Shown piece after piece: positions 1-64,000 of a stretch of 64,000 nt of DNA (positions are counted from its first letter, which is position 1; the number at the start of each line of letters is the position of its first letter). Made by a program: the position numbers and the translations under genes. Source of the stretch: an uncultured Clostridia bacterium (lineage in GTDB: Bacteria; Bacillota; Clostridia; Oscillospirales; Acutalibacteraceae); the NCBI GenBank assembly GCA_946555465.1, contig CAMNST010000001.1:248001-312000 (forward strand), written 5' to 3'. Under the pieces are notes generated by a model, which ran no database searches, was not told where the DNA came from, and was given only the letters and a program-made list of their open reading frames with translations.

Positions 1-197
1 GCAAGACCAAAATAATTTAATACTTCCATACCATCAGAGCAGTTCTGCTTTGCAGATTCAATTCTTGCCTTAACAAATTCATCAAATGTTATATCTGTTC
101 CCTGTATTACATCTTTAATTCTGTGATTGTAAGCAATACTTTCATCAACAAGTGTTGTTCCGATATCAAAGAATATCCACTCCATGTTTTTCAGCAT
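1..197 (-). CDS. HAD-family hydrolase, N-terminal part (runs off window)
   Basis: Only the first 65 residues are in the window. The protein opens with MLKNMEWIFFDIGTTLVDE, where DIGTTL matches HAD motif I (DxGxT), the site of the nucleophilic aspartate in haloacid-dehalogenase-type phosphatases. The start is the ATG at 197 because GAAAGG lies about nine bases upstream; a second in-frame ATG at 185 is possible. Substrate cannot be told from this fragment. A hairpin separates it from the P-loop gene upstream, so it probably has its own transcript. Confidence 0.75.
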   Translation of the reverse strand, partial: MLKNMEWIFFDIGTTLVDESIAYNHRIKDVIQGTDITFDEFVKARIESAKQNCSDGMEVLNYFGL

Positions 198-227
198 ATT
201 AAAAAACCTTTCGATTTAAGCAAAATT

Positions 228-251
228 AAAGGCTGCCATACAGCAGCCTTT
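228..251 (-). terminator. intrinsic terminator after the P-loop gene
   Basis: A perfect 9-bp stem (AAAGGCTGC / GCAGCCTTT) with a 6-nt loop lies 11 bases past the stop of the P-loop gene. On the minus strand it is followed by a moderate T-rich stretch. Confidence 0.7.
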
Positions 252-261
252 AGAATTATAA

Positions 262-678
262 TTAAGCCTCTTCGCAGTAATCAAAGATTTCAACAGGCAA
301 GTCTTCTTTATCACAACTGATTGTGAAATAGAAATTAACATCTGTTGCCTCCGAAAGTTCTGAAAGCATTTCAAAGAACTGAGGAAGTTTTTCGTATTCT
401 CTGCCAACAATTTTGAATGTAGCATCAACAAGAACGTCTGTTACATCGTAGTTGCCTGCACAAATTCCGGCAAGGAAACCATAAAATGCTTTATGGCCGT
501 TGATAAGGTAAGTTTCTGTTTCAAGAAGTCTTGCCTTTGAAGATACATCGTATGTAAGTTTTGGTTCTTTTTCAACACATACAACATTTCCGTCAGAAGC
601 CTCAACGCAAGCATTAACCTGCTCGATTAATCTTTTTGTTTTACCTGCACCTTTATTTCCAATGATAAGTTTAATCAT
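262..678 (-). CDS. small P-loop ATPase-like protein, function unknown
   Basis: A 138-residue protein with a clear Walker A motif at its N-terminus (GNKGAGKTK). Short relatives in Clostridia are often labelled 'ATP-binding' or, misleadingly, 'PilT-like'. No pilus genes are nearby. The remainder is acidic with no membrane segment and ends in CEEA. It starts 36 bases after pgi stops, so the two are likely co-transcribed and end at the hairpin at 228-251. Nucleotide binding is supported by the motif; a specific role is not. Confidence 0.7.
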   Translation of the reverse strand: MIKLIIGNKGAGKTKRLIEQVNACVEASDGNVVCVEKEPKLTYDVSSKARLLETETYLINGHKAFYGFLAGICAGNYDVTDVLVDATFKIVGREYEKLPQFFEMLSELSEATDVNFYFTISCDKEDLPVEIFDYCEEA

Positions 679-714
679 TTTAATTCCTCCGAATGTTTTA
701 TTTTCAATTACATC

Positions 715-2061
715 TTAACATATGCCGAGACGTTTTTCAAGACTTTCTTTTTCCTTTTCATAACCCGGCTTGCCGAGAAGAGCAAACATATTCTTTTTGT
801 AACTTTCAACACCCGGCTGATTAAAAGGATTTACGCCAAGCATATAGCCTGAAACAGCACATGTTTTTTCAAAGAAATAAATAAGATAGCCTATTTCTTT
901 TTCACATATTGAATCACATTCGATAACAAGATTTCCTACTCCGCCGTCTGTGTGAGCAAGCAAAGTTCCCTGTCTTGCTTTTTCATTTACATAACTCATT
1001 GAACGTCCGCTGAGGAAATTGAGTCCGTCAATATTGCCATCCTGCTCGGTGATAAGAAAATCATCGTGAGGCGTATTGAATTTAATAGCGGTCTCAAACA
1101 TCAAACTTCCGCCGCTTTCCTGAATATACTGGCCAACTGAATGAAGATCGGTAGAAAATATGCAGGAAACCGGGAAAAGACCCTTTCCGTCTTTGCCTTC
1201 ACTTTCAGCAAAAAGTTGTTTGAGCCATTCATTAAACATTGCCATACACGGTTCATATGAAATGAAACATTCAAGTTTTTTTCCTTTATTGTAAAATGCA
1301 TTTCTGATTGCTGCATATTTAAGAACAGGATTTTCTTCAACGCTTTCACCGCAAAGACTGTCCTGAGCATTCTTTGCACCTTTCATTAATGCGTCAATAT
1401 CAATGCCTGCAACGGCGATTGGTAAAAGACCAACTGCTGTAAGAACAGAAAATCTTCCGCCCACATCATCAGGAACAACAAAAGTTTCATATCCTTCTGA
1501 ATCAGCAAGCATTTTAAGGGTTCCTTTTGCTCTGTCTGTTGTTGCAAAAATTCTTTTTGCTGCCTCTTCTTTTGAATATTTATTATATACCAAATCTCTG
1601 AAAATTCTGAATGCGATAGCAGGTTCGGTTGTTGTTCCACTCTTGCTGATTACATTTACACATATATCCTTATCTTCACAAATTGAAACAAGTTCTGTAA
1701 GCATTGAAGGACTGATAGAATTTCCGATAAAATAAATATCCGGTGTATCTTTTTTTATAGAATTATAATTTGGAGATTTAAGGCTCTCAATAACAGCACG
1801 TGCGCCAAGATAAGAACCGCCAATACCGATAACAATCAAAATGTCAGCATTGTTTTTTATATAATCTGCAGCAGACTTGATACGGTCAAACTCCTCTTTA
1901 TCATAATCGGTAGGAAGAGTAAGCCAACCGAGAAAATCGCTGCCTTCACCTGTTTTGTTGTGCAGAGTTTCCATTGCTTTAACCGAAGCATTCTCAAGAT
2001 CTTTTATATCTTGCAAAGTAACAATTTCTTCTGCATGTTTTGAAATAAATTTAACTGCCAT
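715..2061 (-). CDS. pgi: glucose-6-phosphate isomerase
   Basis: Interconverts glucose 6-phosphate and fructose 6-phosphate in glycolysis and gluconeogenesis. The 448-residue length is typical of the Firmicutes form. Visible family features are the sugar-phosphate-binding stretch [12 protein letters not shown] near residue 80, the serine-rich [11 protein letters not shown] near 150, DVGGRFSVL near 205, and [10 protein letters not shown] near 310 in the catalytic region. The start ATG follows GAGAGGCG. A likely sigma-A promoter lies about 60 bases upstream, and the gene reads on into the P-loop gene. Confidence 0.97.
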
Positions 2062-2117
2062 AGTTTTCGCCTCTCATATAAATAATATAAAATATAAATT
2101 ATTTTTAATGAGTTATT

Positions 2118-2146
2118 ATACTACACTATTTTGCTAAATTATTCAA
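2118..2146 (-). promoter_or_regulatory. probable sigma-A promoter for pgi
   Basis: On the minus strand, TTGAAT and TAGTAT are separated by 17 bases in the 93-base gap between dacF-like and pgi. A TATAAT overlaps three bases further on but sits at a 20-base spacing. Confidence 0.45.
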
Positions 2147-2154
2147 TATATTTT

Positions 2155-3291
2155 TCAAATATTCTTAATTAGTTCATAAAAAATATAGCCGAAATTAATG
2201 GTTTTAATATCTTGGTCGGATATTAAGGCGACCCTGGCAATTTCTTTATCACCGCTTTTAACAAGTATTTCACCCAGTTCGTCACCTTTTTTCACCGGTG
2301 CTTTAACCTCTTTTTTTATATTATATTCATATTCAAAATCCGAAGCATTTTTTTCTATCAGAATAGTATTAATACCTTTTGAGGAAGGTATTACTGTTTT
2401 TGTTACACCGTTTTTAACTTTAACAGCTGTTATCTGACTTTCATCAATTTCAATTTTGATCAGTTTATAATTTGCAAAACCAAAATCCAAAAGTTCGGTT
2501 GAAAGTTTAAAACGGTCATCACTTGTTGAGGCACCTAAAACAACGGAAACAAGATTCATTCCATCACGCGAGGCTGTTGCACACAGGCAAAATCCTGCAT
2601 TTGAAGTTGTTCCTGTTTTAAGTCCCGTTATACCATTATACTTATTTATCAGTTTATTTGTATTGTTGAGTTCTGTTTTTCCGTCTCTCAGGCTGTCAAG
2701 CCATACTGTTGAATATTTTGAAACAAGTTCATGTTTCATAACTTCCTTTGCAATAACGGCAATATCATAGGCACAGGAATAATGATTTGTAATTTTATCA
2801 TCAAGACCGGTGCAGTTTTCAAAATGGGAATTGCTGAGTCCCAGTTGCTTAACTTTATCGTTCATCATTGCAACAAACTCCGTATCACTTCCTGCCACAT
2901 ACTCACTCAGTGCAGTGCAGGCATCATTTGCAGACGCAATGATAATTGCCTTCAGCAAATCATTGACGCTCATCTGTTCCCCAACCTCAAGCCATATTTG
3001 CGAACCGCCTTTTGAAACTGCATTTTCGCTTGCGGTAACCATATCGTCAAGTTTAATTTTTCCCGAATCAATGGCTTCCATATAAAGAAGAATGCTCATA
3101 ACTTTTGTAACAGATGCAGGCGAAAGATGCTCATACGCATTTTCTTCCTTAATTATATCACCTGTATCCATACACATAAGAATGCTTGATTTTGCTTTTA
3201 CATTTTCTTTTGCCTCTTCCTGTGCAAATACTCTTGCCGGCACAGAAATAAACAAAAATAACGCTGTTATAAAAATAATACATTTTTTCAC
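2155..3291 (-). CDS. D-alanyl-D-alanine carboxypeptidase, DacF/PBP5 type
   Basis: A serine peptidase (S11 family) that removes the terminal D-Ala from peptidoglycan pentapeptides outside the membrane. All three active-site motifs are present: SVTK (SxxK), SAND (SxN) and LKTGTT (KTG). A C-terminal beta-rich region follows, as in PBP5-type enzymes. The ORF track starts 14 codons too early; the GTG at 3291 (VKKCIIFITALFLF) follows GGTGAT, while the upstream ATG has no Shine-Dalgarno site. From there a signal peptide ends near VFAQ, giving about 378 residues. It is divergent from mtaB. Confidence 0.92.
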   Translation of the reverse strand: MKKCIIFITALFLFISVPARVFAQEEAKENVKAKSSILMCMDTGDIIKEENAYEHLSPASVTKVMSILLYMEAIDSGKIKLDDMVTASENAVSKGGSQIWLEVGEQMSVNDLLKAIIIASANDACTALSEYVAGSDTEFVAMMNDKVKQLGLSNSHFENCTGLDDKITNHYSCAYDIAVIAKEVMKHELVSKYSTVWLDSLRDGKTELNNTNKLINKYNGITGLKTGTTSNAGFCLCATASRDGMNLVSVVLGASTSDDRFKLSTELLDFGFANYKLIKIEIDESQITAVKVKNGVTKTVIPSSKGINTILIEKNASDFEYEYNIKKEVKAPVKKGDELGEILVKSGDKEIARVALISDQDIKTINFGYIFYELIKNI

Positions 3292-3323
3292 ACTAATCAC
3301 CAATAAATAGTATTTACTTAAAC

Positions 3324-3352
3324 TTGTATTCATTACAAATATTTGTTATAAT
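3324..3352 (+). promoter_or_regulatory. sigma-A promoter for mtaB
   Basis: TTGTAT and TATAAT are spaced by exactly 17 bases, 27 bases ahead of the mtaB start codon. The extended -10 context is TTGTTATAAT. Confidence 0.75.
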
Positions 3353-3378
3353 TTCAAAAAAGATTTCAGGAGAGTGTT

Positions 3379-4674
3379 ATGGAAAACAATTTAAAAGCAG
3401 CATTTTATACACTTGGATGCAAAGTAAATCAATACGAAACAGAATATATGAGCGAACTGCTGAAAAATGCGGGCTTTGAAATTGTATCTGTGAATGAAGA
3501 TGCAGATTATTATATTATCAATTCCTGCACTGTTACTGCTACTGCTGACCAAAAGACCCGTCAAAATATCCGCAAATTCAAAAGATTGCATCCAAAGTCA
3601 ACGGTTATACTTACCGGATGCATGCCGCAGGCTTTTCCTGAAAAATCTGCTGCAATATCCGAAGCGGATATTGTTTTATCAAATAAAAGCGATGGGGATA
3701 TTCTCAGTCTCATCAATCAGTATAATACTGAAAAAACACGTCTTATACATATTGACGAACATCGCACAGGTGATAATTTCAAAGAATGTGCAATAACAAA
3801 TTTCAGTGAAAGAATACGTGCTTTTGTTAAAATTGAAGATGGATGCGACCGTTTCTGTTCATACTGCATTATTCCGAAATCGAGAGGCCGTGTCCGCTCA
3901 AAAAGCCCGGAACTTTTAAGAAAAGAAATTAATGATCTTGCCAATAACGGAATAAAAGAAATTGTTTTAGTCGGAATCAATCTTTCCGCCTACGGTAAAG
4001 GTGAGAATTTTGATATTGTTGATGCTGTACAGATCTGCGCTGAAAATGAAAAAATCAGACGCGTAAGACTCGGTTCTCTTGAACCCGATCATATTACAAA
4101 TGATATAATCGACAGGCTTTCGCAAACAGAAAAATTCTGCCCGCAGTTTCATCTTTCGCTGCAGAGCGGATGCAATAAAACACTGAAAAATATGAACCGC
4201 CATTATACTGCCGAAGAATACAAAAATCTGTGCAGCAAGTTGAGAAATACATTTGAAGATGCAAGCATAACCACAGATGTTATGGTTGGTTTTCACGATG
4301 AAAGTGAAGAAGATTTTATTGAAAGCCTTGAATTTGTAAAAAGCATTCAATTTGAAAAAGTTCACACTTTTCCTTACAGCAACAGAGAAGGCACTGCAGC
4401 CTCTAAGCGCGGTGACAATGTTTCAAAAAAAGATAAGGAACACCGCGCTTCAATCATGATTGAAGAAACTGAGAAAATCAGAAACAATTATCTGAAAAAA
4501 CTTGTAGGCAAAAAAGTTGAAGTTCTCTTTGAAAATATGGTTGATGAAAATATTTATCAGGGATACACAAAATCCTATCTGCCGATAAGATTTTTCAGCA
4601 AAGAAAACATTATCGGAAAAGAAATCGAAGTAACAGTAAAGAACTATTCAGATGCATTCTGCATTGCAGAATAA
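3379..4674 (+). CDS. mtaB: tRNA t6A37 methylthiotransferase MtaB
   Basis: A radical-SAM enzyme that adds a methylthio group to t6A at tRNA position 37, giving ms2t6A in ANN-decoding tRNAs. Domain order is N-terminal UPF0004 (TLGCKVNQYETE, diagnostic of MtaB rather than MiaB), then radical SAM with CDRFCSYC as the CxxxCxxC cluster site near residue 155, then a C-terminal TRAM-like region. The 431-residue length is normal. GGAGAG precedes the ATG. The 3' end overlaps the convergent lipoprotein gene by 31 bases. Confidence 0.95.
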   Translation: MENNLKAAFYTLGCKVNQYETEYMSELLKNAGFEIVSVNEDADYYIINSCTVTATADQKTRQNIRKFKRLHPKSTVILTGCMPQAFPEKSAAISEADIVLSNKSDGDILSLINQYNTEKTRLIHIDEHRTGDNFKECAITNFSERIRAFVKIEDGCDRFCSYCIIPKSRGRVRSKSPELLRKEINDLANNGIKEIVLVGINLSAYGKGENFDIVDAVQICAENEKIRRVRLGSLEPDHITNDIIDRLSQTEKFCPQFHLSLQSGCNKTLKNMNRHYTAEEYKNLCSKLRNTFEDASITTDVMVGFHDESEEDFIESLEFVKSIQFEKVHTFPYSNREGTAASKRGDNVSKKDKEHRASIMIEETEKIRNNYLKKLVGKKVEVLFENMVDENIYQGYTKSYLPIRFFSKENIIGKEIEVTVKNYSDAFCIAE

Positions 4675-5828
4675 AGATTTTTTGTTTCATCGTCATCCTT
4701 TAACGAACTGTATGAGAAAATATAAAACCCTTTTGTTTCACCGAGTTTTGCCAGATATGTAACCTGTCTTGCAATAATGTTATTATTATCAATAAACTCA
4801 TTGATGCCGAGTTCACCTGCATATTCATCTTCCAGTCCGTTTTTGTACATCGGTAAAGCAACATATAGGTCGCAATCCGCCATATTTATCCATTCTTTAA
4901 CAGTTTTCATAAACGGCTGATTTTCATTCTGAAAACCAAAATAAATCTGAGGACACAAATAATCAACGAACCCTTGCTCAGTTGCCCATTTCTGAACATC
5001 AGCGTAGAGAGACGAATAGTTATTATCAACATTTGATGCAGGGCTTATTCCAAAAGTAACATCAGGCTTTATTTCCTTTACCGAAGAATAAACTGCTTTT
5101 ACCATATTGTTTACATTTTCCCGTCTCCAGTCATCAAGCGTAAGTTTTCCGCCGCTTTCTGTGTAGTCTGAATAAAATTCCTTGTCTATATTTTCGCTTT
5201 TAACAGGATAAAAATAGTCATCAAAGCAAACGGAATCAACATCATAATTCTGCACAATCTCTCTTATTCCGTTAACAATCAAATCTGTCACTTCACCGCT
5301 CGCAGGATTGAAATATATTCCGCTGTCACATACAATAATTTTTTCTGTATCTTTCCATTTCAAGGCAATATTAGATTCGGATAATGATGAAAAATCAGCA
5401 GACTGGCTTACTCTGTACGGATTCACCCATGCTTCTATAGTCATATTATGCTTATGCGCAAGTTCAACCATTATTGATAAAGGATCATAAAGCAACTCAC
5501 TCCCCTGTTTGCCGAAACAATGCGAACTGACAGGAAAATAATCTGATTTATAAAAAGCATCTGCATTTGCCCTTACATGGACCGTAACGCGGTTAAAGCC
5601 GTTGTTTTTTAAATCTTTAAACATTTTGTTTACCGCCTTTTTAAAATGGCTTTCATCATTATCTTTTGTAAGTGCTGACATTTCATAGTATGTTATCCAC
5701 ACTGCTTTTACATATTCATCATTGTTATCTTTTGCATCAGGCTTTGACGGATTTGTGAGCGGTGCAGAGCAGGAACTGCAGAATATCATAACAAAAACCA
5801 ATAAAATTAAATTTATTTTTTTATACAC
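4644..5828 (-). CDS. GHL10-type (DUF187) glycoside hydrolase-like lipoprotein
   Basis: A 394-residue exported lipoprotein. The N-terminus is hydrophobic, ending in a lipobox-like CSSCSAP, so it should be lipidated and held on the outer face of the membrane. The mature part begins with KAVWITYYEMSAL and continues with NGFNRVTVHVRANADAFY and EAWVNPYRV, hallmarks of the YngK/GHL10 family, whose members fold as TIM barrels. DSVCFDDYFYP probably supplies acidic active-site residues. Substrate is unknown; a peptidoglycan or polysaccharide role is plausible. It converges on mtaB with a 31-base overlap. Confidence 0.85.
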   Translation of the reverse strand: MYKKINLILLVFVMIFCSSCSAPLTNPSKPDAKDNNDEYVKAVWITYYEMSALTKDNDESHFKKAVNKMFKDLKNNGFNRVTVHVRANADAFYKSDYFPVSSHCFGKQGSELLYDPLSIMVELAHKHNMTIEAWVNPYRVSQSADFSSLSESNIALKWKDTEKIIVCDSGIYFNPASGEVTDLIVNGIREIVQNYDVDSVCFDDYFYPVKSENIDKEFYSDYTESGGKLTLDDWRRENVNNMVKAVYSSVKEIKPDVTFGISPASNVDNNYSSLYADVQKWATEQGFVDYLCPQIYFGFQNENQPFMKTVKEWINMADCDLYVALPMYKNGLEDEYAGELGINEFIDNNNIIARQVTYLAKLGETKGFYIFSYSSLKDDDETKNLYSAMQNASE

Positions 5829-5873
5829 TTGAACACTTCCTAATTTTATAGTAAAATATTGATGGTGATTTTA

Positions 5874-6158
5874 ATGGAATATAGACTCGGAAATTCAAAA
5901 TATATCAAGTCGGGCGGAGACACAGAAATACTTGAATGCCCTAAATGCAAAGAAAAAGTCAGATTCGGTGTTTTTATGAATTATGAAAGACGCCTGTCGG
6001 TTGAAAATATGATTGATTGTAATAACGTATATTTTCTTGTCTGTCCGAAATGCACATCGTTTTTTACTGTTGACGAAAGCAAAGGCGATAATTTCAGAAA
6101 AGGCGAAAATCTTTCTATAGGCAATTTTGATTTAAAAGATTTAAAGAAATTCAAATAA
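5874..6158 (+). CDS. small zinc-ribbon protein, unknown function
   Basis: A 94-residue protein with two CxxC knuckles (CPKCKEK near residue 22, CPKCTSF near 60) that could form one zinc site. The start is the ATG at 5874, since GGTGA stands six bases upstream; the track's earlier start lies inside the promoter region. TTGAAC-17-TAAAAT at 5829-5857 could serve as a promoter with a very short leader. It is divergent from the lipoprotein gene and ends at a shared hairpin with spoIVA. No specific function can be assigned. Confidence 0.75.
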   Translation: MEYRLGNSKYIKSGGDTEILECPKCKEKVRFGVFMNYERRLSVENMIDCNNVYFLVCPKCTSFFTVDESKGDNFRKGENLSIGNFDLKDLKKFK

Positions 6159-6170
6159 CGGATACAAATT

Positions 6171-6191
6171 AAGGTCGCGTGATGCGACCTT
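6171..6191. terminator. bidirectional intrinsic terminator
   Basis: Perfect 8-bp stem AAGGTCGC / GCGACCTT with a 5-nt loop. On the plus strand it is followed by TATATTTTTT. It sits between the convergent zinc-ribbon gene and spoIVA. Confidence 0.75.
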
Positions 6192-6198
6192 ATATTTT

Positions 6199-7674
6199 TT
6201 ATAGAATTATGCAGATCAATCCATTGCAGCCCTCATTAATGACACGCTCAATCGTTTCTCTGAATTTATTTCTGGCGTCAACAGGCATTCTGTAAAGTTT
6301 ATTATTTAGACCTTCGCTGACAAGTTCATGCAGCGATTTACCAAACAGATTTGTGTTCCATATATCTGACGGATTTTCTTCAAACTCCTTAAGAAGATAC
6401 ATAACAAGTTCCTGACTTTGGCTTTCACTGCCTACAATGGGCGCAACTTCCGTAAAAGTATTGCATTTTATCATATGTATTGAAGGTGCATTCGCTTTCA
6501 GTCTTACTCCATACCTTCCGCCCTGCTTCATAATTTCAGGTTCACTTAAAGAAAGTTCACTCATTTCGGGCATTACAATTCCGTAGCCTGTTTCTTCAAC
6601 ATCATTAAGTGCCTTGGTAAATCTTTCATATTCATTTTTCATTGAAATAAGAGAAATGAAATTGTTCATTAAATCTTTTTCATTTTTTATTTCAACGTTG
6701 CAGGTATCAGAAAGAATTTTATAAAAATAAGAATTGTCAACAAAAAACTTAATCGAAACTTTTCCGCAGGATAAATCAAGTGAGTTAACACTTACAGATT
6801 CGATATATTCATTTTCTTTTATGCTGTCTGCAAAATCTTTTATGCTTCTGATTGTATTGATATCAGGCGCTTTTTGTTTTATGCTTTCATAAACCGACTG
6901 TCTGAGAAAATTATCTTTTTCAAGATTGCTGATCCATGACGGAAAATGAATTGCAACATTTGAAACGGGAAATTCATAAAGAATATCCAGCAGAATATCA
7001 TTAACTTCCTGCTCTGTCAGTTCAAGACAGTTAATCGGAACAACAGGTACACCGTATTCATCCGTAAGTGCGGTACAAAGAGCAATAACATCGGCAGATT
7101 TAGGGTCAATACAATTCATAAGAACAACAAATGGTTTATTAAGTTCTTTTAACTCGTCAATAACTCTCTTTTCCGCTTCTTCATATTCATCACGTGGAAT
7201 TGAACTTATTGAACCATCTGTTGTAATAACAAGACCGATAGTTGAATGCTCAGTTATAACCTTTTTTGTGCCGATTTCAGCAGCCATATTAAAAGGTATT
7301 TCCTCATCATACCATGGTGTTGTTACCATTCTAGGCTGCTCATCTTCAATATATCCAACAGAACTCGGAACTATATACCCTACGCAGTCAATCAATCTGA
7401 CTTTCATTTTTATGTTTTCAGCCATATTCAGTTCAACTGCATCTTCAGGAATGAACTTAGGTTCTGTTGTCATAATTGTTCTTCCGGCAGCAGACTGCGG
7501 CAACTCATCTAAGGCTCTTTCTTTAACAAACTCGTCGCTTATATTGGGTATAACCAGAGTATCCATAAATCTTTTTATAAATGTTGATTTACCCGATCTT
7601 ACCGGACCAACAACACCAATATATATGTCGCCGCCGGTTCTTTTTGAAATATCATTATAAATATTGTAATTCAT
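6199..7674 (-). CDS. spoIVA: stage IV sporulation protein A (coat morphogenetic ATPase)
   Basis: SpoIVA is an ATPase that polymerises on the outer forespore membrane and forms the coat basement layer. The 491-residue length matches the family. The N-terminus MNYNIYNDISKRTGGDIYIG is nearly invariant, Walker A is GPVRSGKST near residue 25, and a TRAFAC-type nucleotide-binding domain, middle domain and C-terminal domain follow. The last residues (EGCNGLICIIL) match the hydrophobic tail used for forespore localisation. In Bacillus subtilis this protein is anchored by SpoVM, which is encoded about 1.7 kb away here. Confidence 0.97.
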   Translation of the reverse strand: MNYNIYNDISKRTGGDIYIGVVGPVRSGKSTFIKRFMDTLVIPNISDEFVKERALDELPQSAAGRTIMTTEPKFIPEDAVELNMAENIKMKVRLIDCVGYIVPSSVGYIEDEQPRMVTTPWYDEEIPFNMAAEIGTKKVITEHSTIGLVITTDGSISSIPRDEYEEAEKRVIDELKELNKPFVVLMNCIDPKSADVIALCTALTDEYGVPVVPINCLELTEQEVNDILLDILYEFPVSNVAIHFPSWISNLEKDNFLRQSVYESIKQKAPDINTIRSIKDFADSIKENEYIESVSVNSLDLSCGKVSIKFFVDNSYFYKILSDTCNVEIKNEKDLMNNFISLISMKNEYERFTKALNDVEETGYGIVMPEMSELSLSEPEIMKQGGRYGVRLKANAPSIHMIKCNTFTEVAPIVGSESQSQELVMYLLKEFEENPSDIWNTNLFGKSLHELVSEGLNNKLYRMPVDARNKFRETIERVINEGCNGLICIIL

Positions 7675-7683
7675 ATTTTAACC

Positions 7684-9177
7684 TCACATTCCCGGCACTA
7701 AAAGTATTCTTTTATCGTCAATCACTTCTGACGAGAGACTGTTTTCTTCCATAATAAGAGACATTGATGTAGAAAACTGCTTTGCGATATTCCATACACT
7801 TTCATCTTTATTTGCAAAATATAATGTTAACTGCGGCATATTGGCATTATCTTTTTGTGTGCTTGCTTCAATATCCGATATAAACATAATGTTTTCACTT
7901 TTATAAAGATATGCTTTATATTGAAAATTCAGTCTTAAATTGACTTTGTTAGTATTTGTAAGAACATAATCATAGGATATAAGATTTGCTGCCGCTTCAC
8001 CCGACAACTGATTATCGCTGACGGTGAAAGAGTATTCTTCTGTTTTTTCAAAGAAGCAAAGTTGCGATGATTCATCATAGTATAAGTATGACAGACATAC
8101 CGATATATACATTACGGATTTTTCAATATAGCAATTATCAATTCTTGCTCTTAAATCCAAAATCTCAATAACATTTTTTTCACAGTCAAAAGAAACTTCT
8201 GCTGTTTTATCATCAAAGAAATATATCGGCTGCGTTTTTACCGGAAGTTTAATATTTTCAGTCTGAATATCGTAATTAACCATATATGAATCGGTAATAA
8301 AACTGTCATTTCCGAGTGAGTAAATCATATAATTGATTGAAATTTTGCCGACAACTTCTATGTCACATAATTTATTATTGGAATCAGTTTTTGATTTTAT
8401 ATACAAAGCAGAAAAACGTGCATCCACAAAAGCATTGTCATCTTCAACAGCATCTCTTAAATCAATGATTTTGCTTACGGAAAAACTATGGCAGCATTTT
8501 TCTATGCTGTTATTCTCGCTTTGATACAGCACAGAGACTTCTGCTTTTAACTTAACAAGCATTTTATCTTTAATGATTTTGCATTCATCAACAATGCAGG
8601 AGCCAAATGTATTGATAATATTTTTAATCTGTGAATTGCTGTTTGATATTGAAAATGTTTCATCATATTCAACGCCTGTTATTCCCGAGTCTTTGTTTAC
8701 AAGATATGAAACATCATACTCCTTTACAAAAGCGTTTTTACAGTTGCTGAGACATTTGCTTGTATTTTTATTATAAACATCAATTTTTACATTAAGAGAA
8801 GTATGTATATCCAGTCTTCGCTGATTAATCAGTCTGAAGTTTGAATATTTTGTTGTAAGCGAAATATTTGCAAAATTAAAAAATTCGGGTGCTTCAATAT
8901 CAAAACTCTTTGAAAATTCTTCTTCAAAAACATTAGAGAGCGGACAATGGTCACTGTTTAAATAAGTAATGCTTATTATTGACTTTCCGTAAATTGTAAT
9001 TGAAGAACCGTTATTTTCATAATCAGTTACAGCATTGCATACACTGCACTTAAAAACTTTTTCAATATCATCAAGATATTGAGGAATATTTTCCTGAAAA
9101 TCCAGTTCAAAGTTTTCACATATTCTTTCTTTTTTGACATTGGCGCACATTGACTTATACTCTTTGCACAGTTCCAT
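7684..9177 (-). CDS. sipL: SipL-like SpoIVA-interacting coat protein (DUF3794 plus LysM)
   Basis: A 497-residue protein with a diverged N-terminal region, repeated DUF3794/SPOCS-type beta-rich segments, and a C-terminal LysM-like domain (DESVWNIAKQFSTSMSLIME). This architecture and the position immediately upstream of spoIVA match SipL of Clostridioides difficile, which binds SpoIVA through its LysM domain and replaces Bacillus SpoVID. Only six bases of noncoding sequence separate its TGA from spoIVA's ribosome binding region, so the two should be one transcript. The name rests on domain order and synteny, since primary sequence is poorly conserved. Confidence 0.85.
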   Translation of the reverse strand: MELCKEYKSMCANVKKERICENFELDFQENIPQYLDDIEKVFKCSVCNAVTDYENNGSSITIYGKSIISITYLNSDHCPLSNVFEEEFSKSFDIEAPEFFNFANISLTTKYSNFRLINQRRLDIHTSLNVKIDVYNKNTSKCLSNCKNAFVKEYDVSYLVNKDSGITGVEYDETFSISNSNSQIKNIINTFGSCIVDECKIIKDKMLVKLKAEVSVLYQSENNSIEKCCHSFSVSKIIDLRDAVEDDNAFVDARFSALYIKSKTDSNNKLCDIEVVGKISINYMIYSLGNDSFITDSYMVNYDIQTENIKLPVKTQPIYFFDDKTAEVSFDCEKNVIEILDLRARIDNCYIEKSVMYISVCLSYLYYDESSQLCFFEKTEEYSFTVSDNQLSGEAAANLISYDYVLTNTNKVNLRLNFQYKAYLYKSENIMFISDIEASTQKDNANMPQLTLYFANKDESVWNIAKQFSTSMSLIMEENSLSSEVIDDKRILLVPGM

Positions 9178-9269
9178 ATAGAATCTCCTTTACAGTTTCT
9201 ACAAATAATTATGCAAAGCATAAGCAGTATAGAACATATAATTAATAAAATATATTCAAAAATAACAAA

Positions 9270-9301
9270 AGTGACACAAACTTTAATCCGTTTGCATCAC
9301 T
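9270..9301 (-). terminator. intrinsic terminator after spoVM
   Basis: A 12-bp stem (AGTGATGCAAAC with GTTTGTGTCACT, two G-U pairs) and an 8-nt loop, followed on the minus strand by TTTTGTTATTTTTG. It starts 13 bases past the spoVM stop. Confidence 0.8.
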
Positions 9302-9314
9302 TCTGCCGATAAAT

Positions 9315-9404
9315 TTATGTTTCACTTTTTACTTTTTGAATTTTAAAAATGGATCTGAGTATAGGTGCTAAAAACTTCGGGCTTTTGATTAAAACTATTT
9401 TCAC
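9315..9404 (-). CDS. spoVM: stage V sporulation protein SpoVM (29 residues)
   Basis: Too short for the ORF track. It reads M-KIVLIKSPKFLAPILRSIF and ends in KVKSET. Bacillus SpoVM is a 26-residue amphipathic helix that recognises forespore membrane curvature and anchors SpoIVA. The lysine/PKFL core and the following arginine are conserved here. The GTG start is preceded by a perfect GGAGG at six bases, and an intrinsic terminator follows. It lies after thiN, exactly as in Bacillus, which supports the call. The tail is slightly longer and more polar than in Bacillus. Confidence 0.92.
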   Translation of the reverse strand: MKIVLIKSPKFLAPILRSIFKIQKVKSET

Positions 9405-9424
9405 AATAATCCTCCCTAAAACTC

Positions 9425-9568
9425 TTATTTTTTACAGCAAATTATTCCGAGGACTATAACTACAATAGCAAGAATTCTTGTTATCCAAACTGTAGGACAG
9501 CAGCAAGCAACAACACAGCCCGCTCCGAATGCTATCCATAAATAATCTCGTTTGCACATTTTCTTCAT
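9425..9568 (-). CDS. 47-residue cysteine-rich membrane peptide, unknown
   Basis: Not in the ORF track. MKKMCKRDYLWIAFGAGCVV is followed by ACCCPTVWIT, a hydrophobic helix RILAIVVIVLGI and the tail ICCKK. Seven of the 47 residues are cysteine. GAGGTG lies eight bases before the ATG. The stop is 20 bases ahead of the spoVM start, so the two are almost certainly co-transcribed. One or two membrane segments are predicted by eye. I do not recognise the family. Co-expression with spoVM hints at a forespore or mother-cell membrane role, which is inference only. Confidence 0.75.
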   Translation of the reverse strand: MKKMCKRDYLWIAFGAGCVVACCCPTVWITRILAIVVIVLGIICCKK

Positions 9569-9572
9569 AGTA

Positions 9573-9650
9573 GTAACACCTCTTTTGCTGTGGGGTGACA
9601 AGACGTGAACCAGATAGCCTTAATCTAAGTTAAGCCTTGTTACCTTATCT
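9573..9650 (-). promoter_or_regulatory. structured 5' leader of the spoVM pair (possible pseudoknot)
   Basis: On the minus strand the gap after thiN can fold in several ways: GGTAACAAG (9636-9644) with CTTGTCACC (9594-9602), one mismatch; AGATA (9646-9650) with TATCT (9612-9616), interleaved to form a pseudoknot; and an inner hairpin GCTTAA/TTAAGGC. GTAACA of the first arm can also pair with TGTTAC, which directly follows the GAGG Shine-Dalgarno site of the 47-residue gene. I match no known riboswitch class. Confidence 0.4.
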
Positions 9651-9673
9651 ATTACATACTATGACAGAAAAAA

Positions 9674-10306
9674 TTAATCGTTACTGAAAAATAAAAATAA
9701 TTTTCCTTTTTTTACCGAGACGGTAACCATTGCATCATCTTTAAATTCATTGCTTTGCGCCAACTGATCTGACGGGAGCAACTCAACATTGTTTAATTCA
9801 TATTCTGCACCTTTTATTGAAACACCGCTGCACTTTTCAAAGAGAGCATATAATGAAAAATATTTATAATCATCTTTATAAAAAGAATATTCACCGTCTA
9901 TTATGGTTACTTTATTATTCCGGTTTACAAGAAAGCAGTTGATATTTCTGTTTCTGCAATAATTTATGCATAAAAGATTGTTATATGTGTGATCAAGCCT
10001 TGAGCCTATTCCACCGAGAATTACGATATCATTATAACCCCTGGCAGCGGCCTCCTGAACACAGTGAAAAGTATCGGTATAATCTTTTCGCGGATTCAAA
10101 GTAATTACATTATAATTTTTATCCGGAAAATCAGAAGAATCAAAATCACCTATTATTAAGTCGGGAGTAAAACCTGCTCTTTCACACTTTTTATATCCGC
10201 TATCGGCACAGATAATATATCGGCCGTTTAAATACTTATTATAATATGCCAGATTATCTTCGGGTGCTCCCGAAATAACGGCACATTTTTTTATTTCAAT
10301 TCCCAT
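9674..10306 (-). CDS. thiN: thiamine diphosphokinase
   Basis: Transfers pyrophosphate from ATP to thiamine to form thiamine diphosphate. The 210-residue length fits the bacterial family. The motif IIGDFDSSD near residue 50 is the conserved acidic metal/ATP site, and DYTDTFHCVQEA and GGIGSRLDHTYNNL are the usual following motifs. The ATG lies inside the end of rsgA (16-base overlap), so they are translationally coupled. In Bacillus rpe sits between rsgA and thiN; it is absent here. Confidence 0.95.
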   Translation of the reverse strand: MGIEIKKCAVISGAPEDNLAYYNKYLNGRYIICADSGYKKCERAGFTPDLIIGDFDSSDFPDKNYNVITLNPRKDYTDTFHCVQEAAARGYNDIVILGGIGSRLDHTYNNLLCINYCRNRNINCFLVNRNNKVTIIDGEYSFYKDDYKYFSLYALFEKCSGVSIKGAEYELNNVELLPSDQLAQSNEFKDDAMVTVSVKKGKLFLFFSND

Positions 10307-11175
10307 TCTTTTATATCCTTAACCTCGTTATAAAGACTTACATAACTGTTATGACGTTCTTCAGATATCTCGCCATCTTCAACGGCTTTGACAACGGCGC
10401 ATCCTTTATCGGCCACATGCGAACAGTTTGTCAGAAATTTGCATTCACCGATATAGGGTCTGAACTCTCTGAAACAAAACGGCAAATCATCTTTTAAAAT
10501 TTTTTCGCATCTTTCAAAATCTATAGAGGAAAAACCGGGAGTATCGGCAACATATCCGCCGCAGACTTTATAGAGTTCACAGTGCCTTGTTGTGTGTTTG
10601 CCCCTGCCGAGTTTTTTACTTGTCTCGCCTGTTGCAAGCGAAAGCGAATGATCAATACAATTAAGCAGGGATGATTTGCCTACACCTGTATTACCCGTAA
10701 AAGCACAGGTTTTTCCGGAAATAAGTGATTTAATTTCATCACTGCCGTCGCCTGTTTTATTGTTACACATAATAACCCTGAAACCGGCCTTTTCATACAG
10801 TTTTTTATATTTTTCTGCACTGCTGTCAAGGTCAATTTTTGTAAACACAATTACAGGCTCAATATCTTTGTACTCGGCAATGGCAATCAATCTGTCTAAA
10901 ACAGAAGTGTTTACTGAAGGATCAACAACAGATGAAACAATAAACAACAAATCTATATTGGAAAGCGGCGGTCTGACAAGTTCATTTTTTCTCGGTTTAA
11001 TCAAATCAATAGTATTTTCGCCGTTCTCATTAACAGTTATTGAAACATCATCGCCAACAAGCGGTGTTATTTTTTGCTTTCTAAAAAGACCGCGTGCCTT
11101 GCATTCATATATAGTTTCAGCGGTCTCTACATAGTAGAAACCGCCAATACCTTTAATTAATTTTCCGTCTGTCAT
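10291..11175 (-). CDS. rsgA: ribosome small-subunit-dependent GTPase RsgA
   Basis: A circularly permuted GTPase that helps mature the 30S subunit. An N-terminal OB fold is followed by the permuted G domain: TKID (G4) near residue 117 precedes the Walker A GNTGVGKSS near 165, then DTPGF (G3). The C-terminal zinc domain is recognisable as CKFLTNCSH and a third cysteine in KGCAV. The length of 294 residues is standard. It lies between prkC and thiN, as in Bacillus. PrkC phosphorylates RsgA in B. subtilis, so the neighbourhood may be functional. Confidence 0.96.
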   Translation of the reverse strand: MTDGKLIKGIGGFYYVETAETIYECKARGLFRKQKITPLVGDDVSITVNENGENTIDLIKPRKNELVRPPLSNIDLLFIVSSVVDPSVNTSVLDRLIAIAEYKDIEPVIVFTKIDLDSSAEKYKKLYEKAGFRVIMCNNKTGDGSDEIKSLISGKTCAFTGNTGVGKSSLLNCIDHSLSLATGETSKKLGRGKHTTRHCELYKVCGGYVADTPGFSSIDFERCEKILKDDLPFCFREFRPYIGECKFLTNCSHVADKGCAVVKAVEDGEISEERHNSYVSLYNEVKDIKEWELK

Positions 11176-11183
11176 ATATTACC

Positions 11184-13205
11184 TCAGTTAGTACCTGAAT
11201 TACCAGAATCGGGTTTTGCAGGTGAGTCTGTATTATCGGAAAAACTGCTGAAATCAATCTCAATTTTCTTATCTTTGCTTACATCAACTGTTTTTGTATC
11301 AAATGCACCGGTAGATTTAAGCGATATCTTAATATTGGTACTTTTTCCGCCGGGAATAGTTATTGAAAATTGTTGCTTACTGCCGTCAAGAGTAACCTTG
11401 TCGCTTGAATACTCCTTGTCGTCAAGTTCAACAATTATCACGTCTTCCACTGTATTACCATCCGGATTCTTGCAATTAGGAAGCAAAACGGTTACAGCAA
11501 CATCTTTTTTCTCAGGTTCGGTTGTTGTGGTCTGTCCTGAGGAAATTGTAATTTTTATCTGTGTGTCGGCAACTGCATTTGTTCCTGCCGACGGAGACTG
11601 ACTTAAAACAACTCCCTTTTCAGCGGCACTGGCTTCTGTAATAAAGGTTATATTGCTAAAACCTGTTTTTTCGAGAAATGCCCTTGCCCCTTCCTGTCTT
11701 AAACCAACGACATCAGGTACGGTGATATTCTCAACTATTTCGGTAGTAGGTCCGGAACTGATGAAAATTGTTATTTCCGAATCAGAAGAAACTATGCTGC
11801 CCGCCTTAGGATTGGTATAAACAATTTTTCCTTCTTCAATCGTCTCACTCGAAACTTTTGTCACACTGAATTTATTAAGGCCCTCATTTGAAAGTGCTTT
11901 TTTACCTTTTTCCAAGTCAAGTTCATATACATTCGGAACCGTTATATCATCCATTGAGGCCGAAACAACAAGAGTTACCTGACTGCCTTCAAGAACTTTT
12001 GTGCCTGCCTCGGGTGACTGACGGATAATTATACCGGGTTCGTATTCATTTGTCTTTTCCTGTTCAAGAACAAACTGATAATCATACTGATTTGAACTTA
12101 TGAGTTCATCATATGAATAACCGACAAAGTTATCCAGATTTGAAACATTGGTATTAAATGAACCTGTTATGCCCATAACAAGAAGAACGATGCCGGCAAT
12201 AAGAACAACCAAACCTGTTACTACTGCAGTAATAACTTTTTTCTTATGATTGGGATCATAGTATTCATCTTCATCAACATAATCATCCGAATCGGAAGTT
12301 ACCGTTTTTTCTTCAGCATTAACAACATATTTTGTCGGTTCCTTATCAATAAAATACGAATAGTCAAATACTGTTTTTGGATTTCTGATAACATCTTCAA
12401 CATCAAGCAGCATTTCCGTTGCTGTCTGATATCTGTCTGCGGCATTTTTCTGCATAGCGTGAATACAAATCTGCTCAAGACCGAGAGGAATATCAGGATT
12501 AATTTCGGTTAGTTTTTCAGCATCACTCTGAAGCTGCATAAGCGCAACCGATACTGCACTTTCTGCCTCAAACGGAACTTTGCCCGCAAGCATTTCATAA
12601 AGAACAACGCCAACTGAATATATATCTGCTCTTTCATCGGTAAATTCACCTTTTGCCTGCTCAGGGCTGATATAATGAACAGAACCGATAGCCGTATCTG
12701 TTAACGTTTTGGTATCACTTCTCGAAAATCTGGCAATGCCAAAATCGGCAACTTTAATATCACCGTTTGAGAGAAGAATTATATTCTGGGGTTTTATATC
12801 ACGGTGAACAATGCCTTTATCGTGTGCATGCTGAAGTGCTTTAAGTATCTGAGTTGTAAAAAAGAGTGCGTCATTCCATGTTATTGCACGCTGTTTCTGT
12901 ATATATTCTTTAAGAGTTATTCCGTCAACATACTCCATTACAATATACTGAAGTTTTTCACCAAAACTGACATCATAAACCTTAACAATATTGGGATGGG
13001 AAAGAAGAGCAATCGCTTTGCTTTCATTTTTAAATCTGCGTACAAATTCATCATTTGACAGAAATTCGTCTTTCAGTATTTTTACAGCAACAATTCTGTC
13101 ATCAACATTGTCGTAAGCCTTATATACAACAGACATTCCGCCAACGCCGACTATTTCCTGAATCTCATATCTGCCATCAAGACGCTTTCCAACATAATTA
13201 TCCAT
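11184..13205 (-). CDS. prkC: Ser/Thr protein kinase PrkC with PASTA domains
   Basis: A membrane receptor kinase for peptidoglycan fragments, linked to growth control and spore germination in Bacillus. The cytosolic Hanks-type kinase domain shows GVGGMSVVYKAY (P-loop), HRDIKPQN (catalytic loop) and ADFGIARF (activation loop). One membrane helix near residue 335 is followed by three PASTA repeats, each with a VP-type start, and an extra C-terminal beta domain rich in K, S and D. The track starts at a TTG; the ATG at 13205 (MDNYVGKRLDGRYEI) is more likely, although GGAG then lies 12 bases away. About 673 residues. Confidence 0.95.
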   Translation of the reverse strand: MDNYVGKRLDGRYEIQEIVGVGGMSVVYKAYDNVDDRIVAVKILKDEFLSNDEFVRRFKNESKAIALLSHPNIVKVYDVSFGEKLQYIVMEYVDGITLKEYIQKQRAITWNDALFFTTQILKALQHAHDKGIVHRDIKPQNIILLSNGDIKVADFGIARFSRSDTKTLTDTAIGSVHYISPEQAKGEFTDERADIYSVGVVLYEMLAGKVPFEAESAVSVALMQLQSDAEKLTEINPDIPLGLEQICIHAMQKNAADRYQTATEMLLDVEDVIRNPKTVFDYSYFIDKEPTKYVVNAEEKTVTSDSDDYVDEDEYYDPNHKKKVITAVVTGLVVLIAGIVLLVMGITGSFNTNVSNLDNFVGYSYDELISSNQYDYQFVLEQEKTNEYEPGIIIRQSPEAGTKVLEGSQVTLVVSASMDDITVPNVYELDLEKGKKALSNEGLNKFSVTKVSSETIEEGKIVYTNPKAGSIVSSDSEITIFISSGPTTEIVENITVPDVVGLRQEGARAFLEKTGFSNITFITEASAAEKGVVLSQSPSAGTNAVADTQIKITISSGQTTTTEPEKKDVAVTVLLPNCKNPDGNTVEDVIIVELDDKEYSSDKVTLDGSKQQFSITIPGGKSTNIKISLKSTGAFDTKTVDVSKDKKIEIDFSSFSDNTDSPAKPDSGNSGTN

Positions 13206-13223
13206 ATAAACCAACTACTCCGT

Positions 13224-13952
13224 TTATTTTGATATGATAACAACGGTGATATTATCCCCGCCGCCGTTAAGATTAGCCTTGCTAACAAGACGTTCGGCAA
13301 AAGCATATTCTTTGCCGTCACTCATAATTTCAATCATTTCTTTATCTGTAACATAATTTGAAAGACCGTCAGTGCAAAGAAGCAATATATCATTGTCACT
13401 CAAGTCAATCTGCTCATAATCAATTTCAATGCTTTTATCAACACCGACAGCACGGGTAATTATATTTTTATTCGGGTGATGTTCCGCCTCTTCACTGGTA
13501 ATTTTTCCTTCTGAAAGAAGAACCTGAACCATACTGTGATCAGTTGTTACCTGATGAATATTTCCTTCATTAATAATATAGGCACGGCTGTCACCTACAT
13601 GGGCAATATGCGCCTGATTATCACGAACGATTGCACAAACAACTGTTGTGCCCATACCGCGAAGTTCCGGCTTTGCTTCTGCAAAATCAAAAACTTCAAT
13701 ATTTGCCGCTGTGAGAGATGAATCGAGCATATTTTTAATTGAACTGTCTCGCATTTTTTCGCAGTATGAAGCATTAATTTTATCGCTTATTACTTTTACC
13801 GCAAGGGCAGATGCAATATTTCCTCCGGCTGCACCACCCATGCCGTCACAAACAACAGCCCATACAACTTCGTCAGAAAATTCACCGACTGCATAAGCAT
13901 CCTGATTATTTTCGCGAATTATGCCTTTATCTGTTTTGGCAACAATCTTCAC
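13224..13952 (-). CDS. prpC: PP2C-type Ser/Thr phosphatase PrpC
   Basis: Dephosphorylates PrkC and its targets. PP2C signatures are present: VVCDGMGGAAGG (metal-binding aspartate), AHVGDSRAYI, TDHSMV, and LLCTDGLSN near the C-terminus. The correct start is the GTG at 13952 (VKIVAKTDKGIIREN), preceded by GAGGTGA at five bases; the track's upstream ATG adds 16 residues that belong to the rlmN end. The corrected length of 242 matches the family. It overlaps rlmN by 26 bases and lies just ahead of prkC. Confidence 0.95.
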   Translation of the reverse strand: MKIVAKTDKGIIRENNQDAYAVGEFSDEVVWAVVCDGMGGAAGGNIASALAVKVISDKINASYCEKMRDSSIKNMLDSSLTAANIEVFDFAEAKPELRGMGTTVVCAIVRDNQAHIAHVGDSRAYIINEGNIHQVTTDHSMVQVLLSEGKITSEEAEHHPNKNIITRAVGVDKSIEIDYEQIDLSDNDILLLCTDGLSNYVTDKEMIEIMSDGKEYAFAERLVSKANLNGGGDNITVVIISK

Positions 13953-14988
13953 ATAAATCACCTCGTTTTTTAAGCCGCCTAAGTTGACCGCAGGAAGCAT
14001 TGATATCCGAACCTAAAGTCCTTCTTATTGTAGCATTAATTCCATTTCTTTTCAACACATTCTGAAATTTAAAAATATCAGGCTGAGAAGAACGTTCATT
14101 ATTGCGCTCTTTGACATCGTTTACCGGAATAAGATTGACATGGCAAAGCATACCCTTAAGTTTTTGAGAGAGTTCAAGTGCATCTTTCTCACTGTCATTA
14201 ACACCTTTTATAAGCGTATATTCAAAACTGACTCTTCTGCCTGTTCTTCTGCCATATTCTCTGCACGCTTCAATAAGTTTATCCATATTATACTTATTGT
14301 TGACAGGCATTGTTTTTGAACGAATTTTATCATTAGGCGCATGAAGAGATATTGTAAGAGTAATCTGCAGATTTCTCTCCATAAGTTCATAGATTTTCGG
14401 AACAATTCCACACGTTGAAATTGTAACGTTTCTCATACTGATATTAAGGCCCTTTGAATCATTAACATTTTTAAGAAAGGTCAGAACATTATCAAAATTA
14501 TCAAGCGGTTCTCCTATTCCCATCATTACAATATGAGATATACGAATATTCAAATCTTTTTGAGCCGAATGAATTTGCGACTCAATCTCTCCTGAAGTAA
14601 GATTACGGCAAAAACCGGCAAGAGTTGAGGCACAAAAAGTACATCCCATTTTACACCCAACCTGAGATGAAACACAAATTGTATAACCATATTTGTATTT
14701 CATAACAACAGACTCTATGTATTCACCGTCATTCAGCCTAAAAAGATATTTTACCGTATCATCAATCTCAGATATAAATTTATTTTCTATACTGCAATCT
14801 GAAATATAATATTTCTCAGAAAGAACGTTACGCAGATTTTTACTCAGATTTGTCATTTCTGAAAAATCCGAACAACCGTTTTCGTGAAGCCATTTAAAAA
14901 TCTGACCTGTTCTGAAAGACGGAAGTGAGAGTTCGCTTAATTCTTTATTAAGTTGTTCAAAAGTTAAAGATTTAATATCCGTTTTCAT
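13927..14988 (-). CDS. rlmN: 23S rRNA (A2503-C2)/tRNA methyltransferase RlmN
   Basis: A radical-SAM methyltransferase acting on A2503 of 23S rRNA and A37 of some tRNAs. The iron-sulphur motif is CKMGCTFCAS near residue 115, with GIGEPLDNFDNV downstream. The C-terminal cysteine used for methyl transfer is in NASCGQL. The 353-residue length is typical. Its start overlaps the end of rsmB by 17 bases, consistent with a tightly coupled operon. Confidence 0.96.
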   Translation of the reverse strand: MKTDIKSLTFEQLNKELSELSLPSFRTGQIFKWLHENGCSDFSEMTNLSKNLRNVLSEKYYISDCSIENKFISEIDDTVKYLFRLNDGEYIESVVMKYKYGYTICVSSQVGCKMGCTFCASTLAGFCRNLTSGEIESQIHSAQKDLNIRISHIVMMGIGEPLDNFDNVLTFLKNVNDSKGLNISMRNVTISTCGIVPKIYELMERNLQITLTISLHAPNDKIRSKTMPVNNKYNMDKLIEACREYGRRTGRRVSFEYTLIKGVNDSEKDALELSQKLKGMLCHVNLIPVNDVKERNNERSSQPDIFKFQNVLKRNGINATIRRTLGSDINASCGQLRRLKKRGDLCEDCCQNR

Positions 14989-16219
14989 TTTTTGTCATAA
15001 CTGCATAATAAAATCCGTCACCACCGTTTTCTGACGGGAATACAGTTTTTTCTTCTTTCAAAATAAAATCTTTGTTTTCATTCAAAAATGCTTTTACAAC
15101 ATTTTCATTTTCTTTTTTATTCAGCGTACACGTTGAATATACAATAGTTCCGCCTTTTTTTAGATACTTTGACGATGTAGTTAAAATATTCAACTGAATT
15201 TCAGGAAGACTTTTGACTGAATCAAGTTCCTTATATCTTATTTCCGGCTTTCTTCGTATTATACCAAAGCCTGAACAAACAACATCACAAAGTATTTTAT
15301 CAGCACAGACGATATTTTCATTATAAACACAAGCATCATTAACTTTAGTTTTTATTATGTCGATACCTAATCTTTCAGCACCTTCATTAATCAGATTAAG
15401 TCTCTGCTCATATAGGTCAAAACAATATATTGTTCCGCTGTTTTTCATATCCTGTGCAATACCAAAGGCTTTTCCTCCCGGTGCGGAACACATATCGAGA
15501 ACGGTTTCACCGGGTTTGGCATTAAGCGCTTTTGCACATTCATAACTTGATAAATCTTCAATATAAAAAAGACCGTTTTTAAAAGCCTTTGATTTTTTTA
15601 AATCAAAACGTGATTTTATGGAAACGGTATGATTGCATACTTCACCGTATATATCATCACACATCAATTCGTAAAGAAGTTCTTCTTCATCAAGATAAAG
15701 TCTGTTTGCAACAGCAAAAACAGGCGGTCTGCCGTTTACACACGGCAAAAATGCTTCCACATTTTCTTTTCCGTACTGCTTAATCCACATATTGATAAGA
15801 TTACGGGGCACGGAATACTTTATATGTAAATCGTCTGGGATTTCCCTGTCTTCGTCAATTTTATGTAAAACAGCATTTATTAACTTGGTGTAATAATTCT
15901 GTTTGATTTCTTTAGCAAGTTTAACGCTTTCGTTTATGGCGGCTCTTGCAGGAATTTTATCCATATATAAGAGTTGATAAGCACCAAGCCTTAAGATAAC
16001 TCTTATTTTGGGTTTCAGACGCATATCACCGATATATTTATCAATAAAATAATCAAGTGTTATGCATCTTTCACAAACACCATATACAAGAGCGGATATA
16101 AACGCTTTATCTTCAGTTATATTTTCTATGGCACTGTCTAAAACAATATTGGAATAAGAACCTTCATAAAATATTTTATAAAGTGTTTCAAATGCAATTA
16201 GCCGTGAATTTTTAATCAA
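14972..16219 (-). CDS. rsmB: 16S rRNA (C967-C5)-methyltransferase RsmB
   Basis: Methylates C967 of 16S rRNA. It has an N-terminal NusB-like RNA-binding domain (LRLGAYQLLYMDKIPARAA) and a C-terminal Rossmann methyltransferase domain with DMCSAPGGKAF (SAM site) and CDVVCSGFG plus YSTCTLN, which carry the two catalytic cysteines. The usual PCSG motif reads VCSG here, a conservative variation. Length 415 residues. It overlaps rlmN and, by four bases, the YugP-like gene upstream. Confidence 0.95.
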   Translation of the reverse strand: MIKNSRLIAFETLYKIFYEGSYSNIVLDSAIENITEDKAFISALVYGVCERCITLDYFIDKYIGDMRLKPKIRVILRLGAYQLLYMDKIPARAAINESVKLAKEIKQNYYTKLINAVLHKIDEDREIPDDLHIKYSVPRNLINMWIKQYGKENVEAFLPCVNGRPPVFAVANRLYLDEEELLYELMCDDIYGEVCNHTVSIKSRFDLKKSKAFKNGLFYIEDLSSYECAKALNAKPGETVLDMCSAPGGKAFGIAQDMKNSGTIYCFDLYEQRLNLINEGAERLGIDIIKTKVNDACVYNENIVCADKILCDVVCSGFGIIRRKPEIRYKELDSVKSLPEIQLNILTTSSKYLKKGGTIVYSTCTLNKKENENVVKAFLNENKDFILKEEKTVFPSENGGDGFYYAVMTKNENGY

Positions 16220-16911
16220 CGTCTGTTACCTCTTCCTAAAATGAGAAACAATCTGAGCAGTGTTGCAAGTGCAGAAGCAAGAGCAGCAACATATGTCAGT
16301 GCAGCAGCAGTCAGCACTTTTTTTGCACCGGTATATTCATAACCATCAAGAAAAGCATTTGATTCTATCGTAGCAAGCGCTCTTTTTGATGCATTAAACT
16401 CAACAGGCAGCGTAATAAACTGAAAAAGAGCAACTGCACCGTAAAGAATAAGTCCTGCATAAATGAGCGGATCACTGTAAATAAACATTCCGATAAGAGC
16501 CAATGGTATTCCGAGATAAGAACCGATTCTTGTAACAGGTATAATTGCATTTCTTATCTTCAAAGCGGCATAACCCTGCGCGTGCTGGCAGGCGTGACCT
16601 GCTTCGTGACATGCAACACCGATTGCCGCAACACTTTTTGAATTAAATACATCTTTTGAAAGACATATCTCTTTTGCTCTCGGATCATAATAATCTGTTA
16701 AGGTTCCGCCTATCATTTTTATTCTGACGTCAGTTATTCCATTTAACTGCAAAAGTCTGTAAGCGGCATCTGCACCGGTCATACCGCGTCTGTTTACAAC
16801 TGCGGAATATTTATTAAAAGCATTTTTAACTTTAATCTGACAAATAATTGAAAATATAAACACGGGAATCATAATAAAACCCGTCATATAATACGCAAAA
16901 TAATTTCCCAT
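16216..16911 (-). CDS. YugP-like membrane zinc metallopeptidase
   Basis: A 231-residue membrane protein of the YugP family of neutral zinc peptidases. The zinc site HEAGH lies in GVACHEAGHACQHAQGY near residue 97. An N-terminal helix and several C-terminal helices anchor it, placing the active site at the membrane. The physiological substrate is unknown in the family. Its insertion between fmt and rsmB is common in Clostridia but not Bacillus. The stop overlaps the rsmB start by four bases. Confidence 0.88.
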   Translation of the reverse strand: MGNYFAYYMTGFIMIPVFIFSIICQIKVKNAFNKYSAVVNRRGMTGADAAYRLLQLNGITDVRIKMIGGTLTDYYDPRAKEICLSKDVFNSKSVAAIGVACHEAGHACQHAQGYAALKIRNAIIPVTRIGSYLGIPLALIGMFIYSDPLIYAGLILYGAVALFQFITLPVEFNASKRALATIESNAFLDGYEYTGAKKVLTAAALTYVAALASALATLLRLFLILGRGNRR

Positions 16912-16938
16912 AACTGCTTCAACCTTTTGATTAACAAT

Positions 16939-17868
16939 TTAAATTCCTATAATTGTACCGATTTCAATTTGGTTTCCGAGCAAAAAGGATTTTACATCCA
17001 TTTTCTTTTTGCCCTCCATCTGCAGTTCAAGAATATCAACACATTTTCCGTCACTGCAGCAAACACTCAGAACATTCTTATTATCAACTACTTGACCTGG
17101 TTTAATACCGGATTTATCAGATAAAACAGTTTTATGAATTTTAACATTTTTTCCATTAATTCTTGTTAATGCACATGGCCATGTCTGAAGCCCTCTCACA
17201 AGATTATGAACCGATTCAGCAGATTGATTCCAGTCAATGGGCGACAATTCTTTGGTTATTTTTTTTGCATAACCAAAATCACCATCCGGCTGTGCAACCG
17301 GATTTAAATTATCATGTTCAATATCTTCAAGCGTTTTTAAAAGTGCATCGGCACCAATGTACGAAAGTCTTTCAAACAACTGTTCCGATGTTTCTTCAAA
17401 AGGAATTTCTGTCTTTTCAATTCTGAGTATATCTCCGGTATCCACACCTTCATTCATTTGCTGAATTGTAACGCCTGTCTCCTTATCTCCGTTTATAACC
17501 GCCCACTGAATGGGGGCAGCACCCCTATATTTCGGAAGAATTGACGCATGAACATTAATGCAGCCGTATTTTGCAGCATTAAGTATCTGCACGGGTAAAA
17601 TTTTGCCATACGCAACAACGACAATAATATCTGCATTCATACCTTTTATCAGTTCAATCGTTTCATCATTTCTGAGAGACTGCGGCTGAAAAACAGGTAT
17701 ATTACTCTGAAGCGCACATTCTTTCACCGGGGGCGGAGTTAATTTCTGCTTTCTTCCTACCGGCTTATCAGGCTGAGAAAAAACAGCAGCAATTTCATAC
17801 TTATTTTCAATTAATTTTTCAAGACAGGGCACCGCGAAATCAGGTGTACCCATAAAAATTACTTTCAT
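16939..17868 (-). CDS. fmt: methionyl-tRNA formyltransferase
   Basis: Formylates initiator Met-tRNA. The N-terminal formyltransferase domain shows VIFMGTPDFAVP, and the folate-site motif NVHASILPKYRGAAPIQWA carries the catalytic N-H-D set with D in NEGVDTGDIL. The C-terminal OB-like domain follows. The ATG at 17868 is preferred to the track's TTG because GAGTGAG sits just upstream. Its start lies 12 bases beyond def's stop, so the two enzymes of the formyl cycle are coupled. Confidence 0.97.
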   Translation of the reverse strand: MKVIFMGTPDFAVPCLEKLIENKYEIAAVFSQPDKPVGRKQKLTPPPVKECALQSNIPVFQPQSLRNDETIELIKGMNADIIVVVAYGKILPVQILNAAKYGCINVHASILPKYRGAAPIQWAVINGDKETGVTIQQMNEGVDTGDILRIEKTEIPFEETSEQLFERLSYIGADALLKTLEDIEHDNLNPVAQPDGDFGYAKKITKELSPIDWNQSAESVHNLVRGLQTWPCALTRINGKNVKIHKTVLSDKSGIKPGQVVDNKNVLSVCCSDGKCVDILELQMEGKKKMDVKSFLLGNQIEIGTIIGI

Positions 17869-17879
17869 ATATTGCTCAC

Positions 17880-18338
17880 TCAACTTTGTAATGTTTCACC
17901 CTCAACAATATGCGAGGTGAATAAAATTCCATCAAGATGGTCAATTTCATGGCAAAAGGCTTTTGCTTTTAAATCTTCACCTGTAAATACCTGCCATTTG
18001 CCGTTTCTGTCCTGTGCTTTTACCTGCACTCTCTGAGGTCTCTTTGTATTGGCCCATTTACCCGGCAAAGACAAACATCCCTCCTGAGAAATCTGTTCAC
18101 CCTCTGCCATTGTTATTTCAGGATTTACAAGTTCAATAGGTCCCTCACCAATATCAATAACAACAACGCGTTTTAATATACCAACCTGCACAGCGGCAAG
18201 ACCGACGCCGTTGCCGTTATACATGGTTTCTTTCATATCATCAATGAGAGTTGCAAGTTTATCATCAAATTTTTCAACTACTCTGCTCTTTTTATTAAGT
18301 ATCGGATCTCCTAACTTAACAATATTTCTCAATGCCAT
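17880..18338 (-). CDS. def: peptide deformylase
   Basis: Removes the formyl group from nascent proteins. All three motifs are present: [18 protein letters not shown] and HEIDHLDG, with the cysteine and two histidines that bind the metal. AGGAGA stands nine bases ahead of the ATG at 18338 ([14 protein letters not shown]), preferred over the upstream GTG in the track. 152 residues, the usual short Firmicutes form. Confidence 0.97.
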
Positions 18339-18350
18339 TTGCACATTCTC

Positions 18351-20573
18351 CTAATTTAAGTCGTATGGATTTAAATCTATACTTACACTGATATCTTTAT
18401 ATTCTTTAATTTTATACAATCTTTTTAAAATGTTACTGAACAGTAATCTGATATTTTTTGAATTTTTGCATTTAACAGATAATCTGTATCTGTAATTATT
18501 ATTAAGTTTTGATATTTTTGCAGGGCTTGGACCAAGAACAATAAGTTTTTCCTTACTGTTATGATTCAGTTCTTTTAAAATATCAAAAAAAGTTTTTGCG
18601 CACATTGCAACAGTATTTTCATTTTCACCGCTAAATGAAACAGAATAAATATCGCAGTAAGGCGGGTAAATCATTGCTCTGCGAAGTTCAATTTCATTTT
18701 GATAAAAAGACTTATAATCCTGATTTGCGGCATATTCAATAGTTGTATTATACGGATTAATGGTCTGAATAACTGCCTTTCCCCTCTCACCTCTGCGTCC
18801 GCTTCTTCCGACTACCTGGGTTATAAGATCAAAACAACGTTCGCTGCTGTTATAGTTTTCGTCATACAGCGAATTATCAGCATTAACAACACCGACAAGC
18901 GTTACATCATTGAAATCAAGCCCCTTTGCAACCATCTGAGTACCGATTAAAATATCATATTCATGATTTGCAAAAGCATTAAAAAGTTTTTCATGACTGA
19001 ACTTTGCAGAAGTTGTATCAGCATCCATTCTGAGTATTTTAGCATATGGGAAAAGTGCCGCAAGTTCATCTTCTATCCTTTGCGTACCATAACCGCTGTA
19101 ACGCACATTTTCACTGCCGCATTCAGGACACACTGTATCAAGATGCTTGCTGTAACCGCAGTAATGGCAGTTAAGCCTGTTATTATAACTGTGATACGTA
19201 AGTGAAATTGAACAGTTAGGACAGGTTATTACATGACCGCAGTCATTACAGGCAATAAAAGTGTTATACCCTCTTCTGTTAATCAGAAGTATCGCCTGCT
19301 TGCCGTTATCAAGTGTTTCACCGATAAGTTCTCTGAGTTTTGATGAAATCGGCGTTCTGTTTCCGTTTTTCATTTCCGATTTCATATCAACGGTAATAAC
19401 CTCCGGCAGAACAGAGTCACCAAAACGCTCTTCAATTTCGCACAAAGCATATTTACCTTTTTTTGCATTGGAATAGGATTCTATACTGGGTGTAGCAGAT
19501 ATCATAAGAAACAAAGCATTATTGTACTTACACCTGAAACGGGCAACATCCTTTGCAGAATAGCGCGGAGTTCTCTCACTTTTATAGGTGTTTTCCTGCT
19601 CTTCGTCCATAATAACAAGACCGAGATTATGAAGAGGAGCAAAGATTGCACTTCTTGTACCGATAACAATTTTTGCCTCACCCTTGTCTGCACGCCTGTA
19701 TTCATCATTACGCTCACCGAGCGACAAACCGCTATGAAATAAAGCAACTTTATTTCCGTACCTTTTAAGAAAAATAGAAAGCGCCTGAGGAGTTAAACTG
19801 ATTTCGGGAACAAGAACAATAACATCTTTACCGAGTTTCAGCGCCCTGTCAATGAGTTTTAAATAAACCTGTGTTTTGCCGCTGCCCGTAACGCCGTAAA
19901 GAAGTCCTGATCCTCCGCCGTTTTCGAGCATGGAAAGATAGGTTTCATATGCCTTATTCTGAGTTTCCGACAAAACGATTTCTTCATTATTTAAAACATT
20001 TTCATCAACTTTATACGGCGAGCGATAAATTTCTTTATCAAAAATTTTTACAACACCGTATTTTTCAAGATTTTTAATTACAGAAATTCCGACAGAACAA
20101 AATGCACTGATTTCCGAAACCGATGCAGTTCCGACATCTAAAAGTAAATCAACAACACTTTTTTGCTTTGGCGTTAATTTAGGCAAATCCTCTTCTTTTT
20201 CAATAAGAAGCGTTGCCGTTTTTGATGAGGCATTGCCGATTTTTCCAAATCCGCGCGGAAGCATTTGCTTCAGACAGTCATACGTTGTGCAAAAACATCT
20301 TTCTTTAAGCCATAATGAAAGCGAAACCATCTCATCGCTTATTATGGCATCCGTTTCGGTTAATGATGCAATTTCTTTAAGTCCTGAGTTGACTGCAGTA
20401 TAAACCTTTACAACAATACCTTCGCGCAGTTTGTTTGCTTTTCCGAAAGGCACAAGCACTTTCATGCCTGTTTTTATATCTTTTTCAAGAAAAGCAGGCA
20501 CATAGTAATCATAATCGGAATCAAAATTAAAAAATGTATTTTCAACTGCAACAGTTGCTACTGTTCTGTTCAT
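18351..20573 (-). CDS. priA: primosomal replication-restart helicase PriA
   Basis: A 3'-5' superfamily-2 helicase that reloads the replisome at stalled forks. It has an N-terminal 3'-binding domain, Walker A GVTGSGKTQVY near residue 230, a DEEQ-type Walker B (VIMDEEQENTYK), paired CxxC zinc knuckles near 440-480 (CNDCGH, CPNCS, CHYCG, CPECG) and the helicase motif VVGRSGRRGERG. 740 residues, complete. coaBC, which usually separates rpoZ and priA in Bacillus, is missing here; priA starts at the last base of the rpoZ stop. Confidence 0.96.
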   Translation of the reverse strand: MNRTVATVAVENTFFNFDSDYDYYVPAFLEKDIKTGMKVLVPFGKANKLREGIVVKVYTAVNSGLKEIASLTETDAIISDEMVSLSLWLKERCFCTTYDCLKQMLPRGFGKIGNASSKTATLLIEKEEDLPKLTPKQKSVVDLLLDVGTASVSEISAFCSVGISVIKNLEKYGVVKIFDKEIYRSPYKVDENVLNNEEIVLSETQNKAYETYLSMLENGGGSGLLYGVTGSGKTQVYLKLIDRALKLGKDVIVLVPEISLTPQALSIFLKRYGNKVALFHSGLSLGERNDEYRRADKGEAKIVIGTRSAIFAPLHNLGLVIMDEEQENTYKSERTPRYSAKDVARFRCKYNNALFLMISATPSIESYSNAKKGKYALCEIEERFGDSVLPEVITVDMKSEMKNGNRTPISSKLRELIGETLDNGKQAILLINRRGYNTFIACNDCGHVITCPNCSISLTYHSYNNRLNCHYCGYSKHLDTVCPECGSENVRYSGYGTQRIEDELAALFPYAKILRMDADTTSAKFSHEKLFNAFANHEYDILIGTQMVAKGLDFNDVTLVGVVNADNSLYDENYNSSERCFDLITQVVGRSGRRGERGKAVIQTINPYNTTIEYAANQDYKSFYQNEIELRRAMIYPPYCDIYSVSFSGENENTVAMCAKTFFDILKELNHNSKEKLIVLGPSPAKISKLNNNYRYRLSVKCKNSKNIRLLFSNILKRLYKIKEYKDISVSIDLNPYDLN

Positions 20574-20782
20574 TATTTAGATTTTAATTCACTTGGTTCT
20601 TCGATAACATATTTCCCGTCAAGAATTTCTTCAATCGCAGTTGAAACGGTTTTTACGTCAATATGTTCTTCTCTGGCAATCGCATCTTCTCTGATTTCTC
20701 TTGCTCTTTTTGCAGTGCCCACAACAAGGCTGTATCTGCTGTTGCAGTCTCTAAGCATTTCTTTTAAATCCGGATTAAACAT
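20573..20782 (-). CDS. rpoZ: RNA polymerase omega subunit
   Basis: A 69-residue subunit supporting RNA polymerase assembly. NSRYSLVVGTAKRAREI is the conserved core that contacts the beta' subunit. A predicted Shine-Dalgarno site GGGAGAT precedes the ATG. It is located between gmk and priA, its standard Firmicutes position. Confidence 0.92.
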   Translation of the reverse strand: MFNPDLKEMLRDCNSRYSLVVGTAKRAREIREDAIAREEHIDVKTVSTAIEEILDGKYVIEEPSELKSK

Positions 20783-20845
20783 AGTAATATCTCCCTAATA
20801 TATATTTTTGTTATAAAATCACTGACAGAAATCTGTAAAAATTAC

Positions 20846-21418
20846 CTATGCGTTTCTTTTTATCATTTCACTGTCAAGTATATTATTAATATCATCAACG
20901 CACATGTCTAAATCGTCATTTACAACCTGATATGTATATTTATCTTTAAACCCAAGTTCAACCTTGGAAATTGCAAGACGTTCCTGAATCATTTCTTCAC
21001 TGTCTGTCTCTCTGCCGTGAAGGCGCTTTTCCAAAACTTCTTCACTTGGAGGCAGAAGAAATATGGATACACAGTCGGGAAACAACTCCATAACTTTCTG
21101 AGCACCCTGCACTTCAATGATAAGAAAACAGATTTTCCCGTCATTGATAGCCTTTTCAACACCCTTAACCGGTGTGCCATAATAGTTGTTATTATACTGT
21201 GCATACTCAAGAAGACCATTGCTGTTAATCATTTCTATAAATTCTTTTTCATCCATAAAGAAGTAATTAACGCCGTCAACTTCTCCCGGTCTTGGCTGTC
21301 TGGTGGTTGCCGAAACCGATTCGGTAACATCACTGCGTTTTTTGCATATTGCCTTAAAAACAGTATCCTTACCGCAGCCGCTCGGAGCGGAAAGAATAAC
21401 AAGCATTCCTTTATTCAT
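20846..21418 (-). CDS. gmk: guanylate kinase
   Basis: Phosphorylates GMP to GDP. The P-loop is SAPSGCGKDT, followed by the GMP-binding segment TTRQPRPGEVDGVNYFF and LEYAQYNNNYYGTP. About 190 residues, standard. GGAGG stands nine bases before the ATG at 21418 and six before a GTG one codon earlier, so the exact start is uncertain by one residue. The start lies inside the end of remA. Confidence 0.96.
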   Translation of the reverse strand: MNKGMLVILSAPSGCGKDTVFKAICKKRSDVTESVSATTRQPRPGEVDGVNYFFMDEKEFIEMINSNGLLEYAQYNNNYYGTPVKGVEKAINDGKICFLIIEVQGAQKVMELFPDCVSIFLLPPSEEVLEKRLHGRETDSEEMIQERLAISKVELGFKDKYTYQVVNDDLDMCVDDINNILDSEMIKRNA

Positions 21419-21662
21419 CACAATTTACCTCCGCACCGAATTTTGCTGAAATCTGTTTTAAATCCATATAGGAAAGCACAACATTATCGCTATCGGTAAT
21501 AATAACACTCATTGTTTTTCTTCCGTGTGTAGCATCAATCAGAGTGCCGTTTGACTTGCTTTCACGAACTATTTTTTTTATTGGAGCAGACTCAGGTGAA
21601 ACAATGGACACAACTCTGTCTGCATTTATAAGGTTGCCAAACCCGATATTAACTAAATTCAT
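21411..21662 (-). CDS. remA: RemA-family regulator (DUF370)
   Basis: A small DNA-binding regulator; in Bacillus it activates extracellular-matrix and osmoprotection genes. Nearly the whole conserved core is visible: LVNIGFGNLINADRVVSIV and DATHGRKTMSVIITDS. Length 83 residues. Located directly ahead of gmk, as in other Firmicutes. Regulon in this organism is unknown. Confidence 0.93.
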   Translation of the reverse strand: MNLVNIGFGNLINADRVVSIVSPESAPIKKIVRESKSNGTLIDATHGRKTMSVIITDSDNVVLSYMDLKQISAKFGAEVNCDE

Positions 21663-21684
21663 ATTCTTCTTCTCTTATTAATTA

Positions 21685-22563
21685 TTATTCAATGTTCTGA
21701 ATCTGTTCTCTGATTTTTTCAACTTCGGCCTTAAGGTCAACAACTTTGCGGGCAATTTCAACATCACAGCACTTTGAACCTGTTGTATTAATTTCGCGGT
21801 TAATTTCCTGAACAAGAAAATCCATCTTTCTGCCGACAGCCTCATCACTTGCAAGAAATTCTCTCAACTGTTCAATATGAGAGCGAAGCCTTACGGTTTC
21901 CTCAGCAACAGCAACCTTATCTGCATAAACGGCAACCTCCTGAATGATTCGTGCTTCATCAAGGGTTGCATCACCGATAATTTCATGAACGCGGGCAATA
22001 AGTTTTTCATTATATTCTTTCACCGTCTGCGGAGAACGTTCTTCAATAAAAGAAACACAGTCAAGAATGAACTCAGTGCGTGAATAAATATCATCATACA
22101 TTTTTTTGCCTTCAACTGAGCGCATTTCAATAAACTTGCTTACAGCCTCATCAGCAACTTCTTTAACCATATTCCAGATTTTTTCTTCATCTTCTTCATT
22201 TTTTCTTACAACAAGAACATCCTGAAAACGGCTTATTGTTGATGCACCAAAATCAATTTTAAGGTCATAATTCTGTGCAATTTCACTAAGCGCTTTTACA
22301 TATGCAGAAGCAAGAGTATTATTAACAACAACATCGGCACTGTCGTTATTGAGTGCCTCAATGCCGACATAGCATTCTATCTTTCCGCGCGAAACTTTTG
22401 AGTTAACAAATGATTTAATCTTTTCATCAATAAAACCATATTGTCTCGGGCAGCGGGAATAAAACTCAAAATACCTGTGATTAACAGATTTGATTTCAAC
22501 GGTAATGATGTACCCATCAATTTCTTTAACCGCTCTGCCGAAACCAGTCATTGATTTAACCAT
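21685..22563 (-). CDS. yicC: YicC/YloC-family endoribonuclease
   Basis: A family shown in Escherichia coli and Bacillus to be an oligomeric endoribonuclease. The N-terminal MVKSMTGFGRA and IKSVNHRYFEFYSRCPR and the C-terminal DUF1732 region (GRKMDFLVQEINREINTTGSK) are highly characteristic. 292 residues. First gene of the remA-gmk-rpoZ-priA run, so the operon promoter should lie in the AT-rich 170 bases upstream. Confidence 0.93.
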   Translation of the reverse strand: MVKSMTGFGRAVKEIDGYIITVEIKSVNHRYFEFYSRCPRQYGFIDEKIKSFVNSKVSRGKIECYVGIEALNNDSADVVVNNTLASAYVKALSEIAQNYDLKIDFGASTISRFQDVLVVRKNEEDEEKIWNMVKEVADEAVSKFIEMRSVEGKKMYDDIYSRTEFILDCVSFIEERSPQTVKEYNEKLIARVHEIIGDATLDEARIIQEVAVYADKVAVAEETVRLRSHIEQLREFLASDEAVGRKMDFLVQEINREINTTGSKCCDVEIARKVVDLKAEVEKIREQIQNIE

Positions 22564-22695
22564 AAATTTTTCAAAACCTTTCTGCTTGTTAATTCAAAGT
22601 ATATTATATAATCAGTGAAAGTGAACGTCAAGAATTTGTTTACACTTTGTTAACAATATTAACAAAAAGTTTAATTTTACCAATATAGAAAAGAA

Positions 22696-22719
22696 AAACG
22701 GCAGATTTCTCTGCCGTTT
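22696..22719 (-). terminator. intrinsic terminator after the 45-residue ORF
   Basis: A perfect 10-bp stem (AAACGGCAGA / TCTGCCGTTT) with a 4-nt loop, followed on the minus strand by TTCTTTTC. It lies 16 bases past the stop of the short ORF and ends the transcript of the giant gene. Confidence 0.85.
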
Positions 22720-22734
22720 CCCATTTTATTTAAT

Positions 22735-22872
22735 TTAGAAATCGGTTTCTACATCAGGGTCAAAAGGAAGTGTCGTTGGTGGCACATCTTGAGGCGAGGT
22801 ATCGCAGATTACTCTGTTTGCGATTCTAAAATACTCAATCTCCATTTTTGGAGAATCATAACTTTTTTTCAT
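22735..22872 (-). CDS. 45-residue ORF paired with the giant surface protein
   Basis: Absent from the ORF track. MKKSYDSPKMEIEYFRIANR is followed by VICDTSPQD and an acidic, proline-rich tail ending DVETDF. TGGAGGT lies nine bases ahead of the ATG, 21 bases after the giant gene's stop, and a strong terminator follows. From memory, short ORFs of the form MKK.Y..P..E...F appear after large secreted proteins in gut Clostridia, but I know of no function. It has no signal peptide or membrane segment. Confidence 0.75.
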   Translation of the reverse strand: MKKSYDSPKMEIEYFRIANRVICDTSPQDVPPTTLPFDPDVETDF

Positions 22873-22893
22873 AACTCTAAATACCTCCAAAAA

Positions 22894-25800
22894 TTACTGA
22901 GCAACATTACTGATGTTTCCATCACCATCACACATAACAATCGGTCCGTAAGAAACACGAGGAATCTGTTCACCGGTTGGCAATGTGTAGATATAACTTA
23001 CAAATGAACGCATATACTTAACATTTCCGTTTATAGAAGTTGTTATTGTATATGAGTTGAATTCAGATGTGTAACCTGCACCTGGAGCAGTCAGAACGCC
23101 GGGAGCACCCTTAGTGAAGTCTGCAGGTAAATCACCGGAAGCAGCAAGTACACCGTACTGAACAACTTCTGCATTTGAATCTACTGAGAAATCACAGTAA
23201 ATTCTGAACTTATCCTTGCCGTTAACATTTACTTTTTCAGTTGCAGAACCGAATGAGAACGGAACTTTATCCGTAACATCATCGGCATTAATACTGTACT
23301 GAGCAAGAGTATCTGCCGTTACAGCAACAAACTTCATACCGCGTGCCGGACGGGCATAAGTCTTGAATGTCGGATTATAAGAAGCAACATACCATGTAGT
23401 ACCGCCATCGTCACTCTTGAGCCAAGCAAGGAAGTCAGTTATTGAAGTTGTGAATTCCAATACTGTGTATGCCTGAACATCTTCAAGTTTTGTTTCACCA
23501 TTTACAGTTCCGTTTTCTGCCTCATAAGTGCCGTTCGGCAAATCAAAGAATGTGTTGTTTGTATCTTCCTTAGGAACATAAGTCTGATATACATAGAACG
23601 TGCCATCTGACAATTTCTTTGTTACCCATTCTTTGAATGTGATATTTGCAGCCTGATTTACAGCAACAGTATGAACTCTGCCGCTTGCATCAGTAAATAC
23701 CAATTCATTGCTATCATTAACTTCATAACTTAAGTTGCCGTCCTGAAGAGTTACGTAAGCAGAATCAAGTCGTGTTCCGTAGTAATCCTGAACAACTACT
23801 TTTGTGCTGTCTGCAACCTTAGTTGTAAGGTAAAGAGCAATATCCGTATTCTGCTGAATCTCTCTTCTTATGCTGAATGATTCATTTTGAATTACAACAG
23901 GAAGACTTGTATCGGTATCAATAGTCCATTTTGCAACTTCATAATTTTCTGCCGTATAAGCAGCAGGTGCATCAAATGCAACAATATCGCCATACTTCTT
24001 CTGTGCAGTAGCAGCAGCGTCAGTAATCTCAACACCATCAACAAAAAGTTTGAAGTTTACATCATAAAGATGGAGTTTTGTGCTGCTGTTATCACTGAAT
24101 TCGCCATTAAGAGTTGTAAGAACGATTGTTGTATACTTATCTGCATTCACTGCATCTTTATAAACCTTACCGTCAATTTGAACATAAGGATAACCTGCAG
24201 TATCGTCTGAGTAAGCAGAAGCGCTTGTCGGGAAACCGAACTTAAAGTTATCTTTAATTGCAGCACCCTTATCTGAATAAGCATCAAGGTCTGCAAGAGA
24301 GGTATAATACTGAGCAGTATTATAGTTCTGATAAGCATCTTTTGAATCAACTGCAACAAGTTCTTTTGCTTTAAGAACAGCAGTTTCATCAATTACAGAC
24401 TGCTGAGCATCTGAATAATTCGTATTATCAACAGTTGCATAAGTGTAAGTCTTGTCTTTAAAGTCAACTGTTTGTTCAGGATTTGTAGCATATCTGCCCA
24501 ATTCAGCAGTGTCTGCAACAAGTTTCTGAGCAACTGCAACTTCATTTTCAAGATCTTTGTAACTTGAGTAAGTGTATTCCTGATTATCTATTGAAGAGGT
24601 CCACATTACTTTGCTTTCATTATCGGAAAGAACCTGACTCTTAGTGGTGATTTCAGGCGAAAGACCTGCATCGGCAACGCCGCCATCATTAGTATTGCCC
24701 GTTGCATCTACCTTAAGCATAAGTGAAGCATCAAAGTTCTGAACAAGTTCTAATAACTGTTTGTATTCAGAACCTGAAAGTTCTGCATATCTCCAGTACT
24801 CTTCGCCTTCAACAGGCTGATCTTTATCAAGATAATAATGAACATACTGGTTAGCAAAGTTTACGATTTCTTCATAATTATCAGTTGTCTGCTGCGTGTA
24901 ATTGCCCTCATTTTTAACAATGAGAGAACCGTCAGGCTGCTGATCAAAATCGCTGGTGATTACATCTGTTATTGTATCGGTAACAGATGTATAGTCTTCC
25001 TGCTTGAAGAGGTTATTGTAAGCATCAATAACATTCTGAATAATCTGAGCCTGAACAGGGTCAGTTGTTGCTGTTCCGGTTCCGAAGATATCAGAACCTG
25101 TAATTCCTGTTTTATAAATCGGAACACCATCAGCATTATAAGCAGTTGAATACTCGTACTGACCGTCAACACCGTTTGCAGAAACGGCATCTGAGCCCTG
25201 GCCGTTATAAGTTGTGTTATGCCTGTTATAAATGAACCAGTAAGCCTCTGAAATAGCATCAAGATACTCTTTATATGATGCAACAGAAAAATCGCCTGTA
25301 GCAAGTTCTGCACCTATTGTCAATTCACCTGTTGTTTCATCAATAGAAAATTCTTTATTAAGAATATTTTCTGCAAGATAACGAACTGCACCTTTATCAC
25401 AGGTTGAAACACCGATGTTAAAGTAAGAATAGGTGTTATAGCAGAAGTGATAAGTAGAGCCAACACCGCTGCCCTGAGCAACTACACCTTCTTCAAGAAT
25501 GAAGTTTGCATATTTTTCGGCAGATGAAGTATCGGTGCTCTTTTTAACACTGTCTTTACCTGTGAAGTTAATGTTACCGGTCCAGTTATTGTTTGCACCG
25601 GTACCGATATCCATAGTTGAAAAACCGGCATTGAAATTGCCATTGCTGTCTTTAAGGAAGTTATAATATTCTTCCGTAATGCCACCATGGTAAAGTGCCT
25701 CAGTCGGTGTGGAAAGCATACCGTTTGTTTCCTTAACAGAATCGGCACTGTATTTGCCGCCGTTAATCGGTGTGCTTGTAAACTTTGTATTGAGACCGGT

Positions 25801-28800
25801 ATTATTTACATAATACGAACTGCCTCTCATATTATTCGGGTCTGATTTTCTCGGACGCCACCATAAGTTTGATGAAACCAGATTGAAAGAATATCCGCTT
25901 GGCTTTCCGTCATCACCATAGGTAATGATTGGATTGCTTTCATTTGAATAGTCTAAATAATAATCTACATCAACAACATTTGAAGAAACAAAGAATGTTT
26001 TTGCATCTTTTGAAGTAAATTCGTGAACGCCGAATGAACCGGGGTTGACACCCTCATTTTGATTAACAAAAAGATATTTTTGATTAATCAGATCAGGTGA
26101 AGTGTAGTTATACGTTTTATCAAGATTTGTATCAGCAGTGTAATCCTGATCACCGTTACCGGTTGAAACCGCATCACCAAAAGTATTAACATATGCAAAT
26201 CTGCCGACGCCTGTTTTCCAAGCATCTGTTCCATAGTTTTCGCCTTTAGTATAATCAGATATAATATCGGTAGCGTGACCTTCTGAATACGGGAATCTGT
26301 TTAATATTTCAACAGAAGCACGTCTGTCAACACCAACAGCATCGGATGATTGGTTACGTGCACCCTGGAAGGTATGTGCCATAGATGGGTTAGGCATTAC
26401 ATAGCAGAACTCATATTCACCATAAACATGCTTAATTCCGTCCATGCCTTCGAGTTCATCAAGAAGATCATAATAAGTAATCAGAAGTTCAATACCGTCT
26501 TCCGTATACTTACCGGTTGATTCATTGTATTTAAAGTAGTTAGAAACGTAACCTTCAATTACATATTCCTTATAGAGTTTCAAGCCGTTTCTTGTTGTTT
26601 TATACTTCTGATAAGCCTGTGCGTCCGTCAGATATTGATACTTTGTTGCACCGTTTTCAACATATTCATATGTCCATAAACCGTCATGAGCATCAACAGC
26701 ATTATAGTCACCGCCTGAAAGACCGGGATTTTCACGGCATCTATCTTCATCAGATACACAATAAATTGAACCAGCAAAAGAAGTATCAATATAGTTCGGC
26801 CACTGAGTTGTAATTTTTGTTACACGTTCACCATAAATTCCGTTCACACCGAATGAAGGGTTATCAGAAATTTCATGACCGTAAAGAATATAATCGTCAT
26901 TGGTCTTATGCGTGTAAATAACATCATCAACTTTTACAACATCACCATTGCTTTCCTGATCAGCCTGAGGAATATCTCCCGAACGGTATCCCCATGAATG
27001 TTCGCCGTTGGTGTTATTAACCATAGCGTACTGAATTGCGCCATCCTGAACAGCAAATGCACCATCAAAAGTCTGATTGGTTACGTCATTTGATAAATGT
27101 ATATAGGTTTCTCCGTTTTCACCATATGAGAGCGTGAACGGGTCAGAGAATGCCTTACCATTCTGAAGTGTACCATAGGCAATACCTGTTGTCTCCGATG
27201 TAGCAAGGAAATAACAGTTATAGCATTTTGAATGATCCATATTTACAGTTAAACGAAGATTGTCGTTTGTGTAAATTCCTTCAATATCATATGCTGTTAA
27301 TTTAACATTGACGCTGTCTGTTCCGTTATACTGAAGCGGGAAAATTACAGGCCAACCTGTTGAGGTATATCCAATCAGATTCACAAGCGTTGTATTACCT
27401 GAAATATTAATCTGCATTGTTGCAAGTTCGCCATCGGCATTTGCAACATAACCCTTATTATATTCATTTGTTGAAATAGGTCTTGCGTGAACAGAGTTGA
27501 GAGTTACTGCTTCACCCTTTGCATTGTATACCTTGGAAACAGAGTTATGACCTGTTGAAGCGTATACATAATCATATATAGGAAGATAGAAAGGTGAAAG
27601 AATCTGGTTACCGTGAACGCCGGTGCCTGCATCATGATTATCAGCGGCTGTACCGTTAATATCTACAAAACCTGAATCAGGGCTTGTTGAACGGAATACA
27701 CGTTCGCTGTACGAACCGCCGTTTGAACCGTAAGATACATACAGATAATAGTAGCCGTTTTCATAAACCATATATGAACCTTCAACAGAATTGTTGATAC
27801 CACCATCATTCGTCTTACCTGTTTCAGCATTTTCGAGGTCATTGTTAAGAGGCCAGCATATTGCTTTACCCGGATCTGTCTGTTTAACAGAAGTACCTGT
27901 TAATTTATCCATTTCCTTAACATAAATACCATGTGACCATGAACCGTAAATCATATACATCTTGCTGTAATCAGCATTGTAGTAAACACATGCATCAATC
28001 GCATTAGCAGGATGCGCACTATTGTTATTCCATGAATCACCGTTTGAGGTATAAATGGTCTGAATATTTGTGTAAGGACCTTCAGGAGAATCAGAAATAC
28101 CCATGAAGATTGCACTCCATGTTGAACCCCATGAAGATGCGGCTGCATAATAGCACCACTTGCCGAGATCAACATTGTAAATTACGTGAGGAGCCCAAAC
28201 AAGTTTGCCTGCACCTTTATCTGCGTTGCCTGTATCCTGAGCAGCGTGTGCAAGAGGACCTGCAAGTTTTTCGGTATATACTCCGCCGAAAAGACCCTGG
28301 TTCTGATAACCGCATCTGCCTTCTGAGTCGCCGACATATTTCCAGTTAACAGCGTCATCAGACTTCTGAATGGTCATACCTGTACCAAAGAGATAATAAT
28401 CTTTCTTAAGAGTTGAAGCATCAATGTTGTTTACATCAACATAAGACTGACCAACCTGTCTGCCGTCTGCAAGAGTGTAAACGGTAACAGCAGTCGGGTC
28501 GTGAGATGTTGCAGCAGATGACTGAATATCTGCGTCTTCATCTGTATACATATTATTAATATCAACCTGCGTTTTGCAATCGGTATATACTCTGATGTCA
28601 TCAAAATAGAAATCGCCGAGAGTTCCGCATAACGGAGTACCGTCACAGATTGAAAATTCTGTATTTTCATTTGTTAAGAATGCGATAAGATCCTTAGCAA
28701 GATCTGCATTATTGCCTGAGGCATAATTGCCTGATGAAGAAATTTGAACTTCATGAGGCTGACCGTTTGTGTAAATCATTACACCGCTGGCAGGATCAAT

Positions 28801-31800
28801 CGTAACAGCAACATTTACCCAGTAACCACGGTTATTGCCGGCAGCATGAGTTGTAAGATCCTGTGCATTCGGTTTAATATCTATCTGACCGTTTCCGCCT
28901 GTTCCGTTAACGGTTTTATCACAGCGTGAAACATAGCCTGATGAAAGAATCTTGAAGTATTCATACTCGCTTGTGTCAGAAACGCCTGTCTTTGTTGTGA
29001 AAGCAAGACCCGGCATAAGACCGTTATTCCAAGCAGCACCTGCAGTATCAACTGCACCGTTAACTTCAATATATCTCCAGTAACTGATTGTTATACCGTT
29101 AATTCCGGCAACAACGTCTGCACCCGGAGTTGCTGCAAGTGGGTTTTTATCAAGAGTAAGATAACTTGCATCTGAATTTGCAGAGCCGCTATTTTGATTA
29201 AATTTAATTACATTATTTCTATAAGAAGAAATTGCGGTTCCGTTGAGCGTACTTGTTCCGGCAGCCTTTACGATTGAGGCATTGGATGATGTTGATAAGT
29301 AACCGTCACCATTTGGTGAATAGTAGGTTGTATTATTGATTGTTGCATCATCAAATGATTCATGATAAACGAGGTTAGAGGAATACTTAGCCTTATTTAT
29401 AAATCTTGCACTGAACACATCAGTCTGAACGCCGTCGCCCACACCGTATGCCTCGATGAGGATGGCAATATCATCTGCAAGTTCCGAAGCAGGAATACCT
29501 GTTTCATTATTATATGTTTTATAATTAGAAGTATTTCCGTTTTCGTCGGTTACTCTGTACTTAATTTCACCTGAATATGTTTCAGGAGTCGTGATGCTGA
29601 TTTTGCTGTTTGCGTCTGCAGAATCATAGAACTGGGTACCTGAATTGCAGGCAATGGTAAATGCAGTATTTCTGGTGACACTTACCTGAGAAACAGCAGA
29701 AATATAATCACCGCTTACAACACGGGCAAAAATTGTTTTTGCAGATGAACCGTCAGCAAAAGGTTTGAATCCATCTGTGTAATTTGTCCAGGTTGCATTA
29801 TCAAAACTGTATTCAATAGAACCTACAGGAGTTGTGTTGCCGAATGAAAGGGTTACAGGAATGTTTGCACCAATCTGCGCACCGTCAGCAACAGAAACAG
29901 CGGGTTGCTTAAGGAGGTTATATGTTACAGTTACTGTTTTAGATTCATCACCGTTTTCATCAACAGAATAAGCACGAACAGTTACTGTGTCATATGCTGT
30001 TCCGCCGGTAAAGGGCTGAATCTTAACATCGCCTGAAACAAGGCTTACTTCTGTTCCCTCTCCGCTGTTATTATATTCACAGGTATATTTTGTTGTAAGG
30101 CCTGCAGCGGTTGTAACAGTTACATTGGTTTCAGGACCGATATAAGTTCCGCTCTCAATATTGAAAGAAGGAGCAGTAATTGAAATTTCCTTAAGTGCTT
30201 TAAGAGCAGCAATAAGGTCAGCAGCAGTCTGGTTTGCGTTAGCCTTGTCAGCATATCCGCCGCTGAGAACAGCAGCCATAATGCCCTGTGCTTTTTCATA
30301 AACTGCTTTGAAATCTGCATAAGAAGTATCTGTTTTCAGATCATAACCCTTACCGTTCGTTGCATATGCCTGCATTGCGGTATGGTTGATACAGTCAAGT
30401 TCTTTATCCATAGCATCGCGAAGAGCCTGGTATTCTGCAGTGTCAGCAGAACCGAGAGAAGCAGCATTAAGATTATCAACGGCAGTTTTCATGTCTGCGC
30501 CTAATTGTCTTGCTGCGTTGCCTGCTGTATCATCAGTTGCAGTGCCTACGCTTGAGAAATAAGAGGTGGGATTTAAAGCGGTTACAGCATCAAACTTTGC
30601 AAGCAAATCGGCAAGACCGTTATCCTGAAGAAGAGAGGCTGCATCAATACCTGCTAATTTGAACCTATTATTATCAAGTGCTGTTGCTGCACGTGTGCCA
30701 TCTACAATATAGATATAGCATTGTCTGTTGCTGGCATAAGTACCATCGGCAAATGCGTAGTCTTTAATAACATAATTGCTGCCATTACCATAAAAATTAA
30801 ATTTTAAAGCATCGGCCTTTGTTACGTAATCGGTAGGAGTGCCAGTATAATAAAGCGTGTTTGATGCGTATTTTGAGTTAGTATCGTTAGCAGTTAATGT
30901 AGCGGGATCTATCTGTGCATCTACAAAGTTAACATACGCACTCGTAGCATCCTGATAACTTGCACTGGTATTTTTATTATGCCATACGCGTCTTATTTCA
31001 AAACTGCCGGGCTGAAGATACGCCGAAATAAATCTTCTGTTATATCTACTAATTCCCGATCTACTACCGCCACCATATGTGTTAATCGGACAAGCAATGG
31101 TTTCGCCGGTTCCGTTATAAAGGAATACGATTGTACCAAACTGTGCACCGGCCTTAAAACTACTTGCTGCAGCATCATTATATGCTGCTCCACCGCCTAC
31201 GCCGTATGTGTAGAGAACGTTTTTCATTTCGTCTCCGGCAACAAGACTGCTTGCAGTGTAAGAGCCGTCGGCTGCAGATGTGCAATCAGCAGTATAAGCA
31301 ACAAATGGCTGCATTTTAGTTATTGCGTTTGCAAGGTTGGCTGTTGCTGCAGAAACATCTGCGCTTGCACTGCTGCCGTAGTAAGCAGCATCATAAACCT
31401 TGTTTGCCTCGATGTATGCGTTATAAGCATCTGTCATATTTGTGTAAGCAATGCCCTTTGCCATAGTTGCTTCATAATATGACATTACGGATTTAAGAGA
31501 ACCAAGAGCAGATGAAGCATCATCACCGCTTACAGCCTTTACAACATCAACAGGAGTAACAGGTTTGCTGAAAAGGTAAAGGTTTCTCATATAACCATTG
31601 AAAAATCCATCATAGTCAGAGTTATAAACCGAACGGCCGATAAAATAGTTAGTAAAACCGCCAAACGCATTCATAATATCGCTTGCAGACGGAGTATCGG
31701 AAGCAGCAGTTGTTGCTCGTGCAACACCGTCAACATATACTGTATATGTTCCGTCAGGTGACATGGAGATAAGAAGGTTGTGCCAAGCATAATCTTTTGC

Positions 31801-32280
31801 GTTGGCAATCAAATCTTCCGATGCATTATAACGAACTTCAGTGCCGTTAATCTTGTAAATACCGCAATACTGCTCATATGTATTTACAGTTGAACTGCCG
31901 CTGTTAAAAGCAACAGTGTTAGCAGCAGTACCATCGTTAAAATCGAAAAGACGAGTCATAGGCAAATCTGTTTCTTTTTTATAAACATCAATAGAAACGG
32001 AAAAACCTGTTGAACTTGAAACACCGCTTAACGGAGTTCCGCTAAGTGCAAGGTAGTGACTGTTGCCGTCAAAGTTTGCAGCACCGATAGATTCGTCCCA
32101 CGTTACACCTTCGTTGGTTTTGATACCATCGGTAATATTGTCTGTTAAATAGGTGCCGACTAATCCATATGCATTATTGGCTGCTGCTGAAGATGTCAAA
32201 GCAAAAGCAGGAACAGATGTTACAACCATTAATACAGAAAGGAAAAGTGACAAAATTCTTTTTGAATATTTTACTTTCAT
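22894..32280 (-). CDS. giant secreted GH43 arabinanase-domain protein with LamG modules
   Basis: 3,128 residues from the ATG at 32280 (MKVKYSKRILSLFLSV), preceded by GGGGGAT; the track's earlier start is spurious. A signal peptide ends near PAFA. Approximate order: LamG-like 38-245; FIVAR-like helical regions near 260-323 and 550-697; chitobiase-C-type beta modules 700-880; second LamG 967-1240; GH43 1258-1760; then 1,370 unassigned residues. GH43 residues are intact: HDP (base), NAIDACV (pKa modulator), NSVEGSYMVY (acid) and the GHNS motif. Most similar to endo-arabinanases. No LPXTG, dockerin, SLH or choline-binding module is visible, so the surface attachment is unclear. Confidence 0.88.
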   Translation of the reverse strand: MKVKYSKRILSLFLSVLMVVTSVPAFALTSSAAANNAYGLVGTYLTDNITDGIKTNEGVTWDESIGAANFDGNSHYLALSGTPLSGVSSSTGFSVSIDVYKKETDLPMTRLFDFNDGTAANTVAFNSGSSTVNTYEQYCGIYKINGTEVRYNASEDLIANAKDYAWHNLLISMSPDGTYTVYVDGVARATTAASDTPSASDIMNAFGGFTNYFIGRSVYNSDYDGFFNGYMRNLYLFSKPVTPVDVVKAVSGDDASSALGSLKSVMSYYEATMAKGIAYTNMTDAYNAYIEANKVYDAAYYGSSASADVSAATANLANAITKMQPFVAYTADCTSAADGSYTASSLVAGDEMKNVLYTYGVGGGAAYNDAAASSFKAGAQFGTIVFLYNGTGETIACPINTYGGGSRSGISRYNRRFISAYLQPGSFEIRRVWHNKNTSASYQDATSAYVNFVDAQIDPATLTANDTNSKYASNTLYYTGTPTDYVTKADALKFNFYGNGSNYVIKDYAFADGTYASNRQCYIYIVDGTRAATALDNNRFKLAGIDAASLLQDNGLADLLAKFDAVTALNPTSYFSSVGTATDDTAGNAARQLGADMKTAVDNLNAASLGSADTAEYQALRDAMDKELDCINHTAMQAYATNGKGYDLKTDTSYADFKAVYEKAQGIMAAVLSGGYADKANANQTAADLIAALKALKEISITAPSFNIESGTYIGPETNVTVTTAAGLTTKYTCEYNNSGEGTEVSLVSGDVKIQPFTGGTAYDTVTVRAYSVDENGDESKTVTVTYNLLKQPAVSVADGAQIGANIPVTLSFGNTTPVGSIEYSFDNATWTNYTDGFKPFADGSSAKTIFARVVSGDYISAVSQVSVTRNTAFTIACNSGTQFYDSADANSKISITTPETYSGEIKYRVTDENGNTSNYKTYNNETGIPASELADDIAILIEAYGVGDGVQTDVFSARFINKAKYSSNLVYHESFDDATINNTTYYSPNGDGYLSTSSNASIVKAAGTSTLNGTAISSYRNNVIKFNQNSGSANSDASYLTLDKNPLAATPGADVVAGINGITISYWRYIEVNGAVDTAGAAWNNGLMPGLAFTTKTGVSDTSEYEYFKILSSGYVSRCDKTVNGTGGNGQIDIKPNAQDLTTHAAGNNRGYWVNVAVTIDPASGVMIYTNGQPHEVQISSSGNYASGNNADLAKDLIAFLTNENTEFSICDGTPLCGTLGDFYFDDIRVYTDCKTQVDINNMYTDEDADIQSSAATSHDPTAVTVYTLADGRQVGQSYVDVNNIDASTLKKDYYLFGTGMTIQKSDDAVNWKYVGDSEGRCGYQNQGLFGGVYTEKLAGPLAHAAQDTGNADKGAGKLVWAPHVIYNVDLGKWCYYAAASSWGSTWSAIFMGISDSPEGPYTNIQTIYTSNGDSWNNNSAHPANAIDACVYYNADYSKMYMIYGSWSHGIYVKEMDKLTGTSVKQTDPGKAICWPLNNDLENAETGKTNDGGINNSVEGSYMVYENGYYYLYVSYGSNGGSYSERVFRSTSPDSGFVDINGTAADNHDAGTGVHGNQILSPFYLPIYDYVYASTGHNSVSKVYNAKGEAVTLNSVHARPISTNEYNKGYVANADGELATMQINISGNTTLVNLIGYTSTGWPVIFPLQYNGTDSVNVKLTAYDIEGIYTNDNLRLTVNMDHSKCYNCYFLATSETTGIAYGTLQNGKAFSDPFTLSYGENGETYIHLSNDVTNQTFDGAFAVQDGAIQYAMVNNTNGEHSWGYRSGDIPQADQESNGDVVKVDDVIYTHKTNDDYILYGHEISDNPSFGVNGIYGERVTKITTQWPNYIDTSFAGSIYCVSDEDRCRENPGLSGGDYNAVDAHDGLWTYEYVENGATKYQYLTDAQAYQKYKTTRNGLKLYKEYVIEGYVSNYFKYNESTGKYTEDGIELLITYYDLLDELEGMDGIKHVYGEYEFCYVMPNPSMAHTFQGARNQSSDAVGVDRRASVEILNRFPYSEGHATDIISDYTKGENYGTDAWKTGVGRFAYVNTFGDAVSTGNGDQDYTADTNLDKTYNYTSPDLINQKYLFVNQNEGVNPGSFGVHEFTSKDAKTFFVSSNVVDVDYYLDYSNESNPIITYGDDGKPSGYSFNLVSSNLWWRPRKSDPNNMRGSSYYVNNTGLNTKFTSTPINGGKYSADSVKETNGMLSTPTEALYHGGITEEYYNFLKDSNGNFNAGFSTMDIGTGANNNWTGNINFTGKDSVKKSTDTSSAEKYANFILEEGVVAQGSGVGSTYHFCYNTYSYFNIGVSTCDKGAVRYLAENILNKEFSIDETTGELTIGAELATGDFSVASYKEYLDAISEAYWFIYNRHNTTYNGQGSDAVSANGVDGQYEYSTAYNADGVPIYKTGITGSDIFGTGTATTDPVQAQIIQNVIDAYNNLFKQEDYTSVTDTITDVITSDFDQQPDGSLIVKNEGNYTQQTTDNYEEIVNFANQYVHYYLDKDQPVEGEEYWRYAELSGSEYKQLLELVQNFDASLMLKVDATGNTNDGGVADAGLSPEITTKSQVLSDNESKVMWTSSIDNQEYTYSSYKDLENEVAVAQKLVADTAELGRYATNPEQTVDFKDKTYTYATVDNTNYSDAQQSVIDETAVLKAKELVAVDSKDAYQNYNTAQYYTSLADLDAYSDKGAAIKDNFKFGFPTSASAYSDDTAGYPYVQIDGKVYKDAVNADKYTTIVLTTLNGEFSDNSSTKLHLYDVNFKLFVDGVEITDAAATAQKKYGDIVAFDAPAAYTAENYEVAKWTIDTDTSLPVVIQNESFSIRREIQQNTDIALYLTTKVADSTKVVVQDYYGTRLDSAYVTLQDGNLSYEVNDSNELVFTDASGRVHTVAVNQAANITFKEWVTKKLSDGTFYVYQTYVPKEDTNNTFFDLPNGTYEAENGTVNGETKLEDVQAYTVLEFTTSITDFLAWLKSDDGGTTWYVASYNPTFKTYARPARGMKFVAVTADTLAQYSINADDVTDKVPFSFGSATEKVNVNGKDKFRIYCDFSVDSNAEVVQYGVLAASGDLPADFTKGAPGVLTAPGAGYTSEFNSYTITTSINGNVKYMRSFVSYIYTLPTGEQIPRVSYGPIVMCDGDGNISNVAQ

Positions 32281-32373
32281 ATTTAATAAAATCCCCCTTT
32301 GAAAGTAATAAAAATATACATGCCGAAAACTGCCTGACCTACAAAACGGCATAAGTATCCATTAGTTAATAAA

Positions 32374-32402
32374 ATTATATAACTAAATATAATAAAAGTC
32401 AA
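32374..32402 (-). promoter_or_regulatory. sigma-A promoter for the giant gene
   Basis: TTGACT and a perfect TATAAT are separated by exactly 17 bases on the minus strand, leaving a leader of about 85 bases before the start codon. The near-consensus match suggests strong expression unless repressed. Confidence 0.85.
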
Positions 32403-32629
32403 GATAAATTTGAACAAATTGTAAAATTTTTTTCATAAACTACTTAACTATTTTGTAAAAATTATATAGTATTCTGTCGAATTTCAGGCAAAAAATACGA
32501 TTATTTCCATCTGTGCACGATGATAAAAGCGGAAGATATATTAATAGGTTAAAAATAGTATATAATTATATATATAGTTGTTCGTTTCAAATCATACACA
32601 ATATATATAGTAATAAAAATATAATAATA
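32403..32629. other. AT-rich gene-free stretch
   Basis: I see no gene of credible length here. The sequence is very AT-rich, with short TATA runs near 32560 and 32600. It lies between the promoter of the giant gene and the terminator of the WYL regulator, and may hold upstream regulatory sites. Confidence 0.5.
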
Positions 32630-32665
32630 AAAATGACCTTAAACGCGTACATTTAAGGTCATTTT
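32630..32665 (-). terminator. intrinsic terminator after the WYL regulator
   Basis: A perfect 14-bp inverted repeat AAAATGACCTTAAA / TTTAAGGTCATTTT with an 8-nt loop. On the minus strand it runs into TTATTATTATATTTTTATT. It insulates the giant gene from the regulator upstream. Confidence 0.8.
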
Positions 32666-32753
32666 ACATTTGTAAAGCAAGTTGCTTTACGAGATATTCT
32701 CTTTGATTTTCGACATTTTTTCTGTAAAGTTATACACATTTACACCTGTTGTT

Positions 32754-33743
32754 TTATTTTTCATAAACGCGGCAAATTTGTAAAGCCTTTTCCTTTACCG
32801 CCTCTTTCAGTGACGATGGTGAAAGAACCTCGATTTTATCTCCGTACTGCATTATCCATGAGACAAATCCATCACTTAACGTTGCATTTACAGATGTTTC
32901 AAAATGAGAAACATCTGAGGCTCTGAGAGGTATTGACGAACCAAAGCGATCAATCATCTCTTCCTGAAGTGTAAGATCACATTTTAAATCAACCTGACAC
33001 TCTTCGCCTGAAAACATATTAAACATTTTTGAACTGTAATCCTGGGCATCAAATTCATCCTGATAATTGCTCACCTCACTGACAGAACGGGCAAAGGAAT
33101 CGAGAATTTTTAGTTTTTTTATTCTGTCAATTCTCAGGTTCATAAGATTATCATATTTTTCATTGTTGCATACAAGATAATAATGATCATCTTTCCAAAT
33201 AAGGGCATAGGGTGAAACCACAAATACTTTTTCGGTATATTTTTTCTTATTTTCCATATCAACATTTCTGCGTCTGTACTTGAACTCAACCTTACGTTTT
33301 GATTTTATTGCATCGTGCAGGCGGTCTATTGTTATGTAAATCTCTTCGTTATCGCATTTATTGGCTGATACATCAACATAAACCTGATTGACCATAGTTT
33401 TTGCCTGATTTTCAGATAACAAAGATTTTAATTTTTGTATTAGTGAATTTGTTTTTTTGGGTGTAATAAAGCCGGCACTTGCAACCGCATCTATAAGAAG
33501 CATAACTTCGGGTATTTCAAAATTTCTTGTACCCATAAAAAAGCCATGCCCTTTTCTTGTTACAATATCATAACCGACTTCTCTAAGTGTTTCTATATCG
33601 GAATAAATAGATTTACGCTCGCCTTTAATGCCTTTTTCGGCAAGCATATTAACAATATCGACAGAAGTTACAGGATTTTCTTCATCGCTGTATCTTTCCA
33701 ATAACTGATAAATTAACAACGTTTTAAGTTTTGATGTCTGCAT
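32754..33743 (-). CDS. WYL-domain transcriptional regulator
   Basis: An N-terminal winged helix-turn-helix (TSVDIVNMLAEKGIKGERKSIYSDIETL, residues 25-55) is followed by a WYL domain near 180 (VSPYALIWKDDHYYLVCNN) and a C-terminal extension. The family binds ligands or nucleic acid through WYL and controls varied genes. It starts 22 bases after the transpeptidase stop on the same strand, so it may share that transcript. A hairpin and a separate promoter isolate it from the giant gene, and its targets are unknown. Confidence 0.88.
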   Translation of the reverse strand: MQTSKLKTLLIYQLLERYSDEENPVTSVDIVNMLAEKGIKGERKSIYSDIETLREVGYDIVTRKGHGFFMGTRNFEIPEVMLLIDAVASAGFITPKKTNSLIQKLKSLLSENQAKTMVNQVYVDVSANKCDNEEIYITIDRLHDAIKSKRKVEFKYRRRNVDMENKKKYTEKVFVVSPYALIWKDDHYYLVCNNEKYDNLMNLRIDRIKKLKILDSFARSVSEVSNYQDEFDAQDYSSKMFNMFSGEECQVDLKCDLTLQEEMIDRFGSSIPLRASDVSHFETSVNATLSDGFVSWIMQYGDKIEVLSPSSLKEAVKEKALQICRVYEK

Positions 33744-33765
33744 AATATCACCCTATGATATTATA

Positions 33766-35232
33766 CTACAATTTGTCAATTTTTTCAACAATATCACGAA
33801 AAACAGGGCAGCAGTCCCCTGCTCCACTGTCTCCGTTTTCCTGCATAACCACGATTGCATATTCAGGATTGTTATATGGATAAAAACCCGCAAACCAGGT
33901 ATTCAGTATTTCGACACCGTTTTTATATATTCCGCTTTGCGCAGTGGCAGTTTTGCCCGCCGTCATATTTTTATAATATGCATTCTTTCCTGTTCCGTTT
34001 TGAACAACATTGTTCATATATTTCATCAGTTTATCACTTGTGTTTTTTGAAATTATTCTGTTTTCGGGTGCATCAAAGATATCAAGTGTGGGAGGCAAAT
34101 AACTGCCTCCGTTTGCTATACATGAAATAACAGATGCAAAATGAACAGGGCTGTCGGTCAGTTCTCCCTGCCCGAAACCTATAAGAGCAAGTTGACCCTT
34201 TGAATTTTTGAGAGTGGAAAGGGCAGGAAAATTTCCGGCAGAATATCTTTTGTCATTAAGAATATTAAAGTACTCACCGAATCCGAAATTTTTGGCTGTT
34301 TCATAAAGTTTTTCGCTGCCGAGTCTGAGTGCAAGATTAACAAAATAACAGTTACAGGAATTTGCAAGGGCATCACTGATTGACTGCAGACCGTGAGATG
34401 TGTTTTTCTGACAATGAAATTTGGTATCGCCGACAGTAATATCACTCTGACAGATATACAATGGCGTTATGCCATTTTCTATAGCACAGGCACTTACAAC
34501 CAACTTGAAAATTGAGCCTATGGCATATGAAGACAGGGCGCGGTTAACATAATCATCTCCCCTGCTTACAGCAGCAAGAATTCGTGAGTTCTCAATATCC
34601 ATTATTACGACAGCGCCTTTGGGAATTGAAGATGATGCATCTTCTGCAATTTTCTGAAGGGTGCTGTCAAGCGAAATTACAATTCCGTCAACAGAAGAAT
34701 AATTGTTATCTATAACCTTTCCCTCGTCTCCTGCAAGCAAACGCCCCAATGCATCAACTGTAAAATTGACGGAAAGGCTGCCTATTTCGTCTCCAAGCCA
34801 GTTTTCTACCCCGCCATAGGTTCTGTCAAGCATATGGCGTGCAAGCATATTATCAGAGTTTTCGACAATTTTTTCATATACATCTATATATTTCAGATCG
34901 GCATCTTTATCCGTCTGACGTACTATGGGGTAACCCTTTTTTAATTCCTCGGTTATTTCATCAATCTCACTTTCGGTAAAGAGTTTATCAAGTTCCGAAA
35001 GTGCTTTTTCATTAGGCCTTATAACTGCAACTTTCTGCGTTTCGTAATTATTTAATTTTCTGCCCGTTCTGTCATAAATATTAGTATAAAGTGTTCCTAT
35101 ATTTACGGTATAACTGTTATAACTGTCTGAAACATTATAAGAATTGCCAAGCGAAATATAGGCACATCTGCCTGCCAGCGTGCAGAATACAACAGAAAAG
35201 ACACATAATAATGCAGTTATTCTTTTACTCAT
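33766..35232 (-). CDS. class B penicillin-binding protein (transpeptidase)
   Basis: A membrane-anchored D,D-transpeptidase that cross-links peptidoglycan. The correct start is the ATG at 35232 (MSKRITALLCVFSVVFCTLAG, a signal anchor); the track's extra 84 residues come from another frame context. Active-site motifs: SIFK (SxxK), SCN (SxN) and GKTATAQSG (KTG). At 488 residues it lacks the long N-terminal dimerisation domain of FtsI and resembles the short PbpA type. Its ribosome binding site sits in the 3' arm of a terminator hairpin. Role in division, elongation or spore cortex cannot be distinguished. Confidence 0.9.
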   Translation of the reverse strand: MSKRITALLCVFSVVFCTLAGRCAYISLGNSYNVSDSYNSYTVNIGTLYTNIYDRTGRKLNNYETQKVAVIRPNEKALSELDKLFTESEIDEITEELKKGYPIVRQTDKDADLKYIDVYEKIVENSDNMLARHMLDRTYGGVENWLGDEIGSLSVNFTVDALGRLLAGDEGKVIDNNYSSVDGIVISLDSTLQKIAEDASSSIPKGAVVIMDIENSRILAAVSRGDDYVNRALSSYAIGSIFKLVVSACAIENGITPLYICQSDITVGDTKFHCQKNTSHGLQSISDALANSCNCYFVNLALRLGSEKLYETAKNFGFGEYFNILNDKRYSAGNFPALSTLKNSKGQLALIGFGQGELTDSPVHFASVISCIANGGSYLPPTLDIFDAPENRIISKNTSDKLMKYMNNVVQNGTGKNAYYKNMTAGKTATAQSGIYKNGVEILNTWFAGFYPYNNPEYAIVVMQENGDSGAGDCCPVFRDIVEKIDKL

Positions 35233-35239
35233 AAAAAAG

Positions 35240-35264
35240 CCCCCAGTGTAGTTTACACCGAGGG
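35240..35264 (-). terminator. terminator hairpin overlapping the transpeptidase ribosome binding site
   Basis: On the minus strand CCCTCGGTGTA pairs with TACACTGGGGG (11 bp with two G-U pairs, 3-nt loop), followed by CTTTTTT and then the ATG of the transpeptidase. The GGGGG of the 3' arm is the only Shine-Dalgarno-like sequence for that gene. It begins 8 bases after the U32 peptidase stop. Confidence 0.75.
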
Positions 35265-35272
35265 TTAATTTT

Positions 35273-36499
35273 TTATTCAGTTCTTTTACGGCGAAATATG
35301 GCATCGGGAGATATAGGAACACTGCAGTCAAATGAATAAACATTTGTTGCTTTATTTGCAACGTCTGACGGTGTTGCCTCTGTTTCATTATAAAGGTTTT
35401 CAACAACAATCCTGTAAGGTTTTTTATCCGGTTCGACAACTTCAAGTTCTTCTCCCTGATAAAAACGGTTTCTCTGATCAACAATCAGTCTGCCGTTTTC
35501 ATAACCCTTATATAAGGCACATACATCCCAGTTGCGTATATAACCACCTGTATCTAATACCTGACCGTTCTTCATTGGTCCGAAATTAAAGCCCGTTGTA
35601 TACTCACGGTGACTCATTTTTTCCATCTCATCAAGTATCCACTGTGAAACTTTAAAATCATCAGACGGATTTTTCATATATTCATCAATAGCATTTCGGT
35701 ATGCATATGTAACTATCGCAGTGTAATACTCGCTCTTTGCCCTTCCTTCAATTTTGAAAGAATCAACACCGGCATTTACAAGTTCGGGTATATGCTCAAT
35801 CATACACAAATCGCGCGAGTTGAAAACATAAGTTCCGTTTTTATCTTCATTAACAGGAAAATACTGCCCCGGTCTCGTTTCTTCAACAAGATGATACTTC
35901 CAGCGGCACGGCTGGGCACAATCTCCTCTGTTGGCATCTCTTCCTACCATATAATCAGATAAAATGCATCTGCCCGAAAAACTCATACACATTGCACCGT
36001 GAACAAAAACTTCAATTTCAAGGTCATCGGGGGTTTTATCCCGTATGCACTTAATCTCGTCAAGAGAAAGTTCGCGTGCAGTAACAATACGTTTTGCGCC
36101 TAATTCATAAAGAGCATTAGCGCTCTGATAATTCACGATACCAACTTGGGTTGACATATGAATTTCAACATCGGGAGCATATTTTTTTGCCATCATCATA
36201 ACGCCTATATCGGCAATAATGAACGCATCTATACCAATCTGAGCAGCATATTTAAGAAAATCAGGCAAATATTCAATTTCATTATTTCTCGGCAAAGTGT
36301 TGCAGGTTAAATAAACCCTTTTACCCATAGAATGTGCAAGCAACACTGCCTCTTTTAACTCATCAGCACTGAAATTTGACGGATTTGTACGCATGCCGAA
36401 CTGTTCACCGGCAAGGTAAACAGCATCGGCTCCGAATTTAAGTGCAAGTTTAAGTCTTTCAAAATCACCGCATGGTGAAAGCAATTCAATTTTTTTCAT
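35273..36499 (-). CDS. U32-family peptidase/hydroxylation-related protein
   Basis: The U32 family includes collagenase-like PrtC and the RNA-hydroxylation proteins RlhA/TrhP. The N-terminus MKKIELLSPCGDFERLKLAL and the signature EVFVHGAMCMSFSGRCILSDYM, with clustered cysteines (GRC, GDCAQPCRW), are diagnostic. 408 residues. It starts two bases after the mltG stop, so it is part of the dnaG-rpoD-tmk-mltG run. An RNA-modification role is as likely as proteolysis, which is rarely proven in this family. Confidence 0.92.
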   Translation of the reverse strand: MKKIELLSPCGDFERLKLALKFGADAVYLAGEQFGMRTNPSNFSADELKEAVLLAHSMGKRVYLTCNTLPRNNEIEYLPDFLKYAAQIGIDAFIIADIGVMMMAKKYAPDVEIHMSTQVGIVNYQSANALYELGAKRIVTARELSLDEIKCIRDKTPDDLEIEVFVHGAMCMSFSGRCILSDYMVGRDANRGDCAQPCRWKYHLVEETRPGQYFPVNEDKNGTYVFNSRDLCMIEHIPELVNAGVDSFKIEGRAKSEYYTAIVTYAYRNAIDEYMKNPSDDFKVSQWILDEMEKMSHREYTTGFNFGPMKNGQVLDTGGYIRNWDVCALYKGYENGRLIVDQRNRFYQGEELEVVEPDKKPYRIVVENLYNETEATPSDVANKATNVYSFDCSVPISPDAIFRRKRTE

Positions 36500-36501
36500 A
36501 A

Positions 36502-37755
36502 TTAATAACTAAGATAAGGTGCGTAGGTAGAAACTTTTTGTTTAAATTCCGAATAGGTTTTTGCGGTATACATATTACCCTTATTATCATGGAAGAAGAA
36601 GTAAATATCACTGTCTGACGGTTCAAGAGCCGCCTCAATAGCAGCAAGTCCGGGATTGCATATAGGACCGGCGGGCAGACCGACAACAGATGATGACTGA
36701 TCTGTATTATAATAATTAAGATAATAATCTGCAGTATGAGAAGAGGTTGATGAAAGAGCCGGCGAAACCTTATTATTAATATAATCAGAAGTTGAAACGC
36801 AGCCGATTGACGGATAATTGGTCTTGTCCGACAGACGGTTATGAAGAACCGCCGAAATATCTTTCATCTGATCTTCATTACCTGCCTCACACTGAATTAT
36901 AGATGCAATAATAATAATTTCATCCATTGTATAACCCAGTTCTTTTGCTTTCTTTCTGTGTTCTTCCGTGATACGGGCATCACCGTTTGAAAGGAATTTT
37001 TTTACAACGGAAGATGCGCTTTCACCAACATAGAAATCATAGGTATCCGGGAACAGATATCCTTCAAGCCTGTAAGGAATATTTTCATTTGACTGCTTGT
37101 CACTTACAAGAGAATAAGAAAATTCTGTTGTCTCTATCGTAGAAAGAAGAGCAGCCTTATCACATACTTCATTATCAACAAGCCTGTCCACAATTTCAGG
37201 AACGGTAAAACCTTCAGGGAAGGTCAGCGTTACGGTTTCAGCCGTTTTGGCATTTCCGTGAAGAGTCTGAAGCATTCCCTCAAGTCCCATTTTACCATTA
37301 AGATAATAAACACCTGCTTCATAAGGGGCGCCTACATAAACTTCTCTGTATTTTGCAAAAAGTTTACAGAAGTTTTTACATTTTATTAAGCCATTGTCGG
37401 CAAGAAGATCAACGGCATCACTTGTATTGTCAATCGTTTCGCTGACGTTTACCGTAACAGAAGAACTTGTTTTTGTTATTGCAAGAACATCATTCATACA
37501 TAAAACGGCATAAACAGAGAGAGCCATTGAAAGAGCAATAACTATAATGAAAAATAGATAAGTTCCTGCAATGCTCTGTCCTTTCTTTTTTTTAGGCGGT
37601 TTTTTCTTGACAGCGGCAGTGCTCTGAGATGTGACAGGCGCAGATTTTTCCTGTGTTGTTGTAACATTTGAAAAATAAACATCCTTTTCACTTCCTGCCG
37701 TTTTTACAGGATTTATTCCGCTTTCTTCGAGTTTGAATTCGTCATTATCCATCAT
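36502..37755 (-). CDS. mltG: endolytic murein transglycosylase MltG
   Basis: Cleaves nascent glycan strands at the membrane. A cytosolic lysine-rich stretch (KKKPPKKKKGQ) is followed by one membrane helix near residue 65 and the YceG domain, with IASIIQCEAGNEDQM and PAGPICNPGLAAIEAALEP as family marks. The start ATG at 37755 follows GGAGGAAAT; the track begins eight codons earlier. 417 residues. The Gln in SIIQCEA is a common clostridial variant; the glutamate two residues later is kept. Confidence 0.94.
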   Translation of the reverse strand: MMDNDEFKLEESGINPVKTAGSEKDVYFSNVTTTQEKSAPVTSQSTAAVKKKPPKKKKGQSIAGTYLFFIIVIALSMALSVYAVLCMNDVLAITKTSSSVTVNVSETIDNTSDAVDLLADNGLIKCKNFCKLFAKYREVYVGAPYEAGVYYLNGKMGLEGMLQTLHGNAKTAETVTLTFPEGFTVPEIVDRLVDNEVCDKAALLSTIETTEFSYSLVSDKQSNENIPYRLEGYLFPDTYDFYVGESASSVVKKFLSNGDARITEEHRKKAKELGYTMDEIIIIASIIQCEAGNEDQMKDISAVLHNRLSDKTNYPSIGCVSTSDYINNKVSPALSSTSSHTADYYLNYYNTDQSSSVVGLPAGPICNPGLAAIEAALEPSDSDIYFFFHDNKGNMYTAKTYSEFKQKVSTYAPYLSY

Positions 37756-37789
37756 ATTTCCTCCTTTAAGCAGATACAAATTATCACAT

Positions 37790-38344
37790 TTAACCGACTG
37801 TACTTACACCTGACTCTGTAATTATGTAATTAACAGGCACATCGTGTTTATCCGCCGGAATTTTATCACTGATTAATTTATTATAGCACAATCCTACGGA
37901 AATTAAACTGCAATTTTGTAAAAATCTGTCATAGTAGCCTTTTCCGTAGCCTAGCCTGTAACCAAGTAAATCATAAGAAATTGCCGGAACAATGCAAACA
38001 GTATCTGAAAAATCAGTTACCTGACAAGCATTTTCATTCGGCTCCCTTACGCCGAAAAAACCTTCCTCCAAATCGTTCAATGAATTTATGTAGTAAAATT
38101 TCATATTTCCTTTATCATCAGAACATCTTGGAAAGGCAACTTTTTTACCGAGAGAAAGTGCATTATTAACACAACTGTCAACATTAATTTCATCATCAAG
38201 AGCGGCGTAAAAAAGAATTTGTTTGGCATGAATATACATATCACTGCAAATTAAATTTTCACATATTTTATTATCCGTCTGAAGGCTGTGTATTAACTTT
38301 CGTTTTAATTTTAGTTCTTTTCTAAGTTCACTTTTTACTGACAT
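37790..38344 (-). CDS. 5-formyltetrahydrofolate cyclo-ligase
   Basis: Converts 5-formyl-THF to 5,10-methenyl-THF using ATP. The N-terminal basic stretch KSELRKELKLKRK, the mid-protein VPAISYDLLGYRLGYGKGYYDRFL signature and the C-terminal DVPVNYIITE are all typical. 184 residues, normal length. It overlaps the DJ-1-like gene upstream by ten bases, indicating coupling. Confidence 0.95.
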   Translation of the reverse strand: MSVKSELRKELKLKRKLIHSLQTDNKICENLICSDMYIHAKQILFYAALDDEINVDSCVNNALSLGKKVAFPRCSDDKGNMKFYYINSLNDLEEGFFGVREPNENACQVTDFSDTVCIVPAISYDLLGYRLGYGKGYYDRFLQNCSLISVGLCYNKLISDKIPADKHDVPVNYIITESGVSTVG

Positions 38345-38874
38345 TGTATTGTATTCCTGATTTTTTCCGCAAGTTCTTCACCGCGCAGTTGTTTAACAAT
38401 TTCAAGACCAAAATCCACGGAAACACCTGCACCTCTTGCAGTAATGAATTTTCCGTCTGTTACCACATATTTTTCCGAAACAACGGCCCCGTCGAGGTAC
38501 TTAACAAATGAAGGAAATGCTGTTGCTTCAACACCATTCAACAGTCCCTTTTTACCGAGTATCGACGGTGCTGCACAGATTGCACAGATATAAATATCAT
38601 CTTTTGCCGCTCTGTCAATTACAGACTGCATTCTGCTGTCTTTCTCAAGATTAGCAACCCCGTCTCCGCCACCGGGTAAAATAATGGCTTCAACATTTTT
38701 ATATTCAAATTCTTCAATCGTAATATCGGCAGTCACTTCAACACCGCAGGAAGATGTAACGTTTTTACCCGTTACGCCCACTGTTTTTATGTCAATATCA
38801 CCTCGTCTGAGCATATCAACCGGTGACAAAGCCTCAATAATTTCAAATCCGTTTGCTAAAAATAAATAAACCAT
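38335..38874 (-). CDS. DJ-1/PfpI family protein (YajL-like)
   Basis: A 179-residue class I glutamine-amidotransferase-like fold. The nucleophile-elbow cysteine is in ICAICAAPSILGKKGLL near residue 105, and ILPGGGDGVANLE is the preceding glycine-rich motif. Relatives are reported as glyoxalases or protein/nucleotide deglycases, with disputed physiology. It starts directly at the end of the acetyltransferase gene. Confidence 0.92.
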   Translation of the reverse strand: MVYLFLANGFEIIEALSPVDMLRRGDIDIKTVGVTGKNVTSSCGVEVTADITIEEFEYKNVEAIILPGGGDGVANLEKDSRMQSVIDRAAKDDIYICAICAAPSILGKKGLLNGVEATAFPSFVKYLDGAVVSEKYVVTDGKFITARGAGVSVDFGLEIVKQLRGEELAEKIRNTIQCQ

Positions 38875-39342
38875 CTATTTATCTCCTTTATACATCAGAG
38901 CACAGGGTTCGCTGAGAGCATAACCCTCTAATAAGTATTCTTTAATTTCATCTGTTTCAGAAAATTTAATATCATTAATTGATACTTTTATTGAAAATTC
39001 CCTTTTATCATAATAATCAATCAGAGTATCATTTGCCGGAATAAGACAAATATTATCATTATTGCTTTTGCAGTAATCAAGAATTTTTGTCATTAATCCA
39101 AGACTTCTGCAGGATTTCAAAGTACAGGCAGCATAAACATATTTGCTTTTTATACCATGCACACTGCAGTCTACCAAAAAAAGCATAGAAACAAGCCGTT
39201 TGTTTTTGTAATATCCTACACAAGTTTTATGATTGCAGTTCTCCAAAAAGAACTTAATATCTTCATTCGTGTCACCGAACGCTTCAGACCACAAATCATA
39301 TACCTGCATATCATTATCGGCATTCTTGATATTATTCAACAT
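38875..39342 (-). CDS. GNAT-family acetyltransferase
   Basis: An approximately 155-residue acetyltransferase-like protein. The middle shows beta4/alpha3-like features (SKYVYAACTLKSCRSLGLMTKILDYC), where SCRSLGLM replaces the usual acetyl-CoA-binding RxxG loop in weak form, so activity is uncertain. The ATG at 39342 is preferred; the track's TTG start overlaps the upstream gene more deeply. It is linked in operon to the DUF2156 gene, a common pairing in Clostridia. Confidence 0.7.
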   Translation of the reverse strand: MLNNIKNADNDMQVYDLWSEAFGDTNEDIKFFLENCNHKTCVGYYKNKRLVSMLFLVDCSVHGIKSKYVYAACTLKSCRSLGLMTKILDYCKSNNDNICLIPANDTLIDYYDKREFSIKVSINDIKFSETDEIKEYLLEGYALSEPCALMYKGDK

Positions 39343-40219
39343 AATTTGCCACGCACTTTTCAAGCAGAATTTCGGGATAATACGATTGTTTTGCTTTTCT
39401 GAGCCCTTCCAGCCCTAAATCTTCTTCACGGTTTACAAACTCATAATCCATAAGAAAATTTTTAGTAAACTCCTGATTTATAATCGGATAAGCCCCCTGA
39501 ACATCGGCAGGTGCTTTTTCAAAATGAGTTACAAAAAGTTTTTCGGAATGGCGTTCACCAAAAGTATAGGCAATCGCTTTTCCGCCTACACGAAGAAGAC
39601 CGCCGACAAAATTAAGTTTTTCATAATTTTCAAACGCAGTAAGGACTGCTTCAAACTCAAACGAATAATCTTCATCATCTTCATGATTTTTTATCCACTG
39701 CATATGAAGTTCTATACAGTCATTTATATTGTCAGGGCCTATTTTTTCAAATGACCAGTCCGGGTTATTTTTTTTAAAATTGGTTATGTGATTTCTTTTT
39801 CCGTGATATTTTTTTCCGTGCAGTTGCGCCATTTTTTCAACAGAATAAATATAATCACTGTATGAATCATCGTATTCATAATTGAATTTATCAGGAAAAT
39901 GCTTATCAAGAAGTTCTTTATAATACGGAGTTACACCGTATATTGAGGGGGTCAAACCATTTTCTTTTGCATCTTTTATAATCATTTCAACAGCATCTTT
40001 AAAATCGCCGTTTCCGATAGGTACGGAATATTTGATTTCATTTCCTCTTCCCCACCGGCACATGAAAAAATCTTTATAACGGCATATCTGGGTTAAATAT
40101 GCCGTACTCCATACAAAGAGATTTCCGAAAGTATATTCACAATTAAAACTATTTGCATATTTAAGGCATTCATCTACCCACTCTTTATCATCAATAGCAG
40201 GTTTTCTAAATTCCAACAT
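39332..40219 (-). CDS. DUF2156-family protein (lysyltransferase-like GNAT fold)
   Basis: A 295-residue protein related to the cytosolic domain of MprF, the phosphatidylglycerol lysyltransferase. Recognisable motifs are FVWSTAYLTQICRYKDFF near residue 33 and KYHGKRNHITNFKKNNPDW near 140. It lacks the MprF membrane domain, so lipid lysylation is not implied. Some relatives are tRNA-dependent aminoacyltransferases. It overlaps the acetyltransferase start by 11 bases and follows tmk by four. Confidence 0.85.
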   Translation of the reverse strand: MLEFRKPAIDDKEWVDECLKYANSFNCEYTFGNLFVWSTAYLTQICRYKDFFMCRWGRGNEIKYSVPIGNGDFKDAVEMIIKDAKENGLTPSIYGVTPYYKELLDKHFPDKFNYEYDDSYSDYIYSVEKMAQLHGKKYHGKRNHITNFKKNNPDWSFEKIGPDNINDCIELHMQWIKNHEDDEDYSFEFEAVLTAFENYEKLNFVGGLLRVGGKAIAYTFGERHSEKLFVTHFEKAPADVQGAYPIINQEFTKNFLMDYEFVNREEDLGLEGLRKAKQSYYPEILLEKCVANYVE

Positions 40220-40223
40220 TTTA

Positions 40224-40886
40224 TTACAATTCCTCTTTAATATTTAAAACAATATTTTTATGTATTTCTTCAATATCAAGTGGTTTTTCACCATCAGAAC
40301 AAGGAATAACAATCCAGTTCTGCTTCTCCGCCGCATATAGAGCCGCCTGTCTGCATCTGTTAAGAAATGCAGTATTTGCCTCATGAACATCTTTTTTGCT
40401 TTCATCGCCGTTATATCTTTCGCTCATCAGTTTCTGAGATATTTCCACGGGCATATCCAGATAAATAACAGCATCCGGCTTAGGTATTCCGATTTTGTTA
40501 TATTCAAAATCAGCAGACCATTCAAGATATTCATCCCATTTTTCTTTATCAATTTTTTCCATCTGATAAATCGAATTTGAAGTGGCGTATCTGTCTGCAA
40601 GAATCAGAGTACCGCTCTTATAATCACTTTCCCATCCGAGTTTATAGGATGCAAATCTATCTACAGCATAAAATGCACCTGCAGCATAGGCATTAACACT
40701 GTCCGCGTTGCTGCCGAATTCACCGCCCAGATACATTTTTACAAGAGTGCTTGACGGGCTTTCATAGTCGGGCAGTTTTATTTTTTTATATTTGATATTT
40801 TCTGAGTCAAAGTAATTCTCAAGAAGTGCAGTCTGCGTGGACTTGCCGCATCCGTCAAGTCCTTCAATTATAATTAGTTTTGCCAT
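40224..40886 (-). CDS. tmk: thymidylate kinase
   Basis: Phosphorylates dTMP to dTDP. P-loop GLDGCGKSTQ near residue 8, the DRYATSNSIYQ segment with the DR(Y/S) motif near 105, and a LID region rich in basic residues. The ATG at 40886 (MAKLIIIEG) is the true start; the track adds 14 residues in another gene's tail. It overlaps the end of the DUF896 gene by 23 bases. 220 residues. Confidence 0.93.
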   Translation of the reverse strand: MAKLIIIEGLDGCGKSTQTALLENYFDSENIKYKKIKLPDYESPSSTLVKMYLGGEFGSNADSVNAYAAGAFYAVDRFASYKLGWESDYKSGTLILADRYATSNSIYQMEKIDKEKWDEYLEWSADFEYNKIGIPKPDAVIYLDMPVEISQKLMSERYNGDESKKDVHEANTAFLNRCRQAALYAAEKQNWIVIPCSDGEKPLDIEEIHKNIVLNIKEEL

Positions 40887-41088
40887 TTTTCTTTTTTTCA
40901 ACCTTTTTTCTGTTTCCCTTTTCGTCAACTATATACGTATTTTCAAGTTGACTGACAAGACTTGCTTTAAAAGAATCAATATACTCTCTTCTGAGTACAG
41001 CCTGCTCCTCTTTTTCTTCTTCAGTCAAACCTGCTGTTTTGGATTTTTTAGCAAGTTCATTAATACGGTTAATTTTTTCCTTTGTCAT
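40864..41088 (-). CDS. DUF896 (YnzC-like) small protein
   Basis: A 74-residue two-helix protein. [20 protein letters not shown] and LTEEEKEEQAVLRREYI match the YnzC/DUF896 family almost throughout; the Bacillus YneA-linked members are SOS-associated, but many are not. The tail is very basic (KKVEKKKNGK). Its start overlaps the rpoD stop by one base, so it is coupled to the sigma factor gene. Confidence 0.88.
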   Translation of the reverse strand: MTKEKINRINELAKKSKTAGLTEEEKEEQAVLRREYIDSFKASLVSQLENTYIVDEKGNRKKVEKKKNGKTNYN

Positions 41089-42218
41089 TAGTCTAAGAAA
41101 TCCCTCAACTTTTTACTTCTGCTCGGATGGCGCAGTTTTCTAAGCGCCTTTGCCTCTATCTGTCTTATTCTTTCACGTGTTACATTAAACTCTCTGCCCA
41201 CTTCTTCAAGCGTTTTCGGATTACCGTCTTCTAATCCGAAACGAAGTGAAAGAACTTTTTCTTCTCTCGGGGTAAGCGTTTTAAGAACCTCTGAAAGTTG
41301 CTCTTTGAGAAGGCTCATTGACGCAGCATCAGCAGGAGCGAGAGCATCATCATCGGGAATGAAATCACCAAGATGAGAATCTTCCTCTTCACCGATAGGG
41401 GTTTCAAGTGAAACAGGTTCCTGTGCCACTCTTAATATCTCTCTCACCTTATCAACAGGCATTTCAAGAAATTCTGCAATTTCATCAGGTGTGGGTTCCC
41501 TGCCGTTTGTGTGAAGAAGCTGACTGTTTGCCTTTTTAACTTTATTGATGGTTTCCACCATATGAACAGGAATACGTATTGTTCTTGCCTGATCGGCAAT
41601 GGCACGTGTAATTGCCTGTCTTATCCACCATGTTGCATATGTTGAAAATTTAAAACCTTTTGTATAATCAAACTTGTCAACCGCCTTGATAAGACCGAGA
41701 TTGCCCTCCTGGATTAAATCAAGAAACTGCATTCCTCTGCCGACATATCTTTTTGCAATACTTACAACAAGACGCAGATTGGCTTCGGCAAGTCTTTTCT
41801 TTGCTTTTTCGTCATCATCTGCAATGCGTATTGCAAGTTCAATTTCCTCTTCCGGGGTAAGAAGCGGAACTCGTCCGATTTCTTTAAGGTAAACTTTAAC
41901 CGGATCATCCATTGCCGCACTATCATTTACCGCAACCGTATCAGCAGCATCGGTTTCTTTCGGCAAATCAACTTCAAGATTAAGGCTGTCAAATGCTTCG
42001 GCAGAAAAATCATCAACAATATTTATGTTTGAAGAGTCAATCTGCTCATTCAGTTTTTCAAGTTCCTCAACATCAAGATCAAGTTCAACAATAAGATTAT
42101 CAATTTCCTGTGTTGAAAGATGACCTGTTGCCTTACCTTTTTCTATAAGTTTCTTAAATGCCGCCTGCTTTTTTTCTTCACTTACGGGTTGCTGAGGCAT
42201 AAGATTAATTTCTTTCAT
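41088..42218 (-). CDS. rpoD: RNA polymerase primary sigma factor SigA
   Basis: The housekeeping sigma factor. Region 1.1 is present at the N-terminus, followed by an acidic linker, region 1.2 ([21 protein letters not shown]), region 2 ([20 protein letters not shown] and [17 protein letters not shown]) and region 4 ([29 protein letters not shown]). 376 residues, typical for Clostridia. It follows dnaG closely, forming the classic macromolecular-synthesis arrangement. The -35/-10 elements noted in this window match its specificity. Confidence 0.98.
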
Positions 42219-42236
42219 AATACAATCTCCTCTTTC

Positions 42237-43979
42237 TTATGTATTGCTTTTTTTGAACAAATTTCTAAAACTTTCATCATCGCTGAGTTGTGATGATGAA
42301 TTATTTGCACTTCTGAATTCTTCTTCAACAGTTGCCAAACAGTCTTTAAACTCTTTTTTGGCATGTTTGCTTTCTCTGTTTCTTGCAATGATTCCTGAAA
42401 GCCTGCCCATCTCACTGTCTGTCAGCGTTTCGCTGAAATGAATAACATCTGTATCAAGATGATTTGCAAGCCTTGAGACAATCTCGTTATATACCTTTCG
42501 TATAAATCCTTGAGAAAGCATATCCGAATTAAAATCTTTGCACATTTCAAGACAATCGGGATATCTGAGCAAAAGACCGATAATTCTTTCTTCAGCCTTT
42601 ATCTGACGGATAGATATGTTATTGTCATAACTTCTGCGCTGATTTTCTCTTACACTTGTGTCAACAATTTCTTTATATACTTTTTGTCTTTTTTTTCTTG
42701 AATTTCGTAAACTGTAACTGTCAAGTTGCGCTTTTATACTTGATTTTTCAACTTCAAGTTCAGTTGATAAACGTGACAAATACAAATCCTGTTCTATAGG
42801 ACTGACATCAGCAAGTATTTTTATGCATTCTTTAAGAAAATCAATTTTTCCCTGTGTTGCATTCAAATTATATTTCTTCCTCAGTTCAAGAATAGCAAAC
42901 TCAATTTCATTTGACGCACCTTCAAGCATTCCTTTAAACTTGTCCCGACCGTAAGTTCTTATAATTTCATCGGGATCTTTTCCTCCCACAAGAGAAGGAA
43001 TACGAACTTTTACATCTGTATGCTTAAAGAGGTTTATCGCCTTGTTAAGAGCCTTCTGACCTGCCTCATCGGCATCATATGCAAGAATAACTTCTTTTGT
43101 ATATCTGCTGATAAGGCGAACCTGTTCTTCTGTAAGAGCGGTACCGCATCCGGCAACAGCATTATTAAACCCAGCCTGATGCATTGCAATTACATCCATA
43201 TACCCTTCACAGAGAATCAAATTATCAGCCGAACTGTCTTTTGCCATGTTCATAGCAAAAAGTTCGTTTGTCTTTTTATAAACAAGGGTATCAGAGGTGT
43301 TAATATACTTAGGCTTGCTGTTATCAAGAACACGTCCGCCAAAGGCAATAACGTTTCCCCTGACATCTATAATGGGCGTCATTACTCTGTTTTTAAAAGT
43401 ATCATAATAGTTATTATTGCGTCCTGCTTTTACAACGCCGGCATCCACCATATCACTTATTCTGAAACCTTTTGATTTAAGGTGTTTCAGAAGCCCGTCC
43501 CATTTATCAGGAGCATAACCGAGACCGAATTTTTTTATAGTACTCATACTGAGTCCGCGATTTAAAAAATAATCAAGTCCTATTTTACCCTGAGAACCAA
43601 TCATATATCCATAGAAAAATCTTGCAGTTTCCCTGTTGATTTCAAGAATTTTTCTTCTTTTTTTTGATAAACTGTCATCATAACCTTCATCGGGCATCTG
43701 CATACCTGCACGCTGAGCAAGAAACTTAACGGCATCAATATAATCAAGATTTTCAATATTCTTAATAAAAGTTACCGCATCACCGCCGGACCCGCATCCA
43801 AAACAATAATACGACTGCGTGTCATTGTATACGGTAAAAGACGGTGTCTTTTCATTATGGAAGGGACATAAACCAACAGAAGTTGAGCCTCTTTTTCTTA
43901 GTGAAATGTAAGTTGAAATTATGTCTTCAATATCTGTTTTAAATTTCAGTTCCTGTAAAAATGATTCATTAATTGCCAT
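42237..43979 (-). CDS. dnaG: DNA primase
   Basis: Makes RNA primers for DNA replication. The N-terminal zinc domain is CPFHNEKTPSFTVYN with YYCFGCGSGGD (C-H-C-C). The TOPRIM core carries CEGYMDVIAMHQAG and AYDADEAGQKA, with catalytic glutamate and aspartates. The C-terminal helicase-binding region is diverged, as usual. 580 residues, complete. It is preceded by dgt and followed by rpoD. Confidence 0.97.
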   Translation of the reverse strand: MAINESFLQELKFKTDIEDIISTYISLRKRGSTSVGLCPFHNEKTPSFTVYNDTQSYYCFGCGSGGDAVTFIKNIENLDYIDAVKFLAQRAGMQMPDEGYDDSLSKKRRKILEINRETARFFYGYMIGSQGKIGLDYFLNRGLSMSTIKKFGLGYAPDKWDGLLKHLKSKGFRISDMVDAGVVKAGRNNNYYDTFKNRVMTPIIDVRGNVIAFGGRVLDNSKPKYINTSDTLVYKKTNELFAMNMAKDSSADNLILCEGYMDVIAMHQAGFNNAVAGCGTALTEEQVRLISRYTKEVILAYDADEAGQKALNKAINLFKHTDVKVRIPSLVGGKDPDEIIRTYGRDKFKGMLEGASNEIEFAILELRKKYNLNATQGKIDFLKECIKILADVSPIEQDLYLSRLSTELEVEKSSIKAQLDSYSLRNSRKKRQKVYKEIVDTSVRENQRRSYDNNISIRQIKAEERIIGLLLRYPDCLEMCKDFNSDMLSQGFIRKVYNEIVSRLANHLDTDVIHFSETLTDSEMGRLSGIIARNRESKHAKKEFKDCLATVEEEFRSANNSSSQLSDDESFRNLFKKSNT

Positions 43980-44012
43980 AATTTCAACTCCTTTCAGAAA
44001 AATTTTTAAAAT

Positions 44013-45023
44013 TTAATCAAGCCAGAACATTGGAACAAAAAGATTGTTAAACACTTTCAATGCATAATTATCACTCATACCGGCAATGTAATCACACACG
44101 CCTCTTTCATCTCCGTCACTTTTTGCAATTTCAACATATGCATAAGGCATCTCTTCGATATGATTGATATAATAGGAATAAATCTTTTCAAGCATATCTA
44201 CTGCCTTTCGTTCCTCTCCTTTACAAACAGGATTCGTATAAACAGCAGAAAACATAAAACTATGTAAATCACAAAAACCTTCATAACAATCATCACTCAT
44301 TCTGATTTTGTCACTGCTGTTTTTGATTACATCAATTACCATATTGTTAATTCGTTCAGATTTTGTCATGCCAAGTTGCATTCTGAGACTGAGCGGAATA
44401 TCTTCTTCAGCCAGCACCTCGGCTCTGATTGCATCGTCAATATCGTGATTTATATAAGCAATTTTATCTGCAATTCTTATAATCTGACCTTCAAGGGTAT
44501 ATGCTTCCTCGCCTTTAGTATGGCATAGAATTCCGTTTTTTACTTCATCGGTAAGATTAAGACCTCTTCCGTCTTTTTCAAGTCTTTCAACAACTCTTAC
44601 ACTCTGTTCATAATGCTTAAACCCGCATTTGCACAACTTGTCCAGCGCTCTTTCACCTGCATGGCCGAAAGGAGTATGACCCAAATCGTGACCAAGGGCA
44701 ACAGCCTCCGTCAAATCTTCATTAAGTTGGAGGGCGCGCGCAATCGTTCTTGCAATCTGTGAAACTTCAAGCGTATGCGTAAGCCTTGTTCTGTAATGAT
44801 CACCACTCGGTGCAAGAAAAACCTGAGTTTTATGTTTTAGTCTTCTGAAAGACTGACTGTGAATAATTCTGTCTCTGTCACGCTGAAAGCAGGTTCTTAT
44901 TGAACATTCATCTTCGGCAGCGGCTCGGCCGCGTGAGTTACACGAAAGGCAAGCGTTTTCACTTAAAATTCTTTTTTCGTTTTCTTCCGATAAAAGACGT
45001 ATAGAATTTTCCAAATTATTCAT
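44013..45023 (-). CDS. dgt: dGTP triphosphohydrolase-like HD protein
   Basis: An HD-domain hydrolase acting on deoxynucleoside triphosphates. The metal-binding set is visible: TRLTHTLEVSQIARTIA (first H), ALGHDLGHTPFGHAGE (HD and downstream histidines) and ADKIAYINHDIDD (late aspartate). QSFRRLKHKTQVF is another family motif. 336 residues. The linkage dgt-dnaG-rpoD is frequent in Clostridia and joins nucleotide control to replication and transcription. Confidence 0.92.
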   Translation of the reverse strand: MNNLENSIRLLSEENEKRILSENACLSCNSRGRAAAEDECSIRTCFQRDRDRIIHSQSFRRLKHKTQVFLAPSGDHYRTRLTHTLEVSQIARTIARALQLNEDLTEAVALGHDLGHTPFGHAGERALDKLCKCGFKHYEQSVRVVERLEKDGRGLNLTDEVKNGILCHTKGEEAYTLEGQIIRIADKIAYINHDIDDAIRAEVLAEEDIPLSLRMQLGMTKSERINNMVIDVIKNSSDKIRMSDDCYEGFCDLHSFMFSAVYTNPVCKGEERKAVDMLEKIYSYYINHIEEMPYAYVEIAKSDGDERGVCDYIAGMSDNYALKVFNNLFVPMFWLD

Positions 45024-45086
45024 CCTTTCATAATATTATACTCAGTTTAACGCATATTCCCTTTTAAAGCAATAAAAAATTTTATA

Positions 45087-45115
45087 TTGACTATTTTTTA
45101 TAATAAATATATTAT
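45087..45115 (+). promoter_or_regulatory. probable promoter for the metallophosphoesterase gene
   Basis: TTGACT and TATTAT with a 17-base spacer. The predicted transcript would begin almost at the AGGTGA Shine-Dalgarno site, so the leader is very short. Confidence 0.5.
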
Positions 45116-45132
45116 TTAGTTAGGTGATATTT

Positions 45133-45957
45133 ATGATATATGCTTTGATTGCTTTAATAATTTTAATTCTGTTCATATTTTTTTATTATGAAAACAACAA
45201 ACTTGATATTACGCGATATGAATTAAAAAGCAAAAACGCAAAACAGAATTTTAAAATTATTCACCTTTCAGATTTTCATTCAAAGCCGTTTAAAGGAGTT
45301 CTCGATAAAGTAAAAGAAGAAAAGCCGGATATAATCTGCATCACGGGTGACTATATCAACGACCATTGTAAAAACAAAGATAAAATGCTTGAGTATGCAA
45401 AAAAACTCGTCAGTATTGCTCCTGTTTACTATATAACGGGAAATCACGAAAGACGTCTTGATTCTTTTAATCAACTTATGTCTGAACTTGAAAAAACAGG
45501 CTTTACTGTTCTTCTCGATAAAATTACCGACACGGATTTCTGCACAATCCTCGGTCTGGATGAGAATCAGGCAGATTTTGATGATTATAAAGCACGCAAA
45601 AACGGTACTTTCAAATACAGAGACATGAGTAATTTATTTGAAGAACTTGATAAACACAGTGGTTTTAAAATTGTTTTAAGCCATTTTCCCGAAAATTTTG
45701 AAGGAATAAAAGAACTTAACTACTCGCAGTATGATTTTGATCTGCAATTATCGGGACACGCTCACGGCGGACAATGGATTATGCCTTTTTTCGGACCGCT
45801 TTTCTCGCCGGGACAAGGAATTCTGCCCAAATATGCAAGGGGATCTTTTGGCACAAAACCGAAATTAATAATAAGCCGCGGACTGGGAAATTCAGAATTT
45901 CCCATAAGACTTTTTAATCATCCTGAAATTGTAATTATTGATGTAATTGAAAAATAA
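45133..45957 (+). CDS. YaeI-type membrane metallophosphoesterase
   Basis: A calcineurin-like phosphoesterase tethered by one N-terminal helix (ALIALIILILFIFFYY). All metal-site motifs are present: HLSDFHS, ITGDYIND, GNHERR and SGHAHGGQ. Related proteins act on UDP-diacylglucosamine or other phosphoesters at the membrane; substrate here is unknown. The ATG at 45133 follows AGGTGA at five bases; the track's GTG is part of that ribosome binding site. About 274 residues, divergent from dgt. Confidence 0.88.
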   Translation: MIYALIALIILILFIFFYYENNKLDITRYELKSKNAKQNFKIIHLSDFHSKPFKGVLDKVKEEKPDIICITGDYINDHCKNKDKMLEYAKKLVSIAPVYYITGNHERRLDSFNQLMSELEKTGFTVLLDKITDTDFCTILGLDENQADFDDYKARKNGTFKYRDMSNLFEELDKHSGFKIVLSHFPENFEGIKELNYSQYDFDLQLSGHAHGGQWIMPFFGPLFSPGQGILPKYARGSFGTKPKLIISRGLGNSEFPIRLFNHPEIVIIDVIEK

Positions 45958-45967
45958 TAAAAATTTT

Positions 45968-46007
45968 AACGCAGCCATTATCTGACAAAACGGATAACGG
46001 CTGCGTT
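45968..46007 (+). terminator. intrinsic terminator after the metallophosphoesterase gene
   Basis: Stem AACGCAGCC-A-TTATC paired with GATAA-C-GGCTGCGTT (one A-C mismatch), 10-nt loop, followed by TTATCTCTT. It starts 11 bases after the stop codon. Confidence 0.75.
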
Positions 46008-46089
46008 TTATCTCTTATACGAAAGATAAGCATACAAGAAACGGATAGTAATGATTGTAAATAAATCGAACTGTAACACGCTGAAAAAT

Positions 46090-46581
46090 TTATAAAACGC
46101 TGATTTCTCCGCAAGCAATTTTTTTACCTGAATTTCCTGACGGCTGAGTTGTAAAATCATCTGCTTTCTCGTGTATTATAACCGTTTTTCCAATGATTTC
46201 TTCAACAGTAAATCTGTTGGTTATAAAAACTGAAAAAGCAAAGCCGTTATCGCTGATAAGAGGCGGTAAATCACCGGCATGGTTCGGATGCGCACTTGCG
46301 TTTGGATTATAATGTGATTTTGCATTTGCAAACGGGTCATCGCTGTTGCCGCTGCATTCACTGCCACTGTGTATGTGAAAACCGTGAAAACCGCTGCTTT
46401 CAGGCAATCCCGAAATAAGCGCATATACCAAAGTGCCGTTAGCAGTCTGATAGAATTTAACAATACCTGAAATATTTTTATAATCATCACTGCCTGTAAC
46501 GTCTGCATATGCCTGTGGATTTTTGCAGAGCAGAGATATAAATGCCTGATTAAACCCCTCAAAAAATGATTTATTTTTCAT
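46090..46581 (-). CDS. Cu/Zn superoxide dismutase-family protein, no signal peptide
   Basis: A 163-residue SodC-like protein. Metal ligands align well with the family: FHIH, SHYNP, AHPNHAGDLP and IIHEKADD, and the disulphide cysteines are in SECSG and IACG. Two points are odd. There is no export signal, whereas most bacterial SodC proteins are secreted. The active-site arginine that precedes the LACG-like motif is lysine here (GKKIACG). Such a protein is unusual in an apparent anaerobe. It may dismutate superoxide in the cytosol or have drifted in function. Confidence 0.85.
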   Translation of the reverse strand: MKNKSFFEGFNQAFISLLCKNPQAYADVTGSDDYKNISGIVKFYQTANGTLVYALISGLPESSGFHGFHIHSGSECSGNSDDPFANAKSHYNPNASAHPNHAGDLPPLISDNGFAFSVFITNRFTVEEIIGKTVIIHEKADDFTTQPSGNSGKKIACGEISVL

Positions 46582-46804
46582 ATTAACTGATCCCTCCGTA
46601 AAATTGTATTCAGCGATATATCAGTTAATGAGAAATGATTGTTTGATTGGATATTTCAAGTTCCTTTGACTCAATTTTATTTATTAAGGGAACCAATAAT
46701 ACGGCTTTTCTACTGCATTCAGATATAGAACACAGATGCCACTAATATAATAGGCAAAAATTAAGACAGCCGAGTAATCGGTTGCCTTAATTTTTATGAA
46801 ACTT

Positions 46805-47257
46805 TTATTTTTCAGATGTTTCACACCAATATCTGAGTTTTGGTATGTGTTCTTCAAAATATGCTTTTGCCTGATCTTTCGTGAAACTTTCATTTGACAT
46901 ATGCTCCGAAAGAAAATTTATCAGCACATCCATATCTTTATAAGCAAAATCGCCATTTGCATAGCACCATTTACAGTATTCCTCATTAAATGTTCCGTCA
47001 GGTTCTTTACTGATTGAACTGTCATCAAGAGGCATACCACAGCATTGACATATCAATTTTTGAGGAGAACCTAAAAGAGTGTTGATTGAAACGTCAAACA
47101 ATTTTGAAAGTAGTTTTAATGTTTCTGTATTTGGGATTGCATCACCTGATTCCCATTTTGAAACCGCCTGTCTTGTAACAAATACTTTTTCGGCAAGTTC
47201 ATCCTGCGTTAATGCATTGTGCTTACGCAGTTCAAATATAATTTCTTTTGTTTCCAA
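46805..47257 (-). CDS. XRE-type regulator fused to a PF12674-like zinc ribbon
   Basis: An N-terminal Cro/CI-type helix-turn-helix (LTQDELAEKVFVTRQAVSKWE) is joined to a putative zinc-ribbon domain with ICQCCGMPLDD and EEYCKWCYANGDF, giving four cysteines. Such fusions are seen in Clostridia and may sense metal or redox state. Start is the TTG at 47257, with GAGGTGA six bases upstream; the track starts nine codons early. About 150 residues. A near-consensus promoter flanked by a palindrome lies immediately upstream, so autoregulation is likely. Confidence 0.85.
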   Translation of the reverse strand: METKEIIFELRKHNALTQDELAEKVFVTRQAVSKWESGDAIPNTETLKLLSKLFDVSINTLLGSPQKLICQCCGMPLDDSSISKEPDGTFNEEYCKWCYANGDFAYKDMDVLINFLSEHMSNESFTKDQAKAYFEEHIPKLRYWCETSEK

Positions 47258-47275
47258 AATTATCACCTCGAGTAC

Positions 47276-47304
47276 AGTATACAATAGTGTTTATCCGTTA
47301 TCAA
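47276..47304 (-). promoter_or_regulatory. sigma-A promoter for the XRE regulator
   Basis: TTGATA and TATACT on the minus strand with a 17-base spacer. The predicted start of transcription falls at the Shine-Dalgarno site, so the leader is only about 12 bases. Confidence 0.75.
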
Positions 47305-47320
47305 GCAACTGACAGTTGCT
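47304..47320. promoter_or_regulatory. palindromic operator candidate at the XRE promoter
   Basis: AGCAACTG-A-CAGTTGCT, a perfect 8+1+8 palindrome abutting the -35 box of the XRE gene. The size and symmetry fit a dimeric helix-turn-helix protein. Confidence 0.55.
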
Positions 47321-47342
47321 TTTAATCTGCCAGTAATAAAAA

Positions 47343-47368
47343 TAAACCACCGTTCAGTTGGTAGTTTA
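47343..47368. promoter_or_regulatory. second inverted repeat upstream of the XRE gene
   Basis: TAAACCACC and GGTAGTTTA form a 9-base imperfect inverted repeat (one mismatch) around GTTCAGTT. On the minus strand it includes CCAACTGAACGG, sharing the AACTG core of the palindrome at 47304-47320. Possibly a second operator. Confidence 0.35.
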
Positions 47369-47493
47369 AATTATCACTTTTTGACAATATAATTTAACAC
47401 ATTTTAACGATTTAGAACAAAAAGCAACATACCGTGTCAGCATTTGTCACTCGTTATCATATTTTATCATCGAGTCACAGCGCCTAACCATGC

Positions 47494-47522
47494 TTGACAA
47501 AAATTAACAACTATGTTACAAT
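47494..47522 (+). promoter_or_regulatory. near-consensus promoter for the antisense RNA
   Basis: A perfect TTGACA and TACAAT with a 17-base spacer, in a stretch with no open reading frame behind it. Transcription should start near 47529. Confidence 0.85.
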
Positions 47523-47528
47523 AAAAAT

Positions 47529-47557
47529 GAGGAGCAAATCAATTATTGATTAGCCCC
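47529..47557 (+). repeat. left arm of a 29-bp imperfect inverted repeat
   Basis: GAGGAGCAAATCA followed by a TTGATTAGCCCC-type tail. The right arm at 47788-47815 repeats the first 13 bases exactly in inverse orientation and the rest with a few changes. The arms bracket the small hydrophobic gene. Confidence 0.8.
47531..47557 (-). terminator. putative terminator of the toxin-like mRNA
   Basis: On the minus strand GGGGC-T-AATCA pairs with TGATT-T-GCTCC (one T-T mismatch, one G-U pair), followed by TCATTTTTATT. If used, the toxin mRNA spans the whole antisense RNA gene. Confidence 0.5.
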
Positions 47558-47570
47558 ACCTAGTTAACAG

Positions 47571-47603
47571 ACGACCGCTTCACAATTCTACTCGAGCGGT
47601 CGT
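47571..47603 (+). terminator. terminator of the antisense RNA
   Basis: Perfect 9-bp stem ACGACCGCT / AGCGGTCGT with a 15-nt loop, followed by TTCTGTTTTTC. Confidence 0.75.
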
Positions 47604-47613
47604 TTCTGTTTTT

Positions 47614-47644
47614 CTATTCCCTCTTTTTTTCTATTCCCTCTTTT
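47614..47644. repeat. 17-bp tandem repeat over the toxin-like stop codon
   Basis: CTATTCCCTC followed by seven T residues, then CTATTCCCTC and four T residues: almost two copies with a 17-base period. On the minus strand the unit encodes the C-terminal KRE and the TAG stop, so the end of the gene is duplicated in the 3' untranslated region. Confidence 0.8.
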
Positions 47645-47744
47645 GCATTTCTATAATAATTGCTATCATCTGAACGCAAATACCGATAAAACCAAGTGAT
47701 AAATTCATAACACTGATTAAAAATTCAAAATAATTTAAGGGCAT
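47631..47744 (-). CDS. 37-residue hydrophobic peptide (type I toxin candidate)
   Basis: Too short for the ORF track. MPLNYFEFLISVMNLSLGFI continues as GICVQMIAIIIEMQKRE, a single membrane helix with a charged C-terminus, as in Fst/TxpA/BsrG-type toxins. A perfect GGAGG lies nine bases before the ATG, and a TTGAAA-17-TATAAT promoter lies about 120 bases upstream, giving a long structured leader. A convergent antisense RNA covers its 3' end. I cannot match it to a named family; the putative holin-like toxin group is the nearest by size and shape. Confidence 0.7.
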   Translation of the reverse strand: MPLNYFEFLISVMNLSLGFIGICVQMIAIIIEMQKRE

Positions 47745-47787
47745 ATTATAATTCCTCCTTTAACACTATGCGACTGCTAATATTAAA

Positions 47788-47815
47788 GGGGTTAACCGCA
47801 ACTGATTTGCTCCTC
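47788..47815 (-). repeat. right arm of the inverted repeat, in the toxin-like leader
   Basis: On the minus strand this reads GAGGAGCAAATCAGTTGC and continues GGTTAACCCC, the partner of the arm at 47529-47557. It lies in the 5' untranslated region, about 45 bases ahead of the Shine-Dalgarno site. Confidence 0.8.
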
Positions 47816-47862
47816 TCGGATTATCACCGTATTCAATTTTTACCGGATCAAATCCTGTTAAA

Positions 47863-47891
47863 ATTATAACAAAGTTTTGCTTATATTTCAA
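47863..47891 (-). promoter_or_regulatory. near-consensus promoter for the toxin-like gene
   Basis: TTGAAA and a perfect TATAAT with a 17-base spacer on the minus strand. The predicted leader is about 112 bases long. Confidence 0.8.
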
Positions 47892-47954
47892 TAAAATTCC
47901 ATTATTTTTGGGCGAAAATTCAATCGACTTTTTTTGTCACCTTTTTGCAAATTT

Positions 47955-47974
47955 CCACACTATATTAAGTGTGG
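47955..47974. promoter_or_regulatory. palindrome ahead of the DUF5343 gene
   Basis: CCACACT-ATATTA-AGTGTGG, perfect 7-bp arms, followed by AATATTTTTTT and then the Shine-Dalgarno site. It could be an operator over a TATATT -10 element, or a weak terminator acting as an attenuator. I see no well-spaced -35 box. Confidence 0.45.
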
Positions 47975-47998
47975 AATATTTTTTTGAGGAGAATGAAA

Positions 47999-48628
47999 AT
48001 GATTGATTTTTATTTAAACGGAACAAACCATCTCATCAAGGTTATGAACGGAATTAAGAAAAAGCGTGTTCCAAACATATTCACTCATAAATTTGTTAAG
48101 GAAATTACAGAAAGTGAATCTACTTATGACAGAGATTATAAAGAACTTTTTCAAAAACTCGGTTTGATAGACTCACACTCAAACCCAACGGAACACTATT
48201 ATCAATACACGCAGGATGAAACAAACAAAATTCTTACAAAAAGAATCAAAGAGGCTTACAGCGAACTTTTCGATATGTCAAACAACGCTGATAAACTGGG
48301 AGTCAATAAAGTGGCAGAGCGCCTCAAAATTATTAATGCAGCAGAAAATATTGATGATAAAACCACAATAAAGATTGCAGAAACTTTTCTGGCTCTTTGC
48401 AGGTATGCTGAAAATTCATCAACACCCGACGAAAACAATAATAATGAGGATAAAGAAAAACCTGATAATATTGTTTATGAAAACAATATGTTTAACTTAG
48501 ATGATATAAAAGAACTTTCAACAGAAAGCAATGTTAATCTGTTTGTAAACTTACAGTTACCGGAAACACAAGATGAAGAAATATATGAGAAAATTTTTAA
48601 AGCATACAAAAAGATTTATAAAAAATAG
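47999..48628 (+). CDS. DUF5343-family protein
   Basis: About 209 residues from the ATG at 47999 (MIDFYLNGTNHLIKVMNGIK), with GAGGAGA six bases upstream; the track begins ten codons too early. The N-terminal 115 residues match DUF5343: VPNIFTHKFVKEI, YKELFQKLGLIDSHSNPTEHYYQY and IKEAYSELFDMSNNADKL. The rest is a low-complexity acidic linker (NNNNEDKEKPDN) and a short helical tail. The domain is winged-helix-like in appearance and is often found in accessory regions. Function is unknown. Confidence 0.82.
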   Translation: MIDFYLNGTNHLIKVMNGIKKKRVPNIFTHKFVKEITESESTYDRDYKELFQKLGLIDSHSNPTEHYYQYTQDETNKILTKRIKEAYSELFDMSNNADKLGVNKVAERLKIINAAENIDDKTTIKIAETFLALCRYAENSSTPDENNNNEDKEKPDNIVYENNMFNLDDIKELSTESNVNLFVNLQLPETQDEEIYEKIFKAYKKIYKK

Positions 48629-48633
48629 CGAAC

Positions 48634-48664
48634 AAAAAGAGAACAGATTATCTGTTCTCTTTTT
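48634..48664. terminator. bidirectional intrinsic terminator
   Basis: Perfect 14-bp stem AAAAAGAGAACAGA / TCTGTTCTCTTTTT with a 3-nt loop, between the convergent DUF5343 and nitrilase-family genes. A T-run is present in both directions. Confidence 0.85.
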
Positions 48665-48671
48665 TATATCA

Positions 48672-49517
48672 TTATAAATTTTTATAAGCAAGCGGTTTTC
48701 TGTATTTGCCAAGGTCTTCACGGTTTCTGAAATCTCTTATTTTATCCATATCAAAATCTGCATAGATAATTCCGCTGAACAGTTCATCTGCAACAACAAT
48801 TTCGTTATCGGCAGCACCGCCGTTCTCACTCCATACAATAGGACTGTATGCACATGAATTGCCTTTATCCGTTCCCGGCGGATTTGCCATTGCAACACCG
48901 CACATATTTTCCATTGCCCGAACAGATAATTCCATAAGTCTTGGTTTCATTGTCCGGCAAGAGTTCGGCACCATAATAAGTTCTGCACCTAAAAGCATCA
49001 ACTCTCTTGCACTTTCGGGATATTCCCTGTCATAGCAAATCATTGTGCCGATATGAATTCCGTCAACAATACAAACTTTAAATTCCGATCCGCATTCAAC
49101 ATATTTTTCAAGCGAAAAATCACAAGTATGCACTTTTGAATATTCAAGAACAATTTCACCGTTTCTGTCTATGATAAACGCTGTATTGCGCGGGAGAGTA
49201 TGCCCTTTCGTAAATGCTGTTATTTCAACATTTATGCAATATTCTTTTGCTGCCTGGTGAATTTTTCTGATATGAATATCATCCGCACTCAGTGCAGAAG
49301 TGCACCACTTTTTAAACGCAGCATTATCGCAGACATCACATAGATCCGGCATCGTTTCCAAAATATCAGGAAAACAGTATGAGGTAAGAAAACACTCAGG
49401 AAACAAAACAAAATCAGCATTATTTTCTTTCGCCTCTGCAATATAATCAATAGCAGACTGCGTATTGAAATCAATATCAAATGGTTTTGCATTACTTTGA
49501 ATTATTGCTGTTCTCAT
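48672..49517 (-). CDS. carbon-nitrogen hydrolase (nitrilase superfamily)
   Basis: A 281-residue amidase-like enzyme. The catalytic E-K-C set is visible: FPECFLTSY (Glu), EYSKVHTCDF (Lys) and MICYDREYPESARELMLLGA (Cys). The substrate is not clear; close family members hydrolyse N-carbamoyl amines, omega-amides or other small amides. It begins three bases from the YgjP-like stop, so the two are co-transcribed with tex upstream. Confidence 0.9.
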   Translation of the reverse strand: MRTAIIQSNAKPFDIDFNTQSAIDYIAEAKENNADFVLFPECFLTSYCFPDILETMPDLCDVCDNAAFKKWCTSALSADDIHIRKIHQAAKEYCINVEITAFTKGHTLPRNTAFIIDRNGEIVLEYSKVHTCDFSLEKYVECGSEFKVCIVDGIHIGTMICYDREYPESARELMLLGAELIMVPNSCRTMKPRLMELSVRAMENMCGVAMANPPGTDKGNSCAYSPIVWSENGGAADNEIVVADELFSGIIYADFDMDKIRDFRNREDLGKYRKPLAYKNL

Positions 49518-49520
49518 AAA

Positions 49521-50045
49521 TCAACTTTCTCCTGTATAATTTTTCAACAACTTTTCACGTTTTTTATAATCCGGCATATAATGATGAATCAAATCATAAA
49601 AATTTTTAGAATGATTATGGTGCTTTATATGGGCAAGTTCGTGAACAACAACATAATCTATTGCTTCAATAGGATACTGCATAAGATAGCACGAGAAACA
49701 AAGACTGTTTTTTCCGCTGCAGGAACCAAATTGCTTTTTGGCTTTCGTTATTTTTACTGAAGTCGGATACAGATTCATAAGAGATGAATAATATTCAACA
49801 CGCTGAGGTATTATTTGACGTGCAGACACAATCAGCAAATTTAACTGTTCATCAGTTAAATTGAATTTTTCAAGTTGCTGTTTTTTCTTCTCACATGCTT
49901 TTGAAAGCCAATTTTCATTCTTTTCTACAAATAATTTTATCTGTTCTTCAGTCATACCATATGGCGCCCTGACAATAGCGTTCAGTTCATCATCCACTGA
50001 AAGAGACATCGTTTTTCTGTCTGACCTGATTACTCTAACAATCAT
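49521..50045 (-). CDS. YgjP-like (DUF45) zinc metallopeptidase
   Basis: A 174-residue protein whose zinc motif HELAHIKHHNHSKNFYDL (HExxH with a third histidine downstream) is typical of the YgjP/M48-like family, often linked to type I restriction loci or found alone. QFGSCSGKNSLCFSCYLMQYP is a second family signature. It follows tex by four bases. No restriction genes are in the window. Confidence 0.9.
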   Translation of the reverse strand: MIVRVIRSDRKTMSLSVDDELNAIVRAPYGMTEEQIKLFVEKNENWLSKACEKKKQQLEKFNLTDEQLNLLIVSARQIIPQRVEYYSSLMNLYPTSVKITKAKKQFGSCSGKNSLCFSCYLMQYPIEAIDYVVVHELAHIKHHNHSKNFYDLIHHYMPDYKKREKLLKNYTGES

Positions 50046-50049
50046 AACG

Positions 50050-52197
50050 TTACTCTTTCGGTTTTATCATGGTAAGACCTATACGTTTTCTTTCGATATC
50101 AAGAGAAATAACCCATACATTAACTATATCGCCCACTTTGAGCACATCACCGGGATGTTTAATATATTTGTTTGTTATCTGAGAAATATGAACCAATCCA
50201 TCCTGATGAACGCCGATATCAACAAAAGCACCAAAGTCAATAACATTTCTGACTGTGCCTTTCAGTTGCATTCCGACTTTAAGATCTTCCATACCTATTA
50301 CATCGGTTCTCAGCATCGGTGCAGGCAGTTCATCACGCGGGTCTCTTCCGGGTTTAGCAAGTTCCTTTGAAATATCAATAAGTGTCGGCTCACCTATACC
50401 GAGTTTTTCGGCAAGTGCAAGACTGCCGACTGTTTCAATATAGGTTTTTACGGATTCAACATTTCCTTTTCTTACATCTTCATCTGTTACACCTGAAAGT
50501 TTGAGCAGATTTTTTGCCGCTGCATAACTTTCGGGATGCACCCCCGTATTATCAAGCACATTTTCACTCTCTGCAACCCTGAGGAAACCTGCACACTGTT
50601 CAAATGCTTTCGGACCGAGTTTTGATACTTTTTTAATCTGTTCACGTGAAGTGAATTCTCCGTTTTCCTGTCTGAATGCAACAATATTGTTTGCAACTGC
50701 AGATGATATGCCGGCAACTCTGTTAAGAAGTTGTGCAGATGCAGTGTTGAGATCAACACCCACCGAGTTTACGCAGTCTTCAACAACACCGTCAAGGGCA
50801 TTGCTGAGTTGATTCTGCGGCATATCGTGCTGATACTGACCGACGCCTATCGACTTTGGGTCTATTTTAACCAGTTCGGCAAGCGGATCCTGAAGCCTTC
50901 TGGCAATGGAAACTGCACTTCTCAAAGAAACATCATACTCGGGAAATTCCTGAGCAGCAAGTTTTGATGCCGAATAAACCGAAGCACCTGCTTCACTCAC
51001 GACCATATATGTTATACCGCAGTCAAGTTCTCTTATTACCTCTGCAGCAAAAACTTCTGTCTCATGAGAAGCAGTGCCGTTGCCGATTGAAAACATCTGA
51101 ACATTATACTTTTTCACAAAATTTTTGATAATTTTTTTTGCCTCTTCAACTTTATTGTGCGGCGGAACGGGATAAATTACGCCTGTATCAAGAACCTTTC
51201 CCGTTGCATCAACTACCGCTACTTTGCAGCCCGTTCGGTACCCCGGGTCAAGACCCAGCGTTACTTTGCCTTTTACCGGAGGCTGCATTAAGAGTTGACG
51301 TGTATTCTTTGCAAAAACTTCTATAGCCGTTTCACTTGCTTTATCTGTAAGTTCATTTCTGATTTCTCTTTCAATGGAAGGAAAAATAAGTCTTGTGTAA
51401 GAATCCTCTATGGCCTCTTTTACGGTATCAGTTGTCGGAGAATTATTCTTTATATGAAGATTATTAAGAATTGCAAGTGCCGTGATTTTATCAAAATCAA
51501 CAGAAACTTTAAGAAAACCTTCTTTTTCTCCCCTGTTTACTGCCAGAACTCTGTGGGATGCTATTGAAATAACAGGTTCGCTATAGTTTTCATACATCTG
51601 ATAAACGCCCAAATCTTCTTTAGTGCCTACGGCAACAATATTAGCATTATGCTTGCAGGAATATCTGAGCATTTTTCTTCCGGCAGGATCATCTGAAACC
51701 ATTTCTGCAATAATATCTTTAGCGCCGTTTACCGCATCTTCAACCGTTTCAACCTCTTCATTGAGATAATCAAGAGCCAGTTGCTGCGGTGAGGGGCTGT
51801 CTGCTTTCTGAGCATATATAGAATCGGCAAGGCCCTGCAGTCCTTTTGACTTTGCAACAGATGCCCTTGTTTTTCTTTTGGGACGAAACGGTCTGTATAT
51901 ATCTTCAAGTTCCGTAAGCGTTGCCGCATTTTCGATAGATATTCTTATTTCATCGGTCATAAGTTCCTGTTCTTCAATAGAATTTATGATTTTTTCTTTC
52001 TGCTCTTCCATATTCCTGAGATAGGCAAGACGATCGGAAAGAGAACGCAGCAACTGGTCATCAAGAGAGCCTGTTGCTTCTTTTCGGTATCGGGCAATAA
52101 ACGGAATAGTGTTTCCGGCGTCTATAAGAGACACAGTATTTTCCACCTGCCAGGGTTTAAGCGAAAATTCCTGTGTGAGTTTTAAAATAATATCCAT
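50050..52197 (-). CDS. tex: Tex-family RNA-binding transcription accessory protein
   Basis: An S1-domain protein of the Tex/YhgF family, implicated in transcription and RNA handling. Order: Tex N-terminal helical domain (TIPFIARYRKEATGSLDD), YqgF-type RNase-H fold (LGLDPGYRTGCKVAVVD), helix-hairpin-helix pairs (LNRVAGISSAVANNIVAFR) and a C-terminal S1 domain (GTVRNVIDFGAFVDIGVHQDGLVHISQ). The ATG at 52197 follows AAAGGAT; the track's TTG start is upstream. 715 residues, typical. Confidence 0.96.
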   Translation of the reverse strand: MDIILKLTQEFSLKPWQVENTVSLIDAGNTIPFIARYRKEATGSLDDQLLRSLSDRLAYLRNMEEQKEKIINSIEEQELMTDEIRISIENAATLTELEDIYRPFRPKRKTRASVAKSKGLQGLADSIYAQKADSPSPQQLALDYLNEEVETVEDAVNGAKDIIAEMVSDDPAGRKMLRYSCKHNANIVAVGTKEDLGVYQMYENYSEPVISIASHRVLAVNRGEKEGFLKVSVDFDKITALAILNNLHIKNNSPTTDTVKEAIEDSYTRLIFPSIEREIRNELTDKASETAIEVFAKNTRQLLMQPPVKGKVTLGLDPGYRTGCKVAVVDATGKVLDTGVIYPVPPHNKVEEAKKIIKNFVKKYNVQMFSIGNGTASHETEVFAAEVIRELDCGITYMVVSEAGASVYSASKLAAQEFPEYDVSLRSAVSIARRLQDPLAELVKIDPKSIGVGQYQHDMPQNQLSNALDGVVEDCVNSVGVDLNTASAQLLNRVAGISSAVANNIVAFRQENGEFTSREQIKKVSKLGPKAFEQCAGFLRVAESENVLDNTGVHPESYAAAKNLLKLSGVTDEDVRKGNVESVKTYIETVGSLALAEKLGIGEPTLIDISKELAKPGRDPRDELPAPMLRTDVIGMEDLKVGMQLKGTVRNVIDFGAFVDIGVHQDGLVHISQITNKYIKHPGDVLKVGDIVNVWVISLDIERKRIGLTMIKPKE

Positions 52198-52355
52198 TAT
52201 AAATCCTTTCAAACCATATTAATATTGAGTTTATTTTAGCAGATTTTAAAATAATATGCAATTTCAATTTTAAGCCTTAAAATATTGTAATCATCAATCA
52301 TTTTTGATATTATTAGAATATAGATTCATATACTGTATTATTAGGAGAACGACTG

Positions 52356-52874
52356 ATGGGATTTACAGAACTTGCAAAAAGCAGATTTTCATGCAGAAAA
52401 TTCAAAGATGACAAAGTGGAACAGAAAAAAATAGATAAGATACTTGAAACTGCACTTGCCGCTCCGACAGCGGTGAACAAACAGCCGCAGAAAATTATTG
52501 TTTTAACAGATGAAGAAAAACTGTTAAAACTTAAGGAATGCACAAAATATACTTTTGATGCACCTCTTTGTTTTATTATTTGTGCAGATAAAAGCAAAGC
52601 CTATATCAGAGGTTATGACTCAAAAAATTCTTATGAAATTGATGCAAGCATTGTTACAACACATATGATGCTTGCAGCACAGGATTTAGGGCTCGGCACA
52701 ACGTGGGTAATGGCTTTCAATCCGAAGAAAGTTGAAGAATGCTTTAATATACCTGATAATCTTGAAGTAATTGCACTTCTGCCCACAGGATATCCGGGCG
52801 AAGATGTTCAGATAAATCCTTTGCATTACAAATCTGTTTCTCTTGAAGAAATGGTCAGTTACAATGAAATATAA
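52356..52874 (+). CDS. nitroreductase-family FMN oxidoreductase
   Basis: A 172-residue flavoprotein of the small nitroreductase class. SRFSCRKFKDDKVEQKKIDKIL is the FMN-binding N-terminal helix region, AAPTAVNKQPQKIIV follows, and LGLGTTWVMAFNPKKVEECF is the conserved C-terminal motif. AGGAGAA precedes the ATG. Substrate cannot be predicted; these enzymes reduce quinones, nitro compounds or flavins. It is divergent from tex and ended by a strong hairpin. Confidence 0.9.
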   Translation: MGFTELAKSRFSCRKFKDDKVEQKKIDKILETALAAPTAVNKQPQKIIVLTDEEKLLKLKECTKYTFDAPLCFIICADKSKAYIRGYDSKNSYEIDASIVTTHMMLAAQDLGLGTTWVMAFNPKKVEECFNIPDNLEVIALLPTGYPGEDVQINPLHYKSVSLEEMVSYNEI

Positions 52875-52878
52875 AAAC

Positions 52879-52906
52879 AACATCTCTGCTCAGAAGCAGA
52901 GATGTT
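52879..52906 (+). terminator. intrinsic terminator after the nitroreductase gene
   Basis: Perfect 12-bp stem AACATCTCTGCT / AGCAGAGATGTT with a 4-nt loop, followed by ACTTTTG. It starts four bases past the stop codon. Confidence 0.85.
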
Positions 52907-53204
52907 ACTTTTGTGGATGGAGCATTTTTAAAAACAAACAGAGAAAAAATGAAAAAGTATTTTATGAATTGAATGAGGAGAAACTCCGGCCCCGTTTAAT
53001 TGTTTTCCACTGAGGAGAAAAATGAAAATAAAATTTCTTTTGCAATTTATTATCTATTGCATAATTGATTATAAATAACTTATTTTGCCTAACTATTACA
53101 CATAAATGAATAAAGTTTGATAATTATTAACTTTTTGTTACAGATTTCATAATTATATGCAAACAAATGTAATACCTTGTTAACAACAGAAAGGCTGAAA
53201 GATT
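52907..53204. other. gene-poor stretch upstream of the DUF2974 gene
   Basis: About 300 bases without an established gene. It holds a GC-rich patch GGAGAAACTCCGGCCCCG near 52978, which can form a small GGAG/CTCC hairpin, an 18-codon ORF with a good ribosome binding site (listed separately), and an AT-rich region that probably carries the DUF2974 promoter. Confidence 0.5.
53022..53078 (+). CDS. possible 18-residue hydrophobic micro-ORF
   Basis: MKIKFLLQFIIYCIIDYK, preceded by GAGGAG with a suitable spacing. It is short and AT-rich, so chance is a real alternative. It could be a leader peptide of the DUF2974 gene 127 bases downstream or a small membrane peptide. No promoter or terminator is evident. 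Confidence 0.25.
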   Translation: MKIKFLLQFIIYCIIDYK

Positions 53205-54356
53205 ATGTATGATTTAATGCATTACATAGAAGAATACGGAGATTATACTTTTGAAGAAGAAAAATTCAATGAAATAGACGCACTTCTTTTTTCGCAGCTT
53301 GCATATGTAAATTACTCTGCAATCGTATGCAAATTTGACAGCGATGTTGAAACCGATCTTCAGGAAGTATCAAGGCAGTTTTTTTATCTTTATAACGACG
53401 ATGATATTAAAGATGAAATTTCAATAGTTTATAAAGCATGTATGCTGTTAAAACAGTGTGCTAAAAAAAAGAGATACAAAAACGTAAAAATGCTGAAATT
53501 TGCAAACAATGTAAATGACAAAATCGACAAACAGTTTTCTGCAGTCAGTTTTTATTTGAACGATAAAATTGATGTTATTGCTTTCAGAGGTACAGACACA
53601 ACAATAACAGGTATCAAAGAATCGGCAATGCTCAGTTATATGTTCCCGGTTCCGGCTCAGATTGAAGGCCTGTATTATTTTCAGGAAAGTGCAATGCTTT
53701 CAAATCGTGATATAATAATCTGCGGTCATTCAAAAGGCGGAAATCTTGCAACTTTTGCAGGAGTAAACTGCTCAAATTCACTCAAAAAAAGAATTATCGG
53801 AATTTATGAATTTGATGCACCCGGGTTTCCTAAAGAAATGATAGAGAGATACGATTATATACATATGAAAAACCGAATTTTTTCATATATCCCCAGCCGT
53901 TCAATAATCGGATGTATGCTTTATCACAACACCTCGCTGAAAATTGTAAGCAGCACAAACGAAAACCTTAAACAGCATCAGGTAAGTTCATGGCAGATTG
54001 AAAAAAACCATTTTATATTTGTAAACGAAACAGATGCTGTGAGCAAATTTATCGACAAATATATAAAAGAACTTTGCGAAACTGTTGGTGAAGATAATAT
54101 AGAAGATGTTTTTGAAACTATCTTTGATTTTCTTGAAGATACAGGAATAAAAGAATATGATGATATAAAAAATTTTGATATCACCAAACTGATTAAGGCA
54201 ATGCAGTCAATAAAAAACATTGATTCGGCAAAACGGGAGAATATTGAAAATACAATTAAACATGCTATAAAAGAATTATCCGTTCTGATATATGAGCAGA
54301 AACTGAAAACAGTTGCCATACCCAAACTCAAAACGGATAGAATTATCAATCAATGA
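53205..54356 (+). CDS. DUF2974 (Mbeg1-like) alpha/beta hydrolase-fold protein
   Basis: A 383-residue lipase-like protein. The N-terminus (DALLFSQLAYVNYSAIV) is typical of DUF2974, and the nucleophile elbow is ICGHSKGGNLATFAG (GxSxG) near residue 180. FRGTDTTITGIKES precedes it, as in class 3 lipases. No signal peptide is visible, so it should be cytosolic. In vivo substrate is unknown. The 3' end overlaps the convergent nucleotidyltransferase gene by 11 bases. Confidence 0.85.
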   Translation: MYDLMHYIEEYGDYTFEEEKFNEIDALLFSQLAYVNYSAIVCKFDSDVETDLQEVSRQFFYLYNDDDIKDEISIVYKACMLLKQCAKKKRYKNVKMLKFANNVNDKIDKQFSAVSFYLNDKIDVIAFRGTDTTITGIKESAMLSYMFPVPAQIEGLYYFQESAMLSNRDIIICGHSKGGNLATFAGVNCSNSLKKRIIGIYEFDAPGFPKEMIERYDYIHMKNRIFSYIPSRSIIGCMLYHNTSLKIVSSTNENLKQHQVSSWQIEKNHFIFVNETDAVSKFIDKYIKELCETVGEDNIEDVFETIFDFLEDTGIKEYDDIKNFDITKLIKAMQSIKNIDSAKRENIENTIKHAIKELSVLIYEQKLKTVAIPKLKTDRIINQ

Positions 54357-55527
54357 TATTAAGTTCCTGCAAAAGTTCCTGCTGAATTTTTGAAACATCA
54401 CTCCCCGACGAAATCTGAGAAATAACATTTTTAGTGTGTTCACGCTTTTTAAACAAACCATCCCACAATCTGTTAAGACACGCAACAGGATAAAGCCATT
54501 TATGCTTTTTGGCATACGGATAACATTTCTGCAGATATTCGCTGCCCGGAAAAGCCATTTTTAAAATTATTTTTATTTTTGAAAGAAGCGGCATTTTTCC
54601 GTTTTTATATTCAATGTCTTTAACATACGAAACAGGAACAGAATTTATTTTATAACCGAAACTGCCGCCTTCAATTATAATCTTTTCAAGATTTTCAAGC
54701 AGTTTTAACTCGTTATTAAAATTGAAATATGGATTTATCGGTGTATCAAACCAGAAAGCCGCAAGTGAAAGAAGCACTTGTGCACTCTTCTGCCTCCCTG
54801 CCCTGTTGCATAACGCAATAAAATCATCCTGATTAAAATTCTTGATATTTCTTACCGCAACGTCAATATCCATAAGCATTCTTATACCTGCACCGCGGTA
54901 ATTTAAGTGCTTGGACATATGACAGACAATATAAAGAAGATGCGTTATATCATCAAGAATATAAGTACATCCATCTTTTTTGGTACAAAGAGAGAATATA
55001 TTTTCAAAATAATCAGAATCAACATCTGCATTATTATGAATTTCTATATTGATATCACCATTTTCAAAAATCAGTGTATCTGCATTTTCCGAAATTAAAT
55101 TATAACCGGTATTTTTACATAAGATTTTCTTAACGGAGTCAAAATTTTCTTTTTCTACAATAACATCAATATCGCCGCTGGTTCTGAATTCAGGAACAGG
55201 ATATAAATCTTTTATAACCGCACCTTTAACAAAGATATGATTAATGCTGCTCTCATTCAGAATTTTTTTTACATCGAAAATAATGTTTTGTTTTATCTCA
55301 TAGTTCTGAATTGTATATCCGAGTTGCTGGCGAAAATTTGAATAAATTTCTGCATCAGGCTTATTTTCATCGGGAATAAGCATTATTTCCTGCGCAATAA
55401 CTGCAGTGATATTATGAATTACAGAAAGCCGATATATTTCATTCCATGCAACCGTCTGAAATGCGGGAGTTTTATTATTAAGAAAACACGATATAAGATA
55501 CACAAAATACTGACTTTCTTTTTCCAT
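54346..55527 (-). CDS. uncharacterised nucleotidyltransferase (NTP_transf_5 family)
   Basis: A 393-residue protein of the PF14907 type. The nucleotidyltransferase core reads FVKGAVIKDLYPVPEFRTSGDIDVIVEKENF, with the SGDxD metal site near residue 115 (pol beta-like). The family is common near capsule, RiPP or lasso-peptide genes, none of which are seen here. The ATG at 55527 follows AAGGGGTG; the track adds 12 residues. Substrate unknown. Confidence 0.85.
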   Translation of the reverse strand: MEKESQYFVYLISCFLNNKTPAFQTVAWNEIYRLSVIHNITAVIAQEIMLIPDENKPDAEIYSNFRQQLGYTIQNYEIKQNIIFDVKKILNESSINHIFVKGAVIKDLYPVPEFRTSGDIDVIVEKENFDSVKKILCKNTGYNLISENADTLIFENGDINIEIHNNADVDSDYFENIFSLCTKKDGCTYILDDITHLLYIVCHMSKHLNYRGAGIRMLMDIDVAVRNIKNFNQDDFIALCNRAGRQKSAQVLLSLAAFWFDTPINPYFNFNNELKLLENLEKIIIEGGSFGYKINSVPVSYVKDIEYKNGKMPLLSKIKIILKMAFPGSEYLQKCYPYAKKHKWLYPVACLNRLWDGLFKKREHTKNVISQISSGSDVSKIQQELLQELNIID

Positions 55528-55592
55528 AAACACACCCCTTTTTTCTATATGATAGCAAAACACAGAAGAAATATCAACTTATATTAAAGATT

Positions 55593-55620
55593 TAAAGCCG
55601 CAGTAACAACTGCGGCTTTA
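55593..55620. terminator. intrinsic terminator after the MFS gene
   Basis: Perfect 12-bp stem TAAAGCCGCAGT / ACTGCGGCTTTA with a 4-nt loop, ten bases past the MFS stop. On the minus strand AATCTTTAATA follows. Confidence 0.75.
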
Positions 55621-55629
55621 TGTTACGAT

Positions 55630-56970
55630 TTATTCACTTTTTAATTCGTTCATTAATTTATCATGAAATTCCGGCTGTTTATCACGAACAACTTTAGCAG
55701 GAATAAAACAGAAAAGCATTATAACTGCTGCACCCAAAAACAGTTCCATCGGATAAACAATATTTTCAGCAGCAACACCTTTATTTGCCGAATTAATGAT
55801 AAACTGTGCAACAACAGGACCTATTACCATAGGCACCAAAACATACATAACCATACGGCATCCCTGGAAAAGACCTTCTTTTCCCTTTGGAATATAGTCT
55901 CTGTAGGATGCAGTGAAAAGCCCTGCCATTACAAGGCTTACACCGATAACAAGAATACCGCCCACAATAAGAACAGCAATAAGAACGGTCTCATTTTTTC
56001 CTACAAGGAATTTTGATGCCCATATAATTAAGCAGCCGATAATGCCCGCTGCTATTGTAGGGTAATAAAAATGCTTTTTACCGTGTTTATCCATCAGTGA
56101 TGAAACAAATACTGAAATCAGTGCGGCGCAAACCATAATAATTCCCACGGGAATTATGTAATTTTTTATTTTAAGTGTTCCCTCAACGATATTGAAAAGG
56201 TAATTAACATATACCTGATATGCAACTGCAGACACCATATTTCCTGCAAGACAGATATAAAGCATTTTATTCTGCTTAATCACCTTTGGCTGAAGGGAAT
56301 AAGTAAAATCAGATAATACGGAATTTTCTTTATTCGGTTTAATTCCCTTTTTATCTTTCAGGAAAAACAAACCGATTATACCGCTTATTGAAGGGATAAT
56401 TCCTAAAATCATAAAGAATTTTTTCCAGTCATCCGGAGTTGCATCTGCATTTGTAAGACTGTCAAAACCGCCGAATACAACTGCAAGAGCAAAAAGCGGC
56501 ATAATTGCAAGAACGGTATCTACCTTTGCTCTGTTTGATGTATTTGAAATATCTGTTACCCATGCATTAAATGCGGCATCATTGCTGATTGAACCGATAA
56601 CAGACATTATGCAGTCCATAGCAACAACCAGTATAACAAGAGGAAGAACTTTTTCTGATGACGGATTCATCGGAACAAGGGCAAAAATCATAATGGTAAA
56701 ACCCCATATCAGATAACCCCAGCAAATAAAGGATTTTCGTTTTCCCGTACGATCGCACAAGGCCCCGCCGATAAGCGTTGACAAAGTTGCGAAAACCGCG
56801 GAAAAGGCAACCATTAATGTTGTTGCATACGGTGCACGTGTAATTTCATTTTGCATAAACCGTGAAAAATACATATTTTCAACAATCCATGCAATCTGTC
56901 CTATCAGGCCGAAAAGAATAAGCGAAAACCATGTTTTTGCGCCCAGTGCACCTACTTTTTTCTCTTTCAT
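55630..56970 (-). CDS. MFS transporter
   Basis: A 446-residue membrane protein with about 12 hydrophobic helices. The loop after helix 2 holds GGALCDRTGKRKSFI, the MFS signature, and the N-terminal region (GQIAWIVENMYFSRFM) resembles sugar-cation symporter-like members. No substrate can be assigned. It is a single-gene unit with its own hairpin. Proximity to the GH127 gene (4 kb away) leaves sugar import possible, but that is only contextual. Confidence 0.85.
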   Translation of the reverse strand: MKEKKVGALGAKTWFSLILFGLIGQIAWIVENMYFSRFMQNEITRAPYATTLMVAFSAVFATLSTLIGGALCDRTGKRKSFICWGYLIWGFTIMIFALVPMNPSSEKVLPLVILVVAMDCIMSVIGSISNDAAFNAWVTDISNTSNRAKVDTVLAIMPLFALAVVFGGFDSLTNADATPDDWKKFFMILGIIPSISGIIGLFFLKDKKGIKPNKENSVLSDFTYSLQPKVIKQNKMLYICLAGNMVSAVAYQVYVNYLFNIVEGTLKIKNYIIPVGIIMVCAALISVFVSSLMDKHGKKHFYYPTIAAGIIGCLIIWASKFLVGKNETVLIAVLIVGGILVIGVSLVMAGLFTASYRDYIPKGKEGLFQGCRMVMYVLVPMVIGPVVAQFIINSANKGVAAENIVYPMELFLGAAVIMLFCFIPAKVVRDKQPEFHDKLMNELKSE

Positions 56971-57015
56971 AATTTTGCCCCTTTTCTTTTAGTATATCAC
57001 TAATTACAAAAAAAG

Positions 57016-57049
57016 AAAAGAGCATTATTAAAAACAATAACGCTCTTTT
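57016..57049 (-). terminator. terminator after the radical-SAM gene
   Basis: AAAAGAGC-A-TTATT pairs with AATAA-C-GCTCTTTT (one mismatch), 6-nt loop, nine bases past the stop. A T-rich tail follows on both strands. Confidence 0.7.
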
Positions 57050-57057
57050 TCAATCAT

Positions 57058-57663
57058 TTATTCTGAATACTCTCGAACTCTGAATTTTGCACCTGTTGAT
57101 TCACAAACCTTTCGTGACTTTTCAATATCTTCTTCAGGTATTACGTCAACAACGGTCATTCTTACATCATCGCAATATTTTACGCAATCACTTGTAAATT
57201 TAAGCATAGCATCAAAAGCCTTGCCGGGGAATCTGTTTTTTGTAATTTTATCATATTGCTCTGAAGTAGGTTCATTAAGAGAAACAGAAACACTGTCAAC
57301 AACCGAACAGATAAGTTCTGCCGTCTCTTTTTCATTAATTAAATCAGAAAGTCCGTTCGTATTAAGTCTGAGTTTTATTGAAGGATTTATTGTTTTGATA
57401 TACTTTGCAGTTTCGATAAGATTATCAAGGGCATTTGTAGGCTCACCGTAACCGCAGAAAACTGCGTTTTCAATTCTTGTAAAATCGTAATCGTCAACTG
57501 CCTTTTTTATTTCATCAAGAGTAGGCTCTGTTTTAAACCAAAGACTGTCGGCACTGCCTATTGCATCAAAATTGCTTCTTATGCAGAAAGTACATCTGCA
57601 AGGACATTTATTTGTGAGATTAATATAAGTTGAACCATTATAATCATAAATAATATCTGCCAT
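57058..57663 (-). CDS. radical-SAM protein of the TatD-associated type
   Basis: A compact 201-residue radical-SAM protein. NLTNKCPCRCTFCIRSNFDAIG contains the CxxxCxxC cluster site, and FCGYGEPTNALDNL and RLNTNGL are conserved. This matches the family named for frequent linkage to tatD; tatD is not present here. The start overlaps the ECF gene's stop. The target is unknown. Linkage to a B6 cluster suggests, without proof, a cofactor or salvage role. Confidence 0.85.
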   Translation of the reverse strand: MADIIYDYNGSTYINLTNKCPCRCTFCIRSNFDAIGSADSLWFKTEPTLDEIKKAVDDYDFTRIENAVFCGYGEPTNALDNLIETAKYIKTINPSIKLRLNTNGLSDLINEKETAELICSVVDSVSVSLNEPTSEQYDKITKNRFPGKAFDAMLKFTSDCVKYCDDVRMTVVDVIPEEDIEKSRKVCESTGAKFRVREYSE

Positions 57664-58205
57664 CATTTTTCTCCTATTGCTTTTTGAATTTTTATTTTGA
57701 AATTGAGTTTATCAAGTGCTAAACCCACTATTATAAATACAATTAAACTGCCTGTCGGCTGAAGCCAGCCTGTTGTGAATGCCGAAACAAAAGCAAATTT
57801 TGTTCCGTACATAATAAGTTCCGCAACAAGATAACCGAATATCGTTACAAGGCTTGTGGGAATCAACATTAAAATTGTATAAACCGATATAATCTTATCA
57901 TCTTTATTCATTTTCTTCAAGTAAATTCTTATAAAAATAAAAGGAAGTGCATTGAGTGCTTTTATGATAAGTGTAGGTATCGCCCAGTTGGCAGCACCTG
58001 TAAGGATATCTGCAAGCGCAGCACCTGCCGACGAAGCAAGCAGTGCATACGGTGCAGGAAGAACACAGGAGGCAATATAGATCATTGAATCACCGAAGTG
58101 CGTATATCCTGAATGGGCGGATGGTGCAATATGAATTATTGTACCTACAGTTACAAGTGCCATAAAAATTCCTGTATATGTAATTTTTGATGTTTTAGTT
58201 TTCAT
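57663..58205 (-). CDS. ECF transporter S-component, probable vitamin B6
   Basis: A 180-residue membrane protein with about six helices. TYTGIFMALVTVGTIIHIAPS and ALLASSAGAALADILTGAANWAIPTLIIKAL are typical of S-components, including the AxxxA-type motif that contacts the shared T subunit. The gene overlaps the pyridoxamine kinase gene by 11 bases and shares its promoter, so a B6 vitamer is the likely cargo, as for PdxU-type proteins. A thiamine-precursor cargo is an alternative. The energising EcfA/EcfT genes are not in the window. Confidence 0.8.
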   Translation of the reverse strand: MKTKTSKITYTGIFMALVTVGTIIHIAPSAHSGYTHFGDSMIYIASCVLPAPYALLASSAGAALADILTGAANWAIPTLIIKALNALPFIFIRIYLKKMNKDDKIISVYTILMLIPTSLVTIFGYLVAELIMYGTKFAFVSAFTTGWLQPTGSLIVFIIVGLALDKLNFKIKIQKAIGEK

Positions 58206-59001
58206 AAGCCAAATCTCCCAGATAGCGTTCAAAATCTATTCCGTCATTTCTGTCTGAAATATCGGAATATTTAATAGCCTTTTCCAAAAATGATGATGCC
58301 AGTTTAACTGATGAAATTATACTTTTACCGTTCATTACCGCACCAAGAACTATCGAAACAAATAAATCACCTGTTCCGCTGAAGGAACCGCCGTATTTTT
58401 TTGACGAAATGCGGGTAAAATCATTTTCACTGTAAACAAGATTTGTAATCCTATCATTTTCATCAAAACCTGTTACTATAATATTTTTTATTCCCAGTTT
58501 CTTCACTTTCTCTACGCATTTTTCAATATCATTTATGGTTTTGCAGAATGGTTCATCTGCAAGTATTGAAAGTTCCGAAACGTTAGGTGTTATAATATCG
58601 GCACGGCTGCATAAAGTTCTGATTTTATCAGTCATCTTATCCGTAAATCCATCATAAAGTTTTCCGCCGTCAGCCATAACTGGGTCAACAGCAAGAATCG
58701 TATTTTCACATTTAAAAGCATCAATAAAATTATTGATTAAATCAATCTGTTTTTCGTCACAGACATATCCGGTAAGTATTCCGTCAAAAGAAACACCGAG
58801 TTTTCTCCACTCATTCATAAACGCCTGCATATAATCTGTCATTGATAAAACACGATAGGACTTATATCCTGTCTGGTTTGAAAGTATTGCAGTCGGAAGC
58901 GGATGTGCTTCGCACCCCATAACGGAGAGAACCGGAATTGCCGCAGTAAGAGAGCATTTTCCAAAACCCGATAAATCATTGATTACTGCACATTTTTTCA
59001 A
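58195..59001 (-). CDS. pyridoxamine/pyridoxal kinase (PdxK/PdxY type)
   Basis: Phosphorylates B6 vitamers with ATP. INDLSGFGKCSLTAAIPVLS is the substrate-binding N-terminal motif, and GGSFSGTGDLFVSIVLGAVM carries the conserved GTGD catalytic loop. The track's start is unsupported; the TTG at 59001 (LKKCAVIND) is preceded by GAGGGGG. 268 residues. It lies upstream of the ECF S-component on one transcript and divergent from a MocR-type regulator. Confidence 0.9.
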   Translation of the reverse strand: MKKCAVINDLSGFGKCSLTAAIPVLSVMGCEAHPLPTAILSNQTGYKSYRVLSMTDYMQAFMNEWRKLGVSFDGILTGYVCDEKQIDLINNFIDAFKCENTILAVDPVMADGGKLYDGFTDKMTDKIRTLCSRADIITPNVSELSILADEPFCKTINDIEKCVEKVKKLGIKNIIVTGFDENDRITNLVYSENDFTRISSKKYGGSFSGTGDLFVSIVLGAVMNGKSIISSVKLASSFLEKAIKYSDISDRNDGIDFERYLGDLAYEN

Positions 59002-59018
59002 AATCTGCCAACCCCCTC

Positions 59019-59047
59019 TTGAATCATTTCCAAAATAATTATATAAT
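59019..59047 (+). promoter_or_regulatory. promoter for the MocR regulator
   Basis: TTGAAT and TATAAT with a 17-base spacer, giving a leader of about 45 bases. Its -10 overlaps the -10 of the divergent promoter. Confidence 0.7.
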
Positions 59048-59065
59048 GAAACTGTAATCTGTAAA
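59038..59065 (-). promoter_or_regulatory. promoter for the pyridoxamine kinase operon
   Basis: TTTACA and TATAAT with a 16-base spacer on the minus strand, facing away from mocR. Confidence 0.6.
59052..59065. promoter_or_regulatory. direct-repeat operator candidate for the MocR regulator
   Basis: CTGTAAT followed immediately by CTGTAAA: two 7-base direct repeats. The pair covers the -35 box of the kinase promoter and the predicted start point of mocR. MocR-type proteins often bind direct repeats in such divergent intervals. Confidence 0.5.
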
Positions 59066-59099
59066 ATATACAATTTTAATATTTTTTTAAGGTACAGTT

Positions 59100-60356
59100 A
59101 TGAAAAAATACACAGCATTATATAATACAATAAAAGATAAAATTATTGGCGGAGAATTGCAGAAGGGCGACAAAATACCTTCTGTAAGAAATACTGCCGA
59201 AATATATGATGTATCAATTACAACAGTCCAAAATGCCTATTTTGACCTGTGTGCCGACGGATATGTAATCTCTAAAGAAAAAAGCGGATATTATGTTACA
59301 GATATCGGACAGATAAATCCAAAAGAAGAAGCGGCAGTTGAACAGGAAAAAACAGAATACGACCTGACCGGCGGAAAGGCCGATGAAGAAAGTTTTGATT
59401 TTAATTTATGGCAGAGATACATTAAAAGTGCATTGCGCCAGAAAGACAGACTGCTTTCCTACAGCAGTGCCAAGGGAGAATATGATTTAAGAAAAGCAAT
59501 AGCACAGTATATTAAAGATAAAAGAAATGTTATAACATCTGCCGATAATATCATAATCGGTGCAGGTGTGCAGCCGCTGCTGCAGATTCTCTGTGTTCTG
59601 CTTGATAATAACAGCATTGTATCTTTTCCGGATAAAAGTTTTATTCAAGGTATGGGAATATTCTCAAGTCACGGTTTTGAAGTTCACACAAGAGACAAGA
59701 ATGCCGATATAATTTATGTTTCGCCGTCGCATATGACAAGATGGGGCGATGTTATGCCGATTAAAAGACGTCTTGAACTGGTTGAGCACTCGCAGAAAAA
59801 CGGCGCTCTTGTAATTGAAGATGACTATGAAAATGAGTTTCTTTATAACAAAAAACCTACACCGTCGCTTTACACTCTCGGCAAGGGCAATGTTATATAT
59901 ATCAGTTCTTTTTCCGCAATGCTTCTGCCCGGAATAAGAATCAGTTTTATGGTGCTAACAAAAGAACTAAAGGAAAAATTTGAAAAACAGAGTTTTTGTT
60001 TTGCCCAGACTGCAAGCAAAACCGAACAGATTGCACTCTGCAATTATATACGTGACGGACATATAAATTCGCAAACAAGAAAAATAAGGAGACTTTATAC
60101 AGCAAAAACAAAACGCTTTGCAGAAATATTGCAAAACGAAATTCCTCAGGCAGATATAAAACTCAGCGAAAACTTTCTGCAGATTATATTTGAACATCCT
60201 TTTAAAGGCGATGTTTCATCTTTTAAAGAAAGCAAAATTGATGTTTTTATAGAAAAATATGAAGAAGAAAGAATAAAACTTATAATATCTCCGTCAGCAA
60301 TACCTTCAGCCGGTCTTGAAAGTGCCGCAAAAAGGCTGAAAAAGGTATTTGGCTAA
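59100..60356 (+). CDS. MocR/PdxR-type regulator lacking the Schiff-base lysine
   Basis: An N-terminal GntR winged helix (SVRNTAEIYDVSITTVQNAYFDLCADGY) is joined to an aminotransferase-fold domain. The usual FSKxLxPGLR motif, whose lysine holds PLP, reads FSAMLLPGIRISF, so that lysine is alanine. Other PLP-site features remain (EDDYENEFLY, ASP-like pairs). 418 residues, slightly shorter than typical at about 450-480. Being divergent from a B6 kinase and ECF gene, it probably regulates them. It may bind PLP non-covalently or respond to another ligand. Confidence 0.9.
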   Translation: MKKYTALYNTIKDKIIGGELQKGDKIPSVRNTAEIYDVSITTVQNAYFDLCADGYVISKEKSGYYVTDIGQINPKEEAAVEQEKTEYDLTGGKADEESFDFNLWQRYIKSALRQKDRLLSYSSAKGEYDLRKAIAQYIKDKRNVITSADNIIIGAGVQPLLQILCVLLDNNSIVSFPDKSFIQGMGIFSSHGFEVHTRDKNADIIYVSPSHMTRWGDVMPIKRRLELVEHSQKNGALVIEDDYENEFLYNKKPTPSLYTLGKGNVIYISSFSAMLLPGIRISFMVLTKELKEKFEKQSFCFAQTASKTEQIALCNYIRDGHINSQTRKIRRLYTAKTKRFAEILQNEIPQADIKLSENFLQIIFEHPFKGDVSSFKESKIDVFIEKYEEERIKLIISPSAIPSAGLESAAKRLKKVFG

Positions 60357-60406
60357 AGAAATTTTTTCTTGAAGTCCATTTTTTTGGACACCACGCTTTG
60401 GGCATA

Positions 60407-60434
60407 TTGAATTCAAAATAATCTCCTGTATAAT
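60407..60434 (+). promoter_or_regulatory. promoter for the 76-residue membrane protein
   Basis: TTGAAT and TATAAT with a 16-base spacer, about 42 bases ahead of the start codon. Confidence 0.65.
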
Positions 60435-60475
60435 GAAATTGTAAGAAAAAAACAGCGAAAAAGGAGATTATTATT

Positions 60476-60706
60476 ATGAAAAAATCATTAAAACAATTCG
60501 TTTCAGGCTTAATTATCTGTATGGCAACACTGGTATTCGGCTTTGCAATTACAGCATTATCTTTCAATCTTTTTGATACATTAACATCAGGTCAAATGAA
60601 AGCACTTTTTGCTCTTGATGTGGCAAGTTTAATTACAGCAGGCGGACTTGCCTTTTTTCTGTCTGAAACAAAAAGAGAGAAAAAGGAGCAACAGAAACTG
60701 AAGTAA
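60476..60706 (+). CDS. 76-residue two-helix membrane protein, unknown
   Basis: Two hydrophobic helices (VSGLIICMATLVFGFAITAL and FALDVASLITAGGLAFFL) are followed by a very basic tail KREKKEQQKLK. AAGGAGATT lies ahead of the ATG and a promoter is visible. The gene stands alone between mocR and the GH127 gene. I do not recognise a family; a small membrane-regulatory peptide is possible. Confidence 0.75.
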   Translation: MKKSLKQFVSGLIICMATLVFGFAITALSFNLFDTLTSGQMKALFALDVASLITAGGLAFFLSETKREKKEQQKLK

Positions 60707-60788
60707 TACAATATTGCCCGATTGATATGATTTGTGATATAATGCATTTGTTATTTCAGCAAATGCATTATTTTTTTCAGGTGATTTT

Positions 60789-62708
60789 ATGAACAGGAAT
60801 TTATTTTCAAAACATATCAGCAATAACAGAGTCAAAATAAATGACACTTTCTGGAACGAAAAAATTGAACTTGTGCGCAGTGAAGTTATATCTTATCAGT
60901 ATCTCGCACTGCAGGATAAAATTGAAGGTGCCGAAAAAAGTTACTGCATCGAAAATTTTATTAAAGCAGCAAAAATTGTTAAAAGAATAAAAAACGGAGA
61001 AGAAGTACCGGTCTACCCTGCTGACAAATGGCAGTATGATGAAAATAACAGCGATAAAAATGCCTTTCACGGATGGGTGTTTCAGGATTCCGATGTTTAC
61101 AAATGGATTGAGGCTGCTGCATTCTCTCTTGAAAATCATTTCGATGAAGAATTGAAGAAGAAAGCAGATAAATTTATAGACATAATCTGCTGCGCACAAC
61201 TTGAAAACGGTTATCTTGATACATTATATATTATAAATGACCGTGAAAAGGTATTTACCAATCTTAAAGATTATCACGAATTATACTGTTTTGGTCATCT
61301 GGCAGAAGGTGCAGTTGCCTATTATAATGCAACCGGAGAAAGAAAACTGCTTGATGCCGCCTGCAGATTTGCCGATTTAATATGCAATACCTTTGGCAAA
61401 GATAAAAAACGGGGATACCCGGGTCACGAAATAGCAGAAATGGCGCTTGTTAAACTTTATGATGTGACAGGCAAAAGCGAGTACCTTGAAACCGCAAAAT
61501 TTTTTATTGATGAACGCGGAAAAAAGCCGTATTATTTTGATATTGAACGCGGCAGAAAAACCGTAAACGATAATTATCATTACAATCAGGCTCACAAAGA
61601 ACCAAGATATCAGAGTGAGGCAGTGGGTCACGCCGTTCGCGGTGTTTATCTCTACAGTGCAATGGCAGATATTTCAAAAATATACGGTGATGATGAATTA
61701 TATTCTGCCTGCAGAAACATATGGAATAATATTGAAAATAAAAAGTTATATATAACAGGAGCAATCGGCTCAACTGTTGACGGAGAAGCCTTTTCATTTG
61801 ATTATGATTTGCCGAATGATTTGGCTTATTGCGAAACCTGCGCATCTATCGGTCTTATCTTCTTTGCACAAAGAATGGCGGAAACAGAACCGGATTCAAA
61901 ATATTTTAATGTTGCAGAAAGAGCATTATATAATACCGTTTTATCAGGAATGGCAGAAGACGGCAAATCATTTTTCTATGTTAATCCTTTGGAGGTGCTT
62001 CCTGAGGCATCTGAAAAAGATTCAAGAAAAAGGCATATCAAAACAGTAAGACAAAAATGGTTCTCCTGCGCCTGCTGCCCGCCAAATCTTGCAAGACTGA
62101 TTTCTTCTGTGGGAAGTTATATTTTCAGCGAAAATGAAGATACTGTTTATATCAATCAGTTTATATCCAGCGGCACCGAAACCGACAAAGCCGATATAAG
62201 CATAAAATCCGAATATCTTGAAAACGGCAAGGTAAGGGTAAAAGTGAACTGCAAAAAAAGTTTCAGCCTGGCAGTAAGAATACCGGAAAACAGTTATATA
62301 AAATCGTCGCATAAATTTGTATCGGAAAAAGGCTATGCTTATTTTGATATTGATAAGAACTCAGAAATAGATTTACAGTTTGATATGGGCATAAAAATTA
62401 TTAAATGTTCAAACAGAGTGCGTGCAAATATAGGTAAAGCAGCCATAATGAGAGGGCCTGTTGTTTACTGCCTTGAAGAGGCAGACAACGGAAAAAATCT
62501 GCATTTGCTCAGTCTTTGCAAAGAACCCGATTTTGAATATAAAGACGGTTTTATTTTTGCGAACGGATTAAGGGAAAAAGCAGATGAAAATCTGTACAGC
62601 ATATATAGTGAACCCCAAAAAGAAAAATGCAGACTTAAATTTATTCCTTATTACAGATGGGCCAACCGCGGCGAAAACGAAATGACAGTATATATCAGGA
62701 CAGAATAA
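60789..62708 (+). CDS. GH127 beta-L-arabinofuranosidase (DUF1680)
   Basis: Releases L-arabinose from beta-linked arabinofuranosides such as those on hydroxyproline-rich plant glycoproteins. The zinc/catalytic set of GH127 is visible: CETCASIGL (Glu and Cys) near residue 350 and CACCPPNLARL (paired Cys) near 425. EIAEMALVKLYDVTG and YYVNPLEV-like motifs also match. 639 residues, no signal peptide, so it acts on imported oligosaccharides in the cytosol. CAGGTGA precedes the ATG. It is followed after one base by a MATE gene. Confidence 0.93.
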   Translation: MNRNLFSKHISNNRVKINDTFWNEKIELVRSEVISYQYLALQDKIEGAEKSYCIENFIKAAKIVKRIKNGEEVPVYPADKWQYDENNSDKNAFHGWVFQDSDVYKWIEAAAFSLENHFDEELKKKADKFIDIICCAQLENGYLDTLYIINDREKVFTNLKDYHELYCFGHLAEGAVAYYNATGERKLLDAACRFADLICNTFGKDKKRGYPGHEIAEMALVKLYDVTGKSEYLETAKFFIDERGKKPYYFDIERGRKTVNDNYHYNQAHKEPRYQSEAVGHAVRGVYLYSAMADISKIYGDDELYSACRNIWNNIENKKLYITGAIGSTVDGEAFSFDYDLPNDLAYCETCASIGLIFFAQRMAETEPDSKYFNVAERALYNTVLSGMAEDGKSFFYVNPLEVLPEASEKDSRKRHIKTVRQKWFSCACCPPNLARLISSVGSYIFSENEDTVYINQFISSGTETDKADISIKSEYLENGKVRVKVNCKKSFSLAVRIPENSYIKSSHKFVSEKGYAYFDIDKNSEIDLQFDMGIKIIKCSNRVRANIGKAAIMRGPVVYCLEEADNGKNLHLLSLCKEPDFEYKDGFIFANGLREKADENLYSIYSEPQKEKCRLKFIPYYRWANRGENEMTVYIRTE

Positions 62709-62709
62709 A

Positions 62710-64000
62710 ATGAAAGAAAAATTTGAAAATAAGTTTGATAAAATGGCAAATGCGCCCATAAAAAAATTAATTGTATCACTTGCAGTTCCTACAATACTGA
62801 CTATGCTTGTATCTGCAGTTTATAACATGGCAGACAGTTATTTTGTAGGCAAAATAGATACTGCATCCGTTGCATCTATCGGAATCGTTTTTTCAATAAT
62901 GACGCTTTTGCAGGCAATAGGATTTTTTCTCGGAAACGGAAGCGGTATAATGATAAGCACGCTGCTCGGAAAGAAAGATAAAAAAACGGCATCACACTAT
63001 GCCAGCACTGCGTTTTACACTTCAATTATATGCGGAATCATTCTTGCCCTATCAGGAATCTTTTTTTCAAAACAACTTGCACTGCTTTTGGGTGCAACCG
63101 ATACAACCATAAATTCAGCATCAGGTTATCTTAAATATATTCTTCTTGGTTCTCCCTTTATTTTAGGTTCTTTTGTTCTTAACAATCAACTGAGATATCA
63201 GGGCAGCGCAATTTATTCAATGGCCGGAATTATGAGCGGAAGTATTATCAATATTGCACTTGACCCTCTTTTTATTTTTACATTTGATATGGGTGTTAAC
63301 GGGGCTGCAATAGCAACGGTTATCAGCCAGATTATCGGTTTTCTCATTCTTATTATGGGTACTTTCAAAAATGAAAATATAAGAATGAATCCAAAAAACA
63401 TAAAACTGAGCAAAGAAATTTATCTTACAATTATAAAAAACGGACTCCCCTCTCTTTCAAGACAAGGCGTTCAAACTGCCGCCAACATAAGTCTGAATTT
63501 TGCATGCGCACCGTTTGGTGACGCAATGATTGCCGGTATGAGCATTTTTAACAGAGTTATGTTTTTGGGACTTGCCGTTGTTATAGGGGTTGGACAGGGT
63601 TTTCAGCCGGTATGCTCATTTAACGACGGAGCAAAAAAATACAGCAGAGTTTATGACGGTTATAAATTTACATTCCTGCTTACAACTTGCATTATAACCG
63701 TTTTGTCAATAATAGGGTTTATTTTTGCACCTAATTTAATTTCCGTTTTCAGAGATGACAGTGATGTTATTGCCGCAGGTGCAAAAGCACTGAGATATCA
63801 GTGCATTATAATGCCGGTTCTCGGTTACTGCACAACAACCAATATGCTTATGCAGTCGCTGAAACTGCCCCTTAAGGCAACCGTTCTTGCTCTTTCAAGG
63901 CAGGGAATATTTTATATTCCGCTTATTCTTCTACTTCCCCGTTTTATGAGCGAAACAGGAATAATGATTACAATGCCTATAGCAGATGCGCTGTCATTTA
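62710..64000 (+). CDS. MATE-family efflux transporter, 3' truncated by window end
   Basis: Absent from the ORF track because it runs past the edge. The visible 430 residues start MKEKFENKFDKMANAPIKKL and show at least ten helices with MATE hallmarks: PTILTMLVSAVYNMADSYFV, DPLFIFTFDMGVNGAAIATV and VGQGFQPVCSFNDGA. It exports cationic compounds by Na+ or H+ antiport. The start lies one base after the GH127 stop, so the two are probably co-transcribed. Confidence 0.93.
   Translation, partial: MKEKFENKFDKMANAPIKKLIVSLAVPTILTMLVSAVYNMADSYFVGKIDTASVASIGIVFSIMTLLQAIGFFLGNGSGIMISTLLGKKDKKTASHYASTAFYTSIICGIILALSGIFFSKQLALLLGATDTTINSASGYLKYILLGSPFILGSFVLNNQLRYQGSAIYSMAGIMSGSIINIALDPLFIFTFDMGVNGAAIATVISQIIGFLILIMGTFKNENIRMNPKNIKLSKEIYLTIIKNGLPSLSRQGVQTAANISLNFACAPFGDAMIAGMSIFNRVMFLGLAVVIGVGQGFQPVCSFNDGAKKYSRVYDGYKFTFLLTTCIITVLSIIGFIFAPNLISVFRDDSDVIAAGAKALRYQCIIMPVLGYCTTTNMLMQSLKLPLKATVLALSRQGIFYIPLILLLPRFMSETGIMITMPIADALSF

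Follow-up and report, generated by a model that had tools for sequence, protein, structure and literature searches.

The regulator encoded at 59100..60356 (+ strand) of the window, meaning the whole 64,000-nucleotide stretch of DNA analysed here, is a PdxR orthologue by descent that lies outside the covalent-PLP type. The literature presents MocR regulators as covalent PLP sensors. In this one the lysine of the internal aldimine is absent from its site and none has been gained nearby, and it is on this feature that the protein is excluded from the covalent type. On the evidence of the homologue trees, the lysine has been lost independently in many related bacteria, this regulator being one instance of a recurrent loss. 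The regulator probably still senses B6, without the bond.

The gene has an ATG start and encodes 418 aa, as judged from the ORF, the domain profiles and a structure model. A GntR winged helix-turn-helix at the N-terminus (aa 4-66; Pfam PF00392, 48.6 bits against a cut-off of 27) is followed by a fold-type-I aminotransferase-like domain (approximately aa 87-418; Pfam Aminotran_1_2, PF00155), so that both domains of the MocR/GabR subfamily are present. The NCBIfam equivalog PLP_TF_PdxR (NF052282) matches the protein over its full length, at a score that is marginal (320.7 bits, cut-off 320). The AlphaFold2 model, made from an input alignment of 112 sequences, has a mean pLDDT of 91.6, and its top Foldseek matches are full-length GabR and DNA-bound PdxR, with TM of about 0.72-0.75.

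Where GabR and Bacillus clausii PdxR have FSK, the regulator reads SFSAMLLPGIR. In phmmer alignments to B. clausii PdxR (7pq9) and B. subtilis GabR (4n0b), SFSAMLLPGIRISFMVL pairs with FSKSL.P..RISYMVL. This places Ala273 (codon GCA, 59916..59918, + strand) at the position of the Schiff-base lysine, Lys312 of GabR, and bears out the reading of FSA for FSK in the preliminary description. Alanine occurs here in 27 of the 167 homologues first collected, encoded by GCA in 16, GCC in 5, and GCG and GCT in 3 each. Given that all four GCN codons are found, a base-call error is ruled out, and the variety of codons argues for purifying selection acting on Ala273. A sequencing error at this codon had been allowed for at the outset, and the assembly is indeed a draft in 25 contigs. 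However, alanine is present in 26 of 26 members of the regulator's own subclade, which come from separate genomes, with synonymous variation in its codon, dN/dS is low, and both the ORF and the fold are intact, all of which makes an error, or a decaying gene, barely conceivable as the origin of Ala273. The median dN/dS is about 0.15 among the Ala members and about 0.09 among the Asn members, synonymous sites being near saturation in many pairs.

Homologues were collected from the genus (80 genomes), the family, the class, the phylum and GTDB contigs. Among the first 167, position 273 holds Lys in 69, Arg in 33, Asn in 29, Ala in 27, Thr in 5, and Asp, His and Gln in one each, with one gap. Among 50 strong PdxR hits sampled separately from the phylum, 45 have Lys, 2 Arg, 2 Asn and 1 Gln, and loss of the lysine is therefore the minority state in the phylum and the rule in the regulator's lineage. 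Whether alanine is fixed depends on how widely one looks. The all-Ala subclade holds 26 rows (SH-aLRT 99 in a tree of 164 rows) and is recovered in a more careful tree as 24 Ala of 24, with support of 100/99, but the surrounding clade of 69 orthologues is mixed (29 Asn, 27 Ala, 7 Arg, 5 Lys, 1 Thr). On the 164-homologue tree, for which the trait column was blanked before building, 15 changes between Lys and other residues are needed and at least 12 are forced by well-supported branches; since Lys to Arg takes a single base, some of the Lys rows may be regains, and the direction of change is not always readable. A single ancient loss was rejected, as the AU test excludes one lysine-less clade in a 77-row tree of the wider clade (p-AU 4e-26). 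The picture of one odd protein is thus too narrow.

Two further groups and one single locus among the homologues are worth recording. L122, L124, L177 and L178 form a distant, separate PdxR-like group that has FST for FSK and, in all four, a pdxU-like neighbour encoded on the other strand, and they represent an independent loss of the lysine in B6-linked regulators. Seven MocR proteins (L098, L099, L103, L125, L128, L166 and L180) are about 355-376 aa long, end near position 360 of 448 in the PdxR model and apparently lack the C-terminal small subdomain; several of them adjoin pdxK or pdxU. L091 1-300 (G116:C61), with a regulator ORF of 677 aa and upstream DNA that does not resemble the AT-rich sequence of its relatives, is probably an assembly chimera.

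The preliminary description had also foreseen that another lysine might form the aldimine. The Ala clade does have several conserved lysines, for example K109, K200, K222 and K336, but the lysine-bearing sisters conserve these four to the same or almost the same degree, and the lysines enriched in Ala members (K2, K61 and K338) sit in the DNA-binding domain or in the long helix that connects the domains. In a comparison of conserved lysines between the Ala clade and these sisters, no lysine specific to lysine-less members was found near the pocket. A migrated lysine was consequently rejected, and we regard it as very improbable. With the site lysine absent, none gained near the pocket and the loss a trait of the lineage, the proposed departure from the covalent-sensor model is upheld.

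The rest of the pocket was placed by alignment to GabR numbering. Three elements are retained, all on the + strand: Asp241-Asp242-Tyr243 (59820..59828; GabR Asp279, Asp280 and Tyr281, the anchors of the pyridine nitrogen and ring), Arg280 (59937..59939; GabR Arg319, on the phosphate side) and the phosphate-loop motif Gly154-Ala155-Gly156 (59559..59567). Across 215 homologues, Asp241 is found in all 102 lysine-less and in 112 of 113 lysine-bearing members, and Arg280 in 99 of 102 and 113 of 113. The three lysine-less outliers without the arginine (L107, L179 and L212) all lie outside the regulator's clade and may picture what a true loss of PLP binding looks like. Within an 82-row clade, of which 76 rows are lysine-less, Asp241 and Arg280 are among the 56 invariant positions of the lysine-less rows, while position 273 ranks 244th of 418 in conservation. 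The claim that the rest of the fold is intact holds for the fold itself and not for every residue of the pocket. The GabR Phe250 position, a ring contact, is Thr or Asn throughout the clade, lysine-bearing members included, and the position of Arg207, which binds the inducer in GabR, is Gln in the regulator. Since the Thr/Asn change is common to lysine-bearing members, it probably predates the lysine losses, and we infer that the lysine may have become dispensable through this alteration of the ring contact.

The reading that fits best, and one to which we give somewhat better than even weight, is that this is a functional regulator of B6 salvage that works with the PdxR pocket but skips the covalent step and binds a phosphorylated B6 vitamer non-covalently. 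It fits because the ring-nitrogen aspartate and the phosphate arginine are invariant while position 273 varies among Ala, Asn, Arg, Thr and Lys. The purifying selection on the gene, its conserved operator and neighbours, and the salvage-only setting of the genome count in its favour as well. Against it, folding or dimer contacts could account in part for the conservation of the Asp, Arg and Gly residues, and no member of the clade retains the ring-contact Phe.

Loss of the lysine could alternatively have locked the protein in its apo state, giving constitutive activation of B6 salvage with the aminotransferase domain as a dimerisation scaffold only. An organism living on salvage may need constant B6 uptake, position 273 tolerates Ala, Asn, Arg and Thr, and the Lys302His mutant of EnuR is locked as a constitutive repressor that has lost PLP incorporation (PMC8739950), so a MocR protein can cease to respond once its lysine is gone. 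However, unlike PdxR, EnuR takes its signal from an amino-acid inducer; the amino-acid adduct that it reads needs aldehyde chemistry, whereas a pure B6 sensor may do without it. Relaxed binding should moreover let the pocket drift, whereas Asp241 and Arg280 are invariant in the clade and the arginine is lost only in the isolated lysine-less outliers elsewhere; the lysine-bearing sisters also have the same operator and neighbours. A regulator blind to its ligand is on this evidence unlikely. Of the options first offered (non-covalent PLP, another vitamer, or constitutive action), it is non-covalent binding of a phosphorylated vitamer that fits best, and constitutive action is disfavoured.

The genes opposite the regulator are a B6 kinase and a transporter component, as first described. 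On the - strand, profiles identify a pdxK-like B6 vitamer kinase at 58195..59001 (NCBIfam pyridoxamine kinase, 264.7 bits against a cut-off of 231; the TTG start at 59001 is a prediction, the longest ORF reaching 59073), a PdxU-like ECF S component at 57663..58232 (TIGR04002; PF07155) and, as the last gene of this divergent three-gene operon, a TIGR04100 radical SAM protein at 57058..57666. At every own-clade locus with a full flank, pdxK, pdxU and/or the radical SAM gene are divergent from the regulator, and the conserved pdxK-pdxU pair provides the genomic linkage to B6 synthesis or salvage genes that is a feature of PdxR. The radical SAM gene is third in the pdxK-pdxU operon at many own-clade loci, and in L070, L072, L076, L079 and L080 it stands beside the regulator with neither pdxK nor pdxU detected there. 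In many own-clade genomes the regulator is followed on its strand by a gene for a GH127 beta-L-arabinofuranosidase (60789-62708, + strand, in the window), with no evident link to B6. A role of the locus in defence was considered and dropped, PADLOC giving no match.

The host, which we take to be a gut bacterium, has no pdxS in its genome; the gene is clearly present in only 1 of 80 genomes of the genus, and pdxH exceeds its cut-off in none of 51. With both mostly missing, the bacterium is predicted to depend on B6 salvage, as judged by these two genes. Since the genus lacks pdxH and mostly lacks pdxS, it is thinkable that the TIGR04100 protein carries out an oxygen-free conversion of B6 vitamers; we found no mention of TIGR04100 in the literature.

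The missing pdxH also bears on specificity, since PMP and PNP could build up without it. The site may have become specialised for an amine or alcohol vitamer (PMP or PNP), or for a PLP-amine adduct, that only a lysine-free pocket favours. No lysine competes for the aldehyde here, and the Phe250 position is changed. Such specialisation is something we infer throughout; Thr/Asn213 is also found in lysine-bearing orthologues, and the Gln at the carboxylate-binding Arg207 position of GabR speaks against an amino-acid adduct. We consider it rather improbable.

In the region between the two divergent genes, a predicted promoter for the regulator (TTGAAT-17-TATAAT, 59019..59047, + strand) is conserved in the orthologues, and a predicted pdxK promoter (TTTACA-16-TATAAT, 59038..59065, - strand) has a -10 that overlaps the regulator's -10 (ATTATATAAT). 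A three-box operator is predicted at 59052..59097 (+ strand), as CTGT (59052), ATACA (59068) and TACAG (59093), and comprises one inverted and two direct boxes. This candidate operator has the direct and inverted repeats expected of PdxR, and two direct boxes plus one inverted box are the commonest MocR operator type (PMC5320631). The boxes lie downstream of the regulator's -10 and overlap, or are upstream of, the -35 of pdxK. The consensus CTGT..AYACA..TACAG does not differ with the residue at position 273, whether Ala, Asn, Arg or Lys, in the 68 upstream regions, out of 69, that could be anchored. Searched against the genome, the 46-bp pattern has one perfect site, the regulator's own, and three sites with one mismatch that are of chance-like quality. 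The geometry would suit autorepression together with activation of pdxK, and in group A Streptococcus PdxR activates pdxKU in the absence of B6 and represses its own gene (PMC11619246).

For the preferred reading of non-covalent binding, we propose the following scheme, in which the direction of regulation is taken by analogy from PdxR of other Firmicutes. The regulator would bind the three-box operator between the back-to-back promoters. With B6 phosphates scarce, the apo form would activate the pdxK-pdxU-radical SAM operon through the boxes overlapping or upstream of its -35, and repress its own gene through the boxes downstream of its own -10. A build-up of 5'-phosphorylated vitamers (PLP, and probably also PMP or PNP) would let one of them dock non-covalently, contacting Asp241 by its ring nitrogen, the 154-156 loop, Ser270 and Arg280 by its phosphate, and Thr213 and Tyr243 at the side of the ring. 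The docked vitamer would shift the dimer and activation would stop. A broader suggestion, which we offer tentatively and at less than even confidence, is that a lysine-free class of PdxR has evolved repeatedly and measures the whole pool of phosphorylated B6 (PLP, PMP and PNP) by reversible non-covalent binding, in anaerobes without de novo synthesis or the oxygen-dependent PNP oxidase. If this is true, the aldimine is dispensable for B6 sensing in this family.

These proteins amount to a large and recurrent natural experiment, with the lysine present in some and absent from others against a constant background of ring anchors, phosphate anchors and operator. They make it testable whether the aldimine is needed for sensing or a bound phosphate ester is enough, with the lysine-bearing sisters L097, L134, L137, L080 and L088 as ready-made controls. 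They are also a warning that a family-level annotation as PLP-dependent need not mean Schiff-base chemistry. A survey of 1331 MocR sequences reported Lys312 to be conserved in all clusters (PMC6677901); this generalisation fails for 102 of our 215 homologues, a sample weighted to the regulator's lineage. We found no open paper on natural lysine-less MocR proteins, a mention being possible in the 2011 heterogeneity paper and the 2018 MocR review.

Among known systems, B. clausii PdxR (PDB 7pq9, 7zla, 7zn5, 7zpa and 7zth) and the PdxR-pdxKU loci of Firmicutes resemble the regulator in the winged helix-turn-helix and aminotransferase-like domain, the B6 target genes, the direct and inverted operator boxes, and the Asp, Arg and loop anchors. 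Compared with B. clausii PdxR, the regulator lacks the Schiff-base lysine, has Thr for the ring-contact Phe, and barely reaches the PdxR cut-off. GabR of B. subtilis (4n0b, 5t4j) has the same fold and pocket layout, but exchanges its Lys312 aldimine for an aldimine with GABA, whereas the regulator has replaced both Lys312 and the inducer-binding arginine. The EnuR mutant is likewise a MocR regulator without the lysine; its change, however, was engineered in the laboratory and cost it PLP, whereas the regulator's own change arose in nature, is fixed and recurs, and its anchors are kept.
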